Of a DNA stretch of 64,000 nucleotides, positions 1 to 64,000 are shown in pieces. The DNA lies in assembly GCF_033705735.1 (NCBI RefSeq), contig NZ_CP131131.1, positions 1,827,768 through 1,891,767 of the forward strand. The letters are read 5' to 3'. The stretch is from Shinella zoogloeoides (GTDB lineage Bacteria > Pseudomonadota > Alphaproteobacteria > Rhizobiales > Rhizobiaceae). Position numbers and translations under genes: made by a program. Under the pieces are notes generated by a model that searched no databases, was not told the origin of the DNA, and worked only from the letters and a program-made list of their open reading frames with translations. Every line of letters starts with the position of its first letter. Within the stretch, counting starts at the first letter, position 1.

Positions 1-378
1 CAGTTGCAGCGCGTTGAGCAGGGCATTGGTCTGCGAAGCCATGCCGATCACCGCCAGAAGCTCGGCGTGCTGGTCCCCGGTCATGCCCTTGGCCTTGGCC
101 GCCGCGGTGTGGGAATGGACGCAATAGCTGCAGCCATTGGCGACCGACACGGCGATATAGAGCATTTCCTTGACCAGCGGATCGAGCGCGCCGGGCTTGA
201 CCATGACGTCCTTCAGGCCGGACCAGATGCGCTCCAGCGTATCCGGCTGGTTGGCGAGCGCCCGCCACACATTGTTGACGAAATCGGACTTGCGGGTGGC
301 GCGGATGTCGTCGAACACCGCCTTGACGCGCGGGTTCGCTTCGGCTTCGGCGTCGGTCCACAGGCGAACGGTACTCAT
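1..378 (-). CDS. Carboxymuconolactone decarboxylase / AhpD-like protein, 3' end cut by the window
   Basis: The reverse strand from an ATG at 378 reads MSTVRLWTDAEAE and continues off the left edge, so the C-terminus is missing. About 126 residues are visible. The segment VANGCSYCVHSH carries the CxxC followed by His that is typical of AhpD-like alkylhydroperoxidase/CMD-family proteins, in which the two cysteines form the peroxidatic/resolving pair. The preceding acidic residue in KEMLYIAVS also fits. A good Shine-Dalgarno (AGGAG) precedes the ATG. It lies 20 bp downstream of the aminotransferase gene on the same strand and is probably co-transcribed. The substrate cannot be read from the sequence; a disulfide-dependent peroxidase or lactone decarboxylase are the family alternatives. 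Confidence 0.8.
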   Translation of the reverse strand, partial: MSTVRLWTDAEAEANPRVKAVFDDIRATRKSDFVNNVWRALANQPDTLERIWSGLKDVMVKPGALDPLVKEMLYIAVSVANGCSYCVHSHTAAAKAKGMTGDQHAELLAVIGMASQTNALLNALQL

Positions 379-398
379 GGCAAGTCTCCTTTCGGGCG

Positions 399-1253
399 TC
401 AGCTATGCGCCCAATCCCAGTAAAGCTGCCGCGCCCGGCGGGCGAGCGGGCCATAATCGAAGGTGCGGTCGTCGAAGCCAAGGACCGGCATGACCTTAGA
501 GATATTGCCGGTGCTGAAGATCTCGTCGGCCGCCCGGAAATCCTCGACCGTCAGCGTCTTCTCGTGCACCGCAACGCCGTCCGCGCGCAGCAGGCCGATC
601 ACCCGCTGGCGGGTGATGCCGTCGAGGAACGTGCCGTTCGGCACCGGCGTGAACACCTCGCCGTCCTTGGCCATGAATACGTTCGAGGTCGCCAGCTCCG
701 CCACATTGCCGAGCGTGTCGCAGACCAGCGCATTGCCGAAGCCCCTGGCGCGCGCCTCGGCCAGCATGCGGGCATTGTTGGGATAGAGGCAGGCGGCCTT
801 GGCGTTGACCGGCATGGTCTCCAGCGTCGGACGGCGAAAACGGGTCGTCGTGATGGTGAAGCCGCCGGGCACGGCCATCGGCCGCTCCTCCAGGCAAAGG
901 GCGAAGGCCGTCGATGCGGGATCGGGCGCGACGACGCTCGCATCGCTCTCCTCCGCCCAGTACATGGGGCGGATATAGACGGCGGCGTCGGGCGGGAAAT
1001 GCGCCAGCCCCTCCTGCACGCGCTCCATGATCTGCGCGGCGGTGAGCGTCGGCCGGAGGCCGAGCGCGCGGGCGGATGCGTTGACCCGCTCCGCATGGAG
1101 GTCGAGATCGGGGATCACACCCTCGAAGCGGCGCGCGCCGTCGAACACCAGCGAGCCGAGCCATGTCGCATGCGAGCCGGCGCCGAGAATACGCACATCG
1201 CCCGCGTGCCATTGGTTCTCGTACCACGTCCGGACGGAAGGCGCTTGCGACAT
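399..1253 (-). CDS. Class IV aminotransferase, branched-chain amino acid aminotransferase-like
   Basis: 284 residues, the normal length for fold-type IV PLP aminotransferases (IlvE, D-amino-acid aminotransferase, aminodeoxychorismate lyase). The PLP-binding lysine is expected at K152 in PVNAKAACLYPNN, and the later blocks ELATSNVFM, GTFLDGITRQ and EIFSTGNISKVMPV match the family's glutamate and phosphate-binding loops. These features favour a branched-chain aminotransferase: reversible transfer of amino groups between branched-chain amino acids and 2-oxoglutarate in the cytoplasm. D-amino-acid aminotransferase is the main alternative. It is divergent from the LysR regulator at 1369, which may control it together with the CMD protein downstream. 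Confidence 0.82.
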   Translation of the reverse strand: MSQAPSVRTWYENQWHAGDVRILGAGSHATWLGSLVFDGARRFEGVIPDLDLHAERVNASARALGLRPTLTAAQIMERVQEGLAHFPPDAAVYIRPMYWAEESDASVVAPDPASTAFALCLEERPMAVPGGFTITTTRFRRPTLETMPVNAKAACLYPNNARMLAEARARGFGNALVCDTLGNVAELATSNVFMAKDGEVFTPVPNGTFLDGITRQRVIGLLRADGVAVHEKTLTVEDFRAADEIFSTGNISKVMPVLGFDDRTFDYGPLARRARQLYWDWAHS

Positions 1254-1368
1254 CGGAAACCTCGATTTTAATGGTCCCGCACCCTACGCACAGCTTGCTT
1301 CATGCGTCCAATGCAAATATCCCTCGGCGATGCATGCAGGATCGGCATGAATTGGCGGGAGACGAAGG
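1254..1368. promoter_or_regulatory. Divergent intergenic region between aminotransferase and LysR genes
   Basis: 115 bp separating oppositely oriented starts. It contains the palindrome TGCATGCA at 1331-1338 and is more AT-rich than its flanks. LysR proteins usually bind such divergent regions. No specific operator can be assigned by eye. Confidence 0.3.
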
Positions 1369-2262
1369 ATGGACGAGCGGCTGTTGAAAAGTTTCGTGAC
1401 GACCGCCCAGCTCGGCAGTGTCACCTCGGCGGCCGAGCGGCTGAACCTCACCCAGCCCGCATTGTCGCGGCAGATCCAGCGGCTCGAGCAGGAGCTCGGG
1501 CTGACGCTCTTCCAGCGCAGCGGCCGCAACCTGCGCCTCTCGGTGCAGGGCGACCGGCTGCTGATCGACGCGCAGGCCGTCCTTGCCGCCAGCAAGCGCC
1601 TCCATGACGCGGTCGCCGAGATGCGCGAGGGCGAATGCGGCCTGCTGCGCGTCGGCGCCTGCTCCCAGGTGATCGAGCGCCATATGAGCGAGGTGTTGCC
1701 CGCCTGGAAGCAGGACAATCCCAATATCGACATAAGGCTGGAGGAAGGCGGCGGTGCGGAGCTTGCCCGCCGGCTCGACGACAACGAGCTGCATCTGGCG
1801 ATCAACGCCCGCCATTTCGCGCGGCCCGACCGCTTCAGCCGCGTCGATATCGGCGCGATGCGCGTGCGCGCCTTCTCGCTCCCCTCGGTCTTCGCCTGTG
1901 AGACCCGGACCATCACCCTGGCGCAGCTCTGCCGCCAGCCGCTGCTGCTGCTCAATCGAAGGCATTTCACCCGCGAGCTGCTCGAAACCGCCTGCCAGGC
2001 GGAAAGCTGCCTCGCGCAGCCGACGCTGGAATCCTCCTCGCCCCATACGCTGCTGGCGATTGCCCGCAGCAGCGGCGGCGTCGCGGTCGTGCCCCATCTC
2101 GGCACCGGCCCCGTGGAAGGGCTGGTCGCCTACGACATCCTGCACCGCGGCAAGCCGCTCGACTTCGAGATGTCGGCGATCTGGCCGTCCTCGGTGCCGC
2201 TCCCCGGCTACGGCCAGCGCTTCATCGCCTATCTGCGCGACCGGCTCCTGCCTTCCGCCTGA
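1369..2262 (+). CDS. LysR-family transcriptional regulator
   Basis: 297 residues. Residues 1-60 form the winged helix-turn-helix (AQLGSVTSAAERLNLTQPAL then SRQIQRLEQELG), the standard LysR DNA-binding signature. The rest is the two-lobe periplasmic-binding-protein-like effector domain. The ligand is unknown. The gene is divergent from the aminotransferase/CMD pair and 131 bp upstream of the BMP transporter operon, so either could be its target; the divergent arrangement makes the aminotransferase the likelier one. The ATG at 1369 is preceded by GGGAGACGAAGG, a good ribosome-binding context. Confidence 0.9.
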   Translation: MDERLLKSFVTTAQLGSVTSAAERLNLTQPALSRQIQRLEQELGLTLFQRSGRNLRLSVQGDRLLIDAQAVLAASKRLHDAVAEMREGECGLLRVGACSQVIERHMSEVLPAWKQDNPNIDIRLEEGGGAELARRLDDNELHLAINARHFARPDRFSRVDIGAMRVRAFSLPSVFACETRTITLAQLCRQPLLLLNRRHFTRELLETACQAESCLAQPTLESSSPHTLLAIARSSGGVAVVPHLGTGPVEGLVAYDILHRGKPLDFEMSAIWPSSVPLPGYGQRFIAYLRDRLLPSA

Positions 2263-2335
2263 GCGCCACGACGGCGCTGTCTCGGCTGTGAACTTCCGCT
2301 GCAACCGATTGCTGCCATTTCGAATTTCCCCTACA

Positions 2336-2351
2336 TTGACCAAACGGTAAA
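2336..2351. promoter_or_regulatory. Imperfect palindrome TTGACCAAACGGTAAA upstream of the BMP transporter operon
   Basis: The 16-mer pairs at five of six arm positions (TTnACC-N4-GGTnAA). The TTGACC half also looks like a -35 element. It lies 43 bp before the ATG of the binding protein, where an operator overlapping the promoter would sit. The cognate regulator is unknown. Confidence 0.35.
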
Positions 2352-2393
2352 AGACGCATTTCAAAAACGCGCAATCAACCAGAGGGGACGTTC

Positions 2394-3410
2394 ATGCAAA
2401 GCAATTTCGGCATTTCCAGACGCCGGCTGATCCAGGCCGCCGGCGCATCCGCGCTCGTGGCGGCGGCGGGCTTGCCAAGCCGCCTCTTCGCGGCCGAGCC
2501 GATCAAGGTCGCGGCGGTCTTTACCGTTCCGGTCGAGCAGCAATGGGTGAGCCGCATCCACAAGGCCGCAAATGCCGCCAAGGACCGCGGCGAGATCGAA
2601 TATGTCTATTCGGAAAACACCGCCAACAACGATTATGAACGCGTCATGCGCGAATATTGCGAGGCCGGGCACAAACTCATCCTCGGCGAGGTCTTCGGCG
2701 TCGAGGATGCCGCGCGCGCCGTCGCCCGTGACTATCCCGACGTCGCCTTCCTGATGGGTTCGAGCTTCAAGCCCGATCCGGACCTGCCGAACTTTTCAGT
2801 CTTCGACAACTATATCCAGGACGCCTCCTATCTTTCCGGCCTCGTCGCCGGCGCGCTGACCAAGTCGAAGAACATCGGCATGGTCGGCGGCTACCCGATC
2901 CCCGAGGTTAACCGCCTGATGAACGCCTTCATGGCGGGCGTGAAGGAAGTGGCGCCCGACACCAGGTTCCAGGTCGCCTTCATCGGCTCGTGGTTCGATC
3001 CGCCCAAGGCCAAGGAAACCGCTTTCGCCCAGATCGACGGCGGCGCCGACCTGCTCTATGCCGAGCGCTTCGGCGTATCCGACGCGGCCAAGGAGAAGAA
3101 GGTGCTTGCCATCGGCAACGTCATCGACACGCAGGCCGACTATCCCGATACCGTCGCCGCCTCGGCGCTGTGGCACTTCGAGCCGACCCTCGACAAGGCG
3201 ATCGCCGAAGTGAAGGCCGGCACCTTCAAGGCCGACGACTACGGCGTCTATTCCTTCATGAAGAACGGCGGCTGTTCGCTCGCGCCGCTCGGCACCTTCG
3301 AAGGCAAGGTTCCGGGCGAGATCAAGGCGAAGATCGCGGAGAAGGAAAAGGCGATCAAGGACGGTTCCTTCACCGTCGCGGTCGACGACAGCGAGCCGAA
3401 ATCCAGCTAA
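2394..3410 (+). CDS. BMP-family ABC transporter substrate-binding protein (nucleoside/nucleobase type)
   Basis: 338 residues. A twin-arginine type leader (ISRRRLIQAAG) followed by a hydrophobic stretch and a likely cleavage site at LFAAEP sends it to the periplasm, probably folded. The mature protein has the PnrA/BMP fold features: KVAAVFTVPVEQQW, EYCEAGHKLILGEVFG, SYLSGLVAGAL, KNIGMVGGYPIPEVN and the late GVYSFMKNGG. BMP proteins in this operon type bind purine or pyrimidine nucleosides or free bases. It heads an operon with one ATPase, two permeases and a cytosine-deaminase-like enzyme, which supports a nucleobase or nucleoside ligand. SD AGAGGGGAC precedes the ATG. Confidence 0.88.
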   Translation: MQSNFGISRRRLIQAAGASALVAAAGLPSRLFAAEPIKVAAVFTVPVEQQWVSRIHKAANAAKDRGEIEYVYSENTANNDYERVMREYCEAGHKLILGEVFGVEDAARAVARDYPDVAFLMGSSFKPDPDLPNFSVFDNYIQDASYLSGLVAGALTKSKNIGMVGGYPIPEVNRLMNAFMAGVKEVAPDTRFQVAFIGSWFDPPKAKETAFAQIDGGADLLYAERFGVSDAAKEKKVLAIGNVIDTQADYPDTVAASALWHFEPTLDKAIAEVKAGTFKADDYGVYSFMKNGGCSLAPLGTFEGKVPGEIKAKIAEKEKAIKDGSFTVAVDDSEPKSS

Positions 3411-3416
3411 GTCCCT

Positions 3417-3455
3417 CCGCCCGGGGGCGGCCGCGCCGCGGCCCCTCCCGGGCGG
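3417..3455 (+). other. Intercistronic hairpin between binding protein and ATPase genes
   Basis: CCGCCCGGG at 3417-3425 pairs perfectly with CCCGGGCGG at 3447-3455, and the GC-rich segment between can fold further. There is no U-tract, so it is more likely an mRNA-stabilising or processing element than a full terminator. Such hairpins after a binding-protein gene commonly give it higher expression than the membrane components. Confidence 0.55.
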
Positions 3456-3495
3456 ACGATCCCCTCTCCCACCGTTCCCTTCGGTCCGTATCGCC

Positions 3496-5025
3496 GTGTC
3501 CAGTACCCCTGTCCTCCGCCTTTCCGGCATCAGCAAGCGTTTCGGTCCGCTGAGGGCCAACGATGCGATCTCCTTCGAGCTGAAGCGCGGCGAAGTGATT
3601 GCCCTTCTCGGCGAGAACGGCGCCGGCAAGACGACGCTAATGAATATTCTCTTCGGCCACTATGTCGCCGACGAGGGAACCGTCGAGGCCTTCGGCACGC
3701 CCCTGCCGCCGGGTGACCCGCGCGCGGCGCTTAATGCCGGCATTGGCATGGTGCACCAGCACTTCACGCTCGCCGACAACATGACGGTGCAGGAGAATAT
3801 CGCGCTCGGCACGCAAAGCCTGTGGAGCCCGCGGCTCGACAGGTCCGCCGCGCGCCGGCGCATCGAGGAACTGTCCGCCGACTTCGGCCTTGCCGTCGAT
3901 CCCGCCGCCACCGTCGCCACCCTTTCGGTCGGCGAGCGCCAGCGGGTGGAAATCCTGAAGGCGCTCTACCGCGATGCCCGGATCCTGATCCTCGACGAAC
4001 CGACGGCCGTGCTGACGCCCGCCGAGACGGAAGCCCTGTTCCGCACGCTGAAGCTGCTCGTCGCCAAGGGCCTGTCGATCATCTTCATCTCGCACAAGCT
4101 GCAGGAGGTCATGGCGGTCAGCGACCGCGTGCTGGTTCTGCGCGCCGGCAAGCTGGTCGGCGAGCGCGAGACGGCCTCGACCGACCGCAGGGAACTCGCC
4201 GCCCTGATGGTCGGCCAGGAGGTGAAACCGGCGGAGGTCAACCCGGCGAGGCTCGGCGCGCCGCTGCTCACGCTCGATCGCGTCTCCACCGCCCCGCACA
4301 ACGGGGCCGGGCTTGCCGACGTGTCGCTCACCCTCACGGCCGGCGAGATCACCGGCCTTGCCGGCGTATCGGGCAATGGCCAGGCGGCGCTTGCCGCCCT
4401 GCTCTCCGGCATCCGGCGCCCGACCGGCGGCCGCATCTCCATCGCCGACCGGGAGGTCACCGACTGGTCGCCGCGCGCCGCGCTTGCCCACGGCATCGCC
4501 CGCATCCCCGAGGATCGCCATGCCGTCGGCACCATCGGCGACATGAGCGTCACGGAGAACGTGATCGCCGAGCACTATGGCAGCCCGCGCTTCAGCCGCA
4601 TGGGCTTCCTTAACTGGAAGGCCGCCCGGCGTTTCGCCGAGAAGATCATCGCCGACTACGACGTCAAATGCCCGTCGCCGGAGGCGCGCATCCGCCTGCT
4701 ATCCGGCGGCAACATGCAGAAGCTCATCCTCGGCCGCGCGCTCGATCCCGATCCCGCGGTCATCCTTGCCAGCCAGCCGACCCGCGGGCTCGATGTCGGC
4801 GCCGTCGCCTATGTCCATCGCATGCTGCTGGCGGCGCGCGACCGGGGCGCGGCGATCCTACTGATCTCGGAGGACCTGGAGGAAATCCTGGCGCTGTCCG
4901 ACCGGATCACCGTCATGTCGGCGGGGCATCTTTCCGCGCCGTCCGCGCGCGGCGAACGAAGCATCCGGGAACTGGGGGAACTGATGGCGGGCCATAGCGG
5001 GGAGCACAGCGATCATGCGGCTTGA
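3496..5025 (+). CDS. ABC transporter ATP-binding protein, duplicated (YufO/RbsA type)
   Basis: 509 residues with two tandem nucleotide-binding domains. The first has Walker A GENGAGKTT, signature LSVGERQRVEI and Walker B ILILDEPTAVL. The second is degenerate at Walker A (GVSGNGQAAL, the lysine missing) but keeps LSGGNMQKLI and the switch region. That asymmetry is typical of sugar/nucleoside importers of the RbsA/YufO class. The start used is GTG at 3496, which gives the full first domain. It energises the two permeases that follow, the next one overlapping by 11 bp. Confidence 0.9.
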   Translation: MSSTPVLRLSGISKRFGPLRANDAISFELKRGEVIALLGENGAGKTTLMNILFGHYVADEGTVEAFGTPLPPGDPRAALNAGIGMVHQHFTLADNMTVQENIALGTQSLWSPRLDRSAARRRIEELSADFGLAVDPAATVATLSVGERQRVEILKALYRDARILILDEPTAVLTPAETEALFRTLKLLVAKGLSIIFISHKLQEVMAVSDRVLVLRAGKLVGERETASTDRRELAALMVGQEVKPAEVNPARLGAPLLTLDRVSTAPHNGAGLADVSLTLTAGEITGLAGVSGNGQAALAALLSGIRRPTGGRISIADREVTDWSPRAALAHGIARIPEDRHAVGTIGDMSVTENVIAEHYGSPRFSRMGFLNWKAARRFAEKIIADYDVKCPSPEARIRLLSGGNMQKLILGRALDPDPAVILASQPTRGLDVGAVAYVHRMLLAARDRGAAILLISEDLEEILALSDRITVMSAGHLSAPSARGERSIRELGELMAGHSGEHSDHAA

Positions 5026-6064
5026 GCCGAAGCCCGCACCGTCATTGGCGGTTACCCTGTCGTTCCCGCTGGCGGCGATCGTCACGACGCTGGTGCTGAC
5101 GTCGATCCTCGTCCTCGTCGCCGGCGCGTCGCCGCTGTCGGTCTTTTATCTCGTCGCCAAGGGCGCCGCCGGTTCGCAGTTCGCGCTGATGGAGACCCTG
5201 ACGCGCGCGACGCCGCTGATCTTCACCGGCCTTGCCATCGCCGTCGCCTTTCGCGCGCGGCTGTGGAACATCGGCGCCGAGGCCCAGCTCTATATGGGCG
5301 GCATCGTCACCGTGGCGCTTGGAACAGGGGCGCTGCCCCTGCCGTCCTTCATCCTGATCCCCGTGCTGATGATCGCCGCCATGGCGGCCGGCGCCCTCAT
5401 CCTGCTCGGGCCGGCCGTGTTGAAGACGCGGTTCGGCGTCGATGAGGTGGTCACGACGCTGCTGCTCAATTTCATCGTGCTCCTCTTCGTCTCGATGCTG
5501 CTCGACGGCGTGCTGAAGGATCCGATGGGGCTCGGCTGGCCGCAATCGCAGAAGGTCATCGCCGAGGCGCAGTTGCCGCGCCTCATCCAGGGCAAGCGCC
5601 TGCACTACGGCTTCGTCATCGCCATCGCGGCCGCGGCCGTCGTCTGGGTGATCACGAAGAAGACCCTGCTCGGCTACGAGATGCGCGCCGTCGGGCACAA
5701 TGCCGAGGGCGCGCGCTTCGTCGGCATCCCGGTCAACCGCGTGCTGATGAAGACGGCGCTGCTTTCGGGCGGCCTTGCGGCCCTTGCCGGCTTTTCGGAA
5801 GTGTCGGGACTCAAGGGCAACCTGACGCTCGACCTCTCGCCCGGCTATGGCTACACCGGCATCGTCGTAGCGATGCTCGCCATGCTCAATCCCCTGGGTG
5901 TCGTCGCCTCCGCCATCTTCGTCGCCGGCATCTTCGTCGGCGCGGATGCCATGAGCCGCGCGGCCAAGGTGCCGAGCTACATCGCCGACGTGATGGTCGC
6001 CACATCGCTGCTGACGATGGTAGTCGCGATCCTTCTGACCCGCTTCAAGATCAGGTGGAGGTGA
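5015..6064 (+). CDS. ABC transporter permease (YufP-like)
   Basis: 349 residues, strongly hydrophobic, with about nine to ten predicted membrane helices. The block GLAIAVAFRARLWNIGAEAQ is the hallmark of BMP-linked nucleoside permeases, and GYEMRAVGHNAEGARFVGI is the cytoplasmic coupling loop that contacts the ATPase. It overlaps the ATPase gene by 11 bp and is followed after 1 bp by the second permease, so translation is coupled. Inner membrane. Confidence 0.88.
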   Translation: MRLEPKPAPSLAVTLSFPLAAIVTTLVLTSILVLVAGASPLSVFYLVAKGAAGSQFALMETLTRATPLIFTGLAIAVAFRARLWNIGAEAQLYMGGIVTVALGTGALPLPSFILIPVLMIAAMAAGALILLGPAVLKTRFGVDEVVTTLLLNFIVLLFVSMLLDGVLKDPMGLGWPQSQKVIAEAQLPRLIQGKRLHYGFVIAIAAAAVVWVITKKTLLGYEMRAVGHNAEGARFVGIPVNRVLMKTALLSGGLAALAGFSEVSGLKGNLTLDLSPGYGYTGIVVAMLAMLNPLGVVASAIFVAGIFVGADAMSRAAKVPSYIADVMVATSLLTMVVAILLTRFKIRWR

Positions 6065-6065
6065 C

Positions 6066-7007
6066 ATGGACGCGCTGGACATCCTCTTTTCCGCCTCCTT
6101 CTGGGTCGCCGCGATCCGCATCGCCTCGCCGCTGATCTTCGCCACCATGGGCGAATTGATCTGCGAGCGCGCGGGCGTCCTCAATCTCGGCATCGAGGGC
6201 ATCATGACGGCGGGCGCCTTCGCCGGCTGGTTCACCGTCTATGCCGGCGGCGATCTCTGGACGGGGCTTGTGGTCGCCGCCCTCGTCGGCGCGCTGTTCG
6301 GCCTGCTGCATGCCACGCTCACCGTGCCGCTCGGCCTGTCGCAGCACGTCGTCGGCATCGGCGTGACGCTGCTCGCCACCAGCCTCACCTATTTCACCTA
6401 CCGCCTCCTCCTGCCGGAGGTGACGTCGCCGCCGAAGATCGAGCCGTTCCAGCCGTGGCCCGTCCCGGGCCTGTCGAAGATCCCCGTGGTCGGCGAGGCG
6501 CTGTTCACGCAGACGCCGCTGACCTATCTCGCCTTCCTCTCGGTGGCGGTCGTCGCCTGGACCCTCTACCGGACGCCGGTCGGCCTTGCCGTCAGGGCGG
6601 CCGGCGAAAATCCCTCGGCCGTCGAGGCACAGGGCATTTCGGTGACCGGCATCCGCATGGGCGCGGTCGTCGCCGGCAGCGCGCTGATGGCGCTCGGCGG
6701 CGCCTTCCTCACCACCTCGGCCTTCAATTCCTTCTTCTTCCAGATGATCAACGGCCGGGGCTGGATCTGCATCGCGCTCGTCGTCTTCGGCTCCTGGCGG
6801 CCGGGCAAGGCGCTGATCGGCGCCATCCTGTTCGCCGCCTTCGATGCCTACCAGGTCCGTCTTCAGCAGATATCGGGCGGCATCGTGCCCTATCAGGTCT
6901 TCCTGATGATGCCCTATGCGCTGTCGATCCTGGCGCTGATCCTGGTCGCGCGCCGCGCCACCTATCCCAAAGCTTTGATGATCCCCTACCAGAAAGGCGA
7001 AAGATGA
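6066..7007 (+). CDS. ABC transporter permease (YufQ-like)
   Basis: 313 residues, multi-pass. The motif GELICERAGVLNLGIEGIM near the N-terminus and AAGENPSAVEAQGIS in the coupling loop identify the second permease of a BMP-type nucleoside importer. The ATG follows GGAGGTGAC, a strong ribosome-binding site. Its stop overlaps the next gene's start (ATGA), so transport and the downstream deaminase are expressed together. Confidence 0.88.
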   Translation: MDALDILFSASFWVAAIRIASPLIFATMGELICERAGVLNLGIEGIMTAGAFAGWFTVYAGGDLWTGLVVAALVGALFGLLHATLTVPLGLSQHVVGIGVTLLATSLTYFTYRLLLPEVTSPPKIEPFQPWPVPGLSKIPVVGEALFTQTPLTYLAFLSVAVVAWTLYRTPVGLAVRAAGENPSAVEAQGISVTGIRMGAVVAGSALMALGGAFLTTSAFNSFFFQMINGRGWICIALVVFGSWRPGKALIGAILFAAFDAYQVRLQQISGGIVPYQVFLMMPYALSILALILVARRATYPKALMIPYQKGER

Positions 7008-8296
7008 GTTTCGACCTGATCGTGAAGGGCGGTACGCTGCCCGATGGAACCGTCGCCGATATCGGCATCAAGGGCGAGAAGATCGCCGCCATCGAGCCAC
7101 GCCTCGAAGCGGCGGCCGGCCGCGTGGTCGATGCCACCGGCAACCTCGTCAGCCAGCCCTTCATCGACCCGCATTTCCACATGGATGCGACGCTGTCCTA
7201 CGGCCTGCCGCGCATCAATGCCTCCGGCACGCTGCTCGAAGGCATCGCGCTCTGGGGCGAGCTGAAGCCGCTCCTCACCCATGAAGCCGTCAAGGAGCGG
7301 GCGCTCGCCTATTGCGACTGGGCCGTCTCGATGGGCCTGCTCGCCATCCGCACCCATGTCGATACCTGCGACGACCGGCTTCTCGCGGTCGAGGCGCTGC
7401 TCGAGGTGAAGAAGGAGATCGCACCCTATATCGACCTCCAGCTCGTCGCCTTCCCGCAGGACGGCCTCTACCGCTCTCCCAACGCGCGGGAAAACACCAT
7501 CCGCGCGCTCGACCTGGGCGTCGACATCGTCGGCGGCATTCCGCATTTCGAGCGCACCATGGACGATGGCAGGCGTTCCGTCACCGAGCTTTGCGAGATC
7601 GCCGCCGAACGCGGCCTGATGGTCGACCTGCATTGCGACGAGACCGACGATCCGCTGTCTCGCCATATCGAGCAGCTCGCCTACGAGACCCAGCGGCTCA
7701 GCCTGCAGGGCCGCGTGGCCGGCTCCCACCTGACGTCCATGCATTCGATGGACAACTACTACGTCTCCAAGCTGCTGCCGCTGATCGCCGAGGCCGGGGT
7801 TTCGGCCATTCCCAATCCGCTGATCAACATCATGCTGCAGGGCCGGCACGATAGCTATCCCAAGCGCCGCGGCATGACCCGCGTGCCGGAAATGCTGAAA
7901 CACGGCATCCGCGTCGGCTGGGGCCAGGACTGCGTGCTCGATCCCTGGTATTCGCTCGGCACCGCGGACATGCTCGACGTCGCCTTCATGGGCCTGCACG
8001 TCGCGCAGATGTCCTCGCCGGCCGACATGCGCACCTGCTTCGACATGGTCACGAAGGTCAATGCCGCCATCATGGGGCTCGATCATCTCGGGCTGGAGGT
8101 CGGCAAGACGGCGAGCCTTGTAGTGCTCGACGCAGGCAACCCCATCGAGGCGGTGCGCCTGCGGGCCGAGCGCCTGTGTGTCGTCGCGAAAGGCAAGGTC
8201 GTGGCCGAACGCGAAAAGCGCGACACTGCCCTTTCCATCAAGGGACGCCCGTCGAGCATCAACCGCCGCCATGTCGTGCCGCCGCAGGCGCAGTAA
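7004..8296 (+). CDS. Cytosine deaminase-like amidohydrolase (CodA family)
   Basis: 430 residues from the ATG that overlaps the permease stop; the frame is open upstream but that part is permease in another frame. Amidohydrolase metal ligands are visible: H57 and H59 in DPHFHMD, H210 in DLHCDE, D309 in GWGQDC; E213 is the likely proton shuttle and H242 lies in SHLTSMHS. Alignment from memory with E. coli CodA is good throughout (EGIALWGELKPLLTHEAVK, LQGRHDSYPKRRGMTRV). CodA has GHDD at the catalytic Asp; here it is GQDC, so the residue after the metal Asp, which in CodA contacts the pyrimidine, is Cys. Substrate may be cytosine, isocytosine, isoguanine or another aminated base. It sits in the importer operon, consistent with deamination of an imported base. 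Confidence 0.85.
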   Translation: MSFDLIVKGGTLPDGTVADIGIKGEKIAAIEPRLEAAAGRVVDATGNLVSQPFIDPHFHMDATLSYGLPRINASGTLLEGIALWGELKPLLTHEAVKERALAYCDWAVSMGLLAIRTHVDTCDDRLLAVEALLEVKKEIAPYIDLQLVAFPQDGLYRSPNARENTIRALDLGVDIVGGIPHFERTMDDGRRSVTELCEIAAERGLMVDLHCDETDDPLSRHIEQLAYETQRLSLQGRVAGSHLTSMHSMDNYYVSKLLPLIAEAGVSAIPNPLINIMLQGRHDSYPKRRGMTRVPEMLKHGIRVGWGQDCVLDPWYSLGTADMLDVAFMGLHVAQMSSPADMRTCFDMVTKVNAAIMGLDHLGLEVGKTASLVVLDAGNPIEAVRLRAERLCVVAKGKVVAEREKRDTALSIKGRPSSINRRHVVPPQAQ

Positions 8297-8343
8297 AGGG
8301 TCGGGAGCGCACCGGACCCGGACCGGTCCGGTGCTGCGACCCT
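8297..8343 (+). terminator. Two-segment hairpin after the nucleobase operon
   Basis: Inner stem GCACCGGACC (8309-8318) with GGTCCGGTGC (8325-8334), loop of 6, flanked by an outer stem AGGGTCG (8297-8303) with CGACCCT (8337-8343). It begins directly after the deaminase stop codon. The U-tract is weak (ATTGCTCTTTC), so termination may be only partly intrinsic. Confidence 0.65.
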
Positions 8344-8426
8344 ATTGCTCTTTCAACGGAGCAGCCATTGCGTTAAAAGTGGCGTGACAGATACTTCAAT
8401 GCCGGCCGCGGCTTCGGACGATACCG

Positions 8427-8873
8427 ATGCGGATGACGCTTCATACCGACTATGCCCTGCGCATGCTGATCTATCTCGCCAGCCGGCGGGACGGCGTCTG
8501 CACCGTCAACGACGTGGCGGAGGCCTACGGGTTGTCGCGCAACCACCTCCTCAAAGTGGCGCAGACGCTGCGCGATCTCGACCTTGTCGAAACCGTGCGT
8601 GGCCGTAGCAGCGGCATTCGTCTCGGCAAGAAGCCGGAAGACATCGGCATCGGGGCATTGGTGCGGGCGACGGAGGAGGAATTCTCGCTCGCCGAATGCA
8701 TGCAGGCCGGAGGCGGTCGCTGTGTCATCTCGCCGGCCTGCCGGCTGAAGGGCATGCTGCACGAGGCGCTCGGCGCCTTCCTGGCCGTTCTCGACAAATA
8801 CACGCTGGCGGACATCGTACTGGACCGGGCCCTGCTTCGCCCCCTGCTCGACATCGATATCCAGGCGGCATGA
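8427..8873 (+). CDS. nsrR: Rrf2-family NO-responsive repressor, NsrR type
   Basis: 148 residues. N-terminal winged helix (LHTDYALRMLIYLASR, then the HTH around VNDVAEAYGLSRNHLLKV). Three cysteines C91, C99 and C105 in ECMQAGGGRCVISPAC followed by RLKGML match the Fe-S binding loop of NsrR, which senses NO by cluster nitrosylation. RirA and IscR are relatives, but the spacing, the conserved start and the position next to a denitrification island favour NsrR. Two ATGs occur (8427, 8433); the first is used. It is 31 bp upstream of a DUF6522 gene, probably one transcript. Confidence 0.85.
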   Translation: MRMTLHTDYALRMLIYLASRRDGVCTVNDVAEAYGLSRNHLLKVAQTLRDLDLVETVRGRSSGIRLGKKPEDIGIGALVRATEEEFSLAECMQAGGGRCVISPACRLKGMLHEALGAFLAVLDKYTLADIVLDRALLRPLLDIDIQAA

Positions 8874-8904
8874 GGGGAACGACGATGCCAGTGGAGATGC
8901 ACCC

Positions 8905-9192
8905 ATGACCGCGCCGTTCGTTCTCAATCGGGATGTAGATGGACAGTTCCTGCTGCCGGCGGACATGCTCGCTGAACGGTTCGGCTGGCCGACGCAGACT
9001 TTTCGCGACTACATGCGCCGGGGTCTCGTCGTATCGCGCGTCGAGCGCGGCGAGGGAGAGGATGCCGGCCGGTGGCGGCTTTCGGTGCGCTGCGGAAACC
9101 GGCGCTGGCAGGCCGTGGTGGAAGCCGACGGCACGATCGGCGCACAGCACCTCGACGTCCTGTCAACTTCAGGCCCCGCGCCCCAGCGGTAG
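8905..9192 (+). CDS. DUF6522 family protein
   Basis: 95 residues, soluble, no signal peptide or cysteine motif apart from one Cys. The stretch LLPADMLAERFGWPTQTFRD and the block VSRVERGEGEDAGRWRLS match my recollection of DUF6522 proteins, small proteins of unknown function common in alphaproteobacteria near respiratory or NO genes. The gene directly follows nsrR on the same strand. Function is unknown; regulation with nsrR is an inference from spacing. Confidence 0.75.
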   Translation: MTAPFVLNRDVDGQFLLPADMLAERFGWPTQTFRDYMRRGLVVSRVERGEGEDAGRWRLSVRCGNRRWQAVVEADGTIGAQHLDVLSTSGPAPQR

Positions 9193-9233
9193 CCGGCCTC
9201 TGCGTGGAGCCGAGCACCACGCACGATGACGAC

Positions 9234-9383
9234 CTAGACGAAGATCATCACGGCCGCATAGCCGATCGCGATCAGGATCAGGCCGACGACAAGCATCGGC
9301 ACAAGGCTGCTTCCCTCGACATCTCTGCCGCTGACATTCTCGCCGGAGAACACCAGAGGCTTGCGGATTTCGTTCTGATCCAT
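9234..9383 (-). CDS. Small single-helix membrane protein, unknown function
   Basis: 49 residues. An N-terminal polar half (MDQNEIRKPLVFSGENVSG) is followed by one hydrophobic helix (VPMLVVGLILIAIGYAAVMIFV) ending at the stop. The ribosome-binding site AGGAG lies 5 bp before the ATG, codon use is like the neighbours, and the helix is too clean to be chance. It is convergent with nsrR/DUF6522. The upstream region holds the inverted repeat GGTA-N7-TACC, so it may be controlled by a nearby regulator such as NsrR. No family recognised. Confidence 0.7.
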   Translation of the reverse strand: MDQNEIRKPLVFSGENVSGRDVEGSSLVPMLVVGLILIAIGYAAVMIFV

Positions 9384-9401
9384 GACCGCTCCTATTAATG
9401 A

Positions 9402-9416
9402 GGTAAATAATATACC
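9402..9416. promoter_or_regulatory. AT-rich inverted repeat GGTAAATAATATACC upstream of the 49-residue membrane protein
   Basis: Arms GGTA and TACC separated by 7 bp, in the most AT-rich stretch of the surroundings and about 20-30 bp upstream of the start codon on the minus strand. Position suits a repressor operator over the -10 region. NsrR is the obvious candidate by proximity, but the match to known NsrR sites is not strong. Confidence 0.35.
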
Positions 9417-9694
9417 ACTTTAACATAGCCAGCGACGCGACAAAATAGCGCCGTTCGCTGCCGCGATGCGCGCTGGGAACGATGAATGGGAAATAAAGGT
9501 GAACGGTGCCAGCGGAGCGTACGGAAGGCCCGTCACGCTTGCCTCATCTGGCTCCGTGACCGGCAAGCCATGGCTTCAGCGGCGTCCGTGCGGCATTCCA
9601 TCCGCAAACGCTTCAAGCCTTGTAGAAATACCGGATGCATGTCCCACACGGCTACCGCTCGTTACGATGGCGGAAAACGTCGTGGGTGCCGCCC
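9417..9694. other. Gene-free stretch
   Basis: About 280 bp between the small membrane protein promoter and the end of the MYG1-family gene. Open frames here lack family features and ribosome-binding sites. I see no RNA gene, repeat or terminator. Confidence 0.5.
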
Positions 9695-10639
9695 TTACGT
9701 CGCGGCGAGAACCCCATCTTCCTGCACGGCGGCTTCGACCGCGATCCTCGCCATTTCAAGCGCAGCCTCCCGGGTCTTCGCCGCGGCGATGAAGCGGCCG
9801 TTGTGGCAGAAGGTTGCGCCGGCAACGCCGCAAGCCGCGGCGAGGGCCTCGCCGGTCAGGCCGGCCCAGGCCGCAGGAAGATCTGCCCGCAGCTCGAAGC
9901 CGTCGCTCGACCGCCGGATGCCTGTCAGGCACCAATCGGTATCGCGCGGATGGACGACGAAGAGAAGATGATCGGCGCCCGCCTTCACGATGGCAGGCCG
10001 GAAAGGCATTCCCATCGGCAGTTCGAGCACGCGCCCATCGCCGGCCGCGGCGATCGCCCTGAGAACGATGGCCTCGGCACGCAGTTTCGCGGCCGCCTGC
10101 CCTATGGTCGCCTCGACGAAACTGCGCGCGATCGCAAGCGCGGCGTGAAAGGCCCGGTCGTCCGCATCCGGCGCCCGGTCGTCGAAGACCGGCTTGAGCG
10201 TTTCCAGAAGGACCGGCAGGGTCAGCTTGCTCAGGGCGCCGGCCGCCGAGGAGCTGAGCGCACCGTTATCCATGAGGTCGACCGGCAGCACGAAATCGAG
10301 GTCGAAGCCCGCATGGAGGGCGTCGATATCGGAAGCGGGAATGCCGAGGTCCTTCAGGTAGTCCCGGCCAAACCGGCGCCAGATCAGCCCGAACGAGCTG
10401 AACGGCTGGCCATCGTCGCGCAGCGGCGCGCCGCGCTGGTGATGATCGAAAATCCCGGCATCCGGATCATAGGCGCCGCCGACATCATAGACGATCCTGT
10501 CCGGACCCGGCGTAATCCATTCGGGCGCCCGGCTGCGAACGAGGCGGGCAGCGGGGAACAGACGCGTCAGGATCACGCTCGACAGCAGCTCGTCCGCATG
10601 GAAGCCGCCGGAATGGGTTACGAGAAAGTCGGGGGCCAT
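9695..10639 (-). CDS. MYG1 family protein (UPF0160), putative DHH-like exonuclease/hydrolase
   Basis: 314 residues from the ATG at 10639 (MAPDFLVTHSGGFHADE); the frame is open 24 codons further upstream but the family starts here. THSGGFHADELLSSVIL and YDVGGAYDPDAGIFDHHQRG are the MYG1/UPF0160 metal-binding motifs (His, Asp and the DHH). Eukaryotic MYG1 is reported to be a 3'-5' RNA exonuclease; bacterial members are uncharacterised. It is downstream of napC on the same strand after 161 bp, so it may be read through from the nap operon, but nothing ties it to nitrate reduction. Confidence 0.85.
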   Translation of the reverse strand: MAPDFLVTHSGGFHADELLSSVILTRLFPAARLVRSRAPEWITPGPDRIVYDVGGAYDPDAGIFDHHQRGAPLRDDGQPFSSFGLIWRRFGRDYLKDLGIPASDIDALHAGFDLDFVLPVDLMDNGALSSSAAGALSKLTLPVLLETLKPVFDDRAPDADDRAFHAALAIARSFVEATIGQAAAKLRAEAIVLRAIAAAGDGRVLELPMGMPFRPAIVKAGADHLLFVVHPRDTDWCLTGIRRSSDGFELRADLPAAWAGLTGEALAAACGVAGATFCHNGRFIAAAKTREAALEMARIAVEAAVQEDGVLAAT

Positions 10640-10800
10640 GCCGGTCAACCTGTCGATGGTTCTGCGTTTCGGATCAAGGGGTCGGATACCCGTTGGCCAT
10701 CGCGGTTTCAAGGGGGCGAGCCGTCCGCATCACGGTCTTATGGAACACGTCGACGCCTTCGCCCTGCCGAGCGCAGGTTCCGCCATCTCCGAAGCGACCT

Positions 10801-11511
10801 TCAATACGTCGTCATGCCATGCGCGCTGGCGACGGCGCGGCGCAGGTCGCCAATGGCATCGTTCGAGGCGGCCGGCAGTTCCCGGCCCTCGAGGTCCTTC
10901 GGCATCTTCCAGCCGGGATCGACCCCTTCCATGTTGGGAAGCTCGTGCGCGATCCCCTTGTGGCAGTCGATACAGGTCGCCTTGCCGGTCAGCAGATATT
11001 TCGCGTGGATGTCGGCGGCGCGCTGGGTCTGCTTGGTGAAATCCATCGCGACGGCGGAATGGCAGTTGCGGCATTCAAGGCTGTCATTCGCCTTGAGGCG
11101 CGCCCATTCGTGCTTGGCAAGCTCCAGGCGCTTGTCGAGGAATTTCTCGCGCGTGTTGATCGTTCCGAAGATCTTGCCCCAGACCTCCTTGGACGCCTGC
11201 ATCTTGCGGGCGATCTTGTCGGTCCACTGGTGTGGCACATGACAATCCGGACAGGAAGCGCGCACCCCGGAGCGGTTGGTGAAGTGCACCGTGTTGGTCA
11301 GCTCCTGATAGACATTGTCCCGCATCTCGTGACAGGAGGTGCAGAACTTTTCCGTGTTGGTCAGTTCCAGCGCCGTGTTGAATGCGCCCCAGAACATGAC
11401 GCCGCCGACGAAGCCGCCGAGTGTCAGGAAGGCGAGGCTGAGCGTTGCCGCCGGCGTCGTCAAGAGGGTCCATACCCAGAGCAGGATTGCCTTGATGCGC
11501 GCCATCGTCAT
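10801..11511 (-). CDS. napC: NapC, tetraheme c-type cytochrome quinol dehydrogenase
   Basis: 236 residues. An N-terminal membrane anchor (residues about 10-45) is followed by a periplasmic domain with four CxxCH heme sites: CTSCH, CPDCH, CRNCH and CIDCH. This is the NapC/NirT pattern. It takes electrons from the quinol pool and passes them to NapB and then NapA. Its start overlaps napB by 4 bp. Last gene of the napEFDABC operon. Confidence 0.97.
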
Positions 11512-11999
11512 TCACTTCCCGCCTGCGTGACACCCAGCTCGCTCATGTCCTTGAACGTGTTGCCGACGAGCGGCTTGCGGTCGGCCTGCGGCACATGGCA
11601 GGCGGTGCAGAAATAGCGGCGCGGCGAGACGTCGGCGAGCATCTGGCCCTCGCGGGTCATGTAATGGGTGATGCTGATCATCGGCGCACCGGCATCCTGC
11701 GAGAACTCGCGCTTGTGGCAGGAGAGACAGCGGTTGGCATTGACCGAGAGCTGGTAGCCGTCGATCGAATGGGGGATGATCGGCGGCTGCTCAGGATAGG
11801 CGCGCATGCGCCGGACATCGTCGATGACCCATTTCGGCAGCGGATCGGCCGGCAGGGTCTGCATCTTGTCGCCATCCGGGCCGGACAGCTGCGGCACCAT
11901 CTGCGCCATGGCGCTCGTGGCGATGACGGCTGCGCCGATGGCAGCGAAAACCCACCCTGGAGAAGGGGTCAGGCGACGGGTTCGATCTTGACTGCGCAT
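11508..11999 (-). CDS. napB: NapB, diheme cytochrome c subunit of periplasmic nitrate reductase
   Basis: 163 residues from the ATG at 11999, which lies inside the 3' end of napA (31-bp overlap); the longer open frame upstream is a shadow of napA. A signal peptide ([16 protein letters not shown]) precedes the mature protein. Two heme sites CLSCH and CTACH are present, with the conserved [17 protein letters not shown] region before the first. It shuttles electrons from NapC to the NapA catalytic subunit in the periplasm. Confidence 0.96.
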
Positions 12000-14473
12000 T
12001 TCTTGAAATCCGTCTGTTTCGAGATGGGATCGGTGGCGTCGAGCGTGACCTTGTTGATGAGCTGGCTGGCATCGAACCACGGCACGAAGATCACGCCGGG
12101 CGGCATGCGGTTGCGCCCGCGCGTCTCGACGCGCGAGCGAATCTCGCCGCGCCGCGAGACGATGCGGATCTCGGAGCCCTGGTTGAGGCCGCGCTTGCGG
12201 GCATCGTCCGCATTCATGAAGCAGCGCGCGCCGGGGAAGGCCTTGAAGAGCTCCGGCACACGCATGGTCATCGAGCCGGAATGCCAATGCTCCAGCACGC
12301 GGCCGGTGACGAGCCAGGTGTCGTATTCGTCATCCGGGGACTCGGCCGGCGGTTCGTAGGGCACGGCGATGATCGCCGCCTTGCCGTCCTTGTTGCCGTA
12401 GAACTTCACCCCTTCGCCAGGTTTCACATAAGGGTCGTAACCCTCGCGGTAGCGCCACAGCGTTTCCTTGCCGTCGACGACGGGCCAGCGCAGGCCGCGG
12501 ACCTCGTGATAGGTGTCATAGGGTGCAAGGTCATGGCCATGGCCGCGGCCGAAGGTGGCATATTCCTCGAAGAGGCCCTTCTGAATGTAGAAGCCGAAAT
12601 GCTGCGCCTCGTTGTTGTCGTGGTCCGGCTTCACCTCGTCGATGGGGAATTTCGCGACATCGCTTTCGGCATAAAGCACCTGATAGAGCGTCTTGCCCTT
12701 GTATTGGGGATTGGCGGCGAGAATCTCCACCGGCCAGACCTCGTCCGTGGTGAAGCGCTTGGAGAACTCGACGAGCTGCCAGAGATCGGAGCGAGCCTCG
12801 CCGGGCGCCTGCACGAGCTGGTGCCAGACATGGGTGCGCCGCTCGGCATTGCCATAGGCCCCTTCCTTCTCCACCCACATGGCCGCCGGCAGCACGAGGT
12901 CGGCGCTCATCGCCGTGATCGTCGGATAGGCATCCGAGACGACGATGAAATTCTCCGGATTGCGATAACCCTGATAGGTCTCGTTCGCGGTGTTGGGCCC
13001 GGCCTGGACGTTGTTGTTGACTTGCACCCAGTAGAAATTGAGCTTGCCGTCCTTCAGCATCCGGTCCTGCTCAACCGCGTGATAGCCCGGTTTTTCCGGA
13101 ATGATGCCATGCGGGATGCGCCAGATTTCCTCCGCATGCTTGCGATGCTCCGGGTTCGTCACGGTCATGTCGGCCGGCAGGCGATGGGCGAAGGTGCCGA
13201 CCTCGCGCGCCGTGCCGCAGGCGGACGGCTGGCCGGTCAGCGAGAACGGGCTGTTGCCGGGCTCGGAAATCTTGCCTGTCAGAAGATGCAGGTTGTAGAC
13301 CATCTGGTTCGCCCAGACGCCGCGCACATGCTGATTGAAGCCCATGGTCCAGAGCGACATGACCTTGCGGTCCGGGTCGGCATAGAGCTCGGCGAGCTGC
13401 TTGAGGAAGCCGGCCTCGACGCCGGTCATCTCCACGGCCTTTTCCAGCGTGTATTCGGCGACATGCGCCTTGAAGGCCTCGAAGTCGATCGCTTCGGTCC
13501 TGGTGGGATCGGCGGCATTCGCCGCCTTCGTTTCCTTCGGATCGTCGGGCCTGAGGCCGTAGCCGATATCGGTGACGCCGCGCACGAATTTCGTGTGGTT
13601 CTTGACGAAATCCTCGTTCACCCGGCCGGACTGGATGATGTGATTGGCGATGTAGTTGAGGATGACGAGGTCGGTGCCCGGCTTGAAGACCATGGGGATA
13701 TCCGCAAGGTCCATGCTGCGATGGGTGAAGGTGGAGAGCACCGCCACGCGCACATGCTCGTTGCCGAGCCTCCGGTCGGCGATGCGTGTCCAGAGGATCG
13801 GGTGCATCTCCGCCATGTTCGAGCCCCAGAGCACGAAGGCGTCGGCATGCTCGAAATCGTCATAGCAGCCCATCGGCTCGTCCATGCCGAAGGTGCGCAT
13901 GAAGGCGTAGGCGGCCGAGGCCATGCAATGGCGGGCGTTCGGATCGAGATTGTTCGAGCGGAAGCCGGCGCGCATCAGCTTGGTCGCAGCATAGCCCTCG
14001 AAGATCGTCCACTGGCCGGAGCCGAACATGCCGAGCGCGGTCGGACCCTTCTCCTTCAGCACCTTCTTGGCCTGCTCGGCCATCACGTCGAAGGCCTCTT
14101 CCCAGGTGATGGGCTCGAACTCGCCGTCCTTGGCATAGGCGCCGTTCCGCTTGCGCAGGAGCGGCGTCGTCAGGCGGTCGGCGCCGTACATGATCTTGGA
14201 AAGGAAGTACCCCTTGATGCAATTGAGGCCACGGTTGACCTCGGCCTGCATGTCGCCATGCGTGGCGACGACCTTGCCTTCCTTGACGCCCACCATGACG
14301 CCGCAGCCCGTGCCGCAGAAGCGGCAGGGCGCCTTGTCCCACTTGATCTCCAGCGCGCTCACGCCGCCCGGCACGGGCTGGGCGGCGGCGGGTAGCGCGA
14401 TGCCGGCTGCTGCTGCCGCGACACCCGCCGCCTGCGCCTTCAGGATATCACGCCGCGTCAGTTCGCTGCCCAT
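11969..14473 (-). CDS. napA: NapA, catalytic subunit of periplasmic nitrate reductase
   Basis: 834 residues. A Tat leader ([10 protein letters not shown], then an Ala-rich stretch to about residue 31) exports the folded enzyme. The [4Fe-4S] cluster ligands are C50, C53, C57 and C85, followed by K87, the conserved electron-relay lysine. C183 in NARHCMASA is the molybdenum ligand of bis-MGD. The C-terminal molybdopterin-dinucleotide domain is complete ([31 protein letters not shown]). It reduces nitrate to nitrite in the periplasm. Overlaps napD by 26 bp and napB by 31 bp, indicating coupled translation. Confidence 0.98.
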
Positions 14474-14732
14474 CAGCCTCGTCCTCTTCCGTATAGATCT
14501 GTTCGAAAACCATGTTGGCGGCGATCACGCCGTCGATGAGGGAGATGCGCATGAGCGTATCGCCGAGTACGCCGGTGCTCGGCCCTTCGATCACCACGAC
14601 GATCTTGCCCTTGTCCGCGCCGTGCACCTCGACATTCTCGAAGCCCGCAAGGGCCGCAAGGATGCTGTCGAGGCAGCCGGGCTTGGCGGCGATCACCGCG
14701 CTCGAAATGTGATGGGGCCGCGCCTCAGGCAT
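14448..14732 (-). CDS. napD: NapD, chaperone for NapA maturation
   Basis: 94 residues. Small ferredoxin-like fold protein ([38 protein letters not shown]) that binds the NapA twin-arginine leader and holds back export until the molybdenum cofactor is in place. Length and motifs match the family. The acidic C-terminal tail (TEEDEADGQ) is somewhat longer than minimal NapD. Overlaps napF by 8 bp and napA by 26 bp. Confidence 0.95.
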
Positions 14733-15225
14733 GGATAGCCTCCGCGTTCAGCGGCACGGCTGCGACCGCACCGACGGGACAGACGGAAATGCAGGCGCCG
14801 CAGCCGGTGCAGGCGCTCGCGATAAGGTCCGGCACGAAAGGCCCGCCGCGCACCGGGCGGAAGCGGATCGCCGCCGTCGGACAGACGTCGCGACAGGCCT
14901 GACAGTCGACCCGCTGGAACGACAGGCAGGTGGCGGCAAAGGAAACGATGTGGTCGAAACGGTGAATATGGCCGGTCGTGAAGACCGGCTCGGGACAGTG
15001 CTCCGCGCAGGCGCCGCAGAAGGTGCATTCGCCGAGGGTGAAATCGAGCGCCGGCAGGCCATCGGCCAGGCTGATAATGCTGGCCGGACAATGCTCGACG
15101 CATTGGTCGCAGCCGGTGCAGGCAGCAAGCGCGTCTTCCACGATGCCCGGCGGCCGGATGCAGGCGGCTTCGCTCCGCTTCCCGCCGCTCAGGAAATCGC
15201 GTCTCGACAAGGCCTCCCGCTTCAT
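14725..15225 (-). CDS. napF: NapF, polyferredoxin accessory protein
   Basis: 166 residues with four cysteine clusters of ferredoxin type: CTGCDQCVEHCP, CTFCGACAEHCP, CQACRDVCP with an upstream Cys, and CTGCGACISVCP. An N-terminal SRRDFLSGG resembles the pseudo-Tat leader seen in NapF, which nonetheless stays cytoplasmic. NapF interacts with NapA and is thought to help iron-sulfur cluster insertion or redox activation before export. Located between napE and napD. Confidence 0.95.
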   Translation of the reverse strand: MKREALSRRDFLSGGKRSEAACIRPPGIVEDALAACTGCDQCVEHCPASIISLADGLPALDFTLGECTFCGACAEHCPEPVFTTGHIHRFDHIVSFAATCLSFQRVDCQACRDVCPTAAIRFRPVRGGPFVPDLIASACTGCGACISVCPVGAVAAVPLNAEAIHA

Positions 15226-15236
15226 CGCGACGCTCC

Positions 15237-15428
15237 TCAGTGCCCGGGCGGGCCGGGGGGCCCGTAGACGATCTGGAACATCCAGACGAGGAAGCCGTAG
15301 CCGCCGACCACCCCCACCGCGACGATGGGCCAGATGCCGAAGGCAAGAATGAAGAAAGTGATCAATTCACGGCGCCGGCTCGGCTTTCCAGCCTCCGGCG
15401 ACAGATGTTCTGTCGTGACTTCGGACAA
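15237..15428 (-). CDS. napE: NapE, small membrane component of the nap operon
   Basis: 63 residues with one membrane helix (ELITFFILAFGIWPIVAVGVVGGYGFLVWM), the typical NapE size and motif. Function is unknown and it is dispensable in some organisms. First gene of the operon; the start GTG/ATG context is preceded by CGCGGAGGAACGAGG on the coding strand. The C-terminal tail is Pro/Gly-rich (GPPGPPGH). Confidence 0.92.
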   Translation of the reverse strand: MSEVTTEHLSPEAGKPSRRRELITFFILAFGIWPIVAVGVVGGYGFLVWMFQIVYGPPGPPGH

Positions 15429-15523
15429 GCCTCGTTCCTCCGCGACAAGAGCACTGAGTAAAGTATAGCACTCGCAGGCGGAAAAGGAAGTATAATCAAT
15501 TATACGGCATCGTCTTGCTGTAA

Positions 15524-15537
15524 TTGATAAATATCAA
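15524..15537. promoter_or_regulatory. FNR/FixK-type box TTGATAAATATCAA upstream of napE
   Basis: A perfect TTGAT-N4-ATCAA palindrome whose centre lies 102 bp upstream of the napE start codon. A TATAAT hexamer on the minus strand at 15504-15499 is centred 29 bp from the box, close to the spacing of a class II FNR-activated promoter. The half-site TTGAT is the FNR/FixK form, unlike the TTGCG/TTGNN-CAA boxes of the nir/nor promoters nearby, so nap probably answers to oxygen. Confidence 0.8.
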
Positions 15538-15661
15538 CTGTCGATATATTTGCAAAAATACAACGATTGATGTTTACAGATTTACTAAATTGCCATGCAA
15601 GAGCATCACAACCGGATGTGCTTCGATAATTTTAAGCTTGATACACCCGCATCGGGGCAAT

Positions 15662-16384
15662 TCAGTCGCGCGCGCCGTCGGCGAGCGATGAAAGGCCGGG
15701 CAGATCGCGGATGAGCAGCTTCTGCCGGCCGCCCTCGACGAGGCCGCGGGACTCCCAGGCGCTCAGGATGCGCGAAACGGTGTGCAGCGTCGTGCCGGTC
15801 ATCTCGGCGATGTCCTGCCGCGAGATCGGGAAGTCGATACGCACGCCATCCGCTTCCTTCCTTCCGGCCTGCTGCGAAAGCCGCAGCACGGCATGGGCGA
15901 CGCGGCGCTCCACCTCCTGCGTCGACATCTCGCGGATGCGGGTATGGGCCTCTTCCAGCCGCTGGCCGATCGTCTGCATGGCCGTGACGGCAAGGCGGGG
16001 ATTCTGCTCGACGAAATGCGGCCAGAGGTCCGTCGGCCAGCCGAGGATCACGCTTTCCGTCGCCGCCCGCGCGGTGCCGGGATAGTCCGCCCGCTGCAGG
16101 GCCTTGGCGAAGCCGAAGAGATCGCCGGGATGGACGACGCGCACGATGATCTGCTGGCCGTCCTCCGTCACCTGCGTCACCTTGAGCCGGCCATGCAGGA
16201 GGAGGAAGAAGCTCGCCGCCTGCTGGCCCTGCTCGAAGACGGCGTCGCCCTGCGCCACGCGGCGCGCGGTCGCATGGGCGAGAAGCCTGTCGAGGTCCTC
16301 GTCGCTCATCCTCTCGAACAGGGCGAGCGAGCGGACGACGGTCCGGTCGATTTTCAAGGTCGCGTTCCTCTCGCGTGCCGTCAT
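15662..16384 (-). CDS. nnrR: NnrR/DNR-type Crp-Fnr regulator of denitrification
   Basis: 240 residues. Cyclic-nucleotide-binding-like beta roll (residues about 20-130), dimerisation helix, and winged HTH with ISRQDIAEMTGTTLHTVSR. There is no N-terminal cysteine cluster, so it is not FNR itself; it belongs with NnrR/DNR/NNR heme-type NO sensors. It would bind 14-bp TTGNN-N4-NNCAA sites, of which six are found upstream of nir, nnrS, hemN, nor and accessory genes here. It starts 49 bp after nirV on the same strand with no separate box visible, so it probably shares the nirK promoter. Overall confidence in the NnrR class is high by context. Confidence 0.88.
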   Translation of the reverse strand: MTARERNATLKIDRTVVRSLALFERMSDEDLDRLLAHATARRVAQGDAVFEQGQQAASFFLLLHGRLKVTQVTEDGQQIIVRVVHPGDLFGFAKALQRADYPGTARAATESVILGWPTDLWPHFVEQNPRLAVTAMQTIGQRLEEAHTRIREMSTQEVERRVAHAVLRLSQQAGRKEADGVRIDFPISRQDIAEMTGTTLHTVSRILSAWESRGLVEGGRQKLLIRDLPGLSSLADGARD

Positions 16385-16433
16385 CGGCGTGAAGGTTACC
16401 GGCTTCTATCACGCCTTGCCGCCCGCCGGAAGT

Positions 16434-17351
16434 TCAGAGCGGGATGCCGCGCGCCCGGAATGCGGCGAGGAGCGGCGCGTACCAGCGGGTATCCTTGACG
16501 AGCCGGAACCCCACATTGTCCGGCGGCACGCCGACGGCGCAGCCGCCGCCCTTGGGATTGCGCACGAAGGAACTCATCGCCGCGCGGTGCTTGCCGCTGG
16601 CGACATAGATGCCGCAGGAGGAGGTGTCGTTCAGCACCTCGCCCGCTTTGTCGAGATTGACGCGGCGATTGCAGGTCGTCGTCCATTCCCAGACATTTCC
16701 GGCGAAATCGGCAAGGCCGTATTCGTTCTCGCCGAAGCGGCCGAGCGGCTGGGGAACGGGATCGCGCGAGGCCTTGCGCGCCGTCTCGCGGCGATAGTCC
16801 GCCAGCCAGCGTTCCGCCGGATTGGTGCTGTCGATATCGACGCCGAGCGCATCGTCGGGGAAGCGTTCCCCGGCGGCGAAGGCGAGGTCCCGGTCGCTCG
16901 GCAGCGTCCAGATCTCGCCGGTGCGCGCGCTGAGCCAGGCGGCATAGGCGGCCGCGTCGTCATAGCTGACGCCGGTCGCGGGTGTGTCGGCGGCGTCCTT
17001 CGGGGCGAAGCCGGGCTCGGCCGCCGCGCAGGCGCCATCCGCCACGCAGCGCCCGTAATCGGCGGCCGTGACCTGGTATTTCATGATGGTGAGCGCACGG
17101 CTTGCCGTGACGGTCTTCTGCGGCCCGTCGACGGCATAGCCGGCGCGGTAGAATTCGCCGCTCTCGCGATAGGTGAAGCTGCGCGGGGCGATCTCCACCG
17201 TCAGCGGCTCGTCCAGCACATGGCCAACCGGCGCGCCGCCGACGAGGTCGGTCTTGACCGCGAGCGCCCCGGCGAGGGCGGCGAGGGCGGCGAGCAAGAG
17301 GGCGGGAAGGGTGAGCGACGTCCAGGATGTGCCCGATGTCAGTGCAGCCAT
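16434..17351 (-). CDS. nirV: NirV, formylglycine-generating-enzyme-like protein
   Basis: 305 residues. An N-terminal hydrophobic segment (about residues 12-32) is followed by an SUMF1/FGE-sulfatase domain: TIMKYQVTAADYGRCV, GVSYDDAAAYAAWLS, WTLPSDRDLAFAAG, NEYGLADFAGNVWEWT and a C-terminal NVGFRLVKD. NirV is regularly found next to nirK; its biochemical role in nitrite reduction is not established. It follows nirK after 124 bp, separated by a hairpin, and precedes nnrR. Confidence 0.9.
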   Translation of the reverse strand: MAALTSGTSWTSLTLPALLLAALAALAGALAVKTDLVGGAPVGHVLDEPLTVEIAPRSFTYRESGEFYRAGYAVDGPQKTVTASRALTIMKYQVTAADYGRCVADGACAAAEPGFAPKDAADTPATGVSYDDAAAYAAWLSARTGEIWTLPSDRDLAFAAGERFPDDALGVDIDSTNPAERWLADYRRETARKASRDPVPQPLGRFGENEYGLADFAGNVWEWTTTCNRRVNLDKAGEVLNDTSSCGIYVASGKHRAAMSSFVRNPKGGGCAVGVPPDNVGFRLVKDTRWYAPLLAAFRARGIPL

Positions 17352-17371
17352 GGTGGCCTCCTTGCACCGCG

Positions 17372-17396
17372 CCCGGACGATCGTTCGGCGTCCGGG
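17372..17396 (-). other. Hairpin between nirK and nirV
   Basis: CCCGGAC (17372-17378) pairs with GTCCGGG (17390-17396) around an 11-nt loop. No U-tract follows in either direction. It probably reduces read-through or protects the nirK message, allowing more NirK than NirV. Confidence 0.45.
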
Positions 17397-17475
17397 ACGG
17401 CGCCGATGGGGAACCGGACCGCCGGCGGCGGCCCGGAAGGATGCGCCCGCCTGAGGACGGGCGCACCGGGGAGCG

Positions 17476-18615
17476 TCAGACGCCGTTCGGCGGCGTGACC
17501 GAGGTCATCAGGTCGTCGTTCCACTCGCCCGTGACCGTGAAATGCGCGGCCGCGCCGAGCTCGAAGGCTTCGATCAGGTTGTGGTTGACATAGGCGTAGA
17601 TGCCCGGCTGCTCGAAGGTGTAGAAGGCCGCGCCCGCCGTGCCGCCCGGAATGAACCAGGTCTCCTGGTCGACATCCGGCACGTTGCGGAACTTGCCGGT
17701 CGACCAGACATAGTCGCCATGGCCGCCGATGAGGTGCGGACGGGTGTCACGGTTGGCCTGCGAATGCACGATCAGCACCTTCTCGCCCACCTCGGCCTTC
17801 AGGGCGTTCTCGCCGGTGAGGGCCCCGACCGCGCCGTTGAAGACGATGTGGCTCGGGGTCAGCGTGCGCATGACCTTCAGCGTGTCGTCATAGGCCTCGC
17901 CGACGCTGTCGTACTTCTTGTAGTTCCCCGCTTCGTCGCGAGGCACGTAGAAGTCCTGCTCGCCGACATAGTAGACGCGGTCATAGGTCAGCTCCTTGCC
18001 GTGCCCGTCCGTCAGGCCCTCGCGCGGCAGCACCATGATGGCGCCGTTCATGCCCGAGGTGACGTGCCAGGGCACCATTCCGGGAGGTGCGCAATGGTAG
18101 ACGAAGACGCCGGCCTTGGTGGCCTTGAAGCGCAGCACCGTCCGCTCGCCCGGGTTGACCACGGTCAGCGCGCCGCCGCCGAGGGCGCCGGTGGCCGAAT
18201 GGAAGTCGATATTGTGCTGCAGCTCGTTCGTCTCTGGGTTGATGAGCGTCAGTTCGACATAGTCGCCCTGGTGCACCACCATCAGCGGGCCGGGGACCGA
18301 GCCGTTGAAGGTCATGGCATGGACTTCCGTGCCCTTGTCGTCGAGGATCATCTTCTTTTCCTCGATCGTCATGGTGAATTCGTAGATCTTGGGTCCGCCT
18401 TCGGCCTTCTGGCTATGGGCGTGGACGAAGGGCGGCTTGACCAGCTCGACCTTCACCCGCTCCAGCCTGGCGATGTCGGCCGGTGCGGCCTTGCCGGCTT
18501 CCGCCGCGCCGCCCTCGGCATGCGCCATCGAGGCCGCAATGATCGGCGTCAGGACGCCCGCAAAGGCGGCTCCGCCCAGGATCGTGCGGCGAGTCATCTG
18601 AAGCTGCTCAGTCAT
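17476..18615 (-). CDS. nirK: NirK, copper-containing nitrite reductase
   Basis: 379 residues with a Tat leader ([12 protein letters not shown], cleavage near AHA). Type 1 copper ligands H134, C175, H184 and M189 and type 2 ligands H139 and H174 are readable ([23 protein letters not shown]); the third type 2 His is in [12 protein letters not shown]137 is the expected catalytic aspartate. It reduces nitrite to NO in the periplasm. Its promoter region carries an NnrR box at 18694-18707. SD AAAAGGAGATAAGGCA precedes the ATG. Confidence 0.98.
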
Positions 18616-18693
18616 TGCCTTATCTCCTTTTCAAAGGACGAGGCGGTGTATCGCCCTGTCCCTTCTGTTCTAGGAGCATTCGCGCCGTCCTCT

Positions 18694-18707
18694 TTGTGTT
18701 GGCTCAA
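18694..18707 (-). promoter_or_regulatory. NnrR-type box for nirK (TTGTGTTGGCTCAA)
   Basis: On the nirK strand it reads TTGAGCCAACACAA, fitting TTGNN-N4-NNCAA. Its centre is 85 bp upstream of the nirK start. A -10-like TAGAAC at 18672-18667 is centred 31 bp downstream of the box centre, matching the other NnrR-type promoters in the island. Confidence 0.72.
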
Positions 18708-18756
18708 ATTACCCCTTCAGGTTGCTGCGGCATTTTGGCAGGCGCCGATTTGCTCT

Positions 18757-18770
18757 TTGCCATCTCGCAA
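18757..18770 (+). promoter_or_regulatory. NnrR-type box for nnrS (TTGCCATCTCGCAA)
   Basis: TTGCC-N4-CGCAA, extended by CTTTGC/GCAAAG arms. Centre 65 bp upstream of the nnrS ATG; the hexamer TAGAAG at 18793-18798 is centred 32 bp downstream. Together with the nirK box it makes a divergent promoter region with one box per direction. Confidence 0.78.
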
Positions 18771-18828
18771 AGAAGCGGCACCGCGCCTGCCCTAGAAGGG
18801 ACCGGTCATTTGCAAAGGAGCAGCGATC

Positions 18829-20043
18829 ATGACTGCAAGCCAATCCGCCGCGCGCGTCAGCCGCGCCGTCCCGCGCGGCCTTTCCCGCACGGGGCCGGTG
18901 CTGTTTTCCTACGGTTTCCGGCCCTTCTTCCTCGGCGGCGGCCTCTGGGCCATCGTGGCGATGGCCTTGTGGATCGCGGCGATCTCCGGGCGGATCGACC
19001 TTGCCGGCGACTATGGCGCGGCCAACTGGCATGCGCACGAAATGCTCTTCGGCTTCGCCTCCGCCGTGCTCGCCGGCTTCCTGCTGACGGCCGTGCCGAA
19101 CTGGACGGGGCGCCTGCCGGTGTCGGGCTGGCCGCTCGGCGGCCTCTTCGCCCTCTGGTGCGCCGGGCGCCTCGCGCTGCTCGCCACGGACGGGATCGGC
19201 GTCGTGGCCGCCGCCGTGATCGACGGGCTGTTCCTTCCCGTGCTGCTCGCCATCTGCACGCGCGAAGTCGTGGCGGGCCGCAAGTGGAAGGACCTGAAGG
19301 TGCTGGGCGGCCTGCTGGCGCTGTCGCTCGCCAACGGCATCTTCCATGTCGCGGTGATCGACGGCGGCCATGACCACATGGCGCTGCGCCTTGCCGTTTC
19401 GGCCTATATCGTGCTGGTGATGATCGTCGGCGGCCGCATCGTGCCGAGCTTCACGCGCAACTGGCTGAACAAGTTCGGCCGCACGGATTTTCCCGTGCCG
19501 TACAACCGCTACGACACCGTCGCCATTCTCGGCGGCGTGGCGGCGCTCGCCGCCTGGGCGGCCGCGCCGGACCATCCCGTCACGGCGGTGCTCGGCGCTG
19601 CCGCCGCCCTCGTGCATGCCGCCCGCCTCTACCGCTGGCGCGGATGGACGGTGGCGCCGGAAAAGCTGCTGCTCGTGCTGCACGCCGCCTATGCCTTCAT
19701 CCCGCTCGGCCTTGCCGCCATCGGCGTCAGCGCGCTCGGCCTCCTGGAGGAGCGGTCGGTGCTGCATCTTCTTTCGGTCGGCGGGGTCGCCTGCATGATG
19801 CTGGCGATGATGACGCGCGCGAGCCTCGGCCATACCGGCCATGCGCTGACGGCCTCGCGCCTGACGATCGCCGCCTATGCGGCCTTGATCCTCTGCGCGC
19901 TGGTGCGCCCGCTCGGCGAGATCCTGCCCGATGCGAGCGCCACGATCTATGCCGTCGCCGGCCTACTCTGGATCATCGCCTTCGGCCTCTTCTCGTTCGA
20001 ATATGCGCCGATCCTCGCGCGCAAGCGGCGCACGCCGCTCTGA
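18829..20043 (+). CDS. nnrS: NnrS, heme- and copper-containing membrane protein of NO metabolism
   Basis: 404 residues with about 12 membrane helices. Family motifs YGFRPFFLGGGLWA, NWHAHEMLFGFASAVLAGF and LLTAVPNWTGRLP are present, as are the later histidines in RIVPSFTRNWLNKFG and RASLGHTGHALTA regions. NnrS contributes to NO tolerance by an incompletely known mechanism, possibly preventing dinitrosyl-iron complex formation. It is divergent from nirK and has its own NnrR box. Confidence 0.95.
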   Translation: MTASQSAARVSRAVPRGLSRTGPVLFSYGFRPFFLGGGLWAIVAMALWIAAISGRIDLAGDYGAANWHAHEMLFGFASAVLAGFLLTAVPNWTGRLPVSGWPLGGLFALWCAGRLALLATDGIGVVAAAVIDGLFLPVLLAICTREVVAGRKWKDLKVLGGLLALSLANGIFHVAVIDGGHDHMALRLAVSAYIVLVMIVGGRIVPSFTRNWLNKFGRTDFPVPYNRYDTVAILGGVAALAAWAAAPDHPVTAVLGAAAALVHAARLYRWRGWTVAPEKLLLVLHAAYAFIPLGLAAIGVSALGLLEERSVLHLLSVGGVACMMLAMMTRASLGHTGHALTASRLTIAAYAALILCALVRPLGEILPDASATIYAVAGLLWIIAFGLFSFEYAPILARKRRTPL

Positions 20044-20051
20044 AGGCGAAA

Positions 20052-20075
20052 ACGGCCCGGATATCTCCGGGCCGT
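20052..20075. terminator. Bidirectional terminator between nnrS and the MIP18 gene
   Basis: ACGGCCCGGA (20052-20061), loop TATC, TCCGGGCCGT (20066-20075): a perfect 10-bp stem. The plus strand continues TCTCTCG; the minus strand continues with a TTTT run. It lies in the 39-bp gap between two convergent genes and can serve both. Confidence 0.88.
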
Positions 20076-20082
20076 CTCTCGT

Positions 20083-20385
20083 TCATGCGTCCATCATGTC
20101 CGGCGTCCACGGCGGCTCGTAGGTCATATGCACCTCGGCATATTCCACGCCCGGCACATGCCAGACGCAATTGCCCACCGCTTCCTTCAGATAGCCGCTC
20201 GCCGGGCAACCGCGCGTCGTCGTGGTCATGGTGACGCGGACGACGCCGCCCTCTTCCACCGCGACGTCGTAGATCAGGCCGAGATCGACGATGTTGCGGC
20301 CGATCTCCGGGTCGATAATCATGCGCAGCGCGTTGCGGATATCGTCCGCGAGCGCGGCCTTTTCCTCGTCTTCCATCGCGCTCAC
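20083..20385 (-). CDS. MIP18/DUF59-family metal-sulfur cluster assembly factor
   Basis: 100 residues. IRNALRMIIDPEIGRNIVDLGLIYDV and the Cys-containing TTTTRGCPASGYLKEAV are the DUF59/SufT/PaaD-like motifs; the single Cys after TRG is the conserved one. Relatives take part in Fe-S cluster delivery or maturation. It is the last gene of a four-gene operon whose first gene has an NnrR box, so it is likely made under denitrifying conditions. Overlaps the preceding gene by 4 bp. The client protein is unknown. Confidence 0.88.
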   Translation of the reverse strand: MSAMEDEEKAALADDIRNALRMIIDPEIGRNIVDLGLIYDVAVEEGGVVRVTMTTTTRGCPASGYLKEAVGNCVWHVPGVEYAEVHMTYEPPWTPDMMDA

Positions 20386-20912
20386 CCCTTCGGCCGGCCG
20401 GCCCGCACGAGGATGCGGTAGGCGGTGCCGGCCTCATCGAAATTGCCGGCCCACTGGTGGCCACGCTTGACGAGTTCGGGGAACAGGAACACCGGCTCGC
20501 GCGAGAGCAGCGCGAAAAGCACCTCGCCCGCCTCCAGCTTTTCCGCGGCGGCGAGGAGGCGCACCATCGGTTCCGGCGGATCGAGGTCCGAGAGGTCGAG
20601 ATGGAAGGAGGGATCGGGCCAGGTCTCGGGATTGCCGGCATCGGCCGAGGTCTCGACCGATGCGGCAGGCTGCGGCGTGAACAGCACTTCCCAGTGACCG
20701 TCCGCGATCTCGCGGGCCTCATGATCGAAGCCGCGGCCCTCCATGACGCGGAAGAGCGGCTGCGGGCGGAAGGGGGCGACGAGCTTCAGCCCCTGCCCGG
20801 GCGCGAGCTCCCGCACCGCCTGCATGATCTCCTGGAACGGCTCGCCGCCGTTCTGGAGGATCGGCCGCACGTCGAGGACTTTCGGTGCGATCTCGGTTGA
20901 AACATCGGGCAT
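20382..20912 (-). CDS. Tandem DUF2249 domain protein
   Basis: 176 residues containing two TusA-like DUF2249 units. Unit one (residues about 10-80) has VLDVRPILQNGGEPFQEIMQ and LVAPFRPQPLFRVMEGRGF; unit two (about 103-172) has FHLDLSDLDPPEPMVRLLAA and FLFPELVKRGHQWAGNF. Both end in the DUF2249 type of aromatic/acidic region. It has no signal peptide. Function of DUF2249 is not established; a role in electron transfer or metal/sulfur handling in NO and nitrate respiration is an inference from clusters like this. It lies 3 bp after the membrane protein gene and overlaps the MIP18 gene. Confidence 0.85.
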   Translation of the reverse strand: MPDVSTEIAPKVLDVRPILQNGGEPFQEIMQAVRELAPGQGLKLVAPFRPQPLFRVMEGRGFDHEAREIADGHWEVLFTPQPAASVETSADAGNPETWPDPSFHLDLSDLDPPEPMVRLLAAAEKLEAGEVLFALLSREPVFLFPELVKRGHQWAGNFDEAGTAYRILVRAGRPKG

Positions 20913-20915
20913 CGG

Positions 20916-22268
20916 TCATCTCCTTGAGAGGGAAAGGGGCAGGAAAAGGTGCGGCCGCACCGCGCCGTCCGGCGCGCGCAGCGCCGCCGGCACGATGGCG
21001 AGGCGGCGCGTGCGGACGAATTCGCGCATCAGGGCCAGCGTCGCGAGAAGCTGCATGCACACGATGGGACGGAACGCGCCCGCCGCACCCGCGAGAAGCG
21101 CCAGCGCGGCGGCGGCCACCGCACCGTAGTATATCAGGAAGAGAATACGCGCGCGGCCTTCCTCGACAAGATCCTGCACCCGCGGCACCGGCGCGCGGCC
21201 GAGAACCGGCCCATAGGCTTCCAGCCAGGTGAGGAAGGCGACGATCTTGTAGAGCTGGGCAAGCCCCAGCCCCGTCAGCCAGCCGAAGACGAAGAGATAG
21301 ACGAGCGCCGCGACGCCGTCCCCTTCCCGCACGGCGGGGATGTTGACGAGGAGGACGCAGACGGCGAGCGCGGCGAAGGCCGGAAAGGTCGCGCGGATGT
21401 TCAGCTCCGCCTGCTTGCGCCTGCGCGCGCGGTAGAGATGCAGGACATCGCCGCCATAGAGCAGCGCCGCTACCAGCGACAAGAGGAGCGCCGCGGCGAA
21501 GAGCAGGCCCACGCCGGAGACGGCGAGAAGCACGAGCGGAATGCAGGCCGCGATGAGGCCGATCGCCAGTGCCGTCGCCCACCAGGCCGCATGGCTCGTC
21601 CGACGCTCGATTTCCGGCGCGAGCAGGAACATGGCGAGGAGGCGATAGCTGACGCCGACGGCGGTGATGCTGAGCCAGCCGCCGAGCCCGAGCGCCGCAT
21701 GCAGCCCCAGGCCGTCGGCGACCAGCCGGGCGAAGGGCTCGGCATCGACGATGCCGGAAAGGGCGAGGGTGAAGGTCGCGCCGACGAGGACCGTCGCCGT
21801 GAGCGCGGCGAGCCCCAGGGCGACGAAGCGGGCGGGCAGCGGCAGGGGCCGCGCCGCGTGGAGCGTCGCCGCGAGGATGGCGACGACGAGGCCGAAACCG
21901 AGGAGCAGCAGCCCGCCGCCGGCCGGCAGGAGAAGGGGCGGTAGGTCGACGAGGCCGGAAAGCGCGACGAAGCCGGCGACGAGCAGGCCGAGGCCGCCGA
22001 CGACGAGCGCCAGCGCCGGGGCCGCGAACCGGCCGCCGACCAGCGGCCGGGCGATGAGCACCGGCACGAATTGCAGGAGCGCGCCCGCCATCAGCAGGCT
22101 CAGCCAGCCGATGGCGAGGACATGGACGTGGACCAGCGTCTCCGGCGCGCCGATGGCGGCGGCCGGATAGCCGTAGCCGGCGACCATCAGCCCCTGCCCC
22201 GCAAGGAGCATCAGGCAGGCGACGGCGAAGTAGGACATGGTCCAGCGGGAAAGCGTGGCGCCCGGCAT
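20916..22268 (-). CDS. Twelve-helix membrane protein with repeated GWL(S/T) motif, NnrS/heme-copper-oxidase-I-like
   Basis: 450 residues from the ATG at 22268, preceded by GAGGAGGA 6 bp upstream; the longer open frame is a shadow. About 12 membrane helices. Related segments recur: HVHVLAIGWLSLLMAG, GLHAALGLGGWLSITAVG and YLFVFGWLTGLGLAQ. The histidines in the first two could be heme or copper ligands, as in heme-copper oxidase subunit I and NnrS, but the canonical six-histidine set of oxidases is not all there. No firm family name. It is sandwiched between DUF2249 genes in a NnrR-box operon, so a role in NO or electron handling at the inner membrane is likely. Confidence 0.7.
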   Translation of the reverse strand: MPGATLSRWTMSYFAVACLMLLAGQGLMVAGYGYPAAAIGAPETLVHVHVLAIGWLSLLMAGALLQFVPVLIARPLVGGRFAAPALALVVGGLGLLVAGFVALSGLVDLPPLLLPAGGGLLLLGFGLVVAILAATLHAARPLPLPARFVALGLAALTATVLVGATFTLALSGIVDAEPFARLVADGLGLHAALGLGGWLSITAVGVSYRLLAMFLLAPEIERRTSHAAWWATALAIGLIAACIPLVLLAVSGVGLLFAAALLLSLVAALLYGGDVLHLYRARRRKQAELNIRATFPAFAALAVCVLLVNIPAVREGDGVAALVYLFVFGWLTGLGLAQLYKIVAFLTWLEAYGPVLGRAPVPRVQDLVEEGRARILFLIYYGAVAAAALALLAGAAGAFRPIVCMQLLATLALMREFVRTRRLAIVPAALRAPDGAVRPHLFLPLSLSRR

Positions 22269-22294
22269 CTTGATTCCTCCTCGCCGCGGAAGGC

Positions 22295-22573
22295 TCAGTG
22301 ATCGGAGCCGCAGCAGCAATCGCAGCCGCCGTCTTCCAGCCGGTCGATCTCGACGCGCCAGACCTCCGGCCCCTGTTCCAGATAGTCCCAGCCGAACTGT
22401 CCGGGGAAATTCGTCTCGAGCTGGTAGTGCAGCGGACGCGGATCGTGGTCGCTGGTGATCAGCATCGACTTGCCGGGAAGCAGCGCGCCGAGCATGCCGA
22501 AGATGCGCGGATGGCGTTCGCGCGGCGGGACCGTGCGGACATCGATGAGGGGCTTTTCCTGAAGGTCTGACAT
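22295..22573 (-). CDS. DUF2249 protein with Cys-rich C-terminus
   Basis: 92 residues from the ATG at 22573 (MSDLQEKPLIDVRTVPP). DUF2249 features: IDVRTVPPRERHPRIFGML, ITSDHDPRPLHYQLE and FGWDYLEQGPEVWRVEI. It ends in GGCDCCCGSDH, a cluster of four cysteines plus His that could bind a metal. First gene of the operon; its promoter region holds an NnrR box. Function unknown. Confidence 0.85.
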   Translation of the reverse strand: MSDLQEKPLIDVRTVPPRERHPRIFGMLGALLPGKSMLITSDHDPRPLHYQLETNFPGQFGWDYLEQGPEVWRVEIDRLEDGGCDCCCGSDH

Positions 22574-22675
22574 GTTCGGGTGTTCCGTCCCGGCCGCTCC
22601 GGTTTGCGTTCCGCAAGGGCACGGCCCGACCCGAACGGAACCGGCCAAGGCTAGCGCCGCGCCCGTCCCGCCACT

Positions 22676-22689
22676 TTGACCATGCGCAA
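22676..22689 (-). promoter_or_regulatory. NnrR-type box for the DUF2249/MIP18 operon (TTGACCATGCGCAA)
   Basis: On the operon strand TTGCGCATGGTCAA. Centre about 110 bp upstream of the first start codon, with TAGCCT at 22653-22648 centred 32 bp downstream of the box, in the same layout as nirK, nnrS, hemN, norC and norE. Confidence 0.72.
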
Positions 22690-22724
22690 ACAATTCCCGG
22701 TTTGCCGGGGCGATGGCGTCTTGC

Positions 22725-22738
22725 TTGGCTTTTCGCAA
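22725..22738 (+). promoter_or_regulatory. NnrR-type box for hemN (TTGGCTTTTCGCAA)
   Basis: TTGGC-N4-CGCAA, centre 70 bp upstream of the hemN ATG; the hexamer TAGGCT at 22761-22766 is centred 32 bp downstream. Divergent from the box for the DUF2249 operon 49 bp away. Confidence 0.75.
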
Positions 22739-22801
22739 AGAAGCCCCGCGCGCCGGCTCTTAGGCTTTCGTCAATCGACCGAACGAAAGAAGGAGCGCGC
22801 C

Positions 22802-24154
22802 ATGCAACAGGCATTGATCGAGAAATACGGCGAGGCGCGGCTGCCGCGCTACACGAGCTACCCGACCGCACCCGCCTTCTCGCCTTCCGTCGGCGCGGGC
22901 ACCTATGGCGACTGGCTCTCCGGCATCGCGCCGGGCACCGATGCCTCGCTCTACCTGCACATTCCCTTCTGCCGGTCGATGTGCTGGTACTGCGGCTGTC
23001 ACACGACCATCACCCAGCGCGACGAGCCGATCCTCGACTATATCGACATGCTGCGAAAGGAGATCGGCCTCGTCTCCGACAGGGTCGGCAACCGGCCGAG
23101 GATCCGCCACGTCCATTTCGGCGGCGGCACGCCGACGATCATGCAGCCGGAGGAGTTCCGCGACCTGATCGGCCTGATGCGTGCCCGCTTCGCCTTCACG
23201 GCCGGCATGGAGATCGCCGTGGAGATCGACCCGCGCACGTTGACGCCCGACATGGCCGATGCGCTCGGTGAGGCCGGCGTCACCCGCGCCAGCCTCGGCG
23301 TGCAGAGCTTCGATCCCGTCGTGCAGAAGGCGATCAACCGTATCCAGAGCGAGGCGCAGACGCTGGATGCCGTTCAGCGGCTGCGCAAGGCCGGCATCGG
23401 CGGCATCAATTTCGACCTCATCTACGGCCTGCCGCACCAGACGGTGGCCTCCTGCATCGAGACGGCGCGGGCGGCGATCGCCATGCGGCCGGAGCGCTTC
23501 GCCGTCTTCGGCTATGCGCATATCCCCTCCTTCAAGAAGCACCAGCGGTTGATCGACGAGCGCGCCCTGCCGGATGCGGCGATGCGCGCCGAGCAGGCCG
23601 AGGCCATCGCCGAGACGCTTGCCGCCGCCGGCTATGTCCGCATCGGCCTCGACCATTACGCCCTGCCGGCCGACAGCCTTGCGCTTGCGGCAAGGCGCAG
23701 CCGGTTGCACCGCAATTTCCAAGGCTACACGACGGATGCCTGCACGACGCTGATCGGCTTCGGCGCCTCGTCCATCGGGCGCACGCCGGAAGGCTACGTC
23801 CAGAACGAGGTGCCGCCCGGGCTCTACGCCCAGCGCATCGCCTCCGGCCGGCTCGCGACCGTCAAGGGCTACCGCATCACGCCGGAGGACCGGCTGCGTG
23901 CCGAGATCATCGAGCGGCTGATGTGCGATTTCCGCGCCGATGTCGGCACCATCGCCGGCCGGCACGGCTTCGATCCGGCGGCGCTTATCGAGGGCAATGC
24001 CCGACTGGCGGCGCTGGAACAGGACGGGGCGGTCGACATCCGCGGCGGCACGATCACCGTGCGGCAGGACCATCGCTTCATCATCCGCGCCGTCGCTGCG
24101 GCCTTCGACGCTTATATCGACCAGTTCGCCCGCACCCACAGCAAGGCCGCCTGA
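22802..24154 (+). CDS. hemN: HemN, oxygen-independent coproporphyrinogen III oxidase
   Basis: 450 residues. Radical SAM cluster motif CRSMCWYC (C57, C61, C64), HVHFGGGTPTIM, and the HemN block MEIAVEIDPRTLT. The N-terminal LPRYTSYPTAPAF is the HemN-specific trip-wire region that distinguishes it from HemW. It converts coproporphyrinogen III to protoporphyrinogen IX without oxygen, supplying heme for NorCB, NapBC and others under denitrifying conditions. ATG 22802 follows AAGAAGGAGCGCGCC. Its own NnrR box supports co-regulation. Confidence 0.96.
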   Translation: MQQALIEKYGEARLPRYTSYPTAPAFSPSVGAGTYGDWLSGIAPGTDASLYLHIPFCRSMCWYCGCHTTITQRDEPILDYIDMLRKEIGLVSDRVGNRPRIRHVHFGGGTPTIMQPEEFRDLIGLMRARFAFTAGMEIAVEIDPRTLTPDMADALGEAGVTRASLGVQSFDPVVQKAINRIQSEAQTLDAVQRLRKAGIGGINFDLIYGLPHQTVASCIETARAAIAMRPERFAVFGYAHIPSFKKHQRLIDERALPDAAMRAEQAEAIAETLAAAGYVRIGLDHYALPADSLALAARRSRLHRNFQGYTTDACTTLIGFGASSIGRTPEGYVQNEVPPGLYAQRIASGRLATVKGYRITPEDRLRAEIIERLMCDFRADVGTIAGRHGFDPAALIEGNARLAALEQDGAVDIRGGTITVRQDHRFIIRAVAAAFDAYIDQFARTHSKAA

Positions 24155-24160
24155 AACGAG

Positions 24161-24194
24161 AAAGGCCCGGCATGGTGCGGCATGCCGGGCCTTT
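24161..24194. terminator. Bidirectional terminator between hemN and norD
   Basis: AAAGGCCCGGCATG (24161-24174), 6-nt loop, CATGCCGGGCCTTT (24181-24194): a perfect 14-bp stem with A/T ends, between convergent genes. Confidence 0.93.
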
Positions 24195-24214
24195 CCGCGC
24201 TGGTCCTGCGTCCT

Positions 24215-26113
24215 CTATCCCACAAGACCGCGATAGATCGCCGGCAGCGCCGCAGGCAGCCTGGCGATATTGCTGACGATGGCATAGCCATTGCGGCCGA
24301 ACATGGCCGGCACATAGGCCTGCGCCTCCCGGTCGACCGTCACCCCGAACACGCTGACGCCGGTACGGCGCGCCTCCGTCACGGCGCGGCGGCTGTCCTC
24401 CAGCGCGAAGCGGCCCTCGTAGTGGTCCACGTCGTTCGGCTTGCCGTCGGTGAGGACGAGGAGGAGCTTGCGGCGGTTCGGCTGCTCGCGGAGCTTGGCC
24501 GCCGCATGGCGGATCGCCGGGCCGATCCGGGTATAGAAGCCCGGCTTCAGCGCCGCGATGCGCGCCTCCACGCCATGGCCCATCGGCTCGCCGAAATCCT
24601 TCACCGTCTCGATGCGAACCCAGGAGCGGCGGCGCGAGGTGAAGGTGAGGATGGAATGGTTGTCGCCGCAGGCGGCAAGGCCATGAGCGAGCACCGTCAG
24701 CGCCTCCTTCTCGACGTCGAGCACCCGGCGGTTGTCGAACCAGGCGTCGGTCGAGAGCGAGACGTCGACGAGGATGGTGACGGCAAGGTCATGCGCCTGC
24801 GGCCGGCTCATCAGGTGGATGCGGTCGCTGCCCTGCCCGCCGGCGGCAAGGTCGCTGCGCGCCCTGACCACGGCGTCGAGGTCGAGTTCCGCCCCGTCGA
24901 GCTGTGCGCGCAGCATCTCGTGCCGCGGCCGCAGCACCTCGAACTGCCGGCGCACGCGGCGGATGAGGCTCTTCGTGTCGGCATCGGCCTCCGGCACAGC
25001 GGCCGTGTCCGGCGCAGGCGAGGCGAGCACGCGGCAATGGTCCGGCAGGTAGGTCGCCGTGCGGTAGTCCCATTCGGGATAGGTGTATTCGCCGGTCAGC
25101 CGGGTGCGGTCGAGCGCCTCCGGCGGCAGGTCGAGATCGAAATGGAAGCGGGCGGCGGGCCTTCCCTTGCGCTCGCCGAGCGTCATGTCGTCCAGCTCGT
25201 CGGCGGCGGAGGCGTCGTGGTCGTCGCTGTCGTCGCCGGGGCGATCGACATTGACCATCTCGGCCATGGCAAGGATCTTCTCGAAGCGATTGAGGATGAA
25301 GGGGCTGCGCTCGCTCTTGCGGTTCTCCGCCTTCTCGCGCTCAGCCACATGCCGGCCGGTCTCGGCGGCCTGTGGATCGCCGCCGCTCGCCGGCTGGTCG
25401 TCCTCTCCTCGTCCCTCGCCGTCCTCGCGGGCGAGCGCATCCGGCCAGAGCGGCACCGGCAGCATGGGTAGGTAGCCGGGCGGGGCACGATGGGGGAAGA
25501 TGACCGGCAGCATGTCGTCGGCCAGCCCCGCCCCTTTCTTCAGCAGGCCGAGGATGCGGTTCTCGATATGGCGTTCGATGGACGGAAGCGGCCGACTGCG
25601 GCGCGCTGCAAGCGTCGCGGCGCAAAGCCGACGATAGCGCCGAGCAAGGCCCGGAAAGGCGGCAAGCACCGCCTTCGCCGTCGCCTCTGCCCGCGCCAGG
25701 ATCGCAAGGTCGCGCTGGAGCGGGTCGGCATGCGTCACCTGGTCCAGCGGCATGACCGCCATGGCGGCGGCGAGCCAGACATAGAGGTCGCGGTTGAGGC
25801 CGCGGTCGGCGAAGAGGGCGATCTCGCCGGGCAGCATCAGCGTCGCGTGGTCGCGGCCGGGCTGCACCAGCTTCTCCTCGCCGAGCCCCATGCGCTGGCG
25901 CAGCCGCAGGCGGTGCGTCGAGGTGCGCCCGCGCGCCGGCGCGATCTGCACCGCGCCCTCCCCGCCGAAGCCACGGAAGCAGACGGCGAGCACGGGCCGG
26001 ACGTCCTCCAGCCGGACGGTGTGATCCGGGTGGCGTTGCCATGTGGCAGTGTTGCCGACGAGCCTGTGCCAGGCCCGGCCGACGGTTTCCTCCAGCTCCA
26101 GGAAATCCAGCAT
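24215..26113 (-). CDS. norD: NorD, VWA-domain protein for nitric oxide reductase activation
   Basis: 632 residues from the ATG at 26113 (MLDFLELEETVGRAWH). The C-terminal third is a von Willebrand A domain with MIDAS motif DVSLSTDAW and LVLTDGKPNDVDHYEG. The middle contains acidic spacer sequence (DRPGDDSDDHDASAADELDD). NorD acts with the AAA protein NorQ in assembly or metal insertion (FeB) of NorCB. It starts 8 bp after norQ. Confidence 0.95.
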   Translation of the reverse strand: MLDFLELEETVGRAWHRLVGNTATWQRHPDHTVRLEDVRPVLAVCFRGFGGEGAVQIAPARGRTSTHRLRLRQRMGLGEEKLVQPGRDHATLMLPGEIALFADRGLNRDLYVWLAAAMAVMPLDQVTHADPLQRDLAILARAEATAKAVLAAFPGLARRYRRLCAATLAARRSRPLPSIERHIENRILGLLKKGAGLADDMLPVIFPHRAPPGYLPMLPVPLWPDALAREDGEGRGEDDQPASGGDPQAAETGRHVAEREKAENRKSERSPFILNRFEKILAMAEMVNVDRPGDDSDDHDASAADELDDMTLGERKGRPAARFHFDLDLPPEALDRTRLTGEYTYPEWDYRTATYLPDHCRVLASPAPDTAAVPEADADTKSLIRRVRRQFEVLRPRHEMLRAQLDGAELDLDAVVRARSDLAAGGQGSDRIHLMSRPQAHDLAVTILVDVSLSTDAWFDNRRVLDVEKEALTVLAHGLAACGDNHSILTFTSRRRSWVRIETVKDFGEPMGHGVEARIAALKPGFYTRIGPAIRHAAAKLREQPNRRKLLLVLTDGKPNDVDHYEGRFALEDSRRAVTEARRTGVSVFGVTVDREAQAYVPAMFGRNGYAIVSNIARLPAALPAIYRGLVG

Positions 26114-26121
26114 GGCGGGCC

Positions 26122-26925
26122 TCAGCGGATCATCGCGTCGGCGATTTCGAGAAGCGCGGTGCGGACGTCCGGCTCGTCGGTGAGCGGCTCGATCATGGCG
26201 GCGCGGACCGCCTCGCGCACCGTCATGCCGCTGTCGATGAGGCAGGCGCAATAGACGAGAAGGCGCGTGGAGACGCCCTCCTCCAGATCGTGGCCCTTGA
26301 GGGCGCGCAGCCGGTGAGCGAGCGCGACGAGCGGGGCGACGCGCGCCTCGTCCAGCCCGCTTTCCGTGGCGACGACGGCGATCTCGGCCGCCTTCGGCAA
26401 GAAGTCGAACTCAATGGCGACGAAGCGCTGGCGCGTCGATGGCTTCAGCGCCTTCAGGAGGTTCTGGTAGCCGGGATTGTAGGAGACGACGAGCATGAAG
26501 CCGGCGGGGGCTTCCAGCACCTCGCCGGTGCGCTCCAGCGGCAGGATGCGGCGGTCGTCGGTGAGCGGATGGAGCACCACGGCGACGTCCTTGCGGGCTT
26601 CGACGATCTCGTCGAGGTAGCAGACGCCTCCCTCGCGCACGGCGCGGGTCAGCGGGCCGTCGACCCAGACGGTATCGCCACCCTTCAGCAGGTAGCGGCC
26701 GGTGAGGTCGGCAGCCGAAAGGTCGTCATGGCAGGAGACGGTGGAGAGCGGCAGGCCGAGCCTTGCGGCCATATGGCTGACGAAGCGGGTCTTGCCGCAG
26801 CCCGTCGGTCCCTTCAGGAGCAGCGGAAGCTGCCGCGTCCAGGCGGTCTCGAACAGGGCGCATTCGTTGCCGGAGGGGCTGTAGGCGGGGATGTCGGCGC
26901 GCGCGGCCTTGAGCATCACGTTCAT
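26122..26925 (-). CDS. norQ: NorQ, MoxR-type AAA ATPase for nitric oxide reductase activation
   Basis: 267 residues from the ATG at 26925; an in-frame ATG 18 bp upstream (26943) lacks a ribosome-binding site whereas GGAG lies 6 bp before the one chosen. Walker A KGPTGCGKTRF, Walker B GGVCYLDEIVEARKDV, and sensor VVSYNPGYQ are clear. NorQ partners NorD. It is the third gene of norCBQD. Confidence 0.95.
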   Translation of the reverse strand: MNVMLKAARADIPAYSPSGNECALFETAWTRQLPLLLKGPTGCGKTRFVSHMAARLGLPLSTVSCHDDLSAADLTGRYLLKGGDTVWVDGPLTRAVREGGVCYLDEIVEARKDVAVVLHPLTDDRRILPLERTGEVLEAPAGFMLVVSYNPGYQNLLKALKPSTRQRFVAIEFDFLPKAAEIAVVATESGLDEARVAPLVALAHRLRALKGHDLEEGVSTRLLVYCACLIDSGMTVREAVRAAMIEPLTDEPDVRTALLEIADAMIR

Positions 26926-26989
26926 GTCGGTCTCCAGGTTCATAGAGGAAAATGTGCCGGCCCCGCGGGATGACGGGGCCGGCCAGCGC

Positions 26990-28336
26990 TCACTCGGCCG
27001 GCTGGACCATCCGGGTGAGGCTGTCGGCACGCTCGCGGCCGGGCACCAGCACCGCCCAGATGAACATCAGCGCCGAGACGAGGACGACGGCGCCCGAGCC
27101 GAGGCGGACCCAGTAGAACAGCGCGAGCTGGTCCTGCACGTCCATGAAGCTTTCGCCGAGCACGCGCTGCAGGTGGATCTGCACGACGCCCGCGAAGGTG
27201 AGCGCGAAGGTCATGACAGACATGGCCGTGCACATGATCCAGAACGAGGCGATCGAGAGCCACTGGTTGTAGGGCTGGCGGCCGCGGATCTCGGGGATCG
27301 CATAGGCCATCATGGCGAGATTCAGCATCACATAGGCGCCGAAGAAAGCGAGGTGCCCGTGCGCGGCGGTGACCTGCGTGCCGTGGCTGTAGTAGTTCAC
27401 CGACGACAGTGTGTGCAGGAAGCCCCAGACGCCCGCGCCGAAGAAGGCCATGACCGAGCAGCCGATCGACCAGAGCAGCGCCGCCTTGTTCGGATGGTTG
27501 CGGCCCGCCTTCCAGGTCATCACGAAGGTGAAGATGACCATGGTGAAGAAGGGCGCCACTTCCAGCGTCGAGAATAGCGAGCCTATCCACTGCCAGTAGC
27601 CCGGCGCGCCGATCCAGTAATAATGGTGGCCGGTGCCGAGGATACCCGAGAAGAGGGCGAGGCCGACGATGACGTAGAGCCACTTTTCCACGACCTCGCG
27701 GTCGATGCCGTTGATCTTGATCATCAGGAAGGCGAGCACGGAGGCCATGATCAGCTCCCAGACGCCCTCGACCCACAGATGGATGACGTACCACCAGTAC
27801 ATCTTGTCGAGCGCGAGGTTCGCCGGATTGTAGAAGGCGAAGAGGAAGAAGAGCGCAAGGCCCCACAGGCCGAACAGCAGGATGTTGATGACCGTGGTCT
27901 TGCGGCCCTTCAGCGCGGTCATGGTGATGTTGAAGAGGAACATCAGCACGACGACGACGATGCCGACCTTGGCGATGAAGGTCTGCTCGAGGAATTCGCG
28001 GCCCTCATGGATGCGGAACATATAGCCGACGACCGTCAGCCCCGCCGCCACGAAGAACAGCCAGAACTGGAGGACGGCGAGCTTCGGGCTGAACAGCTCG
28101 GTCTCGGTCTCCTCCGGGATCATGTAGTAGGTCGCGCCCATGAAGCCCATGAGCAGCCACACGACGAGCGCATTGGTGTGGATCATGCGCACGATGTTGA
28201 AGGGCAGGAGCTCGGAGAGCGTGTTCGGCAGCACGTAGATCGTGCCGGCGAGGACCCCGAAGGCCACCTGCGCGAGGAACAGGCCGAGCGCGCCGTAGAA
28301 ATACAGCATGGCGACCTTCTGTGTCTGATATTTCAT
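26990..28336 (-). CDS. norB: NorB, catalytic subunit of cytochrome c-dependent nitric oxide reductase
   Basis: 448 residues with about 12 membrane helices, the length of cNOR NorB rather than the longer quinol type. Heme-ligand histidines occur in MIHTNALVVWLLMGF and the FeB/heme b3 region around VIHLWVEGVWELIMA, HHYYWIGAPGYWQW and AAHGHLAFFGAYVMLNL. Glutamates typical of NorB are present in VEGVWE. It reduces two NO to N2O in the inner membrane with electrons from NorC. Located 24 bp after norC. Confidence 0.98.
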   Translation of the reverse strand: MKYQTQKVAMLYFYGALGLFLAQVAFGVLAGTIYVLPNTLSELLPFNIVRMIHTNALVVWLLMGFMGATYYMIPEETETELFSPKLAVLQFWLFFVAAGLTVVGYMFRIHEGREFLEQTFIAKVGIVVVVLMFLFNITMTALKGRKTTVINILLFGLWGLALFFLFAFYNPANLALDKMYWWYVIHLWVEGVWELIMASVLAFLMIKINGIDREVVEKWLYVIVGLALFSGILGTGHHYYWIGAPGYWQWIGSLFSTLEVAPFFTMVIFTFVMTWKAGRNHPNKAALLWSIGCSVMAFFGAGVWGFLHTLSSVNYYSHGTQVTAAHGHLAFFGAYVMLNLAMMAYAIPEIRGRQPYNQWLSIASFWIMCTAMSVMTFALTFAGVVQIHLQRVLGESFMDVQDQLALFYWVRLGSGAVVLVSALMFIWAVLVPGRERADSLTRMVQPAE

Positions 28337-28360
28337 GTCTTTTCTCCTCAGGCCTGTCGC

Positions 28361-28813
28361 TCAGCCGGCATCGTTCGGCGGCCAGTTCTGGGTCTTGATC
28401 CTGCTCGTCCATTCGAGGAAGTCGGCAAGATCGTTGAGTTCCTGTTCGGTGAGGTTGAACTGCGGCATCTGCCGCCGGCCCTCCGCCCCGCTCGGCTGGG
28501 CGGCCATCCAGGCCTTGAAGGCCTCGCGCGCACCCTCCGGGTCCTCCGCGCCGCCGTAGCGCTTCCACACATTGCCGAGCTCGGGCGCGAAATAGGCGCC
28601 TTCACCGAGCAGCGTGTGGCAGTTGATACAGGCGTTCTTTTCCCAGACGTGCTTGCCGCGGGTGACGCTGTCGGAGAGCGTCGCCTCGTCCGTCGAGGTG
28701 GTGCGCATGTAATAGTGCGAGTGGGCCGTAAGCCCCACGAAGATCGTGAAGAAGAAGATGGACCCGCCATAGAAGACGTTGCGGGCCCCGGTCTTGGTTA
28801 GGCGCTCTGCCAT
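28361..28813 (-). CDS. norC: NorC, membrane-anchored c-type cytochrome of nitric oxide reductase
   Basis: 150 residues. One N-terminal membrane helix (NVFYGGSIFFFTIFVGLTAH) and one heme site CINCH at residues 62-66, with a downstream Met in RRQMPQFN as the distal ligand. It receives electrons from periplasmic cytochromes and passes them to NorB. The NnrR box at 28939-28952 lies upstream. Confidence 0.97.
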   Translation of the reverse strand: MAERLTKTGARNVFYGGSIFFFTIFVGLTAHSHYYMRTTSTDEATLSDSVTRGKHVWEKNACINCHTLLGEGAYFAPELGNVWKRYGGAEDPEGAREAFKAWMAAQPSGAEGRRQMPQFNLTEQELNDLADFLEWTSRIKTQNWPPNDAG

Positions 28814-28938
28814 CCCCTGGTCCTTTCCCTTGCCGAACCCGAGAGGCCCGGCGCCAAAACCCCGCCGATCGGTTGCCGGCGATCCCCTCGCCGGCCTGCG
28901 GGACGTCTCCGGTTCTAGCCGCGGGAGAAAAGCCTTCT

Positions 28939-28952
28939 TTGCGAATAGGCAA
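28939..28952 (-). promoter_or_regulatory. NnrR-type box for norCBQD (TTGCGAATAGGCAA)
   Basis: TTGCG-N4-GGCAA (minus strand TTGCCTATTCGCAA) between the norF stop and the norC start. TAGAAC at 28917-28912 is centred 31 bp downstream, and the start codon follows about 98 bp later, leaving a leader of roughly 90 nt. Confidence 0.78.
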
Positions 28953-28968
28953 AGACCGGGGCGGTTCG

Positions 28969-29244
28969 TCAGCCGATCAAGTTGATGGCGAGCGCGCGCA
29001 CGAGCGCGAGGGACAGCAGCGTCGCCGGCCAGGCGAGCAGCGCCGAGCGCATGAAGCCGCGGTTCGCCCGCAGTTCCATGAAATCGAGGATGACGAGGCG
29101 GCCCTTCGCATAGGCCATGACGAGCACGGCGGCGACCGGCACCAGCAGCCCGCCCGAAAGCCCGCCGACGAAGGCACCGCCGGCGGCGAGCGTCAGCAGC
29201 ATGGCGAGGGTGGCGATAAACTGTTCGCGGGCCTGTCGGGTCAT
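28969..29244 (-). CDS. norF: NorF, small membrane protein of the nor cluster (cytochrome c oxidase subunit IV-like)
   Basis: 91 residues with three hydrophobic segments and the block KGRLVILDFMELRANRG, typical of NorF/prokaryotic subunit IV-like proteins. NorF is needed for full NO reductase activity in some denitrifiers. Starts 10 bp after norE, same operon. Confidence 0.88.
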   Translation of the reverse strand: MTRQAREQFIATLAMLLTLAAGGAFVGGLSGGLLVPVAAVLVMAYAKGRLVILDFMELRANRGFMRSALLAWPATLLSLALVRALAINLIG

Positions 29245-29254
29245 CGGAAAATCC

Positions 29255-29815
29255 TCACGTCAGATAGATGATGGGGAACATGACCAGCCAGACGAGATCG
29301 ATCGCGTGCCAGAGCGTCGCGATCATCACGACATTGCCGCGCGACGGCCGCCGGGCGACGAGAAGCAGGACCGCCGCGCCGAAGACGACATGCAGCAGGT
29401 GGAAGCCGGTGACGAGGAAATAGAGTTCGGCAAGCGTGCCGAGACCGCCGACACCCGCCTTCACTTCGAGCGTATATTCGAAGGCCTTCACCACGGCGAA
29501 GGCGAAGCCGAGCAGCGCCGCCAGGACGAGGGGACGGCGAGCCGCCCTTTCCCCGGCGCTGAGCCGCACCGCCAGCGCCGCCTGCCAGCCGCTCAGCACG
29601 AGTATGATGGTGTTCGCGGCCGCAAGCCCCGGATGAAGATGGGCGCGAAACAGCGCCGCCCCTTGCGGATCGAGCACCGTCAACACCATGAAGGCGACGA
29701 GCAGCGCCCCGAAGACGGCAAGTTCGCTCCAGACCAGAATCCATAAAAGCAGGGAATCCGCTTCCCCGCTCTCCACCTTCGTTGCCGCCGTGCCGAGATC
29801 ATTCGCTGCCGTCAT
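29255..29815 (-). CDS. norE: NorE, cytochrome c oxidase subunit III-like protein
   Basis: 186 residues with five hydrophobic helices and subunit III signatures: WILVWSELAVFGALLVAFMV, GFHLLHVVFGAAVLL and IATLWHAIDLVWLVMF. In Paracoccus norE and norF support NO reductase function. First gene of norEF, with an NnrR box 41 bp upstream of the start codon. Confidence 0.92.
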   Translation of the reverse strand: MTAANDLGTAATKVESGEADSLLLWILVWSELAVFGALLVAFMVLTVLDPQGAALFRAHLHPGLAAANTIILVLSGWQAALAVRLSAGERAARRPLVLAALLGFAFAVVKAFEYTLEVKAGVGGLGTLAELYFLVTGFHLLHVVFGAAVLLLVARRPSRGNVVMIATLWHAIDLVWLVMFPIIYLT

Positions 29816-29849
29816 GGCCTTTCCCTAGCAGGCCGGGCCGCGGCCTTCT

Positions 29850-29863
29850 TTGCGCAGGCACAA
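29850..29863. promoter_or_regulatory. NnrR-type box between norE and the 51-residue protein gene (TTGCGCAGGCACAA)
   Basis: TTGCG-N4-CACAA. For norE, TAGGGA at 29827-29822 is centred 32 bp from the box. It may also serve the small gene starting at 29914 on the plus strand, though no TAG hexamer is seen at the matching distance there. Confidence 0.75.
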
Positions 29864-29913
29864 AGATGGACCCGGCGGAACGCGGCATGGTGGCGGCAGA
29901 AAAGGATGGTTTC

Positions 29914-30069
29914 ATGAGCGACGCGCAGTTCGGCCTGATGGTCGCGGCCCCGGTGATTATCGGCTTTGCCCTCATGCTCTACCGCATGGGCGTGCTTCAG
30001 GGGGCAGGAACGCTTTCGGCCGTCGGTGCCTCGGTGGTCATCGCGGCCGTGCTGTTCTTCGGCCAGTAG
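29914..30069 (+). CDS. Small two-helix membrane protein divergent from norE
   Basis: 51 residues (MSDAQFGLMVAAPVIIGFAL to AAVLFFGQ) with two hydrophobic helices joined by a short YRMGVLQGAG loop. AAAAGGA lies 8 bp before the ATG, and a strong terminator follows the stop directly, which argues for a real gene. It shares its upstream region, including an NnrR-type box, with norE. Family and function unknown; a small Nor-associated subunit is one possibility. Confidence 0.68.
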   Translation: MSDAQFGLMVAAPVIIGFALMLYRMGVLQGAGTLSAVGASVVIAAVLFFGQ

Positions 30070-30096
30070 GGGCCGCAGCTTCCAGGCTGCGGCCCC
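30069..30096. terminator. Bidirectional hairpin between the small membrane protein and the TonB receptor
   Basis: GGGGCCGCAGC (30069-30079), loop TTCCAG, GCTGCGGCCCC (30086-30096): perfect 11-bp stem in the 34-bp gap between convergent genes. Few U residues follow. Confidence 0.82.
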
Positions 30097-30103
30097 ACTT
30101 CGC

Positions 30104-33100
30104 CTAGAACCGGTAGTTCACGCCCAGCTTGATCTGGTCCATGCGGGGCTTGCCCTTCCATCGATAGGCGATGCCGTTGAGCTCCGGCGTCTCGAAGCTG
30201 CCATGCGACAGGTTGGCGAAGCTGTATTCGCCCGTGACGGTGACCTTGTCGGAGAGGGCATATTCGATGCCGCCGCCCGCCGTCCAGCCGGAGAAGCGGC
30301 TGTTGTCGGAGGCCTCGGACCAGACGAGCTGGCCGGCGATGCGCCGGGCGCGCTTGTATTTGCCATCCATGTCCGCCACGGCATAGCCCGCCTTGCCGAA
30401 GATCAGGATGTCGCCGATGGCATAGCCGATGCGCCCATGCACGCCGGCGAACCAGTTGGTATCGACCTCTCCACCCTGTATTCCGGTGATGACCATGTCC
30501 TTGTGGGTGTTCGACCACGAGAACTCGCCGCCGACGCCGAGGACGACATTGTTGGCGAGCTGGTAGTCGTAGCCCATCTGGAAACCGGCGGCGTAGCCGG
30601 ACGTGTCCCCGAAGCTGTAATTCTGCGGGTTCATGCCGTTCTGGGAGAAATCGGCCATCTGGAAGCTGGTCAGCCCCGTGCCGGCATGAAGGCCGGCATG
30701 GAAACCGGTCCAGTCATAGGTGTCGGCATCGTCGAGGCCGAGCGCGCCTTCGAGGGAGGATGCGGAAAGATCGGTCGTCAGGCTGACGCGGATCGTCCGT
30801 CCCGGCGAGGGAACCCGCGTCAGGCTCAGCGGCTCGACATAATAGACGTCCGTGAGGTTCTCGACCGCAAGGCTGAGCGTCGCATAGTCGGTCAGCTTGT
30901 AGGACGCCCATACGTCGACGATGGTATAGGGCTTCCACGGAATCTGCGCGATGAGGCTGGCGCCGCCCTGCCCCGGAGCCTGGGCGCCGGCGGCGCGCGG
31001 CCCGATATGGGAAAACCGGCTGCTCAGCGAAAGCCGCTCGTCCAGCAGGGTCTGCGTCAGCGTCAGGTTCACCTGGTATTCCGGGGGAACGTAGTTCGTG
31101 GCGTAGTCGCTCGCAAGCGAGGAATTCGCGCAAGTCGCGACGGTCACGCAATATTCGACATTGGTGTAGTAGGAGCCGCCCAGCTCGGCGGTGAAGCCGC
31201 CGCGCTCGTAGCGGGCGGAAAGATCGACGCCCGAGAACTTCGCCTGCTCGATATTGCGGATCCGCATGGTCGTGCTGTTGACCCGCGTCCGGTTGATGTA
31301 GTCGTCGATCGTGCTGTCGAAATAGCCGACTTTCAGCCGCAGGCTGTCATCGCCGTCGAAGACGCCTTCACGGGTGAGGTTCGTGCCGAATTCCCAGGTT
31401 TTCGAGGTTTCGGGCCGCAAGTTCGGATCGACCACCGTGGCGAAGCCGCCGGCCGATTCGAACAGGGACGGCAGGCGCGCGGCGTTCTTGTAGCTGCCAT
31501 AGACGTTCCAGCCTTCGAGCGGCGTCACGGTCAGGGTGCTCGAATAGTCGAGCGCATCGTCCGTCTGGACCGGGTCGGTGTTTCCCGGAGCATTGTTGCG
31601 GGATTCGAAGCGATGGTAGCGCAGGCCGCCGTCGAGCTTGAGCCAGTCGAGCGCCTGCCAGCCCGCATTGGTGAAGGCCGAGGCCTCCCAACGCTCGCCG
31701 TTCCGCGGCGCGACATTTCCCCCGACATCCAGCGGCCGCGTCTCCTCGTGGAGATAGGACAGGCCGTATTGCAGGGAGATGTCGCCGAAGGACGTCTGGA
31801 AGCGCGAGGTGTTCGACAGATCCGTGCCCCGCATCTGCGATTCCTTGGTGATCGTGCCGTCGACCGCTTGCGTCTCCTCGTCGAGCCAGCTTCCCCACAG
31901 GTTCCACTTGAGATCGACGAGGTCGCTTTCAGGGTCCCAGTGGTAGCGGCTGGTCAGGGTATCGACGCGGATATGGGAGGGATTGCGCTGGTAGGTCGAG
32001 TCGCTGTCGGTCGCCAGTTCCGTGGCATATTGCTCGCCGAAGGTGCTGTCATAGAGCGAATAGCCGAGTTCCAGCGTATGGTCGTCGCCGAAGCGAAATG
32101 TTCCTTTCAGCAGGCCGGAGTAGATGTCCTGCGAGGTGTTCAGGACCTCCTCGCCCGGAAGATAGATCGACAGGCCCTTCTCGTACCAGTCGAGCGCGCA
32201 ATCGCGGCCGGCGGCATCGTCGCATGCCGCCGGGCTCGGCGCGCCGCTGCCGTTCCTGCCCGCGTGGTAATTGCCGGAAACGCGGCGCGAAAAGCCGCCC
32301 AGGATATCGACATTCTCGCTCCGTCCGGCGAGAACGAGGCTCGCCGAGCCCGAATTGATGTCGAAGAGGCCCGGACGGTCCACCTTGCTTCCCGGCAGCG
32401 TCCAGAGATAGCCGGCCGTGTCCCGTTCACCGGAGAGCGCCAGGTGGCGCTTCGACAGGGACGTCCAGGGTGAGGTCGTGTTGCTGCTGCCCTCGATCTT
32501 CATGCGCGCGCCGAAATTCTCGCCTTCCGGGATGATGTCGTCGGCATTCAGCGTGCGCATGCTGACCATGCCGCCGATGGCGCCGGCGCCGGTCGCGCTG
32601 GTGCTCGGTCCCTTCTCGACGGCGACGCCGCCGATGAAATCGGGATCGATGAAGGTCGAATTGGCAATGCCCTGATAGCCCCGGTACATCGCGGTCGAGT
32701 TCTGCGCGCCGTCGACGGTGACGGGAACGCGGCCCTGGCCCTGCAGGCCGCGGATATTCGCGTCGATGCCGCCGCTGGCGCGGCTCTGGCCCGAATAGAC
32801 GCCCGGCGCGCCCTTCAGGATATCGGCGGGGCTCGCCCCGCGATAGCGCTCGATCTGGTCGCCGGTGATATAGGCGCTCGAATCCGATGCGACATAGGGA
32901 TCGTCGGCGCCGTTGCCGGTGCGGGCGCCGTCGACCGTGATGGCCTCGAGCACCGTCGATCCGTCCGCATCGGCTGCCGCGCCGTCGATGGTGCCCGTCG
33001 CCTGGAGATCGACCAGCGCCGCGGTCGTCGGGCCGGTCATGCGCACCGAGAGGCCGCTGCCGGCGATCAGCCGTCGCAGCGCCGCGGCGGGCGGCATCTG

Positions 33101-33379
33101 CCCGGAAACCGCCTGCGAGCGCTTGCCGGAAAGCGCGCTTGCGGAATAGCCGACCTGCCAGCCGGTCGCGCGAATGAAGGCATCGAGCGCATCGGGCAAG
33201 GGCTGGGCCGGGATGGAGAAGGCAACGCCCCTGGTCTCCATGGAGACGCGGCTCGTCTTCTGCTGGGCGACCGCCTCGGCGGGCGTCATCGCAACGCTCG
33301 CCAATACCGTCGACGCCAGAAGCGCCCAACGGGTCGTCCTGCTGCCATGCCTCTTGTCGATACCACCGGCTTTCGCCAT
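30104..33379 (-). CDS. TonB-dependent receptor with signalling domain and C-terminal Omp25-like barrel
   Basis: 1091 residues, much longer than usual TonB receptors (650-900). A signal peptide (to about AVAQQ, residue 40) is followed by an STN signalling domain (about 50-105: FSIPAQPLPDALDAFIRATG), a plug (about 150-290: IRGLQGQGRVPVTVDGAQ, IGGVAVEKGPSTSATGAGAIGG) and a 22-strand-type barrel ending near GRTIRVSLTTDL (about residue 865). A second barrel unit then runs from about 888 (YDWTGFHAGLHAG) to the C-terminal NYRF and resembles rhizobial Omp25/RopB porin-family proteins. The plug and ARLPSLFES...DPNLRPE resemble heme/hemophore receptors, though the His between those motifs is missing. 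FecI and FecR genes upstream imply surface signalling. Substrate: heme or a ferric chelate, not proven. Confidence 0.88.
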   Translation of the reverse strand: MAKAGGIDKRHGSRTTRWALLASTVLASVAMTPAEAVAQQKTSRVSMETRGVAFSIPAQPLPDALDAFIRATGWQVGYSASALSGKRSQAVSGQMPPAAALRRLIAGSGLSVRMTGPTTAALVDLQATGTIDGAAADADGSTVLEAITVDGARTGNGADDPYVASDSSAYITGDQIERYRGASPADILKGAPGVYSGQSRASGGIDANIRGLQGQGRVPVTVDGAQNSTAMYRGYQGIANSTFIDPDFIGGVAVEKGPSTSATGAGAIGGMVSMRTLNADDIIPEGENFGARMKIEGSSNTTSPWTSLSKRHLALSGERDTAGYLWTLPGSKVDRPGLFDINSGSASLVLAGRSENVDILGGFSRRVSGNYHAGRNGSGAPSPAACDDAAGRDCALDWYEKGLSIYLPGEEVLNTSQDIYSGLLKGTFRFGDDHTLELGYSLYDSTFGEQYATELATDSDSTYQRNPSHIRVDTLTSRYHWDPESDLVDLKWNLWGSWLDEETQAVDGTITKESQMRGTDLSNTSRFQTSFGDISLQYGLSYLHEETRPLDVGGNVAPRNGERWEASAFTNAGWQALDWLKLDGGLRYHRFESRNNAPGNTDPVQTDDALDYSSTLTVTPLEGWNVYGSYKNAARLPSLFESAGGFATVVDPNLRPETSKTWEFGTNLTREGVFDGDDSLRLKVGYFDSTIDDYINRTRVNSTTMRIRNIEQAKFSGVDLSARYERGGFTAELGGSYYTNVEYCVTVATCANSSLASDYATNYVPPEYQVNLTLTQTLLDERLSLSSRFSHIGPRAAGAQAPGQGGASLIAQIPWKPYTIVDVWASYKLTDYATLSLAVENLTDVYYVEPLSLTRVPSPGRTIRVSLTTDLSASSLEGALGLDDADTYDWTGFHAGLHAGTGLTSFQMADFSQNGMNPQNYSFGDTSGYAAGFQMGYDYQLANNVVLGVGGEFSWSNTHKDMVITGIQGGEVDTNWFAGVHGRIGYAIGDILIFGKAGYAVADMDGKYKRARRIAGQLVWSEASDNSRFSGWTAGGGIEYALSDKVTVTGEYSFANLSHGSFETPELNGIAYRWKGKPRMDQIKLGVNYRF

Positions 33380-33409
33380 TTCCCTACCCCTTCAAACGTC
33401 GTCGGATGC

Positions 33410-33434
33410 GGCGGCGGCATCCCCTGCCGCCGCC
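33410..33434 (-). other. Hairpin between fecR-like and receptor genes
   Basis: GGCGGCGGCA (33410-33419), 5-nt loop, TGCCGCCGCC (33425-33434), a perfect 10-bp stem in the 107-bp gap, 31 bp upstream of the receptor start codon. It lies in the 5' leader of the receptor mRNA and may attenuate or stabilise it. Confidence 0.5.
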
Positions 33435-33486
33435 AATACCCATTCGACGTAAGCCGCCGGGCAATCTCACAAAAAAACTTGAGAAT

Positions 33487-34527
33487 TTATCGAAGGATTA
33501 TGACGCCGCCCGGAAGGCGGGTCCATTTCGCCCCGACGACTTCCGCCAGGCTGCGGATCGCGTTCTCGGCTTCCTCCAGGCGATAGTTGCCGCTGACCAG
33601 CACGTCCGCAGCGCGATCGTTCAGCGTGATGACCCGCCCGCCGTAATAGCGGGAGAGCTCGCGGATCACCGCGCCGAACGGCTTGGAATAGAAGATCACC
33701 CGACCCTCGCGCCATGCGAGGTCACGCACGGGATCGGCCGGACGGATGGGGGAGAGCGCATCCTCCTCCACCTCGATCATCTCGCCGGGCCGGAGTTCCA
33801 CGCCCTGCCCACGGTCCGGCAGGCGGGCGACATCGACCCGTCCGCGCTCCAGAACGACGCGGTCGCCTTCATCGCCGGAGCGGACGGCGAAGGACGTTCC
33901 CTTCACCTCGGCCTCGCCATAGCGCCCGGCGACCCTGAAGGGGTGGGCCGGATCGTGCCTGACGTCGAACCACGCCTCGCCGTCCAGCACGCGCACGTCG
34001 CGCCGACCGCCTTCGAAGTCGAGCGCGACCGCGCTTGCCGTATTCAGCAGCATCCGCGAGCCGTCCGGCAGAGTGACATCCTTCTGCTCGCCGGCGGCCG
34101 TCAGATAATCCGCCTGCCAGCGGATCAGGAGCGCGGGATATTCCAGCACGCCGACGACGAGAGCGATGCACGCGGCCATCGCCGCCACGGTCCTCATCCC
34201 GGGTCGGCGCGCCGACCGGCCGCTTGCGGGAACGGGTCGGCGGCCCTGCGTGCCCTGCGCCCGCGCGAGGTTCTGCGAGGCGGCGGCGACCTCCGGCAGG
34301 TTCCAGATCCGCAGAAGTTCGGCATAGGCCCGCTCGTTCTGCGCGCTCTCGCCGCGCCAGCGGCCGAATGCCGCCAGCTCGGCCGGATCCTCGGCCCCCT
34401 GCAGGCGGACGAACCAGTCCAGCGCCTGGTCCGCGACGGACCCTGCATCTGCCGGCTCGATGCCCGGAACGTTCCGGTCGGGTTTCTCCAGGCTCAAAGC
34501 GCCCATCCCTTCTTCTTCGATTGGCAC
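33487..34527 (-). CDS. FecR-like anti-sigma/signal transducer
   Basis: 346 residues; in-frame ATGs at 34527 and 34506, the first used. N-terminal DUF4880 region (ALDWFVRLQGAEDPAELAAFGRW), a single membrane helix (about 110-130: TVAAMAACIALVVGVLEYPAL) and a periplasmic FecR domain (QKDVTLPDGSRMLLNTASAV, GEAWFDVRHDPAHPFRV). It transmits the substrate-loaded state of the receptor's STN domain to the sigma factor. Gene order sigma, FecR, receptor is the usual one. Confidence 0.93.
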   Translation of the reverse strand: MPIEEEGMGALSLEKPDRNVPGIEPADAGSVADQALDWFVRLQGAEDPAELAAFGRWRGESAQNERAYAELLRIWNLPEVAAASQNLARAQGTQGRRPVPASGRSARRPGMRTVAAMAACIALVVGVLEYPALLIRWQADYLTAAGEQKDVTLPDGSRMLLNTASAVALDFEGGRRDVRVLDGEAWFDVRHDPAHPFRVAGRYGEAEVKGTSFAVRSGDEGDRVVLERGRVDVARLPDRGQGVELRPGEMIEVEEDALSPIRPADPVRDLAWREGRVIFYSKPFGAVIRELSRYYGGRVITLNDRAADVLVSGNYRLEEAENAIRSLAEVVGAKWTRLPGGVIILR

Positions 34528-34647
34528 GCCCTTCCACAGGATGACGTTTCAGCCCGCGCGATCTCACAACGAACCCTCGGACAGAGACGATGTCCAGGGT
34601 GCGTCGCGGGCAGGCTTCCTGTGCCGGGGCTTTGCTTCAACACGATT

Positions 34648-35163
34648 TCATCCTCGATCAAGGCGGCTGAAAAGGTCCCGCAGACTGCCCATGACGAGCT
34701 TGACGTCGTTGAAGACGGTGTTCGGGGACACGCCGAGATGCTCCGCGATCCGGGGATAGGACCATCCTTCTACTCTGCTCAGGAGCCAGACGCGCCGCGC
34801 CCGGTCCGGCAGTTGCGTGAGCAGGTCCTCGACATGCCGGAGCCTGTCGGCCTGGATCATCCGCTCCTCGGCCGAAGGCGTGGCGTCCGCCACGTCCAGC
34901 GCCGAAGGGGCCGCGGCATCCATGGTTTCGACATGGCCGCGCGTCCTGTTCTTGCGCAGGTAATCGAGGGCGAGGTTGTGGGCGGTGCGATGGAGGAACG
35001 CCTCCACATGCTCGACCGGCCCCTTTTCCATGGCACGCCGCACGCGCAGGTAGCTTTCCTGGGCAAGGTCCTCGGCGATCTGCGGATCGCGGACGACCCT
35101 GAGGGCCGTCGCCATCAACGACCGGCGCATGCCGAGATAGATGCTTTCAAGATCAGCGGCCAC
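34648..35163 (-). CDS. FecI-like ECF sigma factor
   Basis: 171 residues. Region 2 (DPQIAEDLAQESYLRVRRAM, HRTAHNLALDYLRKNR) and region 4 (LPDRARRVWLLSRVEGWSYP, IAEHLGVSPNTVFNDVK) match iron-starvation ECF sigma factors. It would direct transcription of the TonB receptor gene after signalling through FecR. Control by an iron regulator (Fur, RirA or Irr) is expected, but I could not recognise a clear box in the 221 bp upstream. Confidence 0.93.
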   Translation of the reverse strand: MAADLESIYLGMRRSLMATALRVVRDPQIAEDLAQESYLRVRRAMEKGPVEHVEAFLHRTAHNLALDYLRKNRTRGHVETMDAAAPSALDVADATPSAEERMIQADRLRHVEDLLTQLPDRARRVWLLSRVEGWSYPRIAEHLGVSPNTVFNDVKLVMGSLRDLFSRLDRG

Positions 35164-35384
35164 GCTCTGCCTGCTACCAGTCCGGAAGTGGGCGACTACT
35201 AGACAGCAAAAACATGACTTTCAAGATCATATTTATGCGCGCGCCCCGATAAGCGGCACTCATGTTCCCATGACAGCAACTTATTTGCGCCGCGGCATGT
35301 CGCAACATAGGCTTTCCCCATAGCCCGCAAGCAAGACGGGCGCTGTGACGGGTACATCAGATCTGTCTCCAGAGAGGAATTTCC
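35164..35384. promoter_or_regulatory. Divergent intergenic region between the ECF sigma gene and the Pot-like operon
   Basis: 221 bp, AT-richer around 35205-35240. It must contain both promoters. No confident iron box, riboswitch or terminator seen. Confidence 0.4.
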
Positions 35385-36428
35385 ATGTTCAGAACACGCA
35401 TGTTCCTGGCAGCGACGACGCTTGCCTATGGTCTCGCGCTCGGCACGACGATGGCCGCCGAGCCGCTTTCCGTCATGAGTTTCGGCGGCGCCTATCAGGA
35501 AGCCCAGAGAAAGGCGGTGTTCACCGCCTATGCCGAGGAGACCGGAAGGCCCGTCTCCGAGCAGGAATACGGCGGCGAGATCGCCAAGATCAAGGCGATG
35601 ATCGACAGCGGCAACACGACCATCGACGTTGTCGACGTCGACGCCCCGACACTGCTCCAGGGCTGCGACGAGGGCATTTTCGAAACGATCGACTGGGAGA
35701 AGATCGGGCCGAAATCGGACTGGCTCGACGGCACGACATCGGACTGCGGCGTCGGCACGATCGTCTATGCGACGATCCTTTCCTATGACGAGGACAAGCT
35801 CGCCAAGCCGCCGACGAAGCTGGCCGATCTCTTCGACCTTGCGAATTTCCCCGGCAAGCGCGGCCTGTGGAAGAACCCGGCGACCAATCTGGAATTCGCG
35901 CTGCTGGCCGACGGCGTCGCCCCGCAGGATGTCTATACGGTGCTCGCCACGCCAGAAGGCCTCGACCGCGCCTTCGCCAAGCTCGACACGATCAAGAAGG
36001 AGATCGTCTGGTGGGAGGCGGGCGCGCAGGCCCCGCAGCTCCTCGCCTCGGGCGAGGTGACCATGACGACGGCATGGAACGGGCGCATCTTCAACGCCAA
36101 CAAGGAAGGACGCCATTTCGGCATCGTCTGGGACAACCAGATCCTCGATTCCAACTACTGGGTCATCCCGAAGGGCGCGAAGGACATGGAGAGCTCGCTC
36201 GCCTTCATCCATTTCGCCGTCGAACCGAAGGTGCTGGCCGGCATCGCGAAATACATTCCCTACGGCCCCGTCCGCACGACGGCCGCCGCGGAGGTGGCCT
36301 CCGACGATGCCAGGAACCTGCCGACCAGCCCGCAGAACCTGACGACCTCCCTGACGCTCGACAACGCCTTCTGGGCGGACCATGGCGACGAGATCCGCAA
36401 GCGCTTCACCACCTGGCTTTCCAACTGA
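35385..36428 (+). CDS. Polyamine-type (PotD/PotF-like) ABC substrate-binding protein
   Basis: 347 residues with a Sec signal peptide (MFRTRMFLAATTLAYGLALG, cleavage near MAAEP). Family blocks PLSVMSFGGAYQEAQRKAVF, IDVVDVDAPTLLQGC, KRGLWKNPATNLEFALLAD and DSNYWVIPKGAK fit spermidine/putrescine and related compounds. The ligand may also be an amino compound. Heads a complete binding protein-ATPase-permease-permease operon. Confidence 0.88.
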   Translation: MFRTRMFLAATTLAYGLALGTTMAAEPLSVMSFGGAYQEAQRKAVFTAYAEETGRPVSEQEYGGEIAKIKAMIDSGNTTIDVVDVDAPTLLQGCDEGIFETIDWEKIGPKSDWLDGTTSDCGVGTIVYATILSYDEDKLAKPPTKLADLFDLANFPGKRGLWKNPATNLEFALLADGVAPQDVYTVLATPEGLDRAFAKLDTIKKEIVWWEAGAQAPQLLASGEVTMTTAWNGRIFNANKEGRHFGIVWDNQILDSNYWVIPKGAKDMESSLAFIHFAVEPKVLAGIAKYIPYGPVRTTAAAEVASDDARNLPTSPQNLTTSLTLDNAFWADHGDEIRKRFTTWLSN

Positions 36429-36439
36429 GGAGCGCGCAG

Positions 36440-37576
36440 ATGAACACGATGACGATGGAAAGGGGGCGCCTCGACAAGGCGCCGCCGATCACGACAGCCA
36501 GCGAGACCATGGTCGCTTTCGAGCGCGTGCAGAAGACCTATGACGGGCGCACGCTCGTCGTCGAGGACCTGAACCTTGCGGTGCGGCGGAGCGAATTCCT
36601 CACCATGCTCGGTCCTTCCGGCTCCGGCAAGACGACGACGCTGATGATGCTCGGCGGCTTCGAGCAGCCGACGAGCGGGCGCATCCTGCTCGAAGGACAG
36701 GCCGTGGAACGCCTGCCGCCGGAGCGCCGCGACATCGGCTTCGTCTTTCAGAACTATGCGCTCTTCCCGCATATGACGGTGGCCGAGAATATCGGCTTCC
36801 CGTTGCGCTATCGCGGCATCAGGGGAGCGGAGGCAAAGCGCCGGGTCGAGGAAGCGCTTTCCATGGTCAAGCTCACCGGCCTTGGCGAACGCCGTCCGGC
36901 GCAGCTTTCCGGCGGGCAGCAGCAGCGCGTCGCGCTCGCCCGCGCCATGGTGTTCAAGCCGAAGCTGATCCTGATGGACGAGCCGCTCGGCGCGCTCGAC
37001 AAGCAATTGCGCGAGCACATGCAGGTCGAGATCAGGCGGATCCAGCAGCAGCTCGGCATCACCATGGTCTATGTGACGCACGACCAGTCGGAAGCGCTCA
37101 CCATGTCGGACCGCATCGCGGTCTTCCACGAGGGCCGCATCCAGCAGCTTTCCGACCCGATGACGCTCTACGACCGGCCGGAAAACCGTTTCGTCGCCGG
37201 CTTCATCGGCGACAACAACACGCTCGCCTGCGAATTCGCCGGGACGGAGAACGGTTTCGGCGTCGTGCGGATGCCGGACGGAACGCGGCTCCTCACGACC
37301 GGGCCGTCCGGCCAAGCGCGCGCGGACCTCACGGTCTCGCTCCGCCCCGAGCGGCTCGGCCTCGACGGCCCCGACCGTAGAGACGCCGAAAACCGTATCC
37401 CCGCCCGCGTCCTCGACAGGACTTTCCTCGGAGACCGGGTGCGGCTGACGCTGGAGGCCTTCGGCAGCGAGCGGCTCGTCGCTTCCGTGCCGGCCGCCGA
37501 GGGCGCGGCGATCCTGCCGGGAAGCCGCATCGGCATGGCCTGTTTCGCCGCCGATTGCCGAACGCTGACGAGGTAG
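36440..37576 (+). CDS. Polyamine-type ABC transporter ATP-binding protein (PotA-like)
   Basis: 378 residues from the ATG at 36440, preceded by GAGGAG; the long upstream open frame is a shadow. Walker A GPSGSGKTT, signature LSGGQQQRVALARAM, Walker B LILMDEPLGALD, H-loop THDQSEALTMSD. A C-terminal TOBE-type regulatory region (about 280-370) is present, as in PotA/FbpC-type ATPases. Confidence 0.93.
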   Translation: MNTMTMERGRLDKAPPITTASETMVAFERVQKTYDGRTLVVEDLNLAVRRSEFLTMLGPSGSGKTTTLMMLGGFEQPTSGRILLEGQAVERLPPERRDIGFVFQNYALFPHMTVAENIGFPLRYRGIRGAEAKRRVEEALSMVKLTGLGERRPAQLSGGQQQRVALARAMVFKPKLILMDEPLGALDKQLREHMQVEIRRIQQQLGITMVYVTHDQSEALTMSDRIAVFHEGRIQQLSDPMTLYDRPENRFVAGFIGDNNTLACEFAGTENGFGVVRMPDGTRLLTTGPSGQARADLTVSLRPERLGLDGPDRRDAENRIPARVLDRTFLGDRVRLTLEAFGSERLVASVPAAEGAAILPGSRIGMACFAADCRTLTR

Positions 37577-37578
37577 CC

Positions 37579-38826
37579 ATGACCGAGACCATGTCCCTTG
37601 CCATTCCGCCTACGTCGGGCAGCCTCGGCGCGGCCCTGCGCCGGGCCGAGCGGCCGAACCGCCTTCGCGCCTTCGCGCTCGCGCTGCCGGCGCTCCTCTT
37701 CCTCGTCGTCACCTTCGCCGCCCCGATCGGCCTCTTCCTCACCACCGCCGTGCGCAACCCGGAGGTCCGCAGCGTCCTGCCGCAGACCGTCGCCGCGCTC
37801 GACGGCTGGGACGGGCGCACCACGCCGGGCGAAGAGGCCTTCGCCGCGCTTGCCGCCGACCTTGCCCGCGCGAAGGAGGACAACACCGCCGCATCGCTCG
37901 GCAAGCGGCTGAACTACGAAAGCGCCGGCATGCGCAGCCGCATCATGTCCGTGGTCCGCCACCTCGGCAATCTCAAGGATGGCGCCCTCGCCCCGCAATT
38001 TGCGGCGCTCGATCCGGTCTGGGCCAGTCCCGACCTCTGGGCGATCATCAAGCGCAACGGCAGCGCCGTCACGCCCTATTACCTGCTGACATCCGTCGAC
38101 CTCGCGCAGGACGCCTCCGGCGGCATCGAGCGGGTGGAGGCGAGCCAAGCGGTGTTCCTCGACATTCTCGGGCGCACGCTCTGGATCGCGGCCCTCGTGA
38201 CCGCCGCGACGCTCGTCCTCGGCTTTCCCACGGCCTATGTCATCTCGCTGGCGCCGTCGCGCATCGCCGGATTCCTGCTGCTCCTCGTGCTGCTGCCGCT
38301 CTGGACGTCGCTTCTGGTGCGCACCACCGCCTGGGTCGTGCTGCTGCAGACGGACGGGGTGATCAACCAGATCCTCCTGGCGCTCGGCCTCACCACGGAA
38401 AAGCTCCAGCTCATGCTGACCCGCTTCGGCACCGTCACGGCGATGACGCATATCCAGCTTCCCTTCACGATCCTGCCGATCCTCAGCGTCATGAAGTCCA
38501 TTCCGGAAGGGCAGATGCGGGCGGCGCGCTCGCTCGGCGCACCGCCCTTCTTCGCCTTCTGGCGGGTCTATGCGCCCCAGACGCTGCCGGGCGTTGCCGC
38601 CGGCTGCCTGATGACCTTCATCCTGTCGCTCGGCTACTACATCACGCCGGCGCTGGTCGGCGGCCCGCGCGACCAGATGATGTCCAACTTCATCGCCACC
38701 TACATCAACCGCGACCTGAACTGGGGCATGGCCGCCGCGCTCGCCTGCCTGCTCCTCGTCATGACGCTTTCCATCTACCTCGTGTTCCTGCGCCTCGTCG
38801 GCGCGGAGCGCATCAAGCTTGGATGA
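37579..38826 (+). CDS. Polyamine-type ABC permease (PotB-like)
   Basis: 415 residues, longer than most PotB proteins (about 290-320), with an extended region between helix 1 and the permease core (about 60-190, hydrophilic, periplasmic) seen in some rhizobial PotB/H proteins. Permease core with the EAA loop MRAARSLGAPPFFAFWRVYAPQ. Starts 2 bp after the ATPase stop and overlaps the next permease by 4 bp. Confidence 0.9.
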   Translation: MTETMSLAIPPTSGSLGAALRRAERPNRLRAFALALPALLFLVVTFAAPIGLFLTTAVRNPEVRSVLPQTVAALDGWDGRTTPGEEAFAALAADLARAKEDNTAASLGKRLNYESAGMRSRIMSVVRHLGNLKDGALAPQFAALDPVWASPDLWAIIKRNGSAVTPYYLLTSVDLAQDASGGIERVEASQAVFLDILGRTLWIAALVTAATLVLGFPTAYVISLAPSRIAGFLLLLVLLPLWTSLLVRTTAWVVLLQTDGVINQILLALGLTTEKLQLMLTRFGTVTAMTHIQLPFTILPILSVMKSIPEGQMRAARSLGAPPFFAFWRVYAPQTLPGVAAGCLMTFILSLGYYITPALVGGPRDQMMSNFIATYINRDLNWGMAAALACLLLVMTLSIYLVFLRLVGAERIKLG

Positions 38827-39641
38827 GAACAATGTGGCTTCCCGCTTACGCAACCCGCGGCGAACGGCTCTGCCGCCTCGCCGTCGTCGCCTTCGCCTTC
38901 GCCGTGCTCGTCTTCCTGATCGGGCCGCTCTTCGTCGTCTTCCCGCTCTCCGTCTCGAAGGATCCGTTCTTCACCTTCCCGATCCAGGACTATTCCTGGC
39001 GCTGGTATGCGGATTTCTTCCAGAACGCGCGCTGGACGCAGAGCCTCTTCAACAGCCTCGTCGCAGCCGCCTGCAGCACGGCGCTCGCCACGCTGCTCGG
39101 CACGCTCGCTGCGCTTGGCATCAGCCGGCCGGGTTTTCCGGCGCGAAAGGCGGTCATGGCACTGATGATCTCGCCGATGATCATGCCCGTCGTCATCGTC
39201 GCCGTCGGGGCCTATATGTTCTTCGGTTCGCTTGGACTTACCAATACGCGCACCGGGCTGGTGCTCGCCCATGCGGCGCTCTCCATCCCCTTCGTCGTCG
39301 TCACGGTGCTTTCAGCGCTTTCCACCTATGACGCCAACCTCTCGCGGGCCGGCGCAAGCCTCGGCGCGGGGCCCGTCAGCGTCTTCTTCGCCGTCACGCT
39401 GCCGCTGATCCTGCCCGGCATCGTCTCCGGCGCGCTGCTCGCCTTCGCCGTCTCTTTCGACGAGGTGATCGTCGCGCTCTTCCTGACGGGCGCCGAGCAG
39501 CGCACCCTGCCGGTGCAGATGTTCTCGGGCATCCGCGACCAGATCAACCCGACGATCATGGCGGCGGCGAGCCTGCTTACCACCGTCTCCATCGCGCTGT
39601 TCCTGGCCTTGAGCCTCATCCGCCGGGTACGGCGGGCCTGA
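38823..39641 (+). CDS. Polyamine-type ABC permease (PotC-like)
   Basis: 272 residues, six membrane helices, EAA loop LSRAGASLGAGPVSVFFAVTLP. Last gene of the operon; convergent with a LysR gene 18 bp away. Confidence 0.9.
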   Translation: MRTMWLPAYATRGERLCRLAVVAFAFAVLVFLIGPLFVVFPLSVSKDPFFTFPIQDYSWRWYADFFQNARWTQSLFNSLVAAACSTALATLLGTLAALGISRPGFPARKAVMALMISPMIMPVVIVAVGAYMFFGSLGLTNTRTGLVLAHAALSIPFVVVTVLSALSTYDANLSRAGASLGAGPVSVFFAVTLPLILPGIVSGALLAFAVSFDEVIVALFLTGAEQRTLPVQMFSGIRDQINPTIMAAASLLTTVSIALFLALSLIRRVRRA

Positions 39642-39659
39642 TCGCGGCGGGTTTTTCCG

Positions 39660-40535
39660 TCAGCCGTCCCGCGTCTCGGCGAGGAACGCATCGGCGAAAT
39701 GCGCCGCGAAGCTCTCCGCCACCGCGGAGCGCTTGCGGTCCGAGCTCAGATAGATGCCGACGACGACGTCCGTGAGCCTTGGCAGGCCGAGGGCGTCGTC
39801 GAGCGTTGCGAGTTTCGACGGCAGGATGCGGCGGGCGAGGACCGTATTGCCGAAGCCGGAGCCGACCGCCGCCTCGAGACCGGAAAGGCTGGGGCTGGTA
39901 TAGACGAGATCGTAGCCGCGCCCGTCGCGCTGCAGCGCCGTCAGCATCGCCCGCCGGTAGAGGCAGCCTTCCGGATAGCAGACGATGCGCAAGTTGCCGC
40001 CGCTGTCGGTGACGAGGGAGGTCGGGCTGTCGCCGACCCAGGCGAGCGGCTCCTTCCAGGTCATGAACGCGCCTTCTGCCGGCCCGTCCGGCGTCATCGC
40101 CACGACAAGGTCGTAGAGCCCGTTGCGCAGGCCCTGTAGAAGGACATGGGAGAGGTCGCAGACGACCTCGAAACGGAAGTCGTGGCCGCTGCGCGCAAGG
40201 CGCGGCATCAGCTTCGGCAGGAAATGATCGGCATAGTCGTTGGGAATGCCGAGGCGGATCTTGCCGTGCTGGTCGCGCCGCGACAGGCGCAGCACCATCT
40301 CGTCGTTAAGCGCCAGCATCTGCCGGGCATAGCTCGCGACAAGCTCGCCCGCCTCGGTCGGCTGTGCACTGGCATCCTTGGTGAAGAGGGAAACGTTGAG
40401 CAGTTCCTGCAGCTTCTTCATCTGCAGGCTGATGGCCGGCTGGGTGCGGCCGAGCTGTTCGGCGGCGCGCGTGTGGCTGCGCAGGTCGATGACCGCCAGG
40501 AAGGTGCGAAGAAGGTCGGTCGGGATGTTTCTCAC
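39660..40535 (-). CDS. LysR-family transcriptional regulator
   Basis: 291 residues with N-terminal HTH (AVIDLRSHTRAAEQLGRTQP then AISLQMKKLQELL) and a LysR substrate-binding domain. It lies 68 bp downstream of the creatinase gene on the same strand, with a terminator hairpin between, and is convergent with the Pot-like operon. Candidate targets are creatinase and the AmiC/AmiR operon, which share the divergent region 41840-42112, or the Pot operon. Confidence 0.9.
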   Translation of the reverse strand: MRNIPTDLLRTFLAVIDLRSHTRAAEQLGRTQPAISLQMKKLQELLNVSLFTKDASAQPTEAGELVASYARQMLALNDEMVLRLSRRDQHGKIRLGIPNDYADHFLPKLMPRLARSGHDFRFEVVCDLSHVLLQGLRNGLYDLVVAMTPDGPAEGAFMTWKEPLAWVGDSPTSLVTDSGGNLRIVCYPEGCLYRRAMLTALQRDGRGYDLVYTSPSLSGLEAAVGSGFGNTVLARRILPSKLATLDDALGLPRLTDVVVGIYLSSDRKRSAVAESFAAHFADAFLAETRDG

Positions 40536-40559
40536 GGGGCGGCACCGCTTCCAAAAGGA

Positions 40560-40583
40560 AACGGGCCGATCGGACGGCCCGTT
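40560..40583 (-). terminator. Terminator after creatinase
   Basis: AACGGGCCG (40575-40583 read on the minus strand) with CGGCCCGTT, 9-bp perfect stem and 6-nt loop, followed on the minus strand by TTTCCTTTT. It is 20 bp after the creatinase stop. Confidence 0.82.
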
Positions 40584-40603
40584 CCAAGTTGCCCGCGGAC
40601 GGG

Positions 40604-41839
40604 TCAGGCGGGGAGGATATTATGCTCCGGACCGAAGGGGAAGCCCGTGATGTTCTCGCTGCCGGCTTCGGTCATCACCAGGATGTCGTGCTCGCGGTAG
40701 CCGCCGGCTCCCGGCATGCCGTCCGGGATGGTCAGCATCGGCTCCATGGAGACCACCATGCCCGGCTGGAGCACCGTGTTGATGTCCTCGCGCAGTTCCA
40801 CGCCCGCCTCGCGGCCGTAGTAATGCGAGAGCACGCCGAAGGAATGGCCGTAGCCGAAGGAGCGGTAGCCGAGCAGGCCGTGGTCGCGGTAGATCTCGTT
40901 GAGCTCGGCCGCCACGTCGCCGCAGCGCGCGCCGGGCTTGAGCAGTTCGAGGCCCCGACGGTGCACCGCGCAGTTGATCTCCCAGATGCGCAGGTGCTCG
41001 TCGCTGGCGTGGTCGAGGAACAGCGTGCGCTCCAGCGCCGTGTAGTAGCCCGCGATCATCGGGAAGCAGTTGAGCGACAGGATGTCGCCCTTCTCGACGC
41101 GGCGCGAGGTCACCGGATTGTGCGCCCCGTCGGTGTTGATGCCCGACTGGAACCAGACCCAGGTGTCCATCAGCTCGGCATGGGGGAAGCGGCTCGCGAT
41201 ATGGCGGACCATGGCCTGCGTGCCGGCGAGCGCCACCTCGTATTCCGGCACGCCCTCGCGCACCGCCTTCGCGACGGCGGCCCCGCCGATATCGGCGGTC
41301 CTGGCGCCTTCCTTGATGAGGGCGATCTCCTCGTCCGACTTGATCGTGCGCAGCCACATGGTCGGCGAGCCGATGTCGACGAATTCGACATTCGGGAAGG
41401 CCTCTTCCAGCAGGCGGCGCAGCTCGAGATCGACCTGGTCGAACTCGATGCCGATGCGCGAAGCCTTCGGCAGGAGCGTTTGCAGGGCATGGAAGAAGTT
41501 GTCGCGCTGCCAGTCCGTATAGGTGATGTTGTCGCCGAAGGTGCGGCGCCAGGGCTGGCCGGCATCGATGCCGGCGGAAACGGAGGTGGCCTTTTCCGGC
41601 GTGATGACGAAGGCGTAGCGCCGGCCGAAGGAGCAATAGAGGAAATCGGAGAAGTAGCAGATGTTATGATACGAGGTCAGGATCGCCGCATCGAGCTTCA
41701 GTTCCTCCAGAATGCGGCGCATCGCATTCTGCCGCCGCTCCATCTCGCCCGCCGAGAAGGTCGGCTGTACCTTCCTGCCATTGTGCATCTCCTGCAGCCG
41801 CAGAAGCTGGTTGGGCATCCCCCGCGCAAACATGTTCAT
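40604..41839 (-). CDS. Creatinase (creatine amidinohydrolase), peptidase M24 fold
   Basis: 411 residues from the ATG at 41839 with GGAG 6 bp upstream; the open frame extends far beyond but is not coding. Alignment from memory with Pseudomonas creatinase (about 403 residues) is close across the whole length: TSYHNICYFSDFLYCSFGRR, QPWRRTFGDNITYTDWQRDN, MDTWVWFQSGINTDGAHNPV, SLNCFPMIAGYYTALERTLF. H240 in GAHNPVT corresponds to the catalytic histidine. The metal ligands of true M24 peptidases are not conserved, as expected. It cleaves creatine to sarcosine and urea. Divergent from an AmiC/AmiR-transporter-amidase operon. Confidence 0.92.
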   Translation of the reverse strand: MNMFARGMPNQLLRLQEMHNGRKVQPTFSAGEMERRQNAMRRILEELKLDAAILTSYHNICYFSDFLYCSFGRRYAFVITPEKATSVSAGIDAGQPWRRTFGDNITYTDWQRDNFFHALQTLLPKASRIGIEFDQVDLELRRLLEEAFPNVEFVDIGSPTMWLRTIKSDEEIALIKEGARTADIGGAAVAKAVREGVPEYEVALAGTQAMVRHIASRFPHAELMDTWVWFQSGINTDGAHNPVTSRRVEKGDILSLNCFPMIAGYYTALERTLFLDHASDEHLRIWEINCAVHRRGLELLKPGARCGDVAAELNEIYRDHGLLGYRSFGYGHSFGVLSHYYGREAGVELREDINTVLQPGMVVSMEPMLTIPDGMPGAGGYREHDILVMTEAGSENITGFPFGPEHNILPA

Positions 41840-41902
41840 GTGAAGCTCCTTCTCCGCGCCAACGCGCTGTTTGACGGGGATCAGGGTAGGAACCTTCACG
41901 GG

Positions 41903-42045
41903 TTCTGGAAAATTAGAAGTTCCAATGCCCTCATAAGGAACGCGCCACGGCGCCTGCGACACGCACGCAAGGAAATTCCCCAAAGCGGCGGCCGGTGGAA
42001 ACAAGTTGACAAATCCGCCTCGAACTCGGTAATTTCCGGAAAATT
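41903..42045. repeat. Direct repeat TTCYGGAAAATT in the creatinase/amiC intergenic region
   Basis: TTCTGGAAAATT at 41903-41914 and TTCCGGAAAATT at 42034-42045, 131 bp apart, each roughly 65-80 bp from the start codon of one of the two divergent genes. The first extends to TTCT-N8-AGAA. They could be binding sites of a common regulator such as the neighbouring LysR protein. Confidence 0.4.
42006..42035 (+). promoter_or_regulatory. Putative sigma-70 promoter of the AmiC/AmiR-transporter operon
   Basis: TTGACA at 42006-42011 and TAATTT at 42030-42035 with 18-bp spacing. Start of transcription would be near 42042, giving a leader of about 70 nt that is almost filled by the terminator hairpin at 42061-42097. 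Confidence 0.5.
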
Positions 42046-42060
42046 CTAATTGGCACTTGG

Positions 42061-42097
42061 GCCCCTCCGGAACCGATCGTTCCGGCGGGGCTTTTTT
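42061..42097 (+). terminator. Intrinsic terminator in the leader of the AmiC/AmiR operon (candidate attenuator)
   Basis: GCCCCTCCGGAAC (42061-42073), 5-nt loop, GTTCCGGCGGGGC (42079-42091) pair with a single mismatch, followed by six T. It ends 15 bp before the AmiC-like start codon. No gene on this strand ends upstream (creatinase is divergent), so the terminator can only act on the operon's own leader. The operon encodes an ANTAR protein, the class that disrupts such terminators in the Pseudomonas amidase operon. Confidence 0.88.
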
Positions 42098-42112
42098 GTT
42101 TGGTTTCCAGGC

Positions 42113-43282
42113 ATGGTCGCGAGCGGCAAGAAGATCATCTCCGTGGGAGTGCTGTTCTCCCAGTCCGGTCCCTACGGGCGGCTGGGATACGAGGGCTATC
42201 GCGGCGCGATCGCCGCGATAGAGGCCGTCAATGCGCAGGACCTGCCGTTCGCGCTGAAGCCCGTCGCCGCCGACCCGGGCGGCAATATCGACCGCTATGC
42301 GGCGCTGTGCGACGATCTCGTCACCGGCCATGGCGTGCGCCATGTCGTCGGATGCACGACGTCGTGGAGCCGCAAGGAGGTCATTCCGATCGTCGAGAAA
42401 CGCGATGCGGTGCTGTGGTACCCTTGCGTCTATGAAGGCTTCGAGGCGAGCGATCGCGTCGTCTATATCGCGGCCTGCGCCAACCAGCATCTGGTCCCGC
42501 TGATCGACTTCATCATGCCGCGCTTCGGCAAGCGGGCGATCCTGCTCGGCTCGAACTATATCTGGGGCTGGGAAACCAACCGGCTCGCGCGCGAGATGCT
42601 GCATGCGGCCGACGGCGAGGTGCTCAGCGAGCGCGCCGTCGCCATCGGCGACACGGATATCGGCCATCTCATCCGCGAGATCGAGGTCAGGAGGCCGGAT
42701 TTCATCCTCAACAACCTGATCGGCGAATCCTCCTATGCCTTCCTGAAGGCCTATGCCGACCTCGGCCGGCGCGACCCCGATTTCCGCGCCACCGCGCGGC
42801 CGGTGCTCAGCTGCAACTTCTACGAAAGCGAGCTGGAAAGAGTGGGCGGGGACGCGGAAGGAAACTTCACCGTGAGCTGTTATTTCCGGTCGCTTCCCGG
42901 GGAGGCGAACCGGGCCTTTCTCGAAAAGGCGCAAGGCGACGCCTCCGGCAGCGGAATCTCGGCCTTCTTCGCCCAGAGCTATTCCAGCATTCTGCTGATC
43001 GCGGACGGGATCGCCCGCGCCGGCACGGATGCCATCGAGCCGGTGCTCGCCTCCTGCAAGACGCATGCGACAAGCACGCCGCTCGGCGATATCATCGTCG
43101 ACGCCCGCACCAACCACATCGCCCTGCCCGCCCATATCGGACGCGCGCGCAATGACGGCGGGTTCGATATCGTGCATCTGGCGGAAAGCGCCATCCAGCC
43201 GGACCCCTTCATGGCCCGGACCCATCTGAAGTCCAGCATGAACGAGGGCCAGCAGCCCGGCTTCCTGAGGCTCGTCAAATGA
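42113..43282 (+). CDS. AmiC-like amide/urea-type ligand-binding protein (negative regulator or transporter binding protein)
   Basis: 389 residues from the ATG at 42113. No signal peptide: the protein begins directly with ISVGVLFSQSGPYGRLGYEG, which argues for a cytoplasmic sensor like AmiC. The type I periplasmic-binding fold is complete (VHRHVVGCTTSWSRK-like region HVVGCTTSWSRKEVIPIVEK, YPCVYEGFEASDRVVYIAA, GSNYIWGWETNRLAREM). AmiC holds AmiR inactive until an amide binds. Its stop overlaps the ANTAR gene (ATGA), the same pair order as amiC-amiR. Confidence 0.85.
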   Translation: MVASGKKIISVGVLFSQSGPYGRLGYEGYRGAIAAIEAVNAQDLPFALKPVAADPGGNIDRYAALCDDLVTGHGVRHVVGCTTSWSRKEVIPIVEKRDAVLWYPCVYEGFEASDRVVYIAACANQHLVPLIDFIMPRFGKRAILLGSNYIWGWETNRLAREMLHAADGEVLSERAVAIGDTDIGHLIREIEVRRPDFILNNLIGESSYAFLKAYADLGRRDPDFRATARPVLSCNFYESELERVGGDAEGNFTVSCYFRSLPGEANRAFLEKAQGDASGSGISAFFAQSYSSILLIADGIARAGTDAIEPVLASCKTHATSTPLGDIIVDARTNHIALPAHIGRARNDGGFDIVHLAESAIQPDPFMARTHLKSSMNEGQQPGFLRLVK

Positions 43283-43902
43283 CCAAGACCGACCGCTCCC
43301 TCGCCTTCCCCTCCTGGGGCGCCTTCGAAAACTGGACGGCGCTGATCGTCCACCGCCGCCACGCCAATGTGGACGCCATCACGCAGCAATTGCAGCGCAT
43401 CGGCGTCGAGGCGGTGGAGTGCTGGCCGGACGTGCCAGAGAATGCCGACATCTCCCCCTTCAACATCGTCTTCTTCGATGTGGACATGGGTTATGACGGG
43501 CAATTCCCCTGGCAGCCGCAGCAGGCGCCGGTGCCGACCGTTGCGCTGATCGGCTCCGAAGCGCCCGGGCGCATCGACTGGGCGCTGCGGCAGGGCGCGG
43601 ATGCGCAGCTCATCAAGCCGATCGGCAGCGCCGGCGTCTACAGCGCGCTGGTCATCGCCATGCACAATTTCCACCGGCGGCACGCGCTGGCGACGGAGAT
43701 CGGCGCGCTGCGCGACAGCCTCGACCAGCGCGAGGCGGTGGCGCAGGCGACCGCGATCCTGATGCTGGCGGAAAACATGTCCCCCAGGCAGGCCTACCAG
43801 AAGCTGCGCCTTGCCGCGATGACCGAGCGCGTCAGCGTCGAGGCCATGGCGCGGCGCTTCCTGAACGAACAGCAGGCAGGACCCGACCGTGAGCGCGCTT
43901 GA
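43279..43902 (+). CDS. AmiR-like ANTAR-domain antitermination regulator
   Basis: 207 residues. Residues about 15-130 are a pseudo-receiver domain (WTALIVHRRHANVDAIT, NIVFFDVDMG). A coiled coil (ATEIGALRDSLDQREAV) leads into a C-terminal ANTAR RNA-binding domain (AQATAILMLAENMSPRQAYQ and KLRLAAMTERVSVEAMARRF). ANTAR proteins bind nascent leader RNA and prevent intrinsic termination. The only leader terminator in this operon is at 42061-42097. Partner: the AmiC-like protein. Overlaps the next gene by 14 bp. Confidence 0.9.
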   Translation: MTKTDRSLAFPSWGAFENWTALIVHRRHANVDAITQQLQRIGVEAVECWPDVPENADISPFNIVFFDVDMGYDGQFPWQPQQAPVPTVALIGSEAPGRIDWALRQGADAQLIKPIGSAGVYSALVIAMHNFHRRHALATEIGALRDSLDQREAVAQATAILMLAENMSPRQAYQKLRLAAMTERVSVEAMARRFLNEQQAGPDRERA

Positions 43903-44782
43903 TACCCTTCCCGGCAACCGGAAAAAGGCCGAGCGCGGCGTGTTCGCCCGCATCCTGCGCCGGCGGCTGGCGGCATTCGGCCTCTTCGTCATCGTCCTGA
44001 CGGTCGTGGCGGCGCTCTTTGCGCCGTGGATCGTGCCCTTCGATCCGAACGAGCAGTTCTTCGACGGGCTGACGCTCGAGGGCGCGCCGCTGCCGCCCGA
44101 CGGCAAGTTCTGGTTCGGCACCGACCTCGTCGGCCGCGACCTGTTCTCGCGCCTGATCTACGGCGCGCAGACCTCGCTGATCATCGGCGTGGTGGCGAAC
44201 GGCATCGCCGTCCTGATCGGCTCGGCGGTCGGCATCTGCGCCGGCTATTTCCGCGGCTGGGTCGAGACCGTGCTGATGCGCTTCACCGACCTGATGATGG
44301 CCTTTCCGGCCCTCCTGCTCGCCATCGTGCTGGCCGCCATCTTCAAGCCGAGCCTGTGGATCGTCGCCATGGTGATCGCCATGGTCAACTGGGTGCAGAT
44401 CGCCCGCGTGCTCTACACGGAGACCCGCTCGCTCTCCGAGCGCGACTTCATCGAGGCCGAACGGGCGATGGGCGCGGGCGCGCCGCGCATCATCCTCAAG
44501 CATATCCTGCCGCATCTCTTCTCCACCATGATCGTCTGGGCGACGCTCGGCATCGCCACCACGGTGCTCTTGGAGGCGACGCTGTCCTTCCTCGGCATCG
44601 GCGTACAGCCGCCGACCCCTTCCTGGGGCAACATCATCTTCGAGAACCAGACCTATTTCACCAGCGCGCCCTGGCTGGTCTTCATTCCCGGCGCGGCGAT
44701 CCTGCTGCTGGCGCTGGCCTTCAACCTGGTCGGCGATGCCCTGCGCGACGTGCTCGACCCGACCCAGCAGGGACACCACTGA
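43889..44782 (+). CDS. Dipeptide/oligopeptide-type ABC permease (DppC-like)
   Basis: 297 residues; GTG start at 43889 inside the ANTAR gene's 3' end. N-terminal DppC region (RLAAFGLFVIVLTVVAALFA, WFGTDLVGRDLFSRLIYGAQ) and EAA loop FIEAERAMGAGAPRIILKHI. Six membrane helices. Here DppC precedes DppB, the reverse of the usual order. Confidence 0.9.
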   Translation: MSALDTLPGNRKKAERGVFARILRRRLAAFGLFVIVLTVVAALFAPWIVPFDPNEQFFDGLTLEGAPLPPDGKFWFGTDLVGRDLFSRLIYGAQTSLIIGVVANGIAVLIGSAVGICAGYFRGWVETVLMRFTDLMMAFPALLLAIVLAAIFKPSLWIVAMVIAMVNWVQIARVLYTETRSLSERDFIEAERAMGAGAPRIILKHILPHLFSTMIVWATLGIATTVLLEATLSFLGIGVQPPTPSWGNIIFENQTYFTSAPWLVFIPGAAILLLALAFNLVGDALRDVLDPTQQGHH

Positions 44783-45702
44783 TGCCCGCCTATATCGCCC
44801 GCCGGCTGCTCCAGACGCTGATGATCCTGATCGGCATCAGCTTCGTGACCTTCATCCTGCTCTATCTGGTGCCGGCCGATCCGGCGCGCCAGATCGCCGG
44901 CCGCAGCGCCACGGCGCAGACCGTGGAGAACATCCGCGAGCAGCTCGGGCTGAACCTGCCCTTCTACGAGCAATATCTGCGCTATCTGAAGGGCCTCGTG
45001 CAGGGCGATCTCGGGCGCTCCTATCTCCAGAAGACGGAGGTCGCCTCGCTCATCTGGTCGCGCCTTCCGGCGAGCCTCCTGCTCATGGCCGGGGCGATCG
45101 TCAGTGAGCTCGTCATCGGCCTCACCATGGGCGTCGTCGCCGCCACAAGGCGCGGCAGCCGCACGGACAACGCGCTGATGATCTTCTCCTTCGTCGGCGT
45201 CTCCGCGCCGCAATTCGTCATCGGCATCCTGATGCTCTACGTCTTTGCGGTGAAGCTCGGCTGGTTCCCGATCGGCGGATACGGCACGTTCCAGCACATG
45301 GTCCTGCCGTCGCTGACGCTCGGCCTGCTCGGCGCGGGCTGGTATTCGCGCATGATGCGCTCGTCGCTCCTCGACGTCTTACGCCAGGACTATATCCGCA
45401 CCGCCCGCGCCAAGGGCCTCGCCCGCTGGACGATCCTCTTCCGCCACGCCATGCCCAACGCCGTCCTGCCGATCATCGCCATGATCGGCATCGATATCGG
45501 CCTGTTCATGTCGGGCATCGTGGTGGTGGAAAGCGTGTTCGGCTGGCCGGGCATCGGCCAGCTCGCCTGGCAGGCCATCCAGCGCGTCGACATTCCCATC
45601 ATCATGGGCGTCACCATCGTTTCCGCCTTCGCCATCGTTCTCGGCAACCTTCTTGCGGACCTCATCACTCCGCTGATCGACCCGCGCATCAAGCTGCGGT
45701 GA
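44782..45702 (+). CDS. Dipeptide/oligopeptide-type ABC permease (DppB-like)
   Basis: 306 residues from the ATG at 44782, which overlaps the stop of the previous gene (TGATG). DppB signatures YIARRLLQTLMILIGISFVT, ENIREQLGLNLPFYEQYLRY and coupling loop RTARAKGLARWTILFRHAMP. Six membrane helices. Confidence 0.9.
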   Translation: MPAYIARRLLQTLMILIGISFVTFILLYLVPADPARQIAGRSATAQTVENIREQLGLNLPFYEQYLRYLKGLVQGDLGRSYLQKTEVASLIWSRLPASLLLMAGAIVSELVIGLTMGVVAATRRGSRTDNALMIFSFVGVSAPQFVIGILMLYVFAVKLGWFPIGGYGTFQHMVLPSLTLGLLGAGWYSRMMRSSLLDVLRQDYIRTARAKGLARWTILFRHAMPNAVLPIIAMIGIDIGLFMSGIVVVESVFGWPGIGQLAWQAIQRVDIPIIMGVTIVSAFAIVLGNLLADLITPLIDPRIKLR

Positions 45703-45731
45703 AAAAACACTCCAGAGAGAAAGGGACAGAC

Positions 45732-47357
45732 ATGAAAAAAACACTTCTCGCAGCCGCGTCCGTGCTGGCGCTTGGTCTTGCCGCCCCGCTCGGCGCAATG
45801 GCCGAAACCGTCAAGCAGGGCGGTTCGATGATCGTCACCTACAAGGACGACGTCTCCACGCTCGACCCGGCCATCGGCTACGACTGGCAGAACTGGTCGA
45901 TGATCAAGTCGCTGTTCGACGGCCTCATGGACTACGAGCCGGGCACCACCAACCTGCGCAAGGAAATCGCCGAGGACTACACGATCTCCGAGGACGGCAA
46001 GACCTTCGTCTTCACCCTGCGCAAGGGCGTGAAGTTCCACAACGGCCGCGAACTGACCGCCGACGACGTCAAGTATTCCATCGAGCGCGTGGTGAACCCG
46101 GCGACGCAGAGCCCCGGCGCCGGCTTCTTCGGCTCCATCGCCGGCTTCGAGGAAGCGTCCGCCGGCAAGGCCGACCATCTTTCCGGCATCACCGTGACCG
46201 ATCCCTATACGATCAAGTTCGAGCTGAGCCGTCCCGACGCGACCTTCCTGCATGTGCTGGCGCTGAACTTCGCCCATGTGGTTCCGAAGGAGGAGGTCGA
46301 GAAATACGGTGCCGACTTCGGCAAGCATCCGGTCGGCTCCGGCGCCTTCAAGATGGCCGAATGGACGCTCGGCCAGCGCATTGTCTTCGAGCGCTTCAAG
46401 GACTATTACAATCCCGAACTGCCCAAGCTCGACCAGATCACCTTCGAGGTCGGCCAGGAGCCGGTTGTCGCGCTGCTGCGCCTGCAGAACGGCGAGATCG
46501 ACATTCCCGGCGACGGCATTCCGCCGGCCAAGTTCATCGAGGCGACGCAGGATCCGAAGCTCAAGGAGCTGATCATCCAGGGCGGCCAGCTGCATACCGG
46601 CTACGTCACCATGAACGTGAAAATCAAGCCGTTCGACAATGTGAAGGTGCGCCAGGCCGTCAACATGGCCATCAACAAGGACCGCATCGTCCGCATCATC
46701 AACGGCCGCGCCCTGCCGGCCAACCAGCCGCTGCCGCGCTCCATGCCGGGCTACGCGGAAGACTACAAGGGCTATCCCTACGATCCGGAAAAGGCCAAGG
46801 CGCTGCTTGCCGAGGCCGGCGTTCCGGACGGCTTCGAGACCGAGCTGTTCGTCGCCAACACCGATCCGCAGCCGCGCATCGCACAGGCCATCCAGCAAGA
46901 CCTCGCCGCCATCGGCATCAAGGCGTCGATCAAGTCGCTGGCGCAGGCCAACGTCATCGCGGCCGGCGGCGAGCCGGACGGTGCACCGATGGTCTGGTCC
47001 GGCGGCATGGGCTGGATCGCCGACTTCCCGGACCCGTCCAACTTCTACGGCCCGATCCTCGGCTGCGGCGGCGCGGTCCAGGGCGGCTGGAACTGGTCGT
47101 GGTACTGCAACGAAGAGCTCGACAAGAAGGCGCAGGAAGCCGACGCGATGGTCGACCCCGCCAAAAAGGCGGAGCGCGAGGCGCTGTGGCGCGACATCTA
47201 CCTGAGGATCATGGACGACGCGCCCTGGGCGCCGATCTTCAACGAGGAACGCTTCTCCGTGCGCTCCGAGCGCCTCGGCGGCCCGGATGCGATCTTCGTC
47301 GATCCCGTTCACATCCCGGTCAATTACGACGAGGTCTATGCAAAAGATGTGCAATAA
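45732..47357 (+). CDS. Dipeptide-type ABC substrate-binding protein (family 5)
   Basis: 541 residues from the ATG at 45732 (SD AGAGAGAAAGGG), Sec signal peptide to about AMAET. Family 5 blocks: DVSTLDPAIGYDWQNWSMIK, FVFTLRKGVKFHNGRELTAD, and the DPSNFYGPILGCGG region. Ligand may be a peptide, amide, guanidino compound or other small amine; the sensor and hydrolase genes around it suggest an amide or creatine-related compound. Confidence 0.9.
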   Translation: MKKTLLAAASVLALGLAAPLGAMAETVKQGGSMIVTYKDDVSTLDPAIGYDWQNWSMIKSLFDGLMDYEPGTTNLRKEIAEDYTISEDGKTFVFTLRKGVKFHNGRELTADDVKYSIERVVNPATQSPGAGFFGSIAGFEEASAGKADHLSGITVTDPYTIKFELSRPDATFLHVLALNFAHVVPKEEVEKYGADFGKHPVGSGAFKMAEWTLGQRIVFERFKDYYNPELPKLDQITFEVGQEPVVALLRLQNGEIDIPGDGIPPAKFIEATQDPKLKELIIQGGQLHTGYVTMNVKIKPFDNVKVRQAVNMAINKDRIVRIINGRALPANQPLPRSMPGYAEDYKGYPYDPEKAKALLAEAGVPDGFETELFVANTDPQPRIAQAIQQDLAAIGIKASIKSLAQANVIAAGGEPDGAPMVWSGGMGWIADFPDPSNFYGPILGCGGAVQGGWNWSWYCNEELDKKAQEADAMVDPAKKAEREALWRDIYLRIMDDAPWAPIFNEERFSVRSERLGGPDAIFVDPVHIPVNYDEVYAKDVQ

Positions 47358-48291
47358 CTGCCAGTACACCATCCATGGCCGGCACCATCACTTCGGCTGG
47401 GACAATTCGTTCCAGCCGGCGGAGACGGTGGCTCCGGGCTCGACGCTGAAATTCGAATGCCTCGACAGCGGCGCCGGGCACTATCATCCCGGCAGCACCG
47501 TCGCGGACGTGTCGACGATGGATTTCTCCAGGGTCAACCCGGTCAGCGGCCCCATCTTCGTGGATGGGGCCAGGCCCGGCGACGTGCTGAAGGTCACCAT
47601 CCATGAGTTCGAGCCCTCGGGCTTCGGCTGGACGGCCAACATTCCCGGCTTCGGCCTGCTCGCCGACGACTTCAAGGAGCCGGCGCTGGCGCTGTGGAAC
47701 TACAATCCCTCCACGCTGGAGCCGGCGCTGTTCGGCCAGCATGCGCGCGTGCCGCTGAAGCCGTTTGCCGGCACCATCGGCGTCGCGCCGGCCGAAAAGG
47801 GCCTGCATTCCGTCGTGCCGCCGCGGCGCGTCGGCGGCAATCTCGACATCCGGGACATCGCCGCCGGGACCACGCTCTACCTGCCGGTCGAGGTGGAGGG
47901 TGCGCTGTTCTCCATTGGCGACACGCATGCCGCGCAGGGCGACGGCGAGGTCTGCGGCACGGCGATCGAAAGCCAGATGAACGTCGCGCTGACGCTCGAC
48001 CTCATCCGGGATACGCCGCTGAAGATGCCGCGCTTCACCACGCCCGGCCCCGTGACCCGTCATCTCGATGCCAAGGGCTACGAGGTCACCACCGGCATCG
48101 GCCCGGACCTGTGGGACGGCGCGAAGGCGGCCCTTTCCAACATGATCGACCTCCTCTGCCAGACGCAGAACCTCAACCCGGTGGACGCCTACATGCTCTG
48201 CTCGGTCTGCGGCGACCTGCGCATCAGCGAGATCGTCGACCAGCCGAACTGGGTCGTGTCCTTCTACTTCCCGCGCTCGGTCTTCGAATAG
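47338..48291 (+). CDS. Acetamidase/formamidase family protein
   Basis: 317 residues from ATG 47338 (a second ATG at 47347 is possible), overlapping the binding-protein gene by 20 bp. Family features: HHHFGWDNSFQPAETVAPGS, GHYHPGSTVADVS, GPIFVDGARPGDVLKVTIHE, IGDTHAAQGDGEVCGTAIES and CSVCGDLRISEIVDQPNWVV. These enzymes hydrolyse short aliphatic amides to ammonia and the acid. It is embedded between transporter genes, so it probably acts on the imported compound. Confidence 0.92.
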   Translation: MQKMCNNCQYTIHGRHHHFGWDNSFQPAETVAPGSTLKFECLDSGAGHYHPGSTVADVSTMDFSRVNPVSGPIFVDGARPGDVLKVTIHEFEPSGFGWTANIPGFGLLADDFKEPALALWNYNPSTLEPALFGQHARVPLKPFAGTIGVAPAEKGLHSVVPPRRVGGNLDIRDIAAGTTLYLPVEVEGALFSIGDTHAAQGDGEVCGTAIESQMNVALTLDLIRDTPLKMPRFTTPGPVTRHLDAKGYEVTTGIGPDLWDGAKAALSNMIDLLCQTQNLNPVDAYMLCSVCGDLRISEIVDQPNWVVSFYFPRSVFE

Positions 48292-48338
48292 GCATGCGGG
48301 GCGGCGGCTCCGGCCGCCCCTCCCACAATCCAGAAAGC

Positions 48339-50138
<1,800 letters not shown>

Positions 50139-50169
50139 GACCCGGGATAGGGATCGGGCAGGACGCCAC

Positions 50170-50199
50170 TTGACGCCGTGCGGACCGGCGTCCTAATTG
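50170..50199 (+). promoter_or_regulatory. Putative promoter of the cobalamin transport operon
   Basis: TTGACG at 50170-50175 and TAATTG at 50194-50199, just before the riboswitch aptamer. A 7-bp inverted repeat GGACGCC/GGCGTCC (50161-50167 and 50187-50193) overlaps it. Confidence 0.45.
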
Positions 50200-50204
50200 G
50201 GCCC

Positions 50205-50424
50205 GACGGTTCCCGGAGGAAGACTCCGACGGGATTAATAGGGAACACGGTGCGGACGACCCAACAGGGACCAAGACCGTGGCTGCCCCCGCAACTGTAA
50301 GCGGATTGCCGATCATCACGGGAAGGGCCAGCAAGGCCTTTTCCGGGCCAAGGGCCATGCCACTGCGGATGTCGCGGGAAGGCAGGTGATCGACAGATAT
50401 CCGCGAGCCAGGAGACCTGCCGTC
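50205..50424 (+). ncRNA. Cobalamin (adenosylcobalamin-type) riboswitch
   Basis: The class signatures occur in order: P1 stem GACGG (50205-50209) with CCGTC (50420-50424), GGGAACACGGTGCGGAC, GTGGCTGCCCCCGCAACTGT, and the B12 box AGCCAGGAGACCTGCCG near the 3' end (about 50406-50422). Located upstream of a BtuFCD-like operon, where B12 binding would lower expression. No clear intrinsic terminator follows, so control may be at translation; the leader continues for another 170 nt and includes a small ORF. Confidence 0.96.
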
Positions 50425-50471
50425 GAACACGATCCAATCAGCCGGGCGGGGATGCCTGGAAGGGAGCAGAC

Positions 50472-50546
50472 ATGTTTGACCTGAGCCTTCGCCGATACAC
50501 GGCCTTCATCCGCCTCGATTGGGCTTTTCCCGTCCACGAGGCGTGA
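50472..50546 (+). CDS. Possible 24-codon leader ORF between riboswitch and BtuF gene
   Basis: ATG at 50472 preceded by AAGGGAGCAGAC (strong SD) encodes MFDLSLRRYTAFIRLDWAFP plus VHEA, ending 47 bp before the BtuF start. It could be a translated regulatory uORF that couples riboswitch state to BtuF translation, or chance. Function unproven. Confidence 0.45.
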   Translation: MFDLSLRRYTAFIRLDWAFPVHEA

Positions 50547-50593
50547 GCAATCCGCTGCGCCGTATTGCCGCCCTCCCCGAGATCGAGGCTCCC

Positions 50594-51610
50594 ATGCGCC
50601 AGACAATCGCAACCATCACCTTCGCCCTCGGCCTTACCGGCCTTGCCGGCACGGCTTTCGCCGCCACCCAGTATCCGCTGACGCTCGAAAATTGCGGCCG
50701 GCAGGTCACCTTCGAGAAAGCGCCGGAGAAGATCGTCTCCATCGGCCAGGGCATGACCGAGGTGCTTTTCTCGCTCGGCCTTGCCGACAAGGTCGCGGGA
50801 ACGGCGGTCTGGGTCGGGCCGGTGCTGCCGCAATATGCCGAGGCCAATAGCAGGATCAAAAGGCTGGCGGACAACGATCCGAGCTTCGAGGCCGTGGTCG
50901 GGCAGGAACCCGATCTGGTGGCCGCGGAATTCGAATGGCATGTCGGCGCGCAGGGCTCCGTCGGCAAGCGCGAGCAATTCGCCGATCTCGGCATCGAGAC
51001 CTATATCGCGCCGGCCGATTGCGTCGCCAAGATCAACACGGACGGCGGAGACGGCGTGCGCGAGACGCTGTTCACCATGGACCTGGTCTATCGGGAAATC
51101 GCCGAACTCTCCGAGATCTTCGACGTGAAGGACCGGGGCGACGCGCTGATCGCCGAGCTGAAGAAGCGCGAGGCGGATGCCGTGGCGTCCATCGCGGGCG
51201 CGGCCGGCAAGAACCTTCCCGTCGTGTTCTGGTTCTCCAGCAAGGAAGTCAACGGCGATGCCTTCATCGCCGGCAAGAACAGCGCGCCGGCCTATATCCT
51301 CAAGACCATCGGCGCGAAGAATGTCGTCACGACCGAGGAGGAATGGCCGCTGGTCGGCTGGGAGACGATCGCGCAGGCGAACCCCGCCGTCATCGTGCTC
51401 GCGACCATGGACCGCCGTCGCTATGCCGCGGACGATCCGAAGGTGAAGATCGACTTCCTCGAAAACGATCCCGTCACCAGGGAACTCGATGCCGTCAAGA
51501 ACAAGCACTTCGTGATGATGGACGCCCAGTCGATGAACCCGACGATCCGCACGATCGACGGCATCGAGACGCTGGCGAACGGCATCAAGGCCTTCGGCCT
51601 CGCGCAGTGA
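50594..51610 (+). CDS. Cobalamin/corrinoid-type ABC substrate-binding protein (BtuF/FepB-like)
   Basis: 338 residues from the ATG at 50594 with Sec signal peptide (TIATITFALGLTGLAGTAFA). Class III binding-protein fold with GMTEVLFSLGLADKVAGTA, EPDLVAAEFEW and VGWETIAQANPAVIVLATM. Sequence alone could also fit an iron-siderophore binder; the cobalamin riboswitch directly upstream indicates vitamin B12 or another corrinoid. Confidence 0.88.
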   Translation: MRQTIATITFALGLTGLAGTAFAATQYPLTLENCGRQVTFEKAPEKIVSIGQGMTEVLFSLGLADKVAGTAVWVGPVLPQYAEANSRIKRLADNDPSFEAVVGQEPDLVAAEFEWHVGAQGSVGKREQFADLGIETYIAPADCVAKINTDGGDGVRETLFTMDLVYREIAELSEIFDVKDRGDALIAELKKREADAVASIAGAAGKNLPVVFWFSSKEVNGDAFIAGKNSAPAYILKTIGAKNVVTTEEEWPLVGWETIAQANPAVIVLATMDRRRYAADDPKVKIDFLENDPVTRELDAVKNKHFVMMDAQSMNPTIRTIDGIETLANGIKAFGLAQ

Positions 51611-52647
51611 GGATTACCGCTTCGTGGCGGCATCGGTGGTGGGTGCTTGCGGCACTTGCCATCGCCGCCACCCTTCTCCTTGCCCTCATGATCGGCCTCG
51701 CGGTCTCCATCGGCGAGATCGCGATTCCCGTTTCCACGACCGCGAGGGCCGTGTCGAACCGGCTTTTCGCAACGGCGTTCGAGCTCAACCGCATCCATGA
51801 GGGCGTCATCTGGGACTATCGTCTCAGCCGGGCGCTGGTGGCGGCCAGCGCGGGGGCCTCGCTCGCGCTGTGCGGCGCCATCCTCCAGGCATTGCTTCGC
51901 AACCCGCTGGCCGAGCCCTATGTGCTCGGCATATCGGCCGGCGCATCGACCGGCGCCGTCTGCGTGATGATCCTCGGCCTCGGCTACGGCGTCCTCTCGC
52001 TTTCCGGCGGCGCCTTCGCCGGCGCACTGGTCGCCTTCCTGCTGGTGGGCATCCTTGCCTCGGGCACGGGCGGGTCGAGTGAGCGGATCATCCTGTGCGG
52101 CGTCGCCGGCTCGCAGCTCTTCAATGCGCTGACCTCCTATATCGTCACGACGTCGGCGAATGCGGAACAGGCCCGCGGCGTACTGTTCTGGCTTCTCGGC
52201 TCGATGAGCGGCGTGCGCTGGCCCGATGTCTATCTCTCGGTGCCGATCACGCTTGCCGGGTTTGCCGCCTGCCTGTTCCATGCCCGCGCCCTCGATGCCT
52301 TCGCCTTCGGAAGCGACGCCGCGGCATCGCTGGGGATTGCCGTGCGCAGGACCCAGATCGTCCTCTTCGCCGTCACGGCGATCATGACCGCGGCCGTCGT
52401 CAGCATGGTCGGCTCGGTCGGTTTCGTCGGGCTCGTCATCCCGCATGCCGCCCGCTTCCTCGTCGGGCCCTCGCATGGCCGCCTCCTTCCGGCGACCGCA
52501 CTCGGCGGCGCGATCTTCGTGGTGGCCGCCGACATCGTCTCGCGCATCATCATCCCGCAGCAGATCCTGCCCATCGGGGTGGTCACGGCGCTGTTCGGCG
52601 CACCGGCCTTCGCCATCATCCTCTATCGCGTCCGGAAAAGCGCATGA
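51607..52647 (+). CDS. Cobalamin-type ABC permease (BtuC/FecCD family)
   Basis: 346 residues from a GTG at 51607 overlapping the previous stop (GTGA). Ten-helix FecCD permease: RLSRALVAASAGASLALCGA, LLRNPLAEPYVLGISAGAST, GSMSGVRWPDV, SVGFVGLVIPHAARFLVGPS. Pairs with the ATPase that follows with a 4-bp overlap. Confidence 0.92.
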   Translation: MRITASWRHRWWVLAALAIAATLLLALMIGLAVSIGEIAIPVSTTARAVSNRLFATAFELNRIHEGVIWDYRLSRALVAASAGASLALCGAILQALLRNPLAEPYVLGISAGASTGAVCVMILGLGYGVLSLSGGAFAGALVAFLLVGILASGTGGSSERIILCGVAGSQLFNALTSYIVTTSANAEQARGVLFWLLGSMSGVRWPDVYLSVPITLAGFAACLFHARALDAFAFGSDAAASLGIAVRRTQIVLFAVTAIMTAAVVSMVGSVGFVGLVIPHAARFLVGPSHGRLLPATALGGAIFVVAADIVSRIIIPQQILPIGVVTALFGAPAFAIILYRVRKSA

Positions 52648-53408
52648 GCATCTCCATCGAAGACGTATCCTATTCGGCCGGGAACACCCTGATCATCGAC
52701 GGGGTCACGCTTGCGGTAACGCAGGGCAAGGTGCTCGGCCTGCTGGGGCCGAACGGATCGGGCAAATCCAGCCTCTTACGCCTGATCTGCCGCCTGCGCC
52801 ACGTCGAGAGCGGGGTGATCCGGCTGGGCGGGGACGATGTCTCCACCCTCTCGCGCGCCAGCCTTGCCCGCCGCGTCGCCTTCGTGGAGCAGCAGTCGAC
52901 GACCGATATCCCGCTGACGGTGCGCGACATCGTCCAGCTCGGACGCACGCCCCATCGCGGCCTTCTGTCCTCATGGACGCCCGAAGGGGATGCGGCGGTG
53001 GACATTGCACTCGAACGGGTCGACATGAGCCACCGGGCCGGCCAGCTCTGGCAGACCCTTTCCGGCGGCGAGCGCCAGCGGGTTCACATAGCAAGGGCGC
53101 TCGCGCAGACGCCGAGCGAGCTGCTGCTCGACGAGCCGACGAACCACCTCGACATCCAGCACCAGCTGGACATCCTCTCCCTGGTATCGAAGCTCGGCAT
53201 CACCTGCATCATCGCCATGCATGACCTCAATCTCGCGGCGATGTTCTGCGACAGTCTCGCCGTGCTCGACAAGGGTAGGATCGTCGCTGCGGGAACGCCG
53301 CAGGCGGTTTTGACGGAAGAGCTGATCGCGCGCGTCTTCGGCGTCCGGGCGCATATCGAACGGTCGGCGGTCCATGGCCGGTACAATATCCAGTACGCGA
53401 TGGACTGA
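52644..53408 (+). CDS. Cobalamin-type ABC transporter ATPase (BtuD/FecE-like)
   Basis: 254 residues. Walker A GPNGSGKSSLLR, signature LSGGERQRVHIARAL, Walker B LLLDEPTNHLD, H-loop AMHDLNLAAMF. Short C-terminal extension. Last gene of the riboswitch-controlled operon. Confidence 0.93.
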   Translation: MSISIEDVSYSAGNTLIIDGVTLAVTQGKVLGLLGPNGSGKSSLLRLICRLRHVESGVIRLGGDDVSTLSRASLARRVAFVEQQSTTDIPLTVRDIVQLGRTPHRGLLSSWTPEGDAAVDIALERVDMSHRAGQLWQTLSGGERQRVHIARALAQTPSELLLDEPTNHLDIQHQLDILSLVSKLGITCIIAMHDLNLAAMFCDSLAVLDKGRIVAAGTPQAVLTEELIARVFGVRAHIERSAVHGRYNIQYAMD

Positions 53409-53426
53409 AGGACGGCGGCGCTCTTG

Positions 53427-53455
53427 CGGAGTGCCGACGATCGTTCGGCACTCCG
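53427..53455. terminator. Hairpin after the cobalamin operon
   Basis: CGGAGTGCCGA (53427-53437), 7-nt loop, TCGGCACTCCG (53445-53455): perfect 11-bp stem, then GGTCTTTGG. Lies in the 68-bp gap between convergent genes and can serve both. Confidence 0.8.
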
Positions 53456-53476
53456 GGTCTTTGGACGACGGGCGGG

Positions 53477-54430
53477 CTATCGCCTCTGTACGCCCGGCAG
53501 GACGCAGAGCATTTCGAACAGCAGGTTGGCCGCGGTGATCGCCGTGTTGCCGGACGGATCGTAGGGCGGCGAGACCTCGACGAGGTCGCAGCCGACGAGG
53601 TTGAGGCCCCAGCAGCCGCGGATGATCTCCAGCGCCTGGATCGTGTTGAGGCCGGCGATTTCCGGCGTGCCGGTGCCGGGCGCGATCGACGGGTCGAGGC
53701 TGTCGATGTCGAAGGAAAGATAGACGGGACGGTCACCCATCTGCGCGCGCACCTCCTCCATCAGCGGGGTGAGCGACTTGTGCCAGCACTCCTCCACCTG
53801 CACGACGCGGAAACCCTGCTCGCGCGGCCAGTCGAAATCGTCCGCCGCATAGCCGGTGCCGCGCACGCCGATCTGGATGCAGCGGCTGGTGTCGAGCACG
53901 CCGGCTTCCACGGCGCGGCGGAAGGGCGTGCCATGGGCGATGGCTTCACCGAACATGTGTTCGTTGATATCGGCATGGGCATCGACATGGATGAGGCCGA
54001 CGGGGCCGTATTTCTCGGCCATGGCGCGCAGGATCGGATAGGAGAGCGTATGGTCGCCGCCGAGCGTCAGCGGCTTGCAGCCGTCCCTGATGATATCGCG
54101 GTAGGCATCGGTGATGATGTCGACGCATTTCGGCAGGTTGAACGTGTCGATCGCCACATCGCCGATATCGGCGACCTGCAGGCTGTCGAAGGGCGCGGCG
54201 CGCGTCGCCATGTTGTAGGGGCGGATCATGCAGCTCTCGGTGCGGATCTGGCGCGGCCCGAAGCGCGTGCCCGGCCGGTTCGAGGTGCCGATATCCATGG
54301 GGATGCCGACGAAGCAGGCGTCGAGCCCTTCCGTCGTCGGCTGCGTCGGCAGGCGCATCATGGTGGCAGGACCGCCGAAGCGCGGCATCTCGTTGCCGCC
54401 GAGCGGCTGGTTGAACGTCTTGGTCGTCAT
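53477..54430 (-). CDS. Agmatinase-family ureohydrolase
   Basis: 317 residues. The manganese-binding motifs of ureohydrolases are intact: GGDHTLSYP, HVDAHADINE and SFDIDSLDPSIAPGTGTPE. The family includes agmatinase (SpeB), guanidinobutyrase and guanidinopropionase, which all release urea from a guanidino compound; sequence alone does not choose. SD AGGA precedes the ATG. It lies 178 bp downstream of the cdsA-like gene, probably with its own promoter. Other guanidino/urea-related genes (creatinase) lie 12 kb away. Confidence 0.87.
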   Translation of the reverse strand: MTTKTFNQPLGGNEMPRFGGPATMMRLPTQPTTEGLDACFVGIPMDIGTSNRPGTRFGPRQIRTESCMIRPYNMATRAAPFDSLQVADIGDVAIDTFNLPKCVDIITDAYRDIIRDGCKPLTLGGDHTLSYPILRAMAEKYGPVGLIHVDAHADINEHMFGEAIAHGTPFRRAVEAGVLDTSRCIQIGVRGTGYAADDFDWPREQGFRVVQVEECWHKSLTPLMEEVRAQMGDRPVYLSFDIDSLDPSIAPGTGTPEIAGLNTIQALEIIRGCWGLNLVGCDLVEVSPPYDPSGNTAITAANLLFEMLCVLPGVQRR

Positions 54431-54608
54431 CTATCTTCCTCCGGTGGGGCAGCCTGTTTCTGTCGTTTGCCCCATCCTGAACATCACTTTACGAAACTTG
54501 CCCGGGCGCCCGGAATACCCCTTTTCGATTATTCACCGACTGGAAGAGAATCAGGCAGGCACCGGCGCATTGTGCACCATTCTGCGCATATCCGATGCAG
54601 GATACTCG

Positions 54609-55541
54609 TTACGTCCAGGCATAACGCACGATATGGAAGAAGACCGGCGCGGCGAAGACCAGGCTGTCGGCGCGGTCGAGCATGCCGCCGTGCCCCTCGA
54701 TCATATGGCCCCAGTCCTTGACGCCGCGGTCGCGCTTGATCGCCGAGGCGACAAGCCCGCCGAAGAAGCCCATGATGCAGGCAAGGCCGGCCAGCACGCC
54801 CGCCTCCAGCGGCGAGAAGGGCGTCAGCCAGTAGAGCCCGGCCCCCAGGAGCGACGCGCTGGCGATGCCGCCGATCAGGCCTTCCCAGGTCTTGGAAGGC
54901 GAGATGTTCGGCGCAACCTTGTGGCGGCCGAAGAGCTTGCCGAAGATATATTGCAGCACGTCGCTGCCCTGCACCGTCGCGATCAGGAAGGCGATCAGCA
55001 GGAGCCCCCTGCCCTCGTTGCCGGGAATGGGCAGCGTCACCAACGCCGGCACGTGGCTGATGCAATAGACCGAGAGCATGATCCCCCATTGCTGCTCGCT
55101 GACCCGCTCCAGGAAGCGGGACGTGTCGCCGCGGATCGCCGTCAGCGCCGGCATGGCGAGGAAGCAATAGACGGGAACGAAGATCGAATAGAGCCCGTAC
55201 CAGTCGATCCAGATCAGGTAGTACTGGACCGGGATGACGATCAGGAACATGCCGAGCAGCGTCCAGCGGTCGGCATGGCGGGTGTTGGTGAGCGTCACAT
55301 ATTCGCGCAGCGCCGCGAAGGAGACGAAGGCGAAGAGCAGGATCACCCCGCCGGGACCGAACAGGAAGGCGGCGCTGATGCCCGCGACCATGATCCACCA
55401 GGCCTTGATGCGGGCATTGAGGTTGTCGAGCGTTGCCGGCAGCGGCCGCGTGCTGCGCCAGGAAAGGACGCCGGCAACGAGGCTTGCCGTGGTGAGGACG
55501 GCGACGAGGCCGAGGAAGAGGCGCGTGGTGTCGTCGCTCAT
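54609..55541 (-). CDS. Phosphatidate cytidylyltransferase-like protein (CdsA/YnbB type)
   Basis: 310 residues, about eight membrane helices, and a CdsA signature SPSKTWEGLIGGIASASLLG together with KRDRGVKDWGHMIEGHGGML-DRADS. CdsA proteins make CDP-diacylglycerol from CTP and phosphatidate. Because it lies in a cluster resembling ynbABCD, it is more likely the accessory YnbB-like enzyme than the housekeeping CdsA. Overlaps the acyltransferase gene by 4 bp. Confidence 0.9.
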   Translation of the reverse strand: MSDDTTRLFLGLVAVLTTASLVAGVLSWRSTRPLPATLDNLNARIKAWWIMVAGISAAFLFGPGGVILLFAFVSFAALREYVTLTNTRHADRWTLLGMFLIVIPVQYYLIWIDWYGLYSIFVPVYCFLAMPALTAIRGDTSRFLERVSEQQWGIMLSVYCISHVPALVTLPIPGNEGRGLLLIAFLIATVQGSDVLQYIFGKLFGRHKVAPNISPSKTWEGLIGGIASASLLGAGLYWLTPFSPLEAGVLAGLACIMGFFGGLVASAIKRDRGVKDWGHMIEGHGGMLDRADSLVFAAPVFFHIVRYAWT

Positions 55542-56194
55542 TGGCGATTTCCATCCTTTCGGGGCGCAAGGGCAAGAAGGGCGGCGCGGGCGCGGTCGAG
55601 GAAGACCTTCCGGTCCTCCCCCGCCTCCAGCCTGACGGGTTCGCCGAAGACGACGCGGCAGAGCAGCGGCACCGGCAGCAGCGCGCCCTTCGGCAGGACG
55701 CGCGACATGTTCTCGATCCAGCAGGGCACGAGCTCAACATCCGGCCGGGCGGCCGCGAGATTGTAGAGGCCGGAGCGGAAGCGCAGCAGCGGTTCATCCG
55801 TCATGTTGCGCGTGCCCTCGGGGAAGAAGATCAGGGATTCGCCCGCATCGAGCGCCGCGAGCATGACGGCAAGGGGATCGGTGGTGCGCTCAACCCAGTT
55901 GCGCTCGACGAGCACAGTGCGCAGCAGCTTTTGCGCAATGAAGCGGCGGACGGCATCCGCCTTCCAGTAATCCGCGCCGGCGACCGCGGCCGTCCGGCAG
56001 CGCTCTGCGGGATTGAGGCAGGTGGAAACCAGAATGAAATCGCCGTGGCTCGCGTGATTGGCGAAATAGATGCGCTGCGGGCCGTTCGGCTTCACGCCCG
56101 CCCAGATCGGCCGGACGCCGGTGACGGCGCGCGAAAGGCCCGCGAGCGCCGCGCTCGATGCTTTCTGGAGCAGCGATGCCTTGCCGTATCTCAT
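55538..56194 (-). CDS. 1-acylglycerol-phosphate acyltransferase-like protein (PlsC family)
   Basis: 218 residues from the ATG at 56194. Acyltransferase motif I NHASHGD, motif III FFPEGTRN and motif with LVPCWIENM. It probably transfers an acyl chain to a lysophospholipid or related alcohol. Overlaps neighbours on both sides by 4 bp, so it belongs to the lipid operon. Confidence 0.88.
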   Translation of the reverse strand: MRYGKASLLQKASSAALAGLSRAVTGVRPIWAGVKPNGPQRIYFANHASHGDFILVSTCLNPAERCRTAAVAGADYWKADAVRRFIAQKLLRTVLVERNWVERTTDPLAVMLAALDAGESLIFFPEGTRNMTDEPLLRFRSGLYNLAAARPDVELVPCWIENMSRVLPKGALLPVPLLCRVVFGEPVRLEAGEDRKVFLDRARAALLALAPRKDGNRQ

Positions 56195-56622
56195 GTTCCC
56201 ACCACAGCGTCGAGCAAGAGAACGGCATAGAGCATCACGCCGATGGCGAGCGAAACGCGTTGCAGCCAGAGAAGCCGGCGGCATCCGGCAAGGCGTTCCG
56301 GCATGGTGCGCACCACCCCGTCCCTCGCGCGAAGGCCCATTCGCGCCAGCACGTCATCCACCGCGGCAAGGCCTGTCGCCTCCTCGCCGTAGGAGGCGCC
56401 GAGCCGGAAGAGCGCGGCATCGAAGAGAAGATGGACCGAGAAGACGAGCGGCAGGAGGCAGAAGGCCAGCAGCAGCCACCAGGCAAGCGGCCCCGCAAAG
56501 CCTTCGGCCCCCGCGGTCGGCGGCGCGAGTGCGAGGACCAGCAAGGCGATGAGCCCGCCGGTGAGGCCATTGCGCCGCAGCCGACGGCCGGCGCCTTCCG
56601 CCATGCTGCTCCACGCGGTCAT
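56191..56622 (-). CDS. Membrane protein of unknown function in the lipid cluster
   Basis: 143 residues with three hydrophobic segments (GGLIALLVLALAPPTAGA, PLAWWLLLAFCLLPLVFSVH, VSLAIGVMLYAVLLLDAVV). Between helices 2 and 3 is a soluble loop with an Arg/Glu-rich stretch. Overlaps the acyltransferase and the PAP2/phosphatase gene by 4 bp each. No family recognised; real by its tight packing. Confidence 0.75.
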   Translation of the reverse strand: MTAWSSMAEGAGRRLRRNGLTGGLIALLVLALAPPTAGAEGFAGPLAWWLLLAFCLLPLVFSVHLLFDAALFRLGASYGEEATGLAAVDDVLARMGLRARDGVVRTMPERLAGCRRLLWLQRVSLAIGVMLYAVLLLDAVVGT

Positions 56623-57953
56623 CGCGCCGCCTCCTCGATGGCCGCATAGACCCCGACGTCCAGACGGACCGGCCGGCCGGATGCCTCGATCTGCGCCACG
56701 GCGGCCGCGGCACTTCCCGCATGCCCCGACCGCAGCAGCCAGCAGGCGGCAACCATGGCGCTACGCTGGAAGCCGAGGGCGCAGCAGATAAGAACGGGGC
56801 CATGCCGGCTGGCCGTCTCGACCGCCAGCGCGGCCTCGCGGATGCGCGCGACAGGGACGGGCAACAGGTCGAGCGAGGGGAAGGCATGCCAGGCAAGGCC
56901 GGGCGCCTTCAGGCCCGGCAGTTCCGCCGTCATGTCGACGACCGCGGCACGGGTCGCAAGTTCGCCGCGCGCGGGCATGCGGCCGAGGAGGACGCCGTCG
57001 GCGATTTCGGCCGCTGGTGCAAGATGCCGCGTCCACCAGCGGATATTCAGCCGCACCCCGAGCCGGTAGGGCAGCAACAGCCAGCGGCCGGCAAGGCTGA
57101 TCGCGCCATCGGCCCCCTTCTGGAAGACCCGTTCCCCGGCCCCGGCATAGCCGGCGGCGACAAGGGCGAGCGCGAGCGCCGGCCAGAGAAGGAGGAGGCC
57201 GGCCCCGGAGCCGCGCGTTGCCGGAACCGTAAGGGCAAGCAGGATCGCCGCGCCCGACCCGTAGCAGATCGCAAGCCCCCGGGCCTTGGCGTCCTTCGTC
57301 AGGCGGAAGCCGGCAAGCGGCGAGGATTGCCCGGACGGGAAGAGCCAGAGCGCGAGGAGGCCGAGCAGCGCGCCCGTCGGAATGTCGATGACATGGTGCT
57401 GCCATGTGGTCAGCACCGAGATGCCGATGAGGAAGCACCAGGCATGCCATGCGGCACGCCATCCTCCGGCAAGCCGCGTGCGCCAATGGTCCCAGATGAT
57501 GACGAGCAGGGCGATATGCAGGGAAGGCGCCTGGTTGAACGGCTTGTCGAAACCGCCGAGCACGTCGAACATGAAGCCCGGCAGGCCATGCGTTTCCGGC
57601 CGCTGGAAGATCGCCTGCAGCGGGAAGGCGACGAAGCAGGCGACGGCGACGAGCTGCGCGGTGAGATAGCGGCGCGCGAGGCGCCCGACCTCTTCCGGAC
57701 TGTCGTTGACGAAGAGCGAGAGCGCATAGAAGGCATTGATCGACCAGTAGGGAACGATGGTCCAGGCGATGAAGGGAATGCGCCCTTCCCAGCCGAAGGC
57801 GAGGTTCGGCACATCGGCCCTCAGCGAGGCAAGCCAGTTCGCCGTGCCGTAGGTGAGATAGAAGAACGGCGCGAGGACGGCGAGCCAGAGCGCCGCTGCC
57901 CGGAAAACCGCGCGTCGGCCGCTCGACGGAACGGATGCGATACCCTCTCCCAT
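56619..57953 (-). CDS. PAP2-type phosphatase fused to a dual-specificity-phosphatase domain (YnbD-like)
   Basis: 444 residues from the ATG at 57953. N-terminal half has about six helices with PAP2-like residues (APSLHIALLVIIWDHWR, TTWQHHVIDIPTGALLG). A C-terminal soluble domain (about 305-440) carries CALGFQRSA, the C-x5-R loop of tyrosine/dual-specificity phosphatases; the residue before the Cys is Cys rather than the usual His. The two-domain form matches E. coli YnbD. It probably removes phosphate from a lipid intermediate. Starts 7 bp after the preceding gene. Confidence 0.85.
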   Translation of the reverse strand: MGEGIASVPSSGRRAVFRAAALWLAVLAPFFYLTYGTANWLASLRADVPNLAFGWEGRIPFIAWTIVPYWSINAFYALSLFVNDSPEEVGRLARRYLTAQLVAVACFVAFPLQAIFQRPETHGLPGFMFDVLGGFDKPFNQAPSLHIALLVIIWDHWRTRLAGGWRAAWHAWCFLIGISVLTTWQHHVIDIPTGALLGLLALWLFPSGQSSPLAGFRLTKDAKARGLAICYGSGAAILLALTVPATRGSGAGLLLLWPALALALVAAGYAGAGERVFQKGADGAISLAGRWLLLPYRLGVRLNIRWWTRHLAPAAEIADGVLLGRMPARGELATRAAVVDMTAELPGLKAPGLAWHAFPSLDLLPVPVARIREAALAVETASRHGPVLICCALGFQRSAMVAACWLLRSGHAGSAAAAVAQIEASGRPVRLDVGVYAAIEEAAR

Positions 57954-57960
57954 GCGATCC

Positions 57961-59697
57961 TCAGATGCGCTCGGCGAGCGACACGGTGAAGATGCCCCAC
58001 TTGTCGATACGCTGCTCGATCTTGCGGAAGCCGGCGGCGGCCACGAGCTGGTCCATCTCCTGCTGGGTGCGCCGGCGCATGATCCAGGCCTCGCCGCCGC
58101 GATGCGAGGTGAGCGCACGGGCGATCATCTCGAGCTGCGGATGCCAGGGCTGGCCGGTATAGACGAGCAGCGCTCCCGGCTCCATCGCCCGCGCGAGGCC
58201 GGCAAGCGAGCCCTCGATCAGCGCATTGTCCGGGAAGAGTTCATAGAGGCCGGAGACGATGGCGAGCGTCGGCTTCGGCGCGACGGCGGCAAGCCCCTCC
58301 GTGTCGAAGGCGTCGGCGCGGTGGAAGGCGGCGATGTCCCGAAGGCCGCGTTCGGCGATCAGCACCGAGCCTTTCTCCACGTTGATCAGCGAATAATCCT
58401 GCAGGCGGATGCTCTCCGGCTTCGCATCCGAGGCGGTGACGGCATCCAGCACGTAGCGGCCGTGACCGGCGGCGATGTCGAGGACGCGCAGTGGCCTTCC
58501 TTCCGCCGCAAGGCGCGAAAGCGCCTTTGCGATCAGTTCCTCCAGATGGATCTTCCGCTGCCGGATGCCGCGCCAGCCGATGGCCTCGAGGAATTGCCTG
58601 TCGACCCGCCGCCCGCCGGGTCCGAGGCCGCGCGGTTCGTTTTCATAGACATAGTCCAGCGTGGAGCCGGAATCGAAGCCGGTGCGAACGCCGGTCGCCA
58701 TCCCCTTGGAAAAGAGGGCGCCCAGCCGGATCGAGGCGCGCGTCATCGCCCAGTAGAGGCCGCGCGGGGAGAAGGGCGAAAGCGGCGTTGCCAGACGATC
58801 CGCCTCGTCGCGCGTATGACTAGACAAATGGGCCTGCCGGAGATCCGCGGCGACCGGCGGCGCGGCAAAGCGGGCGAGGATGAAGGCGCGCAGCTTTTCC
58901 AGCGCCTTCGCCCGGTCCCGCTCGCCGAGCGTGTCGTGATAGAAGCCGGGCAGCACATGGCGTTCCTTGATCGTCGAGCCGAGATTTTCGAAGAAGCGGT
59001 GCTGCGGCGCGTGGCGCACGACGAAATCGCTGCCCGAAACGAGAAGCTGCGTCGGCACCGTGATCGCGCGGGCATCGGCCACCACGCGGTCCGCCGCCTC
59101 GTAGAGTTCCAGGAGGATGTTGGAGGCGATGGGACGGGTGATCAGCGGATCGGCTTCGAAGGAGGCGATGCGCTCGGGATCGTGCGTCAGGAAGCGCGCC
59201 TTGACATAGGAGTTGACGAAGAACGTGCCCTTCAGCTTCTGCCAGAGCGCGATGCCCTCCTTCGCGAAGGGCACGTAGAGCTTCACGTCGAAAGCGGGCG
59301 AAGCGAGCGCCAGCGCGCGGATATGCGGCGCGTAGTCGTGCACCCAGGTCGCGGCCAGGACGGCGCCGACGCTCTGGGCGACGACGGCGATGTCCTCCAT
59401 GGCAAAGCCGTCCGTCTCGCTTATATGGCGCACGAAGCAGTCGAGGTCGCGCACCGAATGGGCGAAGGACGGGGAATGGCCCCGCTCGCCGGGCGAGCGG
59501 CCATGCCCGCGCGCATCCCAGGCATAGAAGGTGAAATCGTCGAGGCCGAGTTCCTCGGCGATATGCGCGACGCGTCCGCCATGTTCGTGGCCGCGATGCA
59601 GAAGCACGATCGCGCCCCTGGCGGTGCCGGAGCGGGCGGGCCAGACGCGATAGAACAGCTCCACGCCATCATGGCTCGCAAACGCCTTTTCGATCAT
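57961..59697 (-). CDS. Alpha/beta hydrolase fused to SAM-dependent methyltransferase (YnbC-like)
   Basis: 578 residues from the ATG at 59697 (GGGG upstream). Residues about 1-290 form an alpha/beta hydrolase (LLHRGHEHGGRVAHIAEEL, WDARGHGRSPGERG, nucleophile in VAQSVGAVLAA, which is A-x-S-x-G rather than G-x-S-x-G). Residues about 390-578 form a class I methyltransferase (VLDIAAGHGRYVLDAVTASD). This rare fusion is the form of E. coli YnbC (about 585 residues). The reaction is unknown; a lysophospholipase joined to a lipid or polar-head methylase is a reasonable guess. Confidence 0.87.
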   Translation of the reverse strand: MIEKAFASHDGVELFYRVWPARSGTARGAIVLLHRGHEHGGRVAHIAEELGLDDFTFYAWDARGHGRSPGERGHSPSFAHSVRDLDCFVRHISETDGFAMEDIAVVAQSVGAVLAATWVHDYAPHIRALALASPAFDVKLYVPFAKEGIALWQKLKGTFFVNSYVKARFLTHDPERIASFEADPLITRPIASNILLELYEAADRVVADARAITVPTQLLVSGSDFVVRHAPQHRFFENLGSTIKERHVLPGFYHDTLGERDRAKALEKLRAFILARFAAPPVAADLRQAHLSSHTRDEADRLATPLSPFSPRGLYWAMTRASIRLGALFSKGMATGVRTGFDSGSTLDYVYENEPRGLGPGGRRVDRQFLEAIGWRGIRQRKIHLEELIAKALSRLAAEGRPLRVLDIAAGHGRYVLDAVTASDAKPESIRLQDYSLINVEKGSVLIAERGLRDIAAFHRADAFDTEGLAAVAPKPTLAIVSGLYELFPDNALIEGSLAGLARAMEPGALLVYTGQPWHPQLEMIARALTSHRGGEAWIMRRRTQQEMDQLVAAAGFRKIEQRIDKWGIFTVSLAERI

Positions 59698-59819
59698 GCC
59701 GTCATCCCCTTGCACTGATATCGTCCTCCCCTATACGGATGAGGCCCCATATTCGCAGTTGATTTCTCGTCGATTGCGCTTTCTTTTCAATCGAAGCAAT
59801 CGAGCGGATTTTCGCTTTC

Positions 59820-60416
59820 ATGTCGATCTATAAACTGAAATCGTCCTTCCAGAGCCTGCTTCGTCCACTGGTGGGACGGCTGGCGGCCATGGGGCTCACC
59901 GCCAACCAGGTGACGCTCGTCGCCGCCATCGTCTCGGTGGGGATCGGCGCGCTGCTGCTTGCCCGGCCCGAGCCGGCGCTCTTCGCGCTCGTGCCGGTCT
60001 GGATGTTCCTGCGCATGGCGTTCAACGCCATCGACGGCATGTTGGCGCGCGAGCATGGCCAGAAGAGCGCGCTCGGCGGCTATCTCAACGAGATCGCCGA
60101 TGTCGTTTCCGATGCGGCGCTCTATGTGCCCTTCGCCCTGATCGCCCCCTTCTCGCTGCCCTGGATGGCGGCCATCGTGTTCCTCGCGACCCTCACGGAG
60201 TTCGCCGGCGTTCTCGGCGTCGCCCATGGCAGCGGGCGCAACTACGAGGGGCCGATGGGCAAGAGCGACCGTGCGCTGCTTTTCGGGGCGCTGGGCGCCC
60301 TCGTCGCCGCTTTCGGCACGCTGCCGGCCTGGACATGGCATATCCAGCCGATGGCCTGCGTGCTGCTCGTCTGGACCGTGGTCAACCGCGTGCGCGCGGG
60401 CCTTGCCGAAAGCTGA
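59820..60416 (+). CDS. CDP-alcohol phosphatidyltransferase variant (YnbA-like)
   Basis: 198 residues with about six membrane helices. The CDP-alcohol signature reads N-A-I-D-G-M-L-A-R, eight residues, G-G-Y-L-N-E-I-A-D. Compared with the classical D-x2-D-G-x2-A-R-x8-G-x3-D-x3-D, the first and third aspartates are both Asn. From memory E. coli YnbA has the same two substitutions, so this is a feature of the YnbA subfamily. It is divergent from the YnbC-like gene and ends 4 bp from rarA. Product alcohol unknown. Confidence 0.86.
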   Translation: MSIYKLKSSFQSLLRPLVGRLAAMGLTANQVTLVAAIVSVGIGALLLARPEPALFALVPVWMFLRMAFNAIDGMLAREHGQKSALGGYLNEIADVVSDAALYVPFALIAPFSLPWMAAIVFLATLTEFAGVLGVAHGSGRNYEGPMGKSDRALLFGALGALVAAFGTLPAWTWHIQPMACVLLVWTVVNRVRAGLAES

Positions 60417-60420
60417 TCCG

Positions 60421-61737
60421 TCAGCGCTTTTCGCCGAAGCGGCGCGGTGCCGGCCGCCCCGTCACCTGCTCCCAATGCTCGTCCGCCCGCCGCTCGAAGG
60501 TGGCGGCATCGCGCGCATCGCTCTGGTAGAAGGCGCCGCGCGGCACGTCCGGCGCATAGGCCTGCTCGCTCCAGCCGCGCCCGTCGTCATGGGGAAAGGC
60601 ATAGCCGACATGGCCGAGCGCCGCCGCGCCCTTGTAATGCGCGTCGCGCAGATGCAGCGGCACCGCGGACGGCGCCTCGCTCGCCACATGGGCGAGCGCC
60701 AGCGAAATGCCGCGGCAGGCGGAGTTGGACTTGGGCGCGCGGGCGACATGCAGGGCCGCGTGGGCCAGGATGATCTGCGCCTCGGGATAACCGATCTTTT
60801 CAACGGCGTGCAGCGCAGCGACGGCGGTCTGGAGCGCGGTATTGTCGGCAAGTCCGACATCCTCGGAGGCATGGATCATGATCCGCCGGGCGATATAGCG
60901 CGGATCCTCGCCGCCGTGGATCAGCCGGGCGAGCCAGTAGAGCGTCGCGTCGGGATCCGAGCCGCGCATCGATTTCACGAAGGCCGACACCACGTCGTAA
61001 TGCGCATCGCCCGAGCGATCATGGTTGACGGGCGCGGCCGCATAGGCCTCCTCGACCATGGCTTCCGTGATGACGACGGGCTCGCCGGGCGCGTGGCCGA
61101 CCGCAAGGCTTTCCAGAACGGTCAGCGCCCGGCGGGCGTCGCCGCCGGAACGGCCGGCGATACGGCGCAGCAATGCCGGCTCCAGCGTCACTTCGATGCC
61201 ACGCACGGCGAGGTGATGGAGACCGCGCCGGACCACATCTTCCATCTCCTCGATGGCGAGCGGCTCGAGCTTCAAAATGGTCGAGCGGGAAATGAGAGCG
61301 GGCGTCAGCGTATGATAAGGATTGCCCGTGGTCGCGCCGATGAAATCGGCGACGCCCTCTTCGCACAGCGCCAGCAGATGGTCCTGCTGCGTCGCGCTGA
61401 AGCGATGCACCTCGTCGGCGAAAAGCAGGGTGGGGCGCATGCGCGCCTCGTCGGCGATCTTGCGGATGTCCGCGACATTGTTGTGGGCGGCATGCAGCGG
61501 GCGAAAATTCTTGCCGAGCATGTTGCCGATGGCGCGGGCGATCGACGTCTTGCCCAGCCCCGGCGGCCCGTAAAGGATGATGCTGCCGAGCCTGCCGGCA
61601 GCGATGCGCCGGCGCAGCATGGTGCCGGGGCCGATGACCTTCTCCTGGCCGATCACGTCGTCCAGCGTCGCCGGGCGCAGTTCGGCGGCGAGCGGCATGG
61701 AACCGGTGCGCGGTGCGGCATCGAAAAGATCGGTCAT
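60421..61737 (-). CDS. rarA: RarA/MgsA replication-associated recombination ATPase
   Basis: 438 residues from the ATG at 61737. AAA+ core with Walker A YGPPGLGKTSIARAIG, Walker B LFADEVHRFSATQQD, sensor IGATTGNPYHTLTPALISRS and the C-terminal MgsA region (FVKSMRGSDPDATLYWLARL, HASEDVGLADNTAL, YAFPHDD). It acts at stalled replication forks. Convergent with the YnbA-like gene, with only 4 bp between stop codons. Confidence 0.95.
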   Translation of the reverse strand: MTDLFDAAPRTGSMPLAAELRPATLDDVIGQEKVIGPGTMLRRRIAAGRLGSIILYGPPGLGKTSIARAIGNMLGKNFRPLHAAHNNVADIRKIADEARMRPTLLFADEVHRFSATQQDHLLALCEEGVADFIGATTGNPYHTLTPALISRSTILKLEPLAIEEMEDVVRRGLHHLAVRGIEVTLEPALLRRIAGRSGGDARRALTVLESLAVGHAPGEPVVITEAMVEEAYAAAPVNHDRSGDAHYDVVSAFVKSMRGSDPDATLYWLARLIHGGEDPRYIARRIMIHASEDVGLADNTALQTAVAALHAVEKIGYPEAQIILAHAALHVARAPKSNSACRGISLALAHVASEAPSAVPLHLRDAHYKGAAALGHVGYAFPHDDGRGWSEQAYAPDVPRGAFYQSDARDAATFERRADEHWEQVTGRPAPRRFGEKR

Positions 61738-61879
61738 GGAATTCCCCGTCGAAAGGCGCTGTCCTTTCCGGCCGGGCATGCGGGAAAACCGCATGCGACC
61801 GGAAGACGTTCGTCTACCGGTCGGAACGGGCAGGGTCAAAGCCAATCGTGCGCCACGGTGCCTACGGCTGCAAATCTCC

Positions 61880-62422
61880 CTAGCGGGGAACGGCGTGATA
61901 GCGGCCGTCCTGATAGAGCAGCGAATGGCCGGTGCCGGTGCGGATACCCTGCACCTTGCCGATGACGATCACGTGGCTGTGCCGCTCGATGGCTTCCTCG
62001 ACGGTGCAGTCGATGGCGGCGACGGCTCCGAGGAGAAGCGGTGCGCCGCTGACGGCGGTCGTCCATTCTGCGCCGCGGTAGCGATCGGGGCCGCGCAGGC
62101 CGCCGCGCCCGGCGAACTGGTTGGCAAGCTCTTCATGATCCGCGCCGACGATGTTGATGCCGAAATGGCCATGGCGTTCGACGATGGGCCAGGTGGAAGA
62201 GGTGCGGTTGAGGGAGACGAGCATGCGCGCCGGCTCGACGGAGAGCGCCGTCGCCGATGTGACGGTGGCGCCCGTGCGGTTCTCCCCCTCCCCTGCCGTG
62301 ATGATGCTGACGCCGCCGCCGAGCGTGCGCAACGCGGCCTTCAGGCTGTCGGCATCGACGGGCTGCCCGGACGGAGCGGCACCGCCGATGTTGAAAAGCG
62401 TGGTTTCGATATGTGCATTCAT
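61880..62422 (-). CDS. Flavin reductase (RutF/HpaC-like) family protein
   Basis: 180 residues from the ATG at 62422 with GGAG upstream. Flavin-binding motifs LRTLGGGVSIITAGEGENRT, GATVTSATALSVEPARMLVS and FGINIVGADHEELANQFAG are typical of FMN reductases that feed two-component monooxygenases. No oxygenase partner lies in the window. A RidA-family gene is 138 bp upstream; RidA (RutC) and RutF occur together in the Rut pyrimidine pathway, but rutA/B/D are not seen here. Confidence 0.9.
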   Translation of the reverse strand: MNAHIETTLFNIGGAAPSGQPVDADSLKAALRTLGGGVSIITAGEGENRTGATVTSATALSVEPARMLVSLNRTSSTWPIVERHGHFGINIVGADHEELANQFAGRGGLRGPDRYRGAEWTTAVSGAPLLLGAVAAIDCTVEEAIERHSHVIVIGKVQGIRTGTGHSLLYQDGRYHAVPR

Positions 62423-62560
62423 GCTTCCCGCTCCGCTGGAGGCCTCATGCGGGAAGGGATAGCAGAGGGCCATGGAGCGCAGCAGGCATGGCTTTTCTAA
62501 ATCTACTATTTTTATAGAAAATATGTAGCCGAATGCCTTTCCCGATGCGGGTGGATATCT

Positions 62561-62950
62561 CTAGGCGGTCCGCCGCGCGGCCATGGCCGTCACCTCAACC
62601 TTCATGCCGGGATCGGCAAGGGCGCCGACGCCGACGGCGCAGCGGACGGGATAGGGTTTTTTGAAATAGCTGCAATAGACCTCGTTGAAGGCCGGGCGGT
62701 CGGCCATGTCCGTGAGGTAGATCGTCAGGTGGATCACGTCGGCGAGCGTGCTGCCCGCCTTCTGCAGCGAAGCCTTGAGGCTTTCCAGCGTCGCGATGCT
62801 CTGCGTCCGGATGTCGCCCGTCTCGATGGAGCCATCGGCCCGCAGCGGGATATGCGTCGTCATCAGGAGATTGCCGAGGCCGGCGACGTCCGAGGAAATC
62901 TCGCTCTCGTCCGTATCCTCGATGAAAAAGGGGGCGGTGCCGTGGGCCAT
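62561..62950 (-). CDS. RidA family protein (reactive imine/enamine deaminase)
   Basis: 129 residues from the ATG at 62950 with GGAG 7 bp upstream. Family features: QSIATLESLKASLQKAGSTL, DVIHLTIYLTDMADRPAFNE and YPVRCAVGVGALADPGMKVE, with the conserved Arg in PVRCAVG. Hydrolyses reactive enamines/imines such as 2-aminoacrylate, or acts as a RutC-like enzyme. Confidence 0.9.
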   Translation of the reverse strand: MAHGTAPFFIEDTDESEISSDVAGLGNLLMTTHIPLRADGSIETGDIRTQSIATLESLKASLQKAGSTLADVIHLTIYLTDMADRPAFNEVYCSYFKKPYPVRCAVGVGALADPGMKVEVTAMAARRTA

Positions 62951-63083
62951 GACTGATTCTCCTTTGCTGTCTTTCGTCAGAGAACCACCGGCTTTGCCGC
63001 CTGCCGTCAACCGAAAACCATCCGGTCCCCTCGAAGCGGGTGGCGTTTGCGCCCGCCGGCGGCTAGCCTGCGCTTATAGGAGA

Positions 63084-63743
63084 ATGCCTGCGCTCCAACT
63101 CAAGTGCGAAACCATGCCGCTGCAAAACCGCGTCACGCCCTTCGGAGATATCGTCGCCATCGCCCAGCGGGGCCTTTTCACGGGCAATCGCGGCATCCTC
63201 CACGATCCGGCGACGAGAACGCTGCTCGGCCGGCGATGGGCCGGCAAGGCCTGGCTGATCTGTGCCTGCGAATTCCAGGGCCGCCGCCGCACGGTGATGG
63301 GCGGGCGAAGCTGGACCGAGCTCTTTTTCCTGGACGAGGCCGTAGCCCTCGCTGCCGGCCACAGGCCATGCTTCTTCTGCCGGAGGGAGGCCGCCGAGCG
63401 GTTCCGGACGCTATGGGCATCGTCCGGCAGGCAGGCGCTCCCAACGGCCGCCGGCATGGATACCGTGCTGCACGGCGAACGCCTGGAGCGGCGCAGGAAG
63501 CGGCTGCATCCGATTCCCGCCCCTGTCGCGGACCTACCGGATGGCGCGATGGTCGTCGTCGGAGAGGATGCCTTTACATTGCACGCGGGTCTTGCCCATC
63601 GCTGGACGGAGGCGGGATACGATCCGCCCCGCAAGCTTCGGTGCGCCGACTGGCTTCTGACGCCGCCCTCCACGCTCAGGGTTCTTGGTGCCGGATATCG
63701 GCCCGTATTTCATCCCGCGATTCGCACAACAAGCGGTGGGTAA
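63084..63743 (+). CDS. Protein of unknown function with CxxC motif
   Basis: 219 residues from the ATG at 63084 (AGGAG is only 2 nt upstream; an alternative ATG is at 63114). Soluble, Arg- and Trp-rich: GRRWAGKAWLICACEFQGRR, ELFFLDEAVALAAGHRPCFF with CRREAAERF, and LRCADWLLTPPSTLR. The PCFFC pair together with nearby Cys could bind zinc. No family recognised. Codon usage like neighbours. Divergent from the RidA gene. Confidence 0.65.
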   Translation: MPALQLKCETMPLQNRVTPFGDIVAIAQRGLFTGNRGILHDPATRTLLGRRWAGKAWLICACEFQGRRRTVMGGRSWTELFFLDEAVALAAGHRPCFFCRREAAERFRTLWASSGRQALPTAAGMDTVLHGERLERRRKRLHPIPAPVADLPDGAMVVVGEDAFTLHAGLAHRWTEAGYDPPRKLRCADWLLTPPSTLRVLGAGYRPVFHPAIRTTSGG

Positions 63744-64000
63744 AGCCTTCCAACGGGTGTCTTCAGGCCGCAGAGGGCGATAACCTGTTACAAAGTCCTG
63801 TTATACGCCCCGCCATTCCACGACGGGAAATAAGGCAACTTTGTGGGGAATCCCGCGGAAGATCAACGTGGAAGGCGGTTCGTGGTCCCGTGAGGCGCGC
63901 TTTCCCGCCGAACATAATGCCTTGCTCTTACATCAGAATCGGTTCTAGATGCGGTTTAATCCCTCATATGGGCTTGAAATCGCACCTTGAGATCCGTGAC
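63744..64000. other. Gene-free end of window
   Basis: 257 bp with no supported ORF on either strand. Slightly AT-richer at 63780-63850. The region may hold a promoter for a gene beyond the window; no repeat, tRNA or terminator recognised. Confidence 0.45.

Follow-up and report, generated by a model that had tools for sequence, protein, structure and literature searches.

A six-gene lipid locus of Shinella equivalent to arc1 of Pseudomonas aeruginosa, with an altered CDP-alcohol phosphotransferase signature

Results

A conserved six-gene locus

We found that a six-gene set of Shinella zoogloeoides is arc1A-F (PA2541-PA2536), the antagonism resistance cluster 1 of Pseudomonas aeruginosa, and that these genes form a widespread operon that is shortened in Escherichia coli as ynbABCD. 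Gene content, conservation, gene pairings and identity with arc1A-F are what this analysis establishes. On balance, we lean towards reading the Shinella locus as a member of an Arc1/Ynb family that provides a dedicated accessory phospholipid pathway, apart from the house-keeping genes, which would change the inner membrane and aid survival of envelope attack. The operon probably makes a special membrane lipid, the chemistry of which we infer from sequence.

In the window, the whole 64,000-nucleotide stretch analysed, ynbC, ynbD, the gene for a 143-residue membrane protein (M143), plsC and ynbB lie on the minus strand, and ynbA is divergent on the plus strand. All six reading frames listed in the initial annotation were present and, based on Pfam matches, belonged to the families it had stated, with M143 lacking a family match. 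ynbC and ynbD are separated by 7 bp, and the 4-bp overlaps described for the interleaved genes were read in the sequence as ATGA at three junctions (YnbD/M143, 56619-56622; M143/PlsC, 56191-56194; PlsC/YnbB, 55538-55541). YnbD probably starts at 57953 rather than 58118 and YnbC probably at 59697, as homologues begin at these positions.

All six genes were clustered within 7.5 kb of ynbC in 26 of the 31 Pseudomonadota genomes that carry a YnbC homologue, and M143 was found in 30 of the 31, which upholds the earlier suggestion that PlsC and the 143-residue protein are part of the same system. Among 397 genomes, PF12147 had 31 carriers and M143 had 30 strong and 1 weak, with both occurring together in 30. 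The earlier description of the cluster as an expanded ynb locus had the direction wrong and was rejected, since the six-gene form predominates and E. coli K-12 ynbABCD is reduced. The accompanying term 'self-contained' does not apply everywhere: some genes were missing at the locus in five of the 31 genomes, and among 78 named Rhizobiales loci 20, from the R. leguminosarum group, had neither PlsC nor YnbB there. YnbD occurred without M143 in 7 of these 78 loci and in E. coli. The Fusobacterium locus L244 has YnbC, YnbA and YnbB only, so that the full route, with PlsC, YnbD and M143, is not required everywhere. That the locus encodes a route of its own to an undescribed phospholipid is plausible.

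Identity with arc1

Correspondence with arc1 was established by mapping published primers. In genome G845 (locus L242), these mapped in order, those for PA2541 on YnbA and those for PA2536 on YnbB, and the interval holds YnbC, YnbD, M143 and PlsC. At most one mismatch was present in 11 of the 14 primer parts, and all six genes were found there by tblastn and HMM searches. Across 25 genomes from a single Pseudomonas genus, one PA2541 primer had no match; the start primer matched 15 of 25 genomes, one of them exactly. Searching four primer parts against the cluster loci gave a single match with two mismatches (L076), which we regard as chance. Five of the six Arc1 products are described as phospholipid-related, and in Shinella these are YnbA, YnbB, YnbC, YnbD and PlsC according to Pfam, while M143 has no family.

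The locus is consequently not the functional blank implied by its earlier labelling as a locus of unknown product. E. coli YnbB makes CDP-diacylglycerol and supports synthesis of the glycolipid MPIase (PMC6362211, PMC7018664), and the excerpts of Ting et al. 2022 covered here (PMC8926400) describe arc1 as a Gac/Rsm-induced operon that aids P. aeruginosa survival under type VI attack. According to these excerpts, PA2541 is needed under attack, loss of PA2536 has no further effect beyond loss of PA2541, and single and double arc1 deletions behave as one pathway. No single tested toxin explains the effect, one Arc1 gene each counts against Tle3 and ColA, and four of the six products are likened to phosphatidylglycerol-synthesis enzymes. 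Loss of Arc1 also modestly raises the rival's survival, indicating that the Arc1 effect is not purely defensive. Gac/Rsm is stated there to be restricted to gammaproteobacteria, and regulation in Shinella must therefore differ. No lipid product of Arc1 is reported in the portions of the literature covered.

Altered signature of YnbA

YnbA (Arc1A; 59820..60416, plus strand, 198 aa) belongs to the CDP-alcohol phosphotransferase family (PF01066, 40.6 bits against a cut-off of 22). It departs from the full four-Asp signature, D1xxD2G1xxAR...G2xxxD3xxxD4, and instead reads N69xxD72GxxAR...G86xxxN90xxxD94, with Asn replacing Asp at D1 and D3. Both Asn residues were present in all 126 aligned copies, in 8 of 8 additional copies that were named or primer-matched and in 93 of 95 ORF matches, the remaining two being fragments without the signature region. 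As a control, 38 PF01066 proteins other than YnbA, taken from 13 genomes with the cluster, all kept the four Asp. The same substitution is found throughout, from Fusobacteriota to Pseudomonadota, with D2, D4 and the glycines retained, and N69, D72, G73, N90, E91, D94 and D98 are invariant in 26 of 26 diverse copies, suggesting that YnbA is under constraint rather than decaying. This uniform Asn at two of three metal-binding Asp positions is new and sets YnbA apart from a signature held to be absolutely conserved, in which D1-D3 are metal ligands (PMC4634129). As YnbA keeps the catalytic base D4 while having Asn at two of the three ligands, its metal site must differ. A broken sister copy in locus L196 has Ile at the D1 place.

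The nearest solved relative of YnbA is a phosphatidylinositol-phosphate synthase (E 2.3e-12 over residues 8-194), and the best 120 of 6261 proteins in a YnbA protein search were close Rhizobiaceae relatives. The inositol-1-phosphate synthase family PF01658 was absent from 14 of 14 cluster-bearing genomes searched and had matches in 6 of 14 control genomes. This disfavours inositol-1-phosphate supplied through PF01658 as the YnbA acceptor, although imported inositol or another synthase could still provide it.

YnbB, PlsC and YnbC

Motif residues are retained in YnbB, PlsC, YnbC and YnbD. YnbB (Arc1F; 54609..55541, minus strand, 310 aa) is a CdsA-type phosphatidate cytidylyltransferase (PF01148, 232.7 bits), and its CdsA signature region, SAIKRDRGVKDWGHMIEGHGGMLDR, is conserved over 104 loci. 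The Shinella genome has a second PF01148-family copy on another contig. PlsC (Arc1E; 55538..56194, minus strand, 218 aa) is a lysophospholipid (1-acylglycerol-3-phosphate) acyltransferase-like protein (PF01553, 58.2 bits) in which the acyltransferase motifs HX4D and FPEGTR are intact as NHxSHxD and FPEGTR and conserved over 102 loci. Its NCBIfam matches, to OlsA-type and AGPAT models, lay far below cut-off, with lyso-ornithine-lipid acyltransferases scoring best. YnbC (Arc1B; 57961..59697, minus strand, 578 aa) is a fusion of a monoglyceride-lipase-like hydrolase and a class I SAM methyltransferase (PF12146, 232.3 bits; PF12147, 486.7 bits), with monoglyceride lipases as its best solved relatives (7.4e-19); S109, D224 and H254 in the hydrolase half and DxAxGHGRY in the methyltransferase half are conserved over 119 loci.

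In front of ynbC on the minus strand is a conserved element, TCAACT-N19-CGTATA (59732..59762), supported by a MAFFT alignment of 16 intergenic regions and putatively a promoter of the ECF-sigma type. Its strict form was found in the window and 12 other loci, all from Shinella. A promoter regulon shared within Shinella was rejected because the ynbC element is the single strict match in the whole genome, and the element for the same reason points to no regulator. A sigma-70 promoter scan found no match.

YnbD and M143

YnbD (Arc1C; 56619..57953, minus strand, 444 aa) combines a PAP2-type domain with a dual-specificity phosphatase. The window protein scored below curated cut-offs for both (PAP2_3, 23.2 bits, cut-off 27; DSPc, 22.7 bits, cut-off 33.5), and at E 0.01 the aligned YnbD proteins matched DSPc in 28 of 28, PAP2 in 21 of 28 and PAP2_3 in 19 of 28 cases. 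PAP2 motifs (PSLH and S-x6-H-x3-D) and a phosphatase motif (C391-x5-R397 with D362) could be assigned, and S144-L145-H146, S179, H186, D190, D362, C391 and R397 were invariant in all 28. Val occupies the position where the third PAP2 motif usually has Arg. A search of solved structures with the N-terminal piece of YnbD gave no useful match.

M143 (Arc1D; 56191..56622, minus strand) is hydrophobic at about residues 18-75 and 115-143. The window protein had no Pfam or NCBIfam match, and scattered matches to one or two other members were regarded as chance. In an alignment of 53 homologues, D89 and R110 were invariant and D68, L71, F72, L92, L97 and G113 near-invariant, and M143 of Rhizobiales aligned with that of other groups at an hhalign probability of 98% (E 1.8e-13). 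A single-sequence search of 289 genomes of the same class recovered nothing beyond the window, G082 and a weak match of 54 residues in G247. M143 always occurred with YnbD (105 of 105 loci, some being the same genome reached twice), and in genome G622, whose cluster has neither, the two adjoin each other about 41 kb away. M143 is a new, undescribed family with YnbD as its predicted partner.

Discussion

A possible route begins with phosphatidic acid, which PlsC would make judging by its motifs, and which YnbB would convert to CDP-diacylglycerol in Shinella as reported for the E. coli protein. YnbA would then move the phosphatidyl group to an acceptor. Judging by the relationship of YnbA to phosphatidylinositol-phosphate synthase, this acceptor may be a phosphorylated polyol, but probably not the inositol-1-phosphate of the usual synthase. 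The dual-specificity phosphatase of YnbD would remove the extra phosphate, as in phosphatidylglycerol-phosphate synthesis, with M143 as its likely membrane partner in most genomes, and the PAP2 domain of YnbD may process the product on the outer side of the membrane. Finally, YnbC may deacylate the lipid, methylate it, or both.

The same families might instead serve a repair or remodelling cycle without a new lipid, in which the lipase half of YnbC and PlsC deacylate and reacylate lysophospholipids, and YnbB, YnbA and YnbD restore ordinary phosphatidylglycerol-type lipids after damage. The lyso-ornithine-lipid acyltransferase scores of PlsC, far below cut-off as they are, and the monoglyceride-lipase-like hydrolase of YnbC are consistent with such a cycle, as are the likening to phosphatidylglycerol synthesis and the contribution of one Arc1 gene to defence against the phospholipase Tle3 in the excerpts of PMC8926400. 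We consider it unlikely, as in those excerpts the arc1 defect persisted when single toxins, among them Tle3, were inactivated, PlsC is missing from E. coli K-12 ynb and from the 20 Rhizobiales loci noted above, and a cycle of this kind has no need for a methyltransferase or an altered YnbA metal site. That metal site also bears against the accessory pathway, because YnbA breaks a conserved signature and its transferase activity could be lost. Asn at D1 and D3 in every aligned copy, at positions that are metal ligands (PMC4634129), would fit a protein that binds CDP-diacylglycerol without turnover or hydrolyses it, such that the operon tunes the phosphatidic acid and CDP-diacylglycerol pool. 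We hold this to be improbable, since retention of D2, D4 and the glycines with a uniform substitution argues for an altered active site rather than decay, and deletion of PA2541 alone gives the arc1 phenotype in the portions of PMC8926400 covered, though a binding role would fit that too.

Synthesis of MPIase-type glycolipids (GlcNAc-PP-diacylglycerol), as proposed for E. coli YnbB, is suggested by the rise in MPIase on YnbB overproduction and by the reported role of YnbB in precursor synthesis (PMC6362211, PMC7018664, PMC10881803). However, MPIase was unchanged in an E. coli ynbB deletion (PMC6362211) and Pfam and NCBIfam searches with the six proteins gave no glycosyltransferase match, leaving this a very improbable function for the operon. 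Genes lost or moved separately, including the Rhizobiales loci without PlsC and YnbB or with YnbD and no M143, and the E. coli and Fusobacterium loci that have YnbB but no PlsC, would be expected from a loose gathering of lipid genes with no common product. The coincidence of M143 and PF12147 in 30 of 397 genomes and the one-pathway behaviour of arc1 deletions already disfavour that explanation, to which we give hardly any credence.

Building on the accessory phospholipid pathway, we tentatively propose, with more doubt than confidence, that a YnbA branch with a rebuilt metal site, usually near a YnbB-type CdsA, makes an undescribed, possibly methylated, phosphatidyl-polyol lipid, that E. coli ynbABCD, P. 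aeruginosa arc1 and plasmid three-gene operons are one lipid system acting as an inducible membrane shield, and that M143 is the partner of YnbD. With two metal ligands uniformly lost, YnbA departs sharply, and in a way open to testing, from a signature that has been called absolutely conserved.

Comparison with known systems

YnbA shares the catalytic base D4 with the phosphatidylinositol-phosphate synthases (PDB 6h53, 6h5a, 6wm5), and its C-terminal Arg aligns with their Arg near the acceptor site (role: PMC4634129), but it differs from them in having Asn at D1 and D3. The same Asn/Asn substitution occurs in operons of a CDP-alcohol phosphotransferase, PlsC and CdsA on plasmids of Rhizobium, Sinorhizobium meliloti (pSymB) and Paracoccus, which share the PlsC partner and, in six R. 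leguminosarum-group genomes, have a YnbB relative with 53-55% identity. In contrast to the Shinella locus, these have no YnbC, YnbD or M143 alongside, and their transferase signature has Ala-Ile/Val-Glu instead of Ala-Arg.

Arc1 of P. aeruginosa has the same six protein families, in the order YnbA-YnbC-YnbD-M143-PlsC-YnbB as in L242, whereas the Shinella locus has a divergent ynbA, would not be expected to be under Gac/Rsm control and carries the upstream element, seen in its strict form in Shinella alone. The survival phenotype was established with the arc1 mutant of P. aeruginosa only.

E. coli K-12 ynbABCD bears out the four Ynb assignments, with homologues of YnbA, YnbB, YnbC and YnbD side by side (44, 42, 56 and 39% identity to Shinella, respectively), the same domain fusions and the same Asn/Asn YnbA signature, but it is without PlsC and M143 and differs in gene order. 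E. coli YnbB cannot replace CdsA even when overproduced (PMC6362211), which indicates that it does not feed bulk phospholipid synthesis there. According to the part of PMC2435150 covered, LtrA, an intron protein, became more diffuse on transposon insertion into ynbC, an insertion that may have polar effects; 'YNBC' in PMC10986616 is a strain name only. The correspondence connects two bodies of work that stay apart in the literature covered, on the orphan E. coli ynbABCD (MPIase, intron-protein placement and acid tolerance) and on the P. aeruginosa arc1 defence operon. If ynbABCD and arc1 share one lipid product, simple deletions in E. coli K-12 offer a way to look for it.

Layout of the Shinella locus

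In the Shinella genome the window occupies the end of a 1.89-Mb contig. The YnbC it encodes shares 98% identity with YnbC of S. zoogloeoides PQ7. Five genes form a row on the minus strand, transcribed in the order ynbC (59697-57961), ynbD (57953-56619), M143, encoding a 143-residue membrane protein (56622-56191), plsC (56194-55538) and ynbB (55541-54609), and consecutive genes share a 4-bp ATGA overlap at three junctions; ynbA (59820-60416, plus strand) is divergent from the other five. A second gene of the CdsA type lies outside the cluster, and the genome has three CDP-alcohol transferase matches besides YnbA, which makes the cluster an extra set. Upstream of ynbC we observed the element TCAACT-N19-CGTATA (59732-59762, minus strand), which presumably resembles an ECF-sigma promoter; its strict form was present in the window and 12 named Shinella loci, and occurred once in the Shinella genome.

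The hydrolase half of YnbC is monoglyceride-lipase-like, with S109, D224 and H254 conserved, and the SAM motif of the protein is intact. For both PAP2_3 and DSPc, window YnbD scored under the Pfam cut-off, and among 28 aligned YnbD proteins DSPc was matched in all 28, PAP2 in 21 and PAP2_3 in 19. YnbD keeps a His-His-Asp set, which we take to be PAP2-like, and a CX5R site, which we take to be that of a phosphatase, and does not keep the Arg that we assign to the third PAP2 motif. In its phosphatase half it is similar to small protein-tyrosine and dual-specificity phosphatases, including PTPMT1. Motifs were kept over 102 loci in PlsC and over 104 loci in YnbB.

Prevalence of the six-gene form

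We screened 397 evenly drawn Pseudomonadota genomes for PF12147, the methyltransferase half of YnbC, which was found in 31, and inspected the neighbourhoods of all 31 carriers (28 at loci L162-L189, plus the window, L027 and L028). In 26 of these genomes (24 of the 28, the window and G082) the six genes all lay no more than 7.5 kb from YnbC. The cluster is real and a conserved operon, and PlsC and the 143-residue protein are the consistent partners for which the initial annotation had proposed a neighbourhood survey; the other five genomes have partial sets. Order and strand differed in a few genomes; PlsC-YnbB lay on the opposite side in G707, and a 2-kb stretch separated YnbC from YnbD in G768. 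PlsC and YnbB were missing from the locus in G023, G651 and G799, YnbD and M143 in G622, and only YnbA and YnbC were present in G681.

Among 78 named Rhizobiales loci, which are the best 80 of 438 and hence biased to Shinella relatives, less the incomplete L086 and L101, all six genes were present in 50, PlsC and YnbB were missing from 20, M143 alone from seven (with a short remnant in one, L084), and YnbD and M143 from one. Within the host order, PF12147 was detected in 15 of 199 genomes, and six of the ten order genomes counted (12 fetched; the incomplete L032 was left out) had the whole set. E. coli K-12 has YnbA, YnbB, YnbC and YnbD only. Given these counts and the E. coli gene content, the form in the window is the usual one and that of E. 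coli is reduced, which reverses the earlier description of an expanded ynb cluster. A locus labelled Bacillus subtilis SK6B4 (L099) had the layout and identities to the window of Pseudochrobactrum loci L098 and L110, and is probably a mislabelled or contaminated assembly.

Association of M143 with YnbD

No M143 family was found in Pfam or NCBIfam. M143 of the Rhizobiaceae type aligned with that of other groups at an hhalign probability of 98% (E 1.8e-13), and on this profile comparison the two are homologous. Searched against 21,347 ORFs of fetched loci, the profile of one group recovered 23 of the other group's 27 members at E ≤ 0.1 (22 at ≤ 1e-4), the reverse profile recovered 70 of 70, and every cross-group match adjoined YnbD. 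Strong profile matches (E ≤ 2.6e-12) occurred in 30 of 397 genomes scanned, a set drawn as for PF12147; all 30 carried PF12147, and G681 was the sole carrier without M143. Weak matches in G174 (5.3e-4, no PF12147) and, as a second match, in G652 (7.0e-4) were taken as chance.

YnbD accompanied M143 in 105 of 105 fetched loci, with some genomes counted twice, reached by two routes. This rule could be tested in G622, where M143 is ~41 kb from the cluster and YnbD adjoins it in an overlapping frame. YnbD does occur without M143, in seven of the 78 named loci and in E. coli. Since M143 was never seen without YnbD, the best reading is that the two are partners.

YnbA signature and acceptor

CDP-alcohol phosphotransferases share the signature D1xxD2G1xxAR...G2xxxD3xxxD4 with eight absolutely conserved residues, of which D1-D3 bind metal and D4 probably serves as the base (Clarke et al., PMC4634129). 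Both D1 and D3 are Asn in YnbA (Asn/Asn). Of 95 ORF hits from Hyphomicrobiales and E. coli loci, 93 carried this substitution, and the remaining two were fragments that do not cover the region. It was also present in 126 of 126 aligned copies (from 125 loci plus the window, with some genomes represented twice), in all 26 copies of a diverse set, in which D2, D4, E91, D98 and most of a GPxGKSDRA stretch were invariant as well, and in 8/8 further copies (Fusobacterium vincentii, Moraxella, Paracoccus, S. meliloti, Rhizobium, Burkholderia, a Citrobacter plasmid and the PA2541-primer genome). As a control, we sorted all 51 matches to PF01066, the CDP-alcohol phosphotransferase family, in 13 cluster-bearing genomes; 13 were YnbA, and the 38 others all kept the four Asp (the first 29 comprised 25 scored by script and four by eye, the pattern having anchored three residues early).

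The nearest solved relatives by profile were phosphatidylinositol-phosphate synthases (2.3e-12), with phosphatidylglycerol-phosphate synthase far behind (0.26). The usual inositol-1-phosphate synthase family (PF01658) was missing from all 14 cluster-bearing genomes searched, so a phosphorylated polyol other than inositol-1-phosphate is the more likely acceptor.

Partial sets and plasmid copies

PlsC without YnbB was not seen in the loci examined, and YnbB without PlsC occurred in E. coli and Fusobacterium. Outside Pseudomonadota, a Fusobacterium vincentii record (L244:6974-10093) held YnbC-YnbA-YnbB only. Three genomes of the host order (L031-L033) combined a methyltransferase-only YnbC with YnbA, PlsC and YnbB. 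Six R. leguminosarum-group genomes (L190-L195) with a ynb locus lacking PlsC-YnbB had the pair elsewhere, with YnbB copies at 53-55% identity; the pair adjoined an Asn/Asn CDP-alcohol transferase in five, and none was found beside it in L195. An operon of CDP-alcohol transferase, PlsC and CdsA, its transferase again Asn/Asn, was carried by Rhizobium, S. meliloti and Paracoccus plasmids (L246, L247 and L249, the three records examined out of 138 plasmid records).

A Citrobacter IncF plasmid (L251:4820-10406) carried ynbA, ynbB, plsC, ynbC and ynbD in a row with a 137-residue protein at the M143 place, which had weak profile support (E 2.7e-4, four-sequence search). The plasmid was typed as non-mobilizable by MOB-suite and has tra genes nearby, as well as a Tn3-family transposase and a recombinase near the cluster; judged from this copy, the ynb set may travel. 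A Moraxella osloensis plasmid (L250:6305-14167) appears to carry a rearranged cluster, with Asn/Asn YnbA, a two-piece YnbC match, a cytidylyltransferase and a PAP2-family protein among insertion sequences. On a Kosakonia plasmid (L245:2373-8098), a YnbC-related protein ends a fatty-acid-synthesis-like gene row, and the other ynb genes were absent from that stretch. Decay is in progress in Rhizobium sp. RCAM05350 (L077 and L196), where the YnbD match is cut, YnbB is in two pieces and a second PlsC-YnbB copy is also broken; the broken sister YnbA copy in L196 reads Ile in place of D1 in the frame shown.

Proposed route and alternatives

The most economical reading is a route in which PlsC would act before YnbB, followed by YnbA, the YnbD phosphatase with M143, and YnbC, yielding a specialised phosphatidyl-polyol, perhaps methylated. 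Biochemical support is confined to the YnbB step and comes from E. coli, where YnbB is reported to make CDP-DAG in vitro (review PMC7018664, citing Sato et al. 2019). YnbB overproduction also raised MPIase, and YnbB did not replace CdsA (PMC6362211); that the cluster serves MPIase synthesis is very improbable. A repair cycle in place of a new lipid is conceivable but unlikely, and we think it distinctly unlikely that YnbA, with Asn at two metal positions and D2 and D4 retained, is inactive or hydrolytic.

In E. coli, LtrA became more diffuse on insertion into ynbC, where polar effects may play a part (PMC2435150), ynbB was a transposon-screen hit yet dispensable for phosphoglyceride-linked ECA (PMC8609368), and the choline-phosphotransferase label formerly given to YnbA in EcoCyc was withdrawn (PMC3781023). 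An acid-tolerance study found ynbA up 3-fold and cited its activation by BglJ-RcsB (PMC12871917).

Correspondence with P. aeruginosa Arc1

Transposon screens defined arc1A-F (PA2541-PA2536), a Gac/Rsm-controlled operon in which five of six genes look lipid-related and four resemble phosphatidylglycerol-synthesis enzymes (Ting et al., PMC8926400); PA2541 is listed among genes that have one RsmA binding site (PMC4066749). Deletion of PA2541 lowered survival under B. thailandensis type VI attack, with partial complementation and no added effect of deleting PA2536, and survival of Arc1-deficient cells was normal under heat, peroxide, salt and detergent (PMC8926400). Removing single toxins did not relieve the defect, one Arc1 gene passed the cut-off against Tle3 and one against ColA, and the rival's survival rose modestly on Arc1 loss (PMC8926400).

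Among 25 genomes of a single Pseudomonas genus, 15 had a site for the PA2541 start primer with ≤3 mismatches. The match was exact in one, G845, which the primers suggest is P. aeruginosa or a close relative. Eleven of 14 primer parts matched G845 with ≤1 mismatch and three were not found. The PA2541 primers mapped to both ends of YnbA and the PA2536 primers to both ends of YnbB; between these two genes lay YnbC, YnbD, M143 (E 1.5e-31) and PlsC. The term 'ynb' is absent from PMC8926400 as consulted, ynbA occurs in none of three papers retrieved, and the ynb-arc1 link was not found in the literature searched; it may stand in other papers or in other wording. A DUF2339 (PF10101, Arc3A family) match was also observed in the Shinella genome (G000:C1:685259-687649); such a match is present in 8 of 14 cluster-bearing genomes. 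The Shinella cluster belongs to a known system, Arc1, which makes it less novel; its usefulness is raised by the Asn/Asn signature, the pairing of M143 with YnbD and the link between ynb and arc1.
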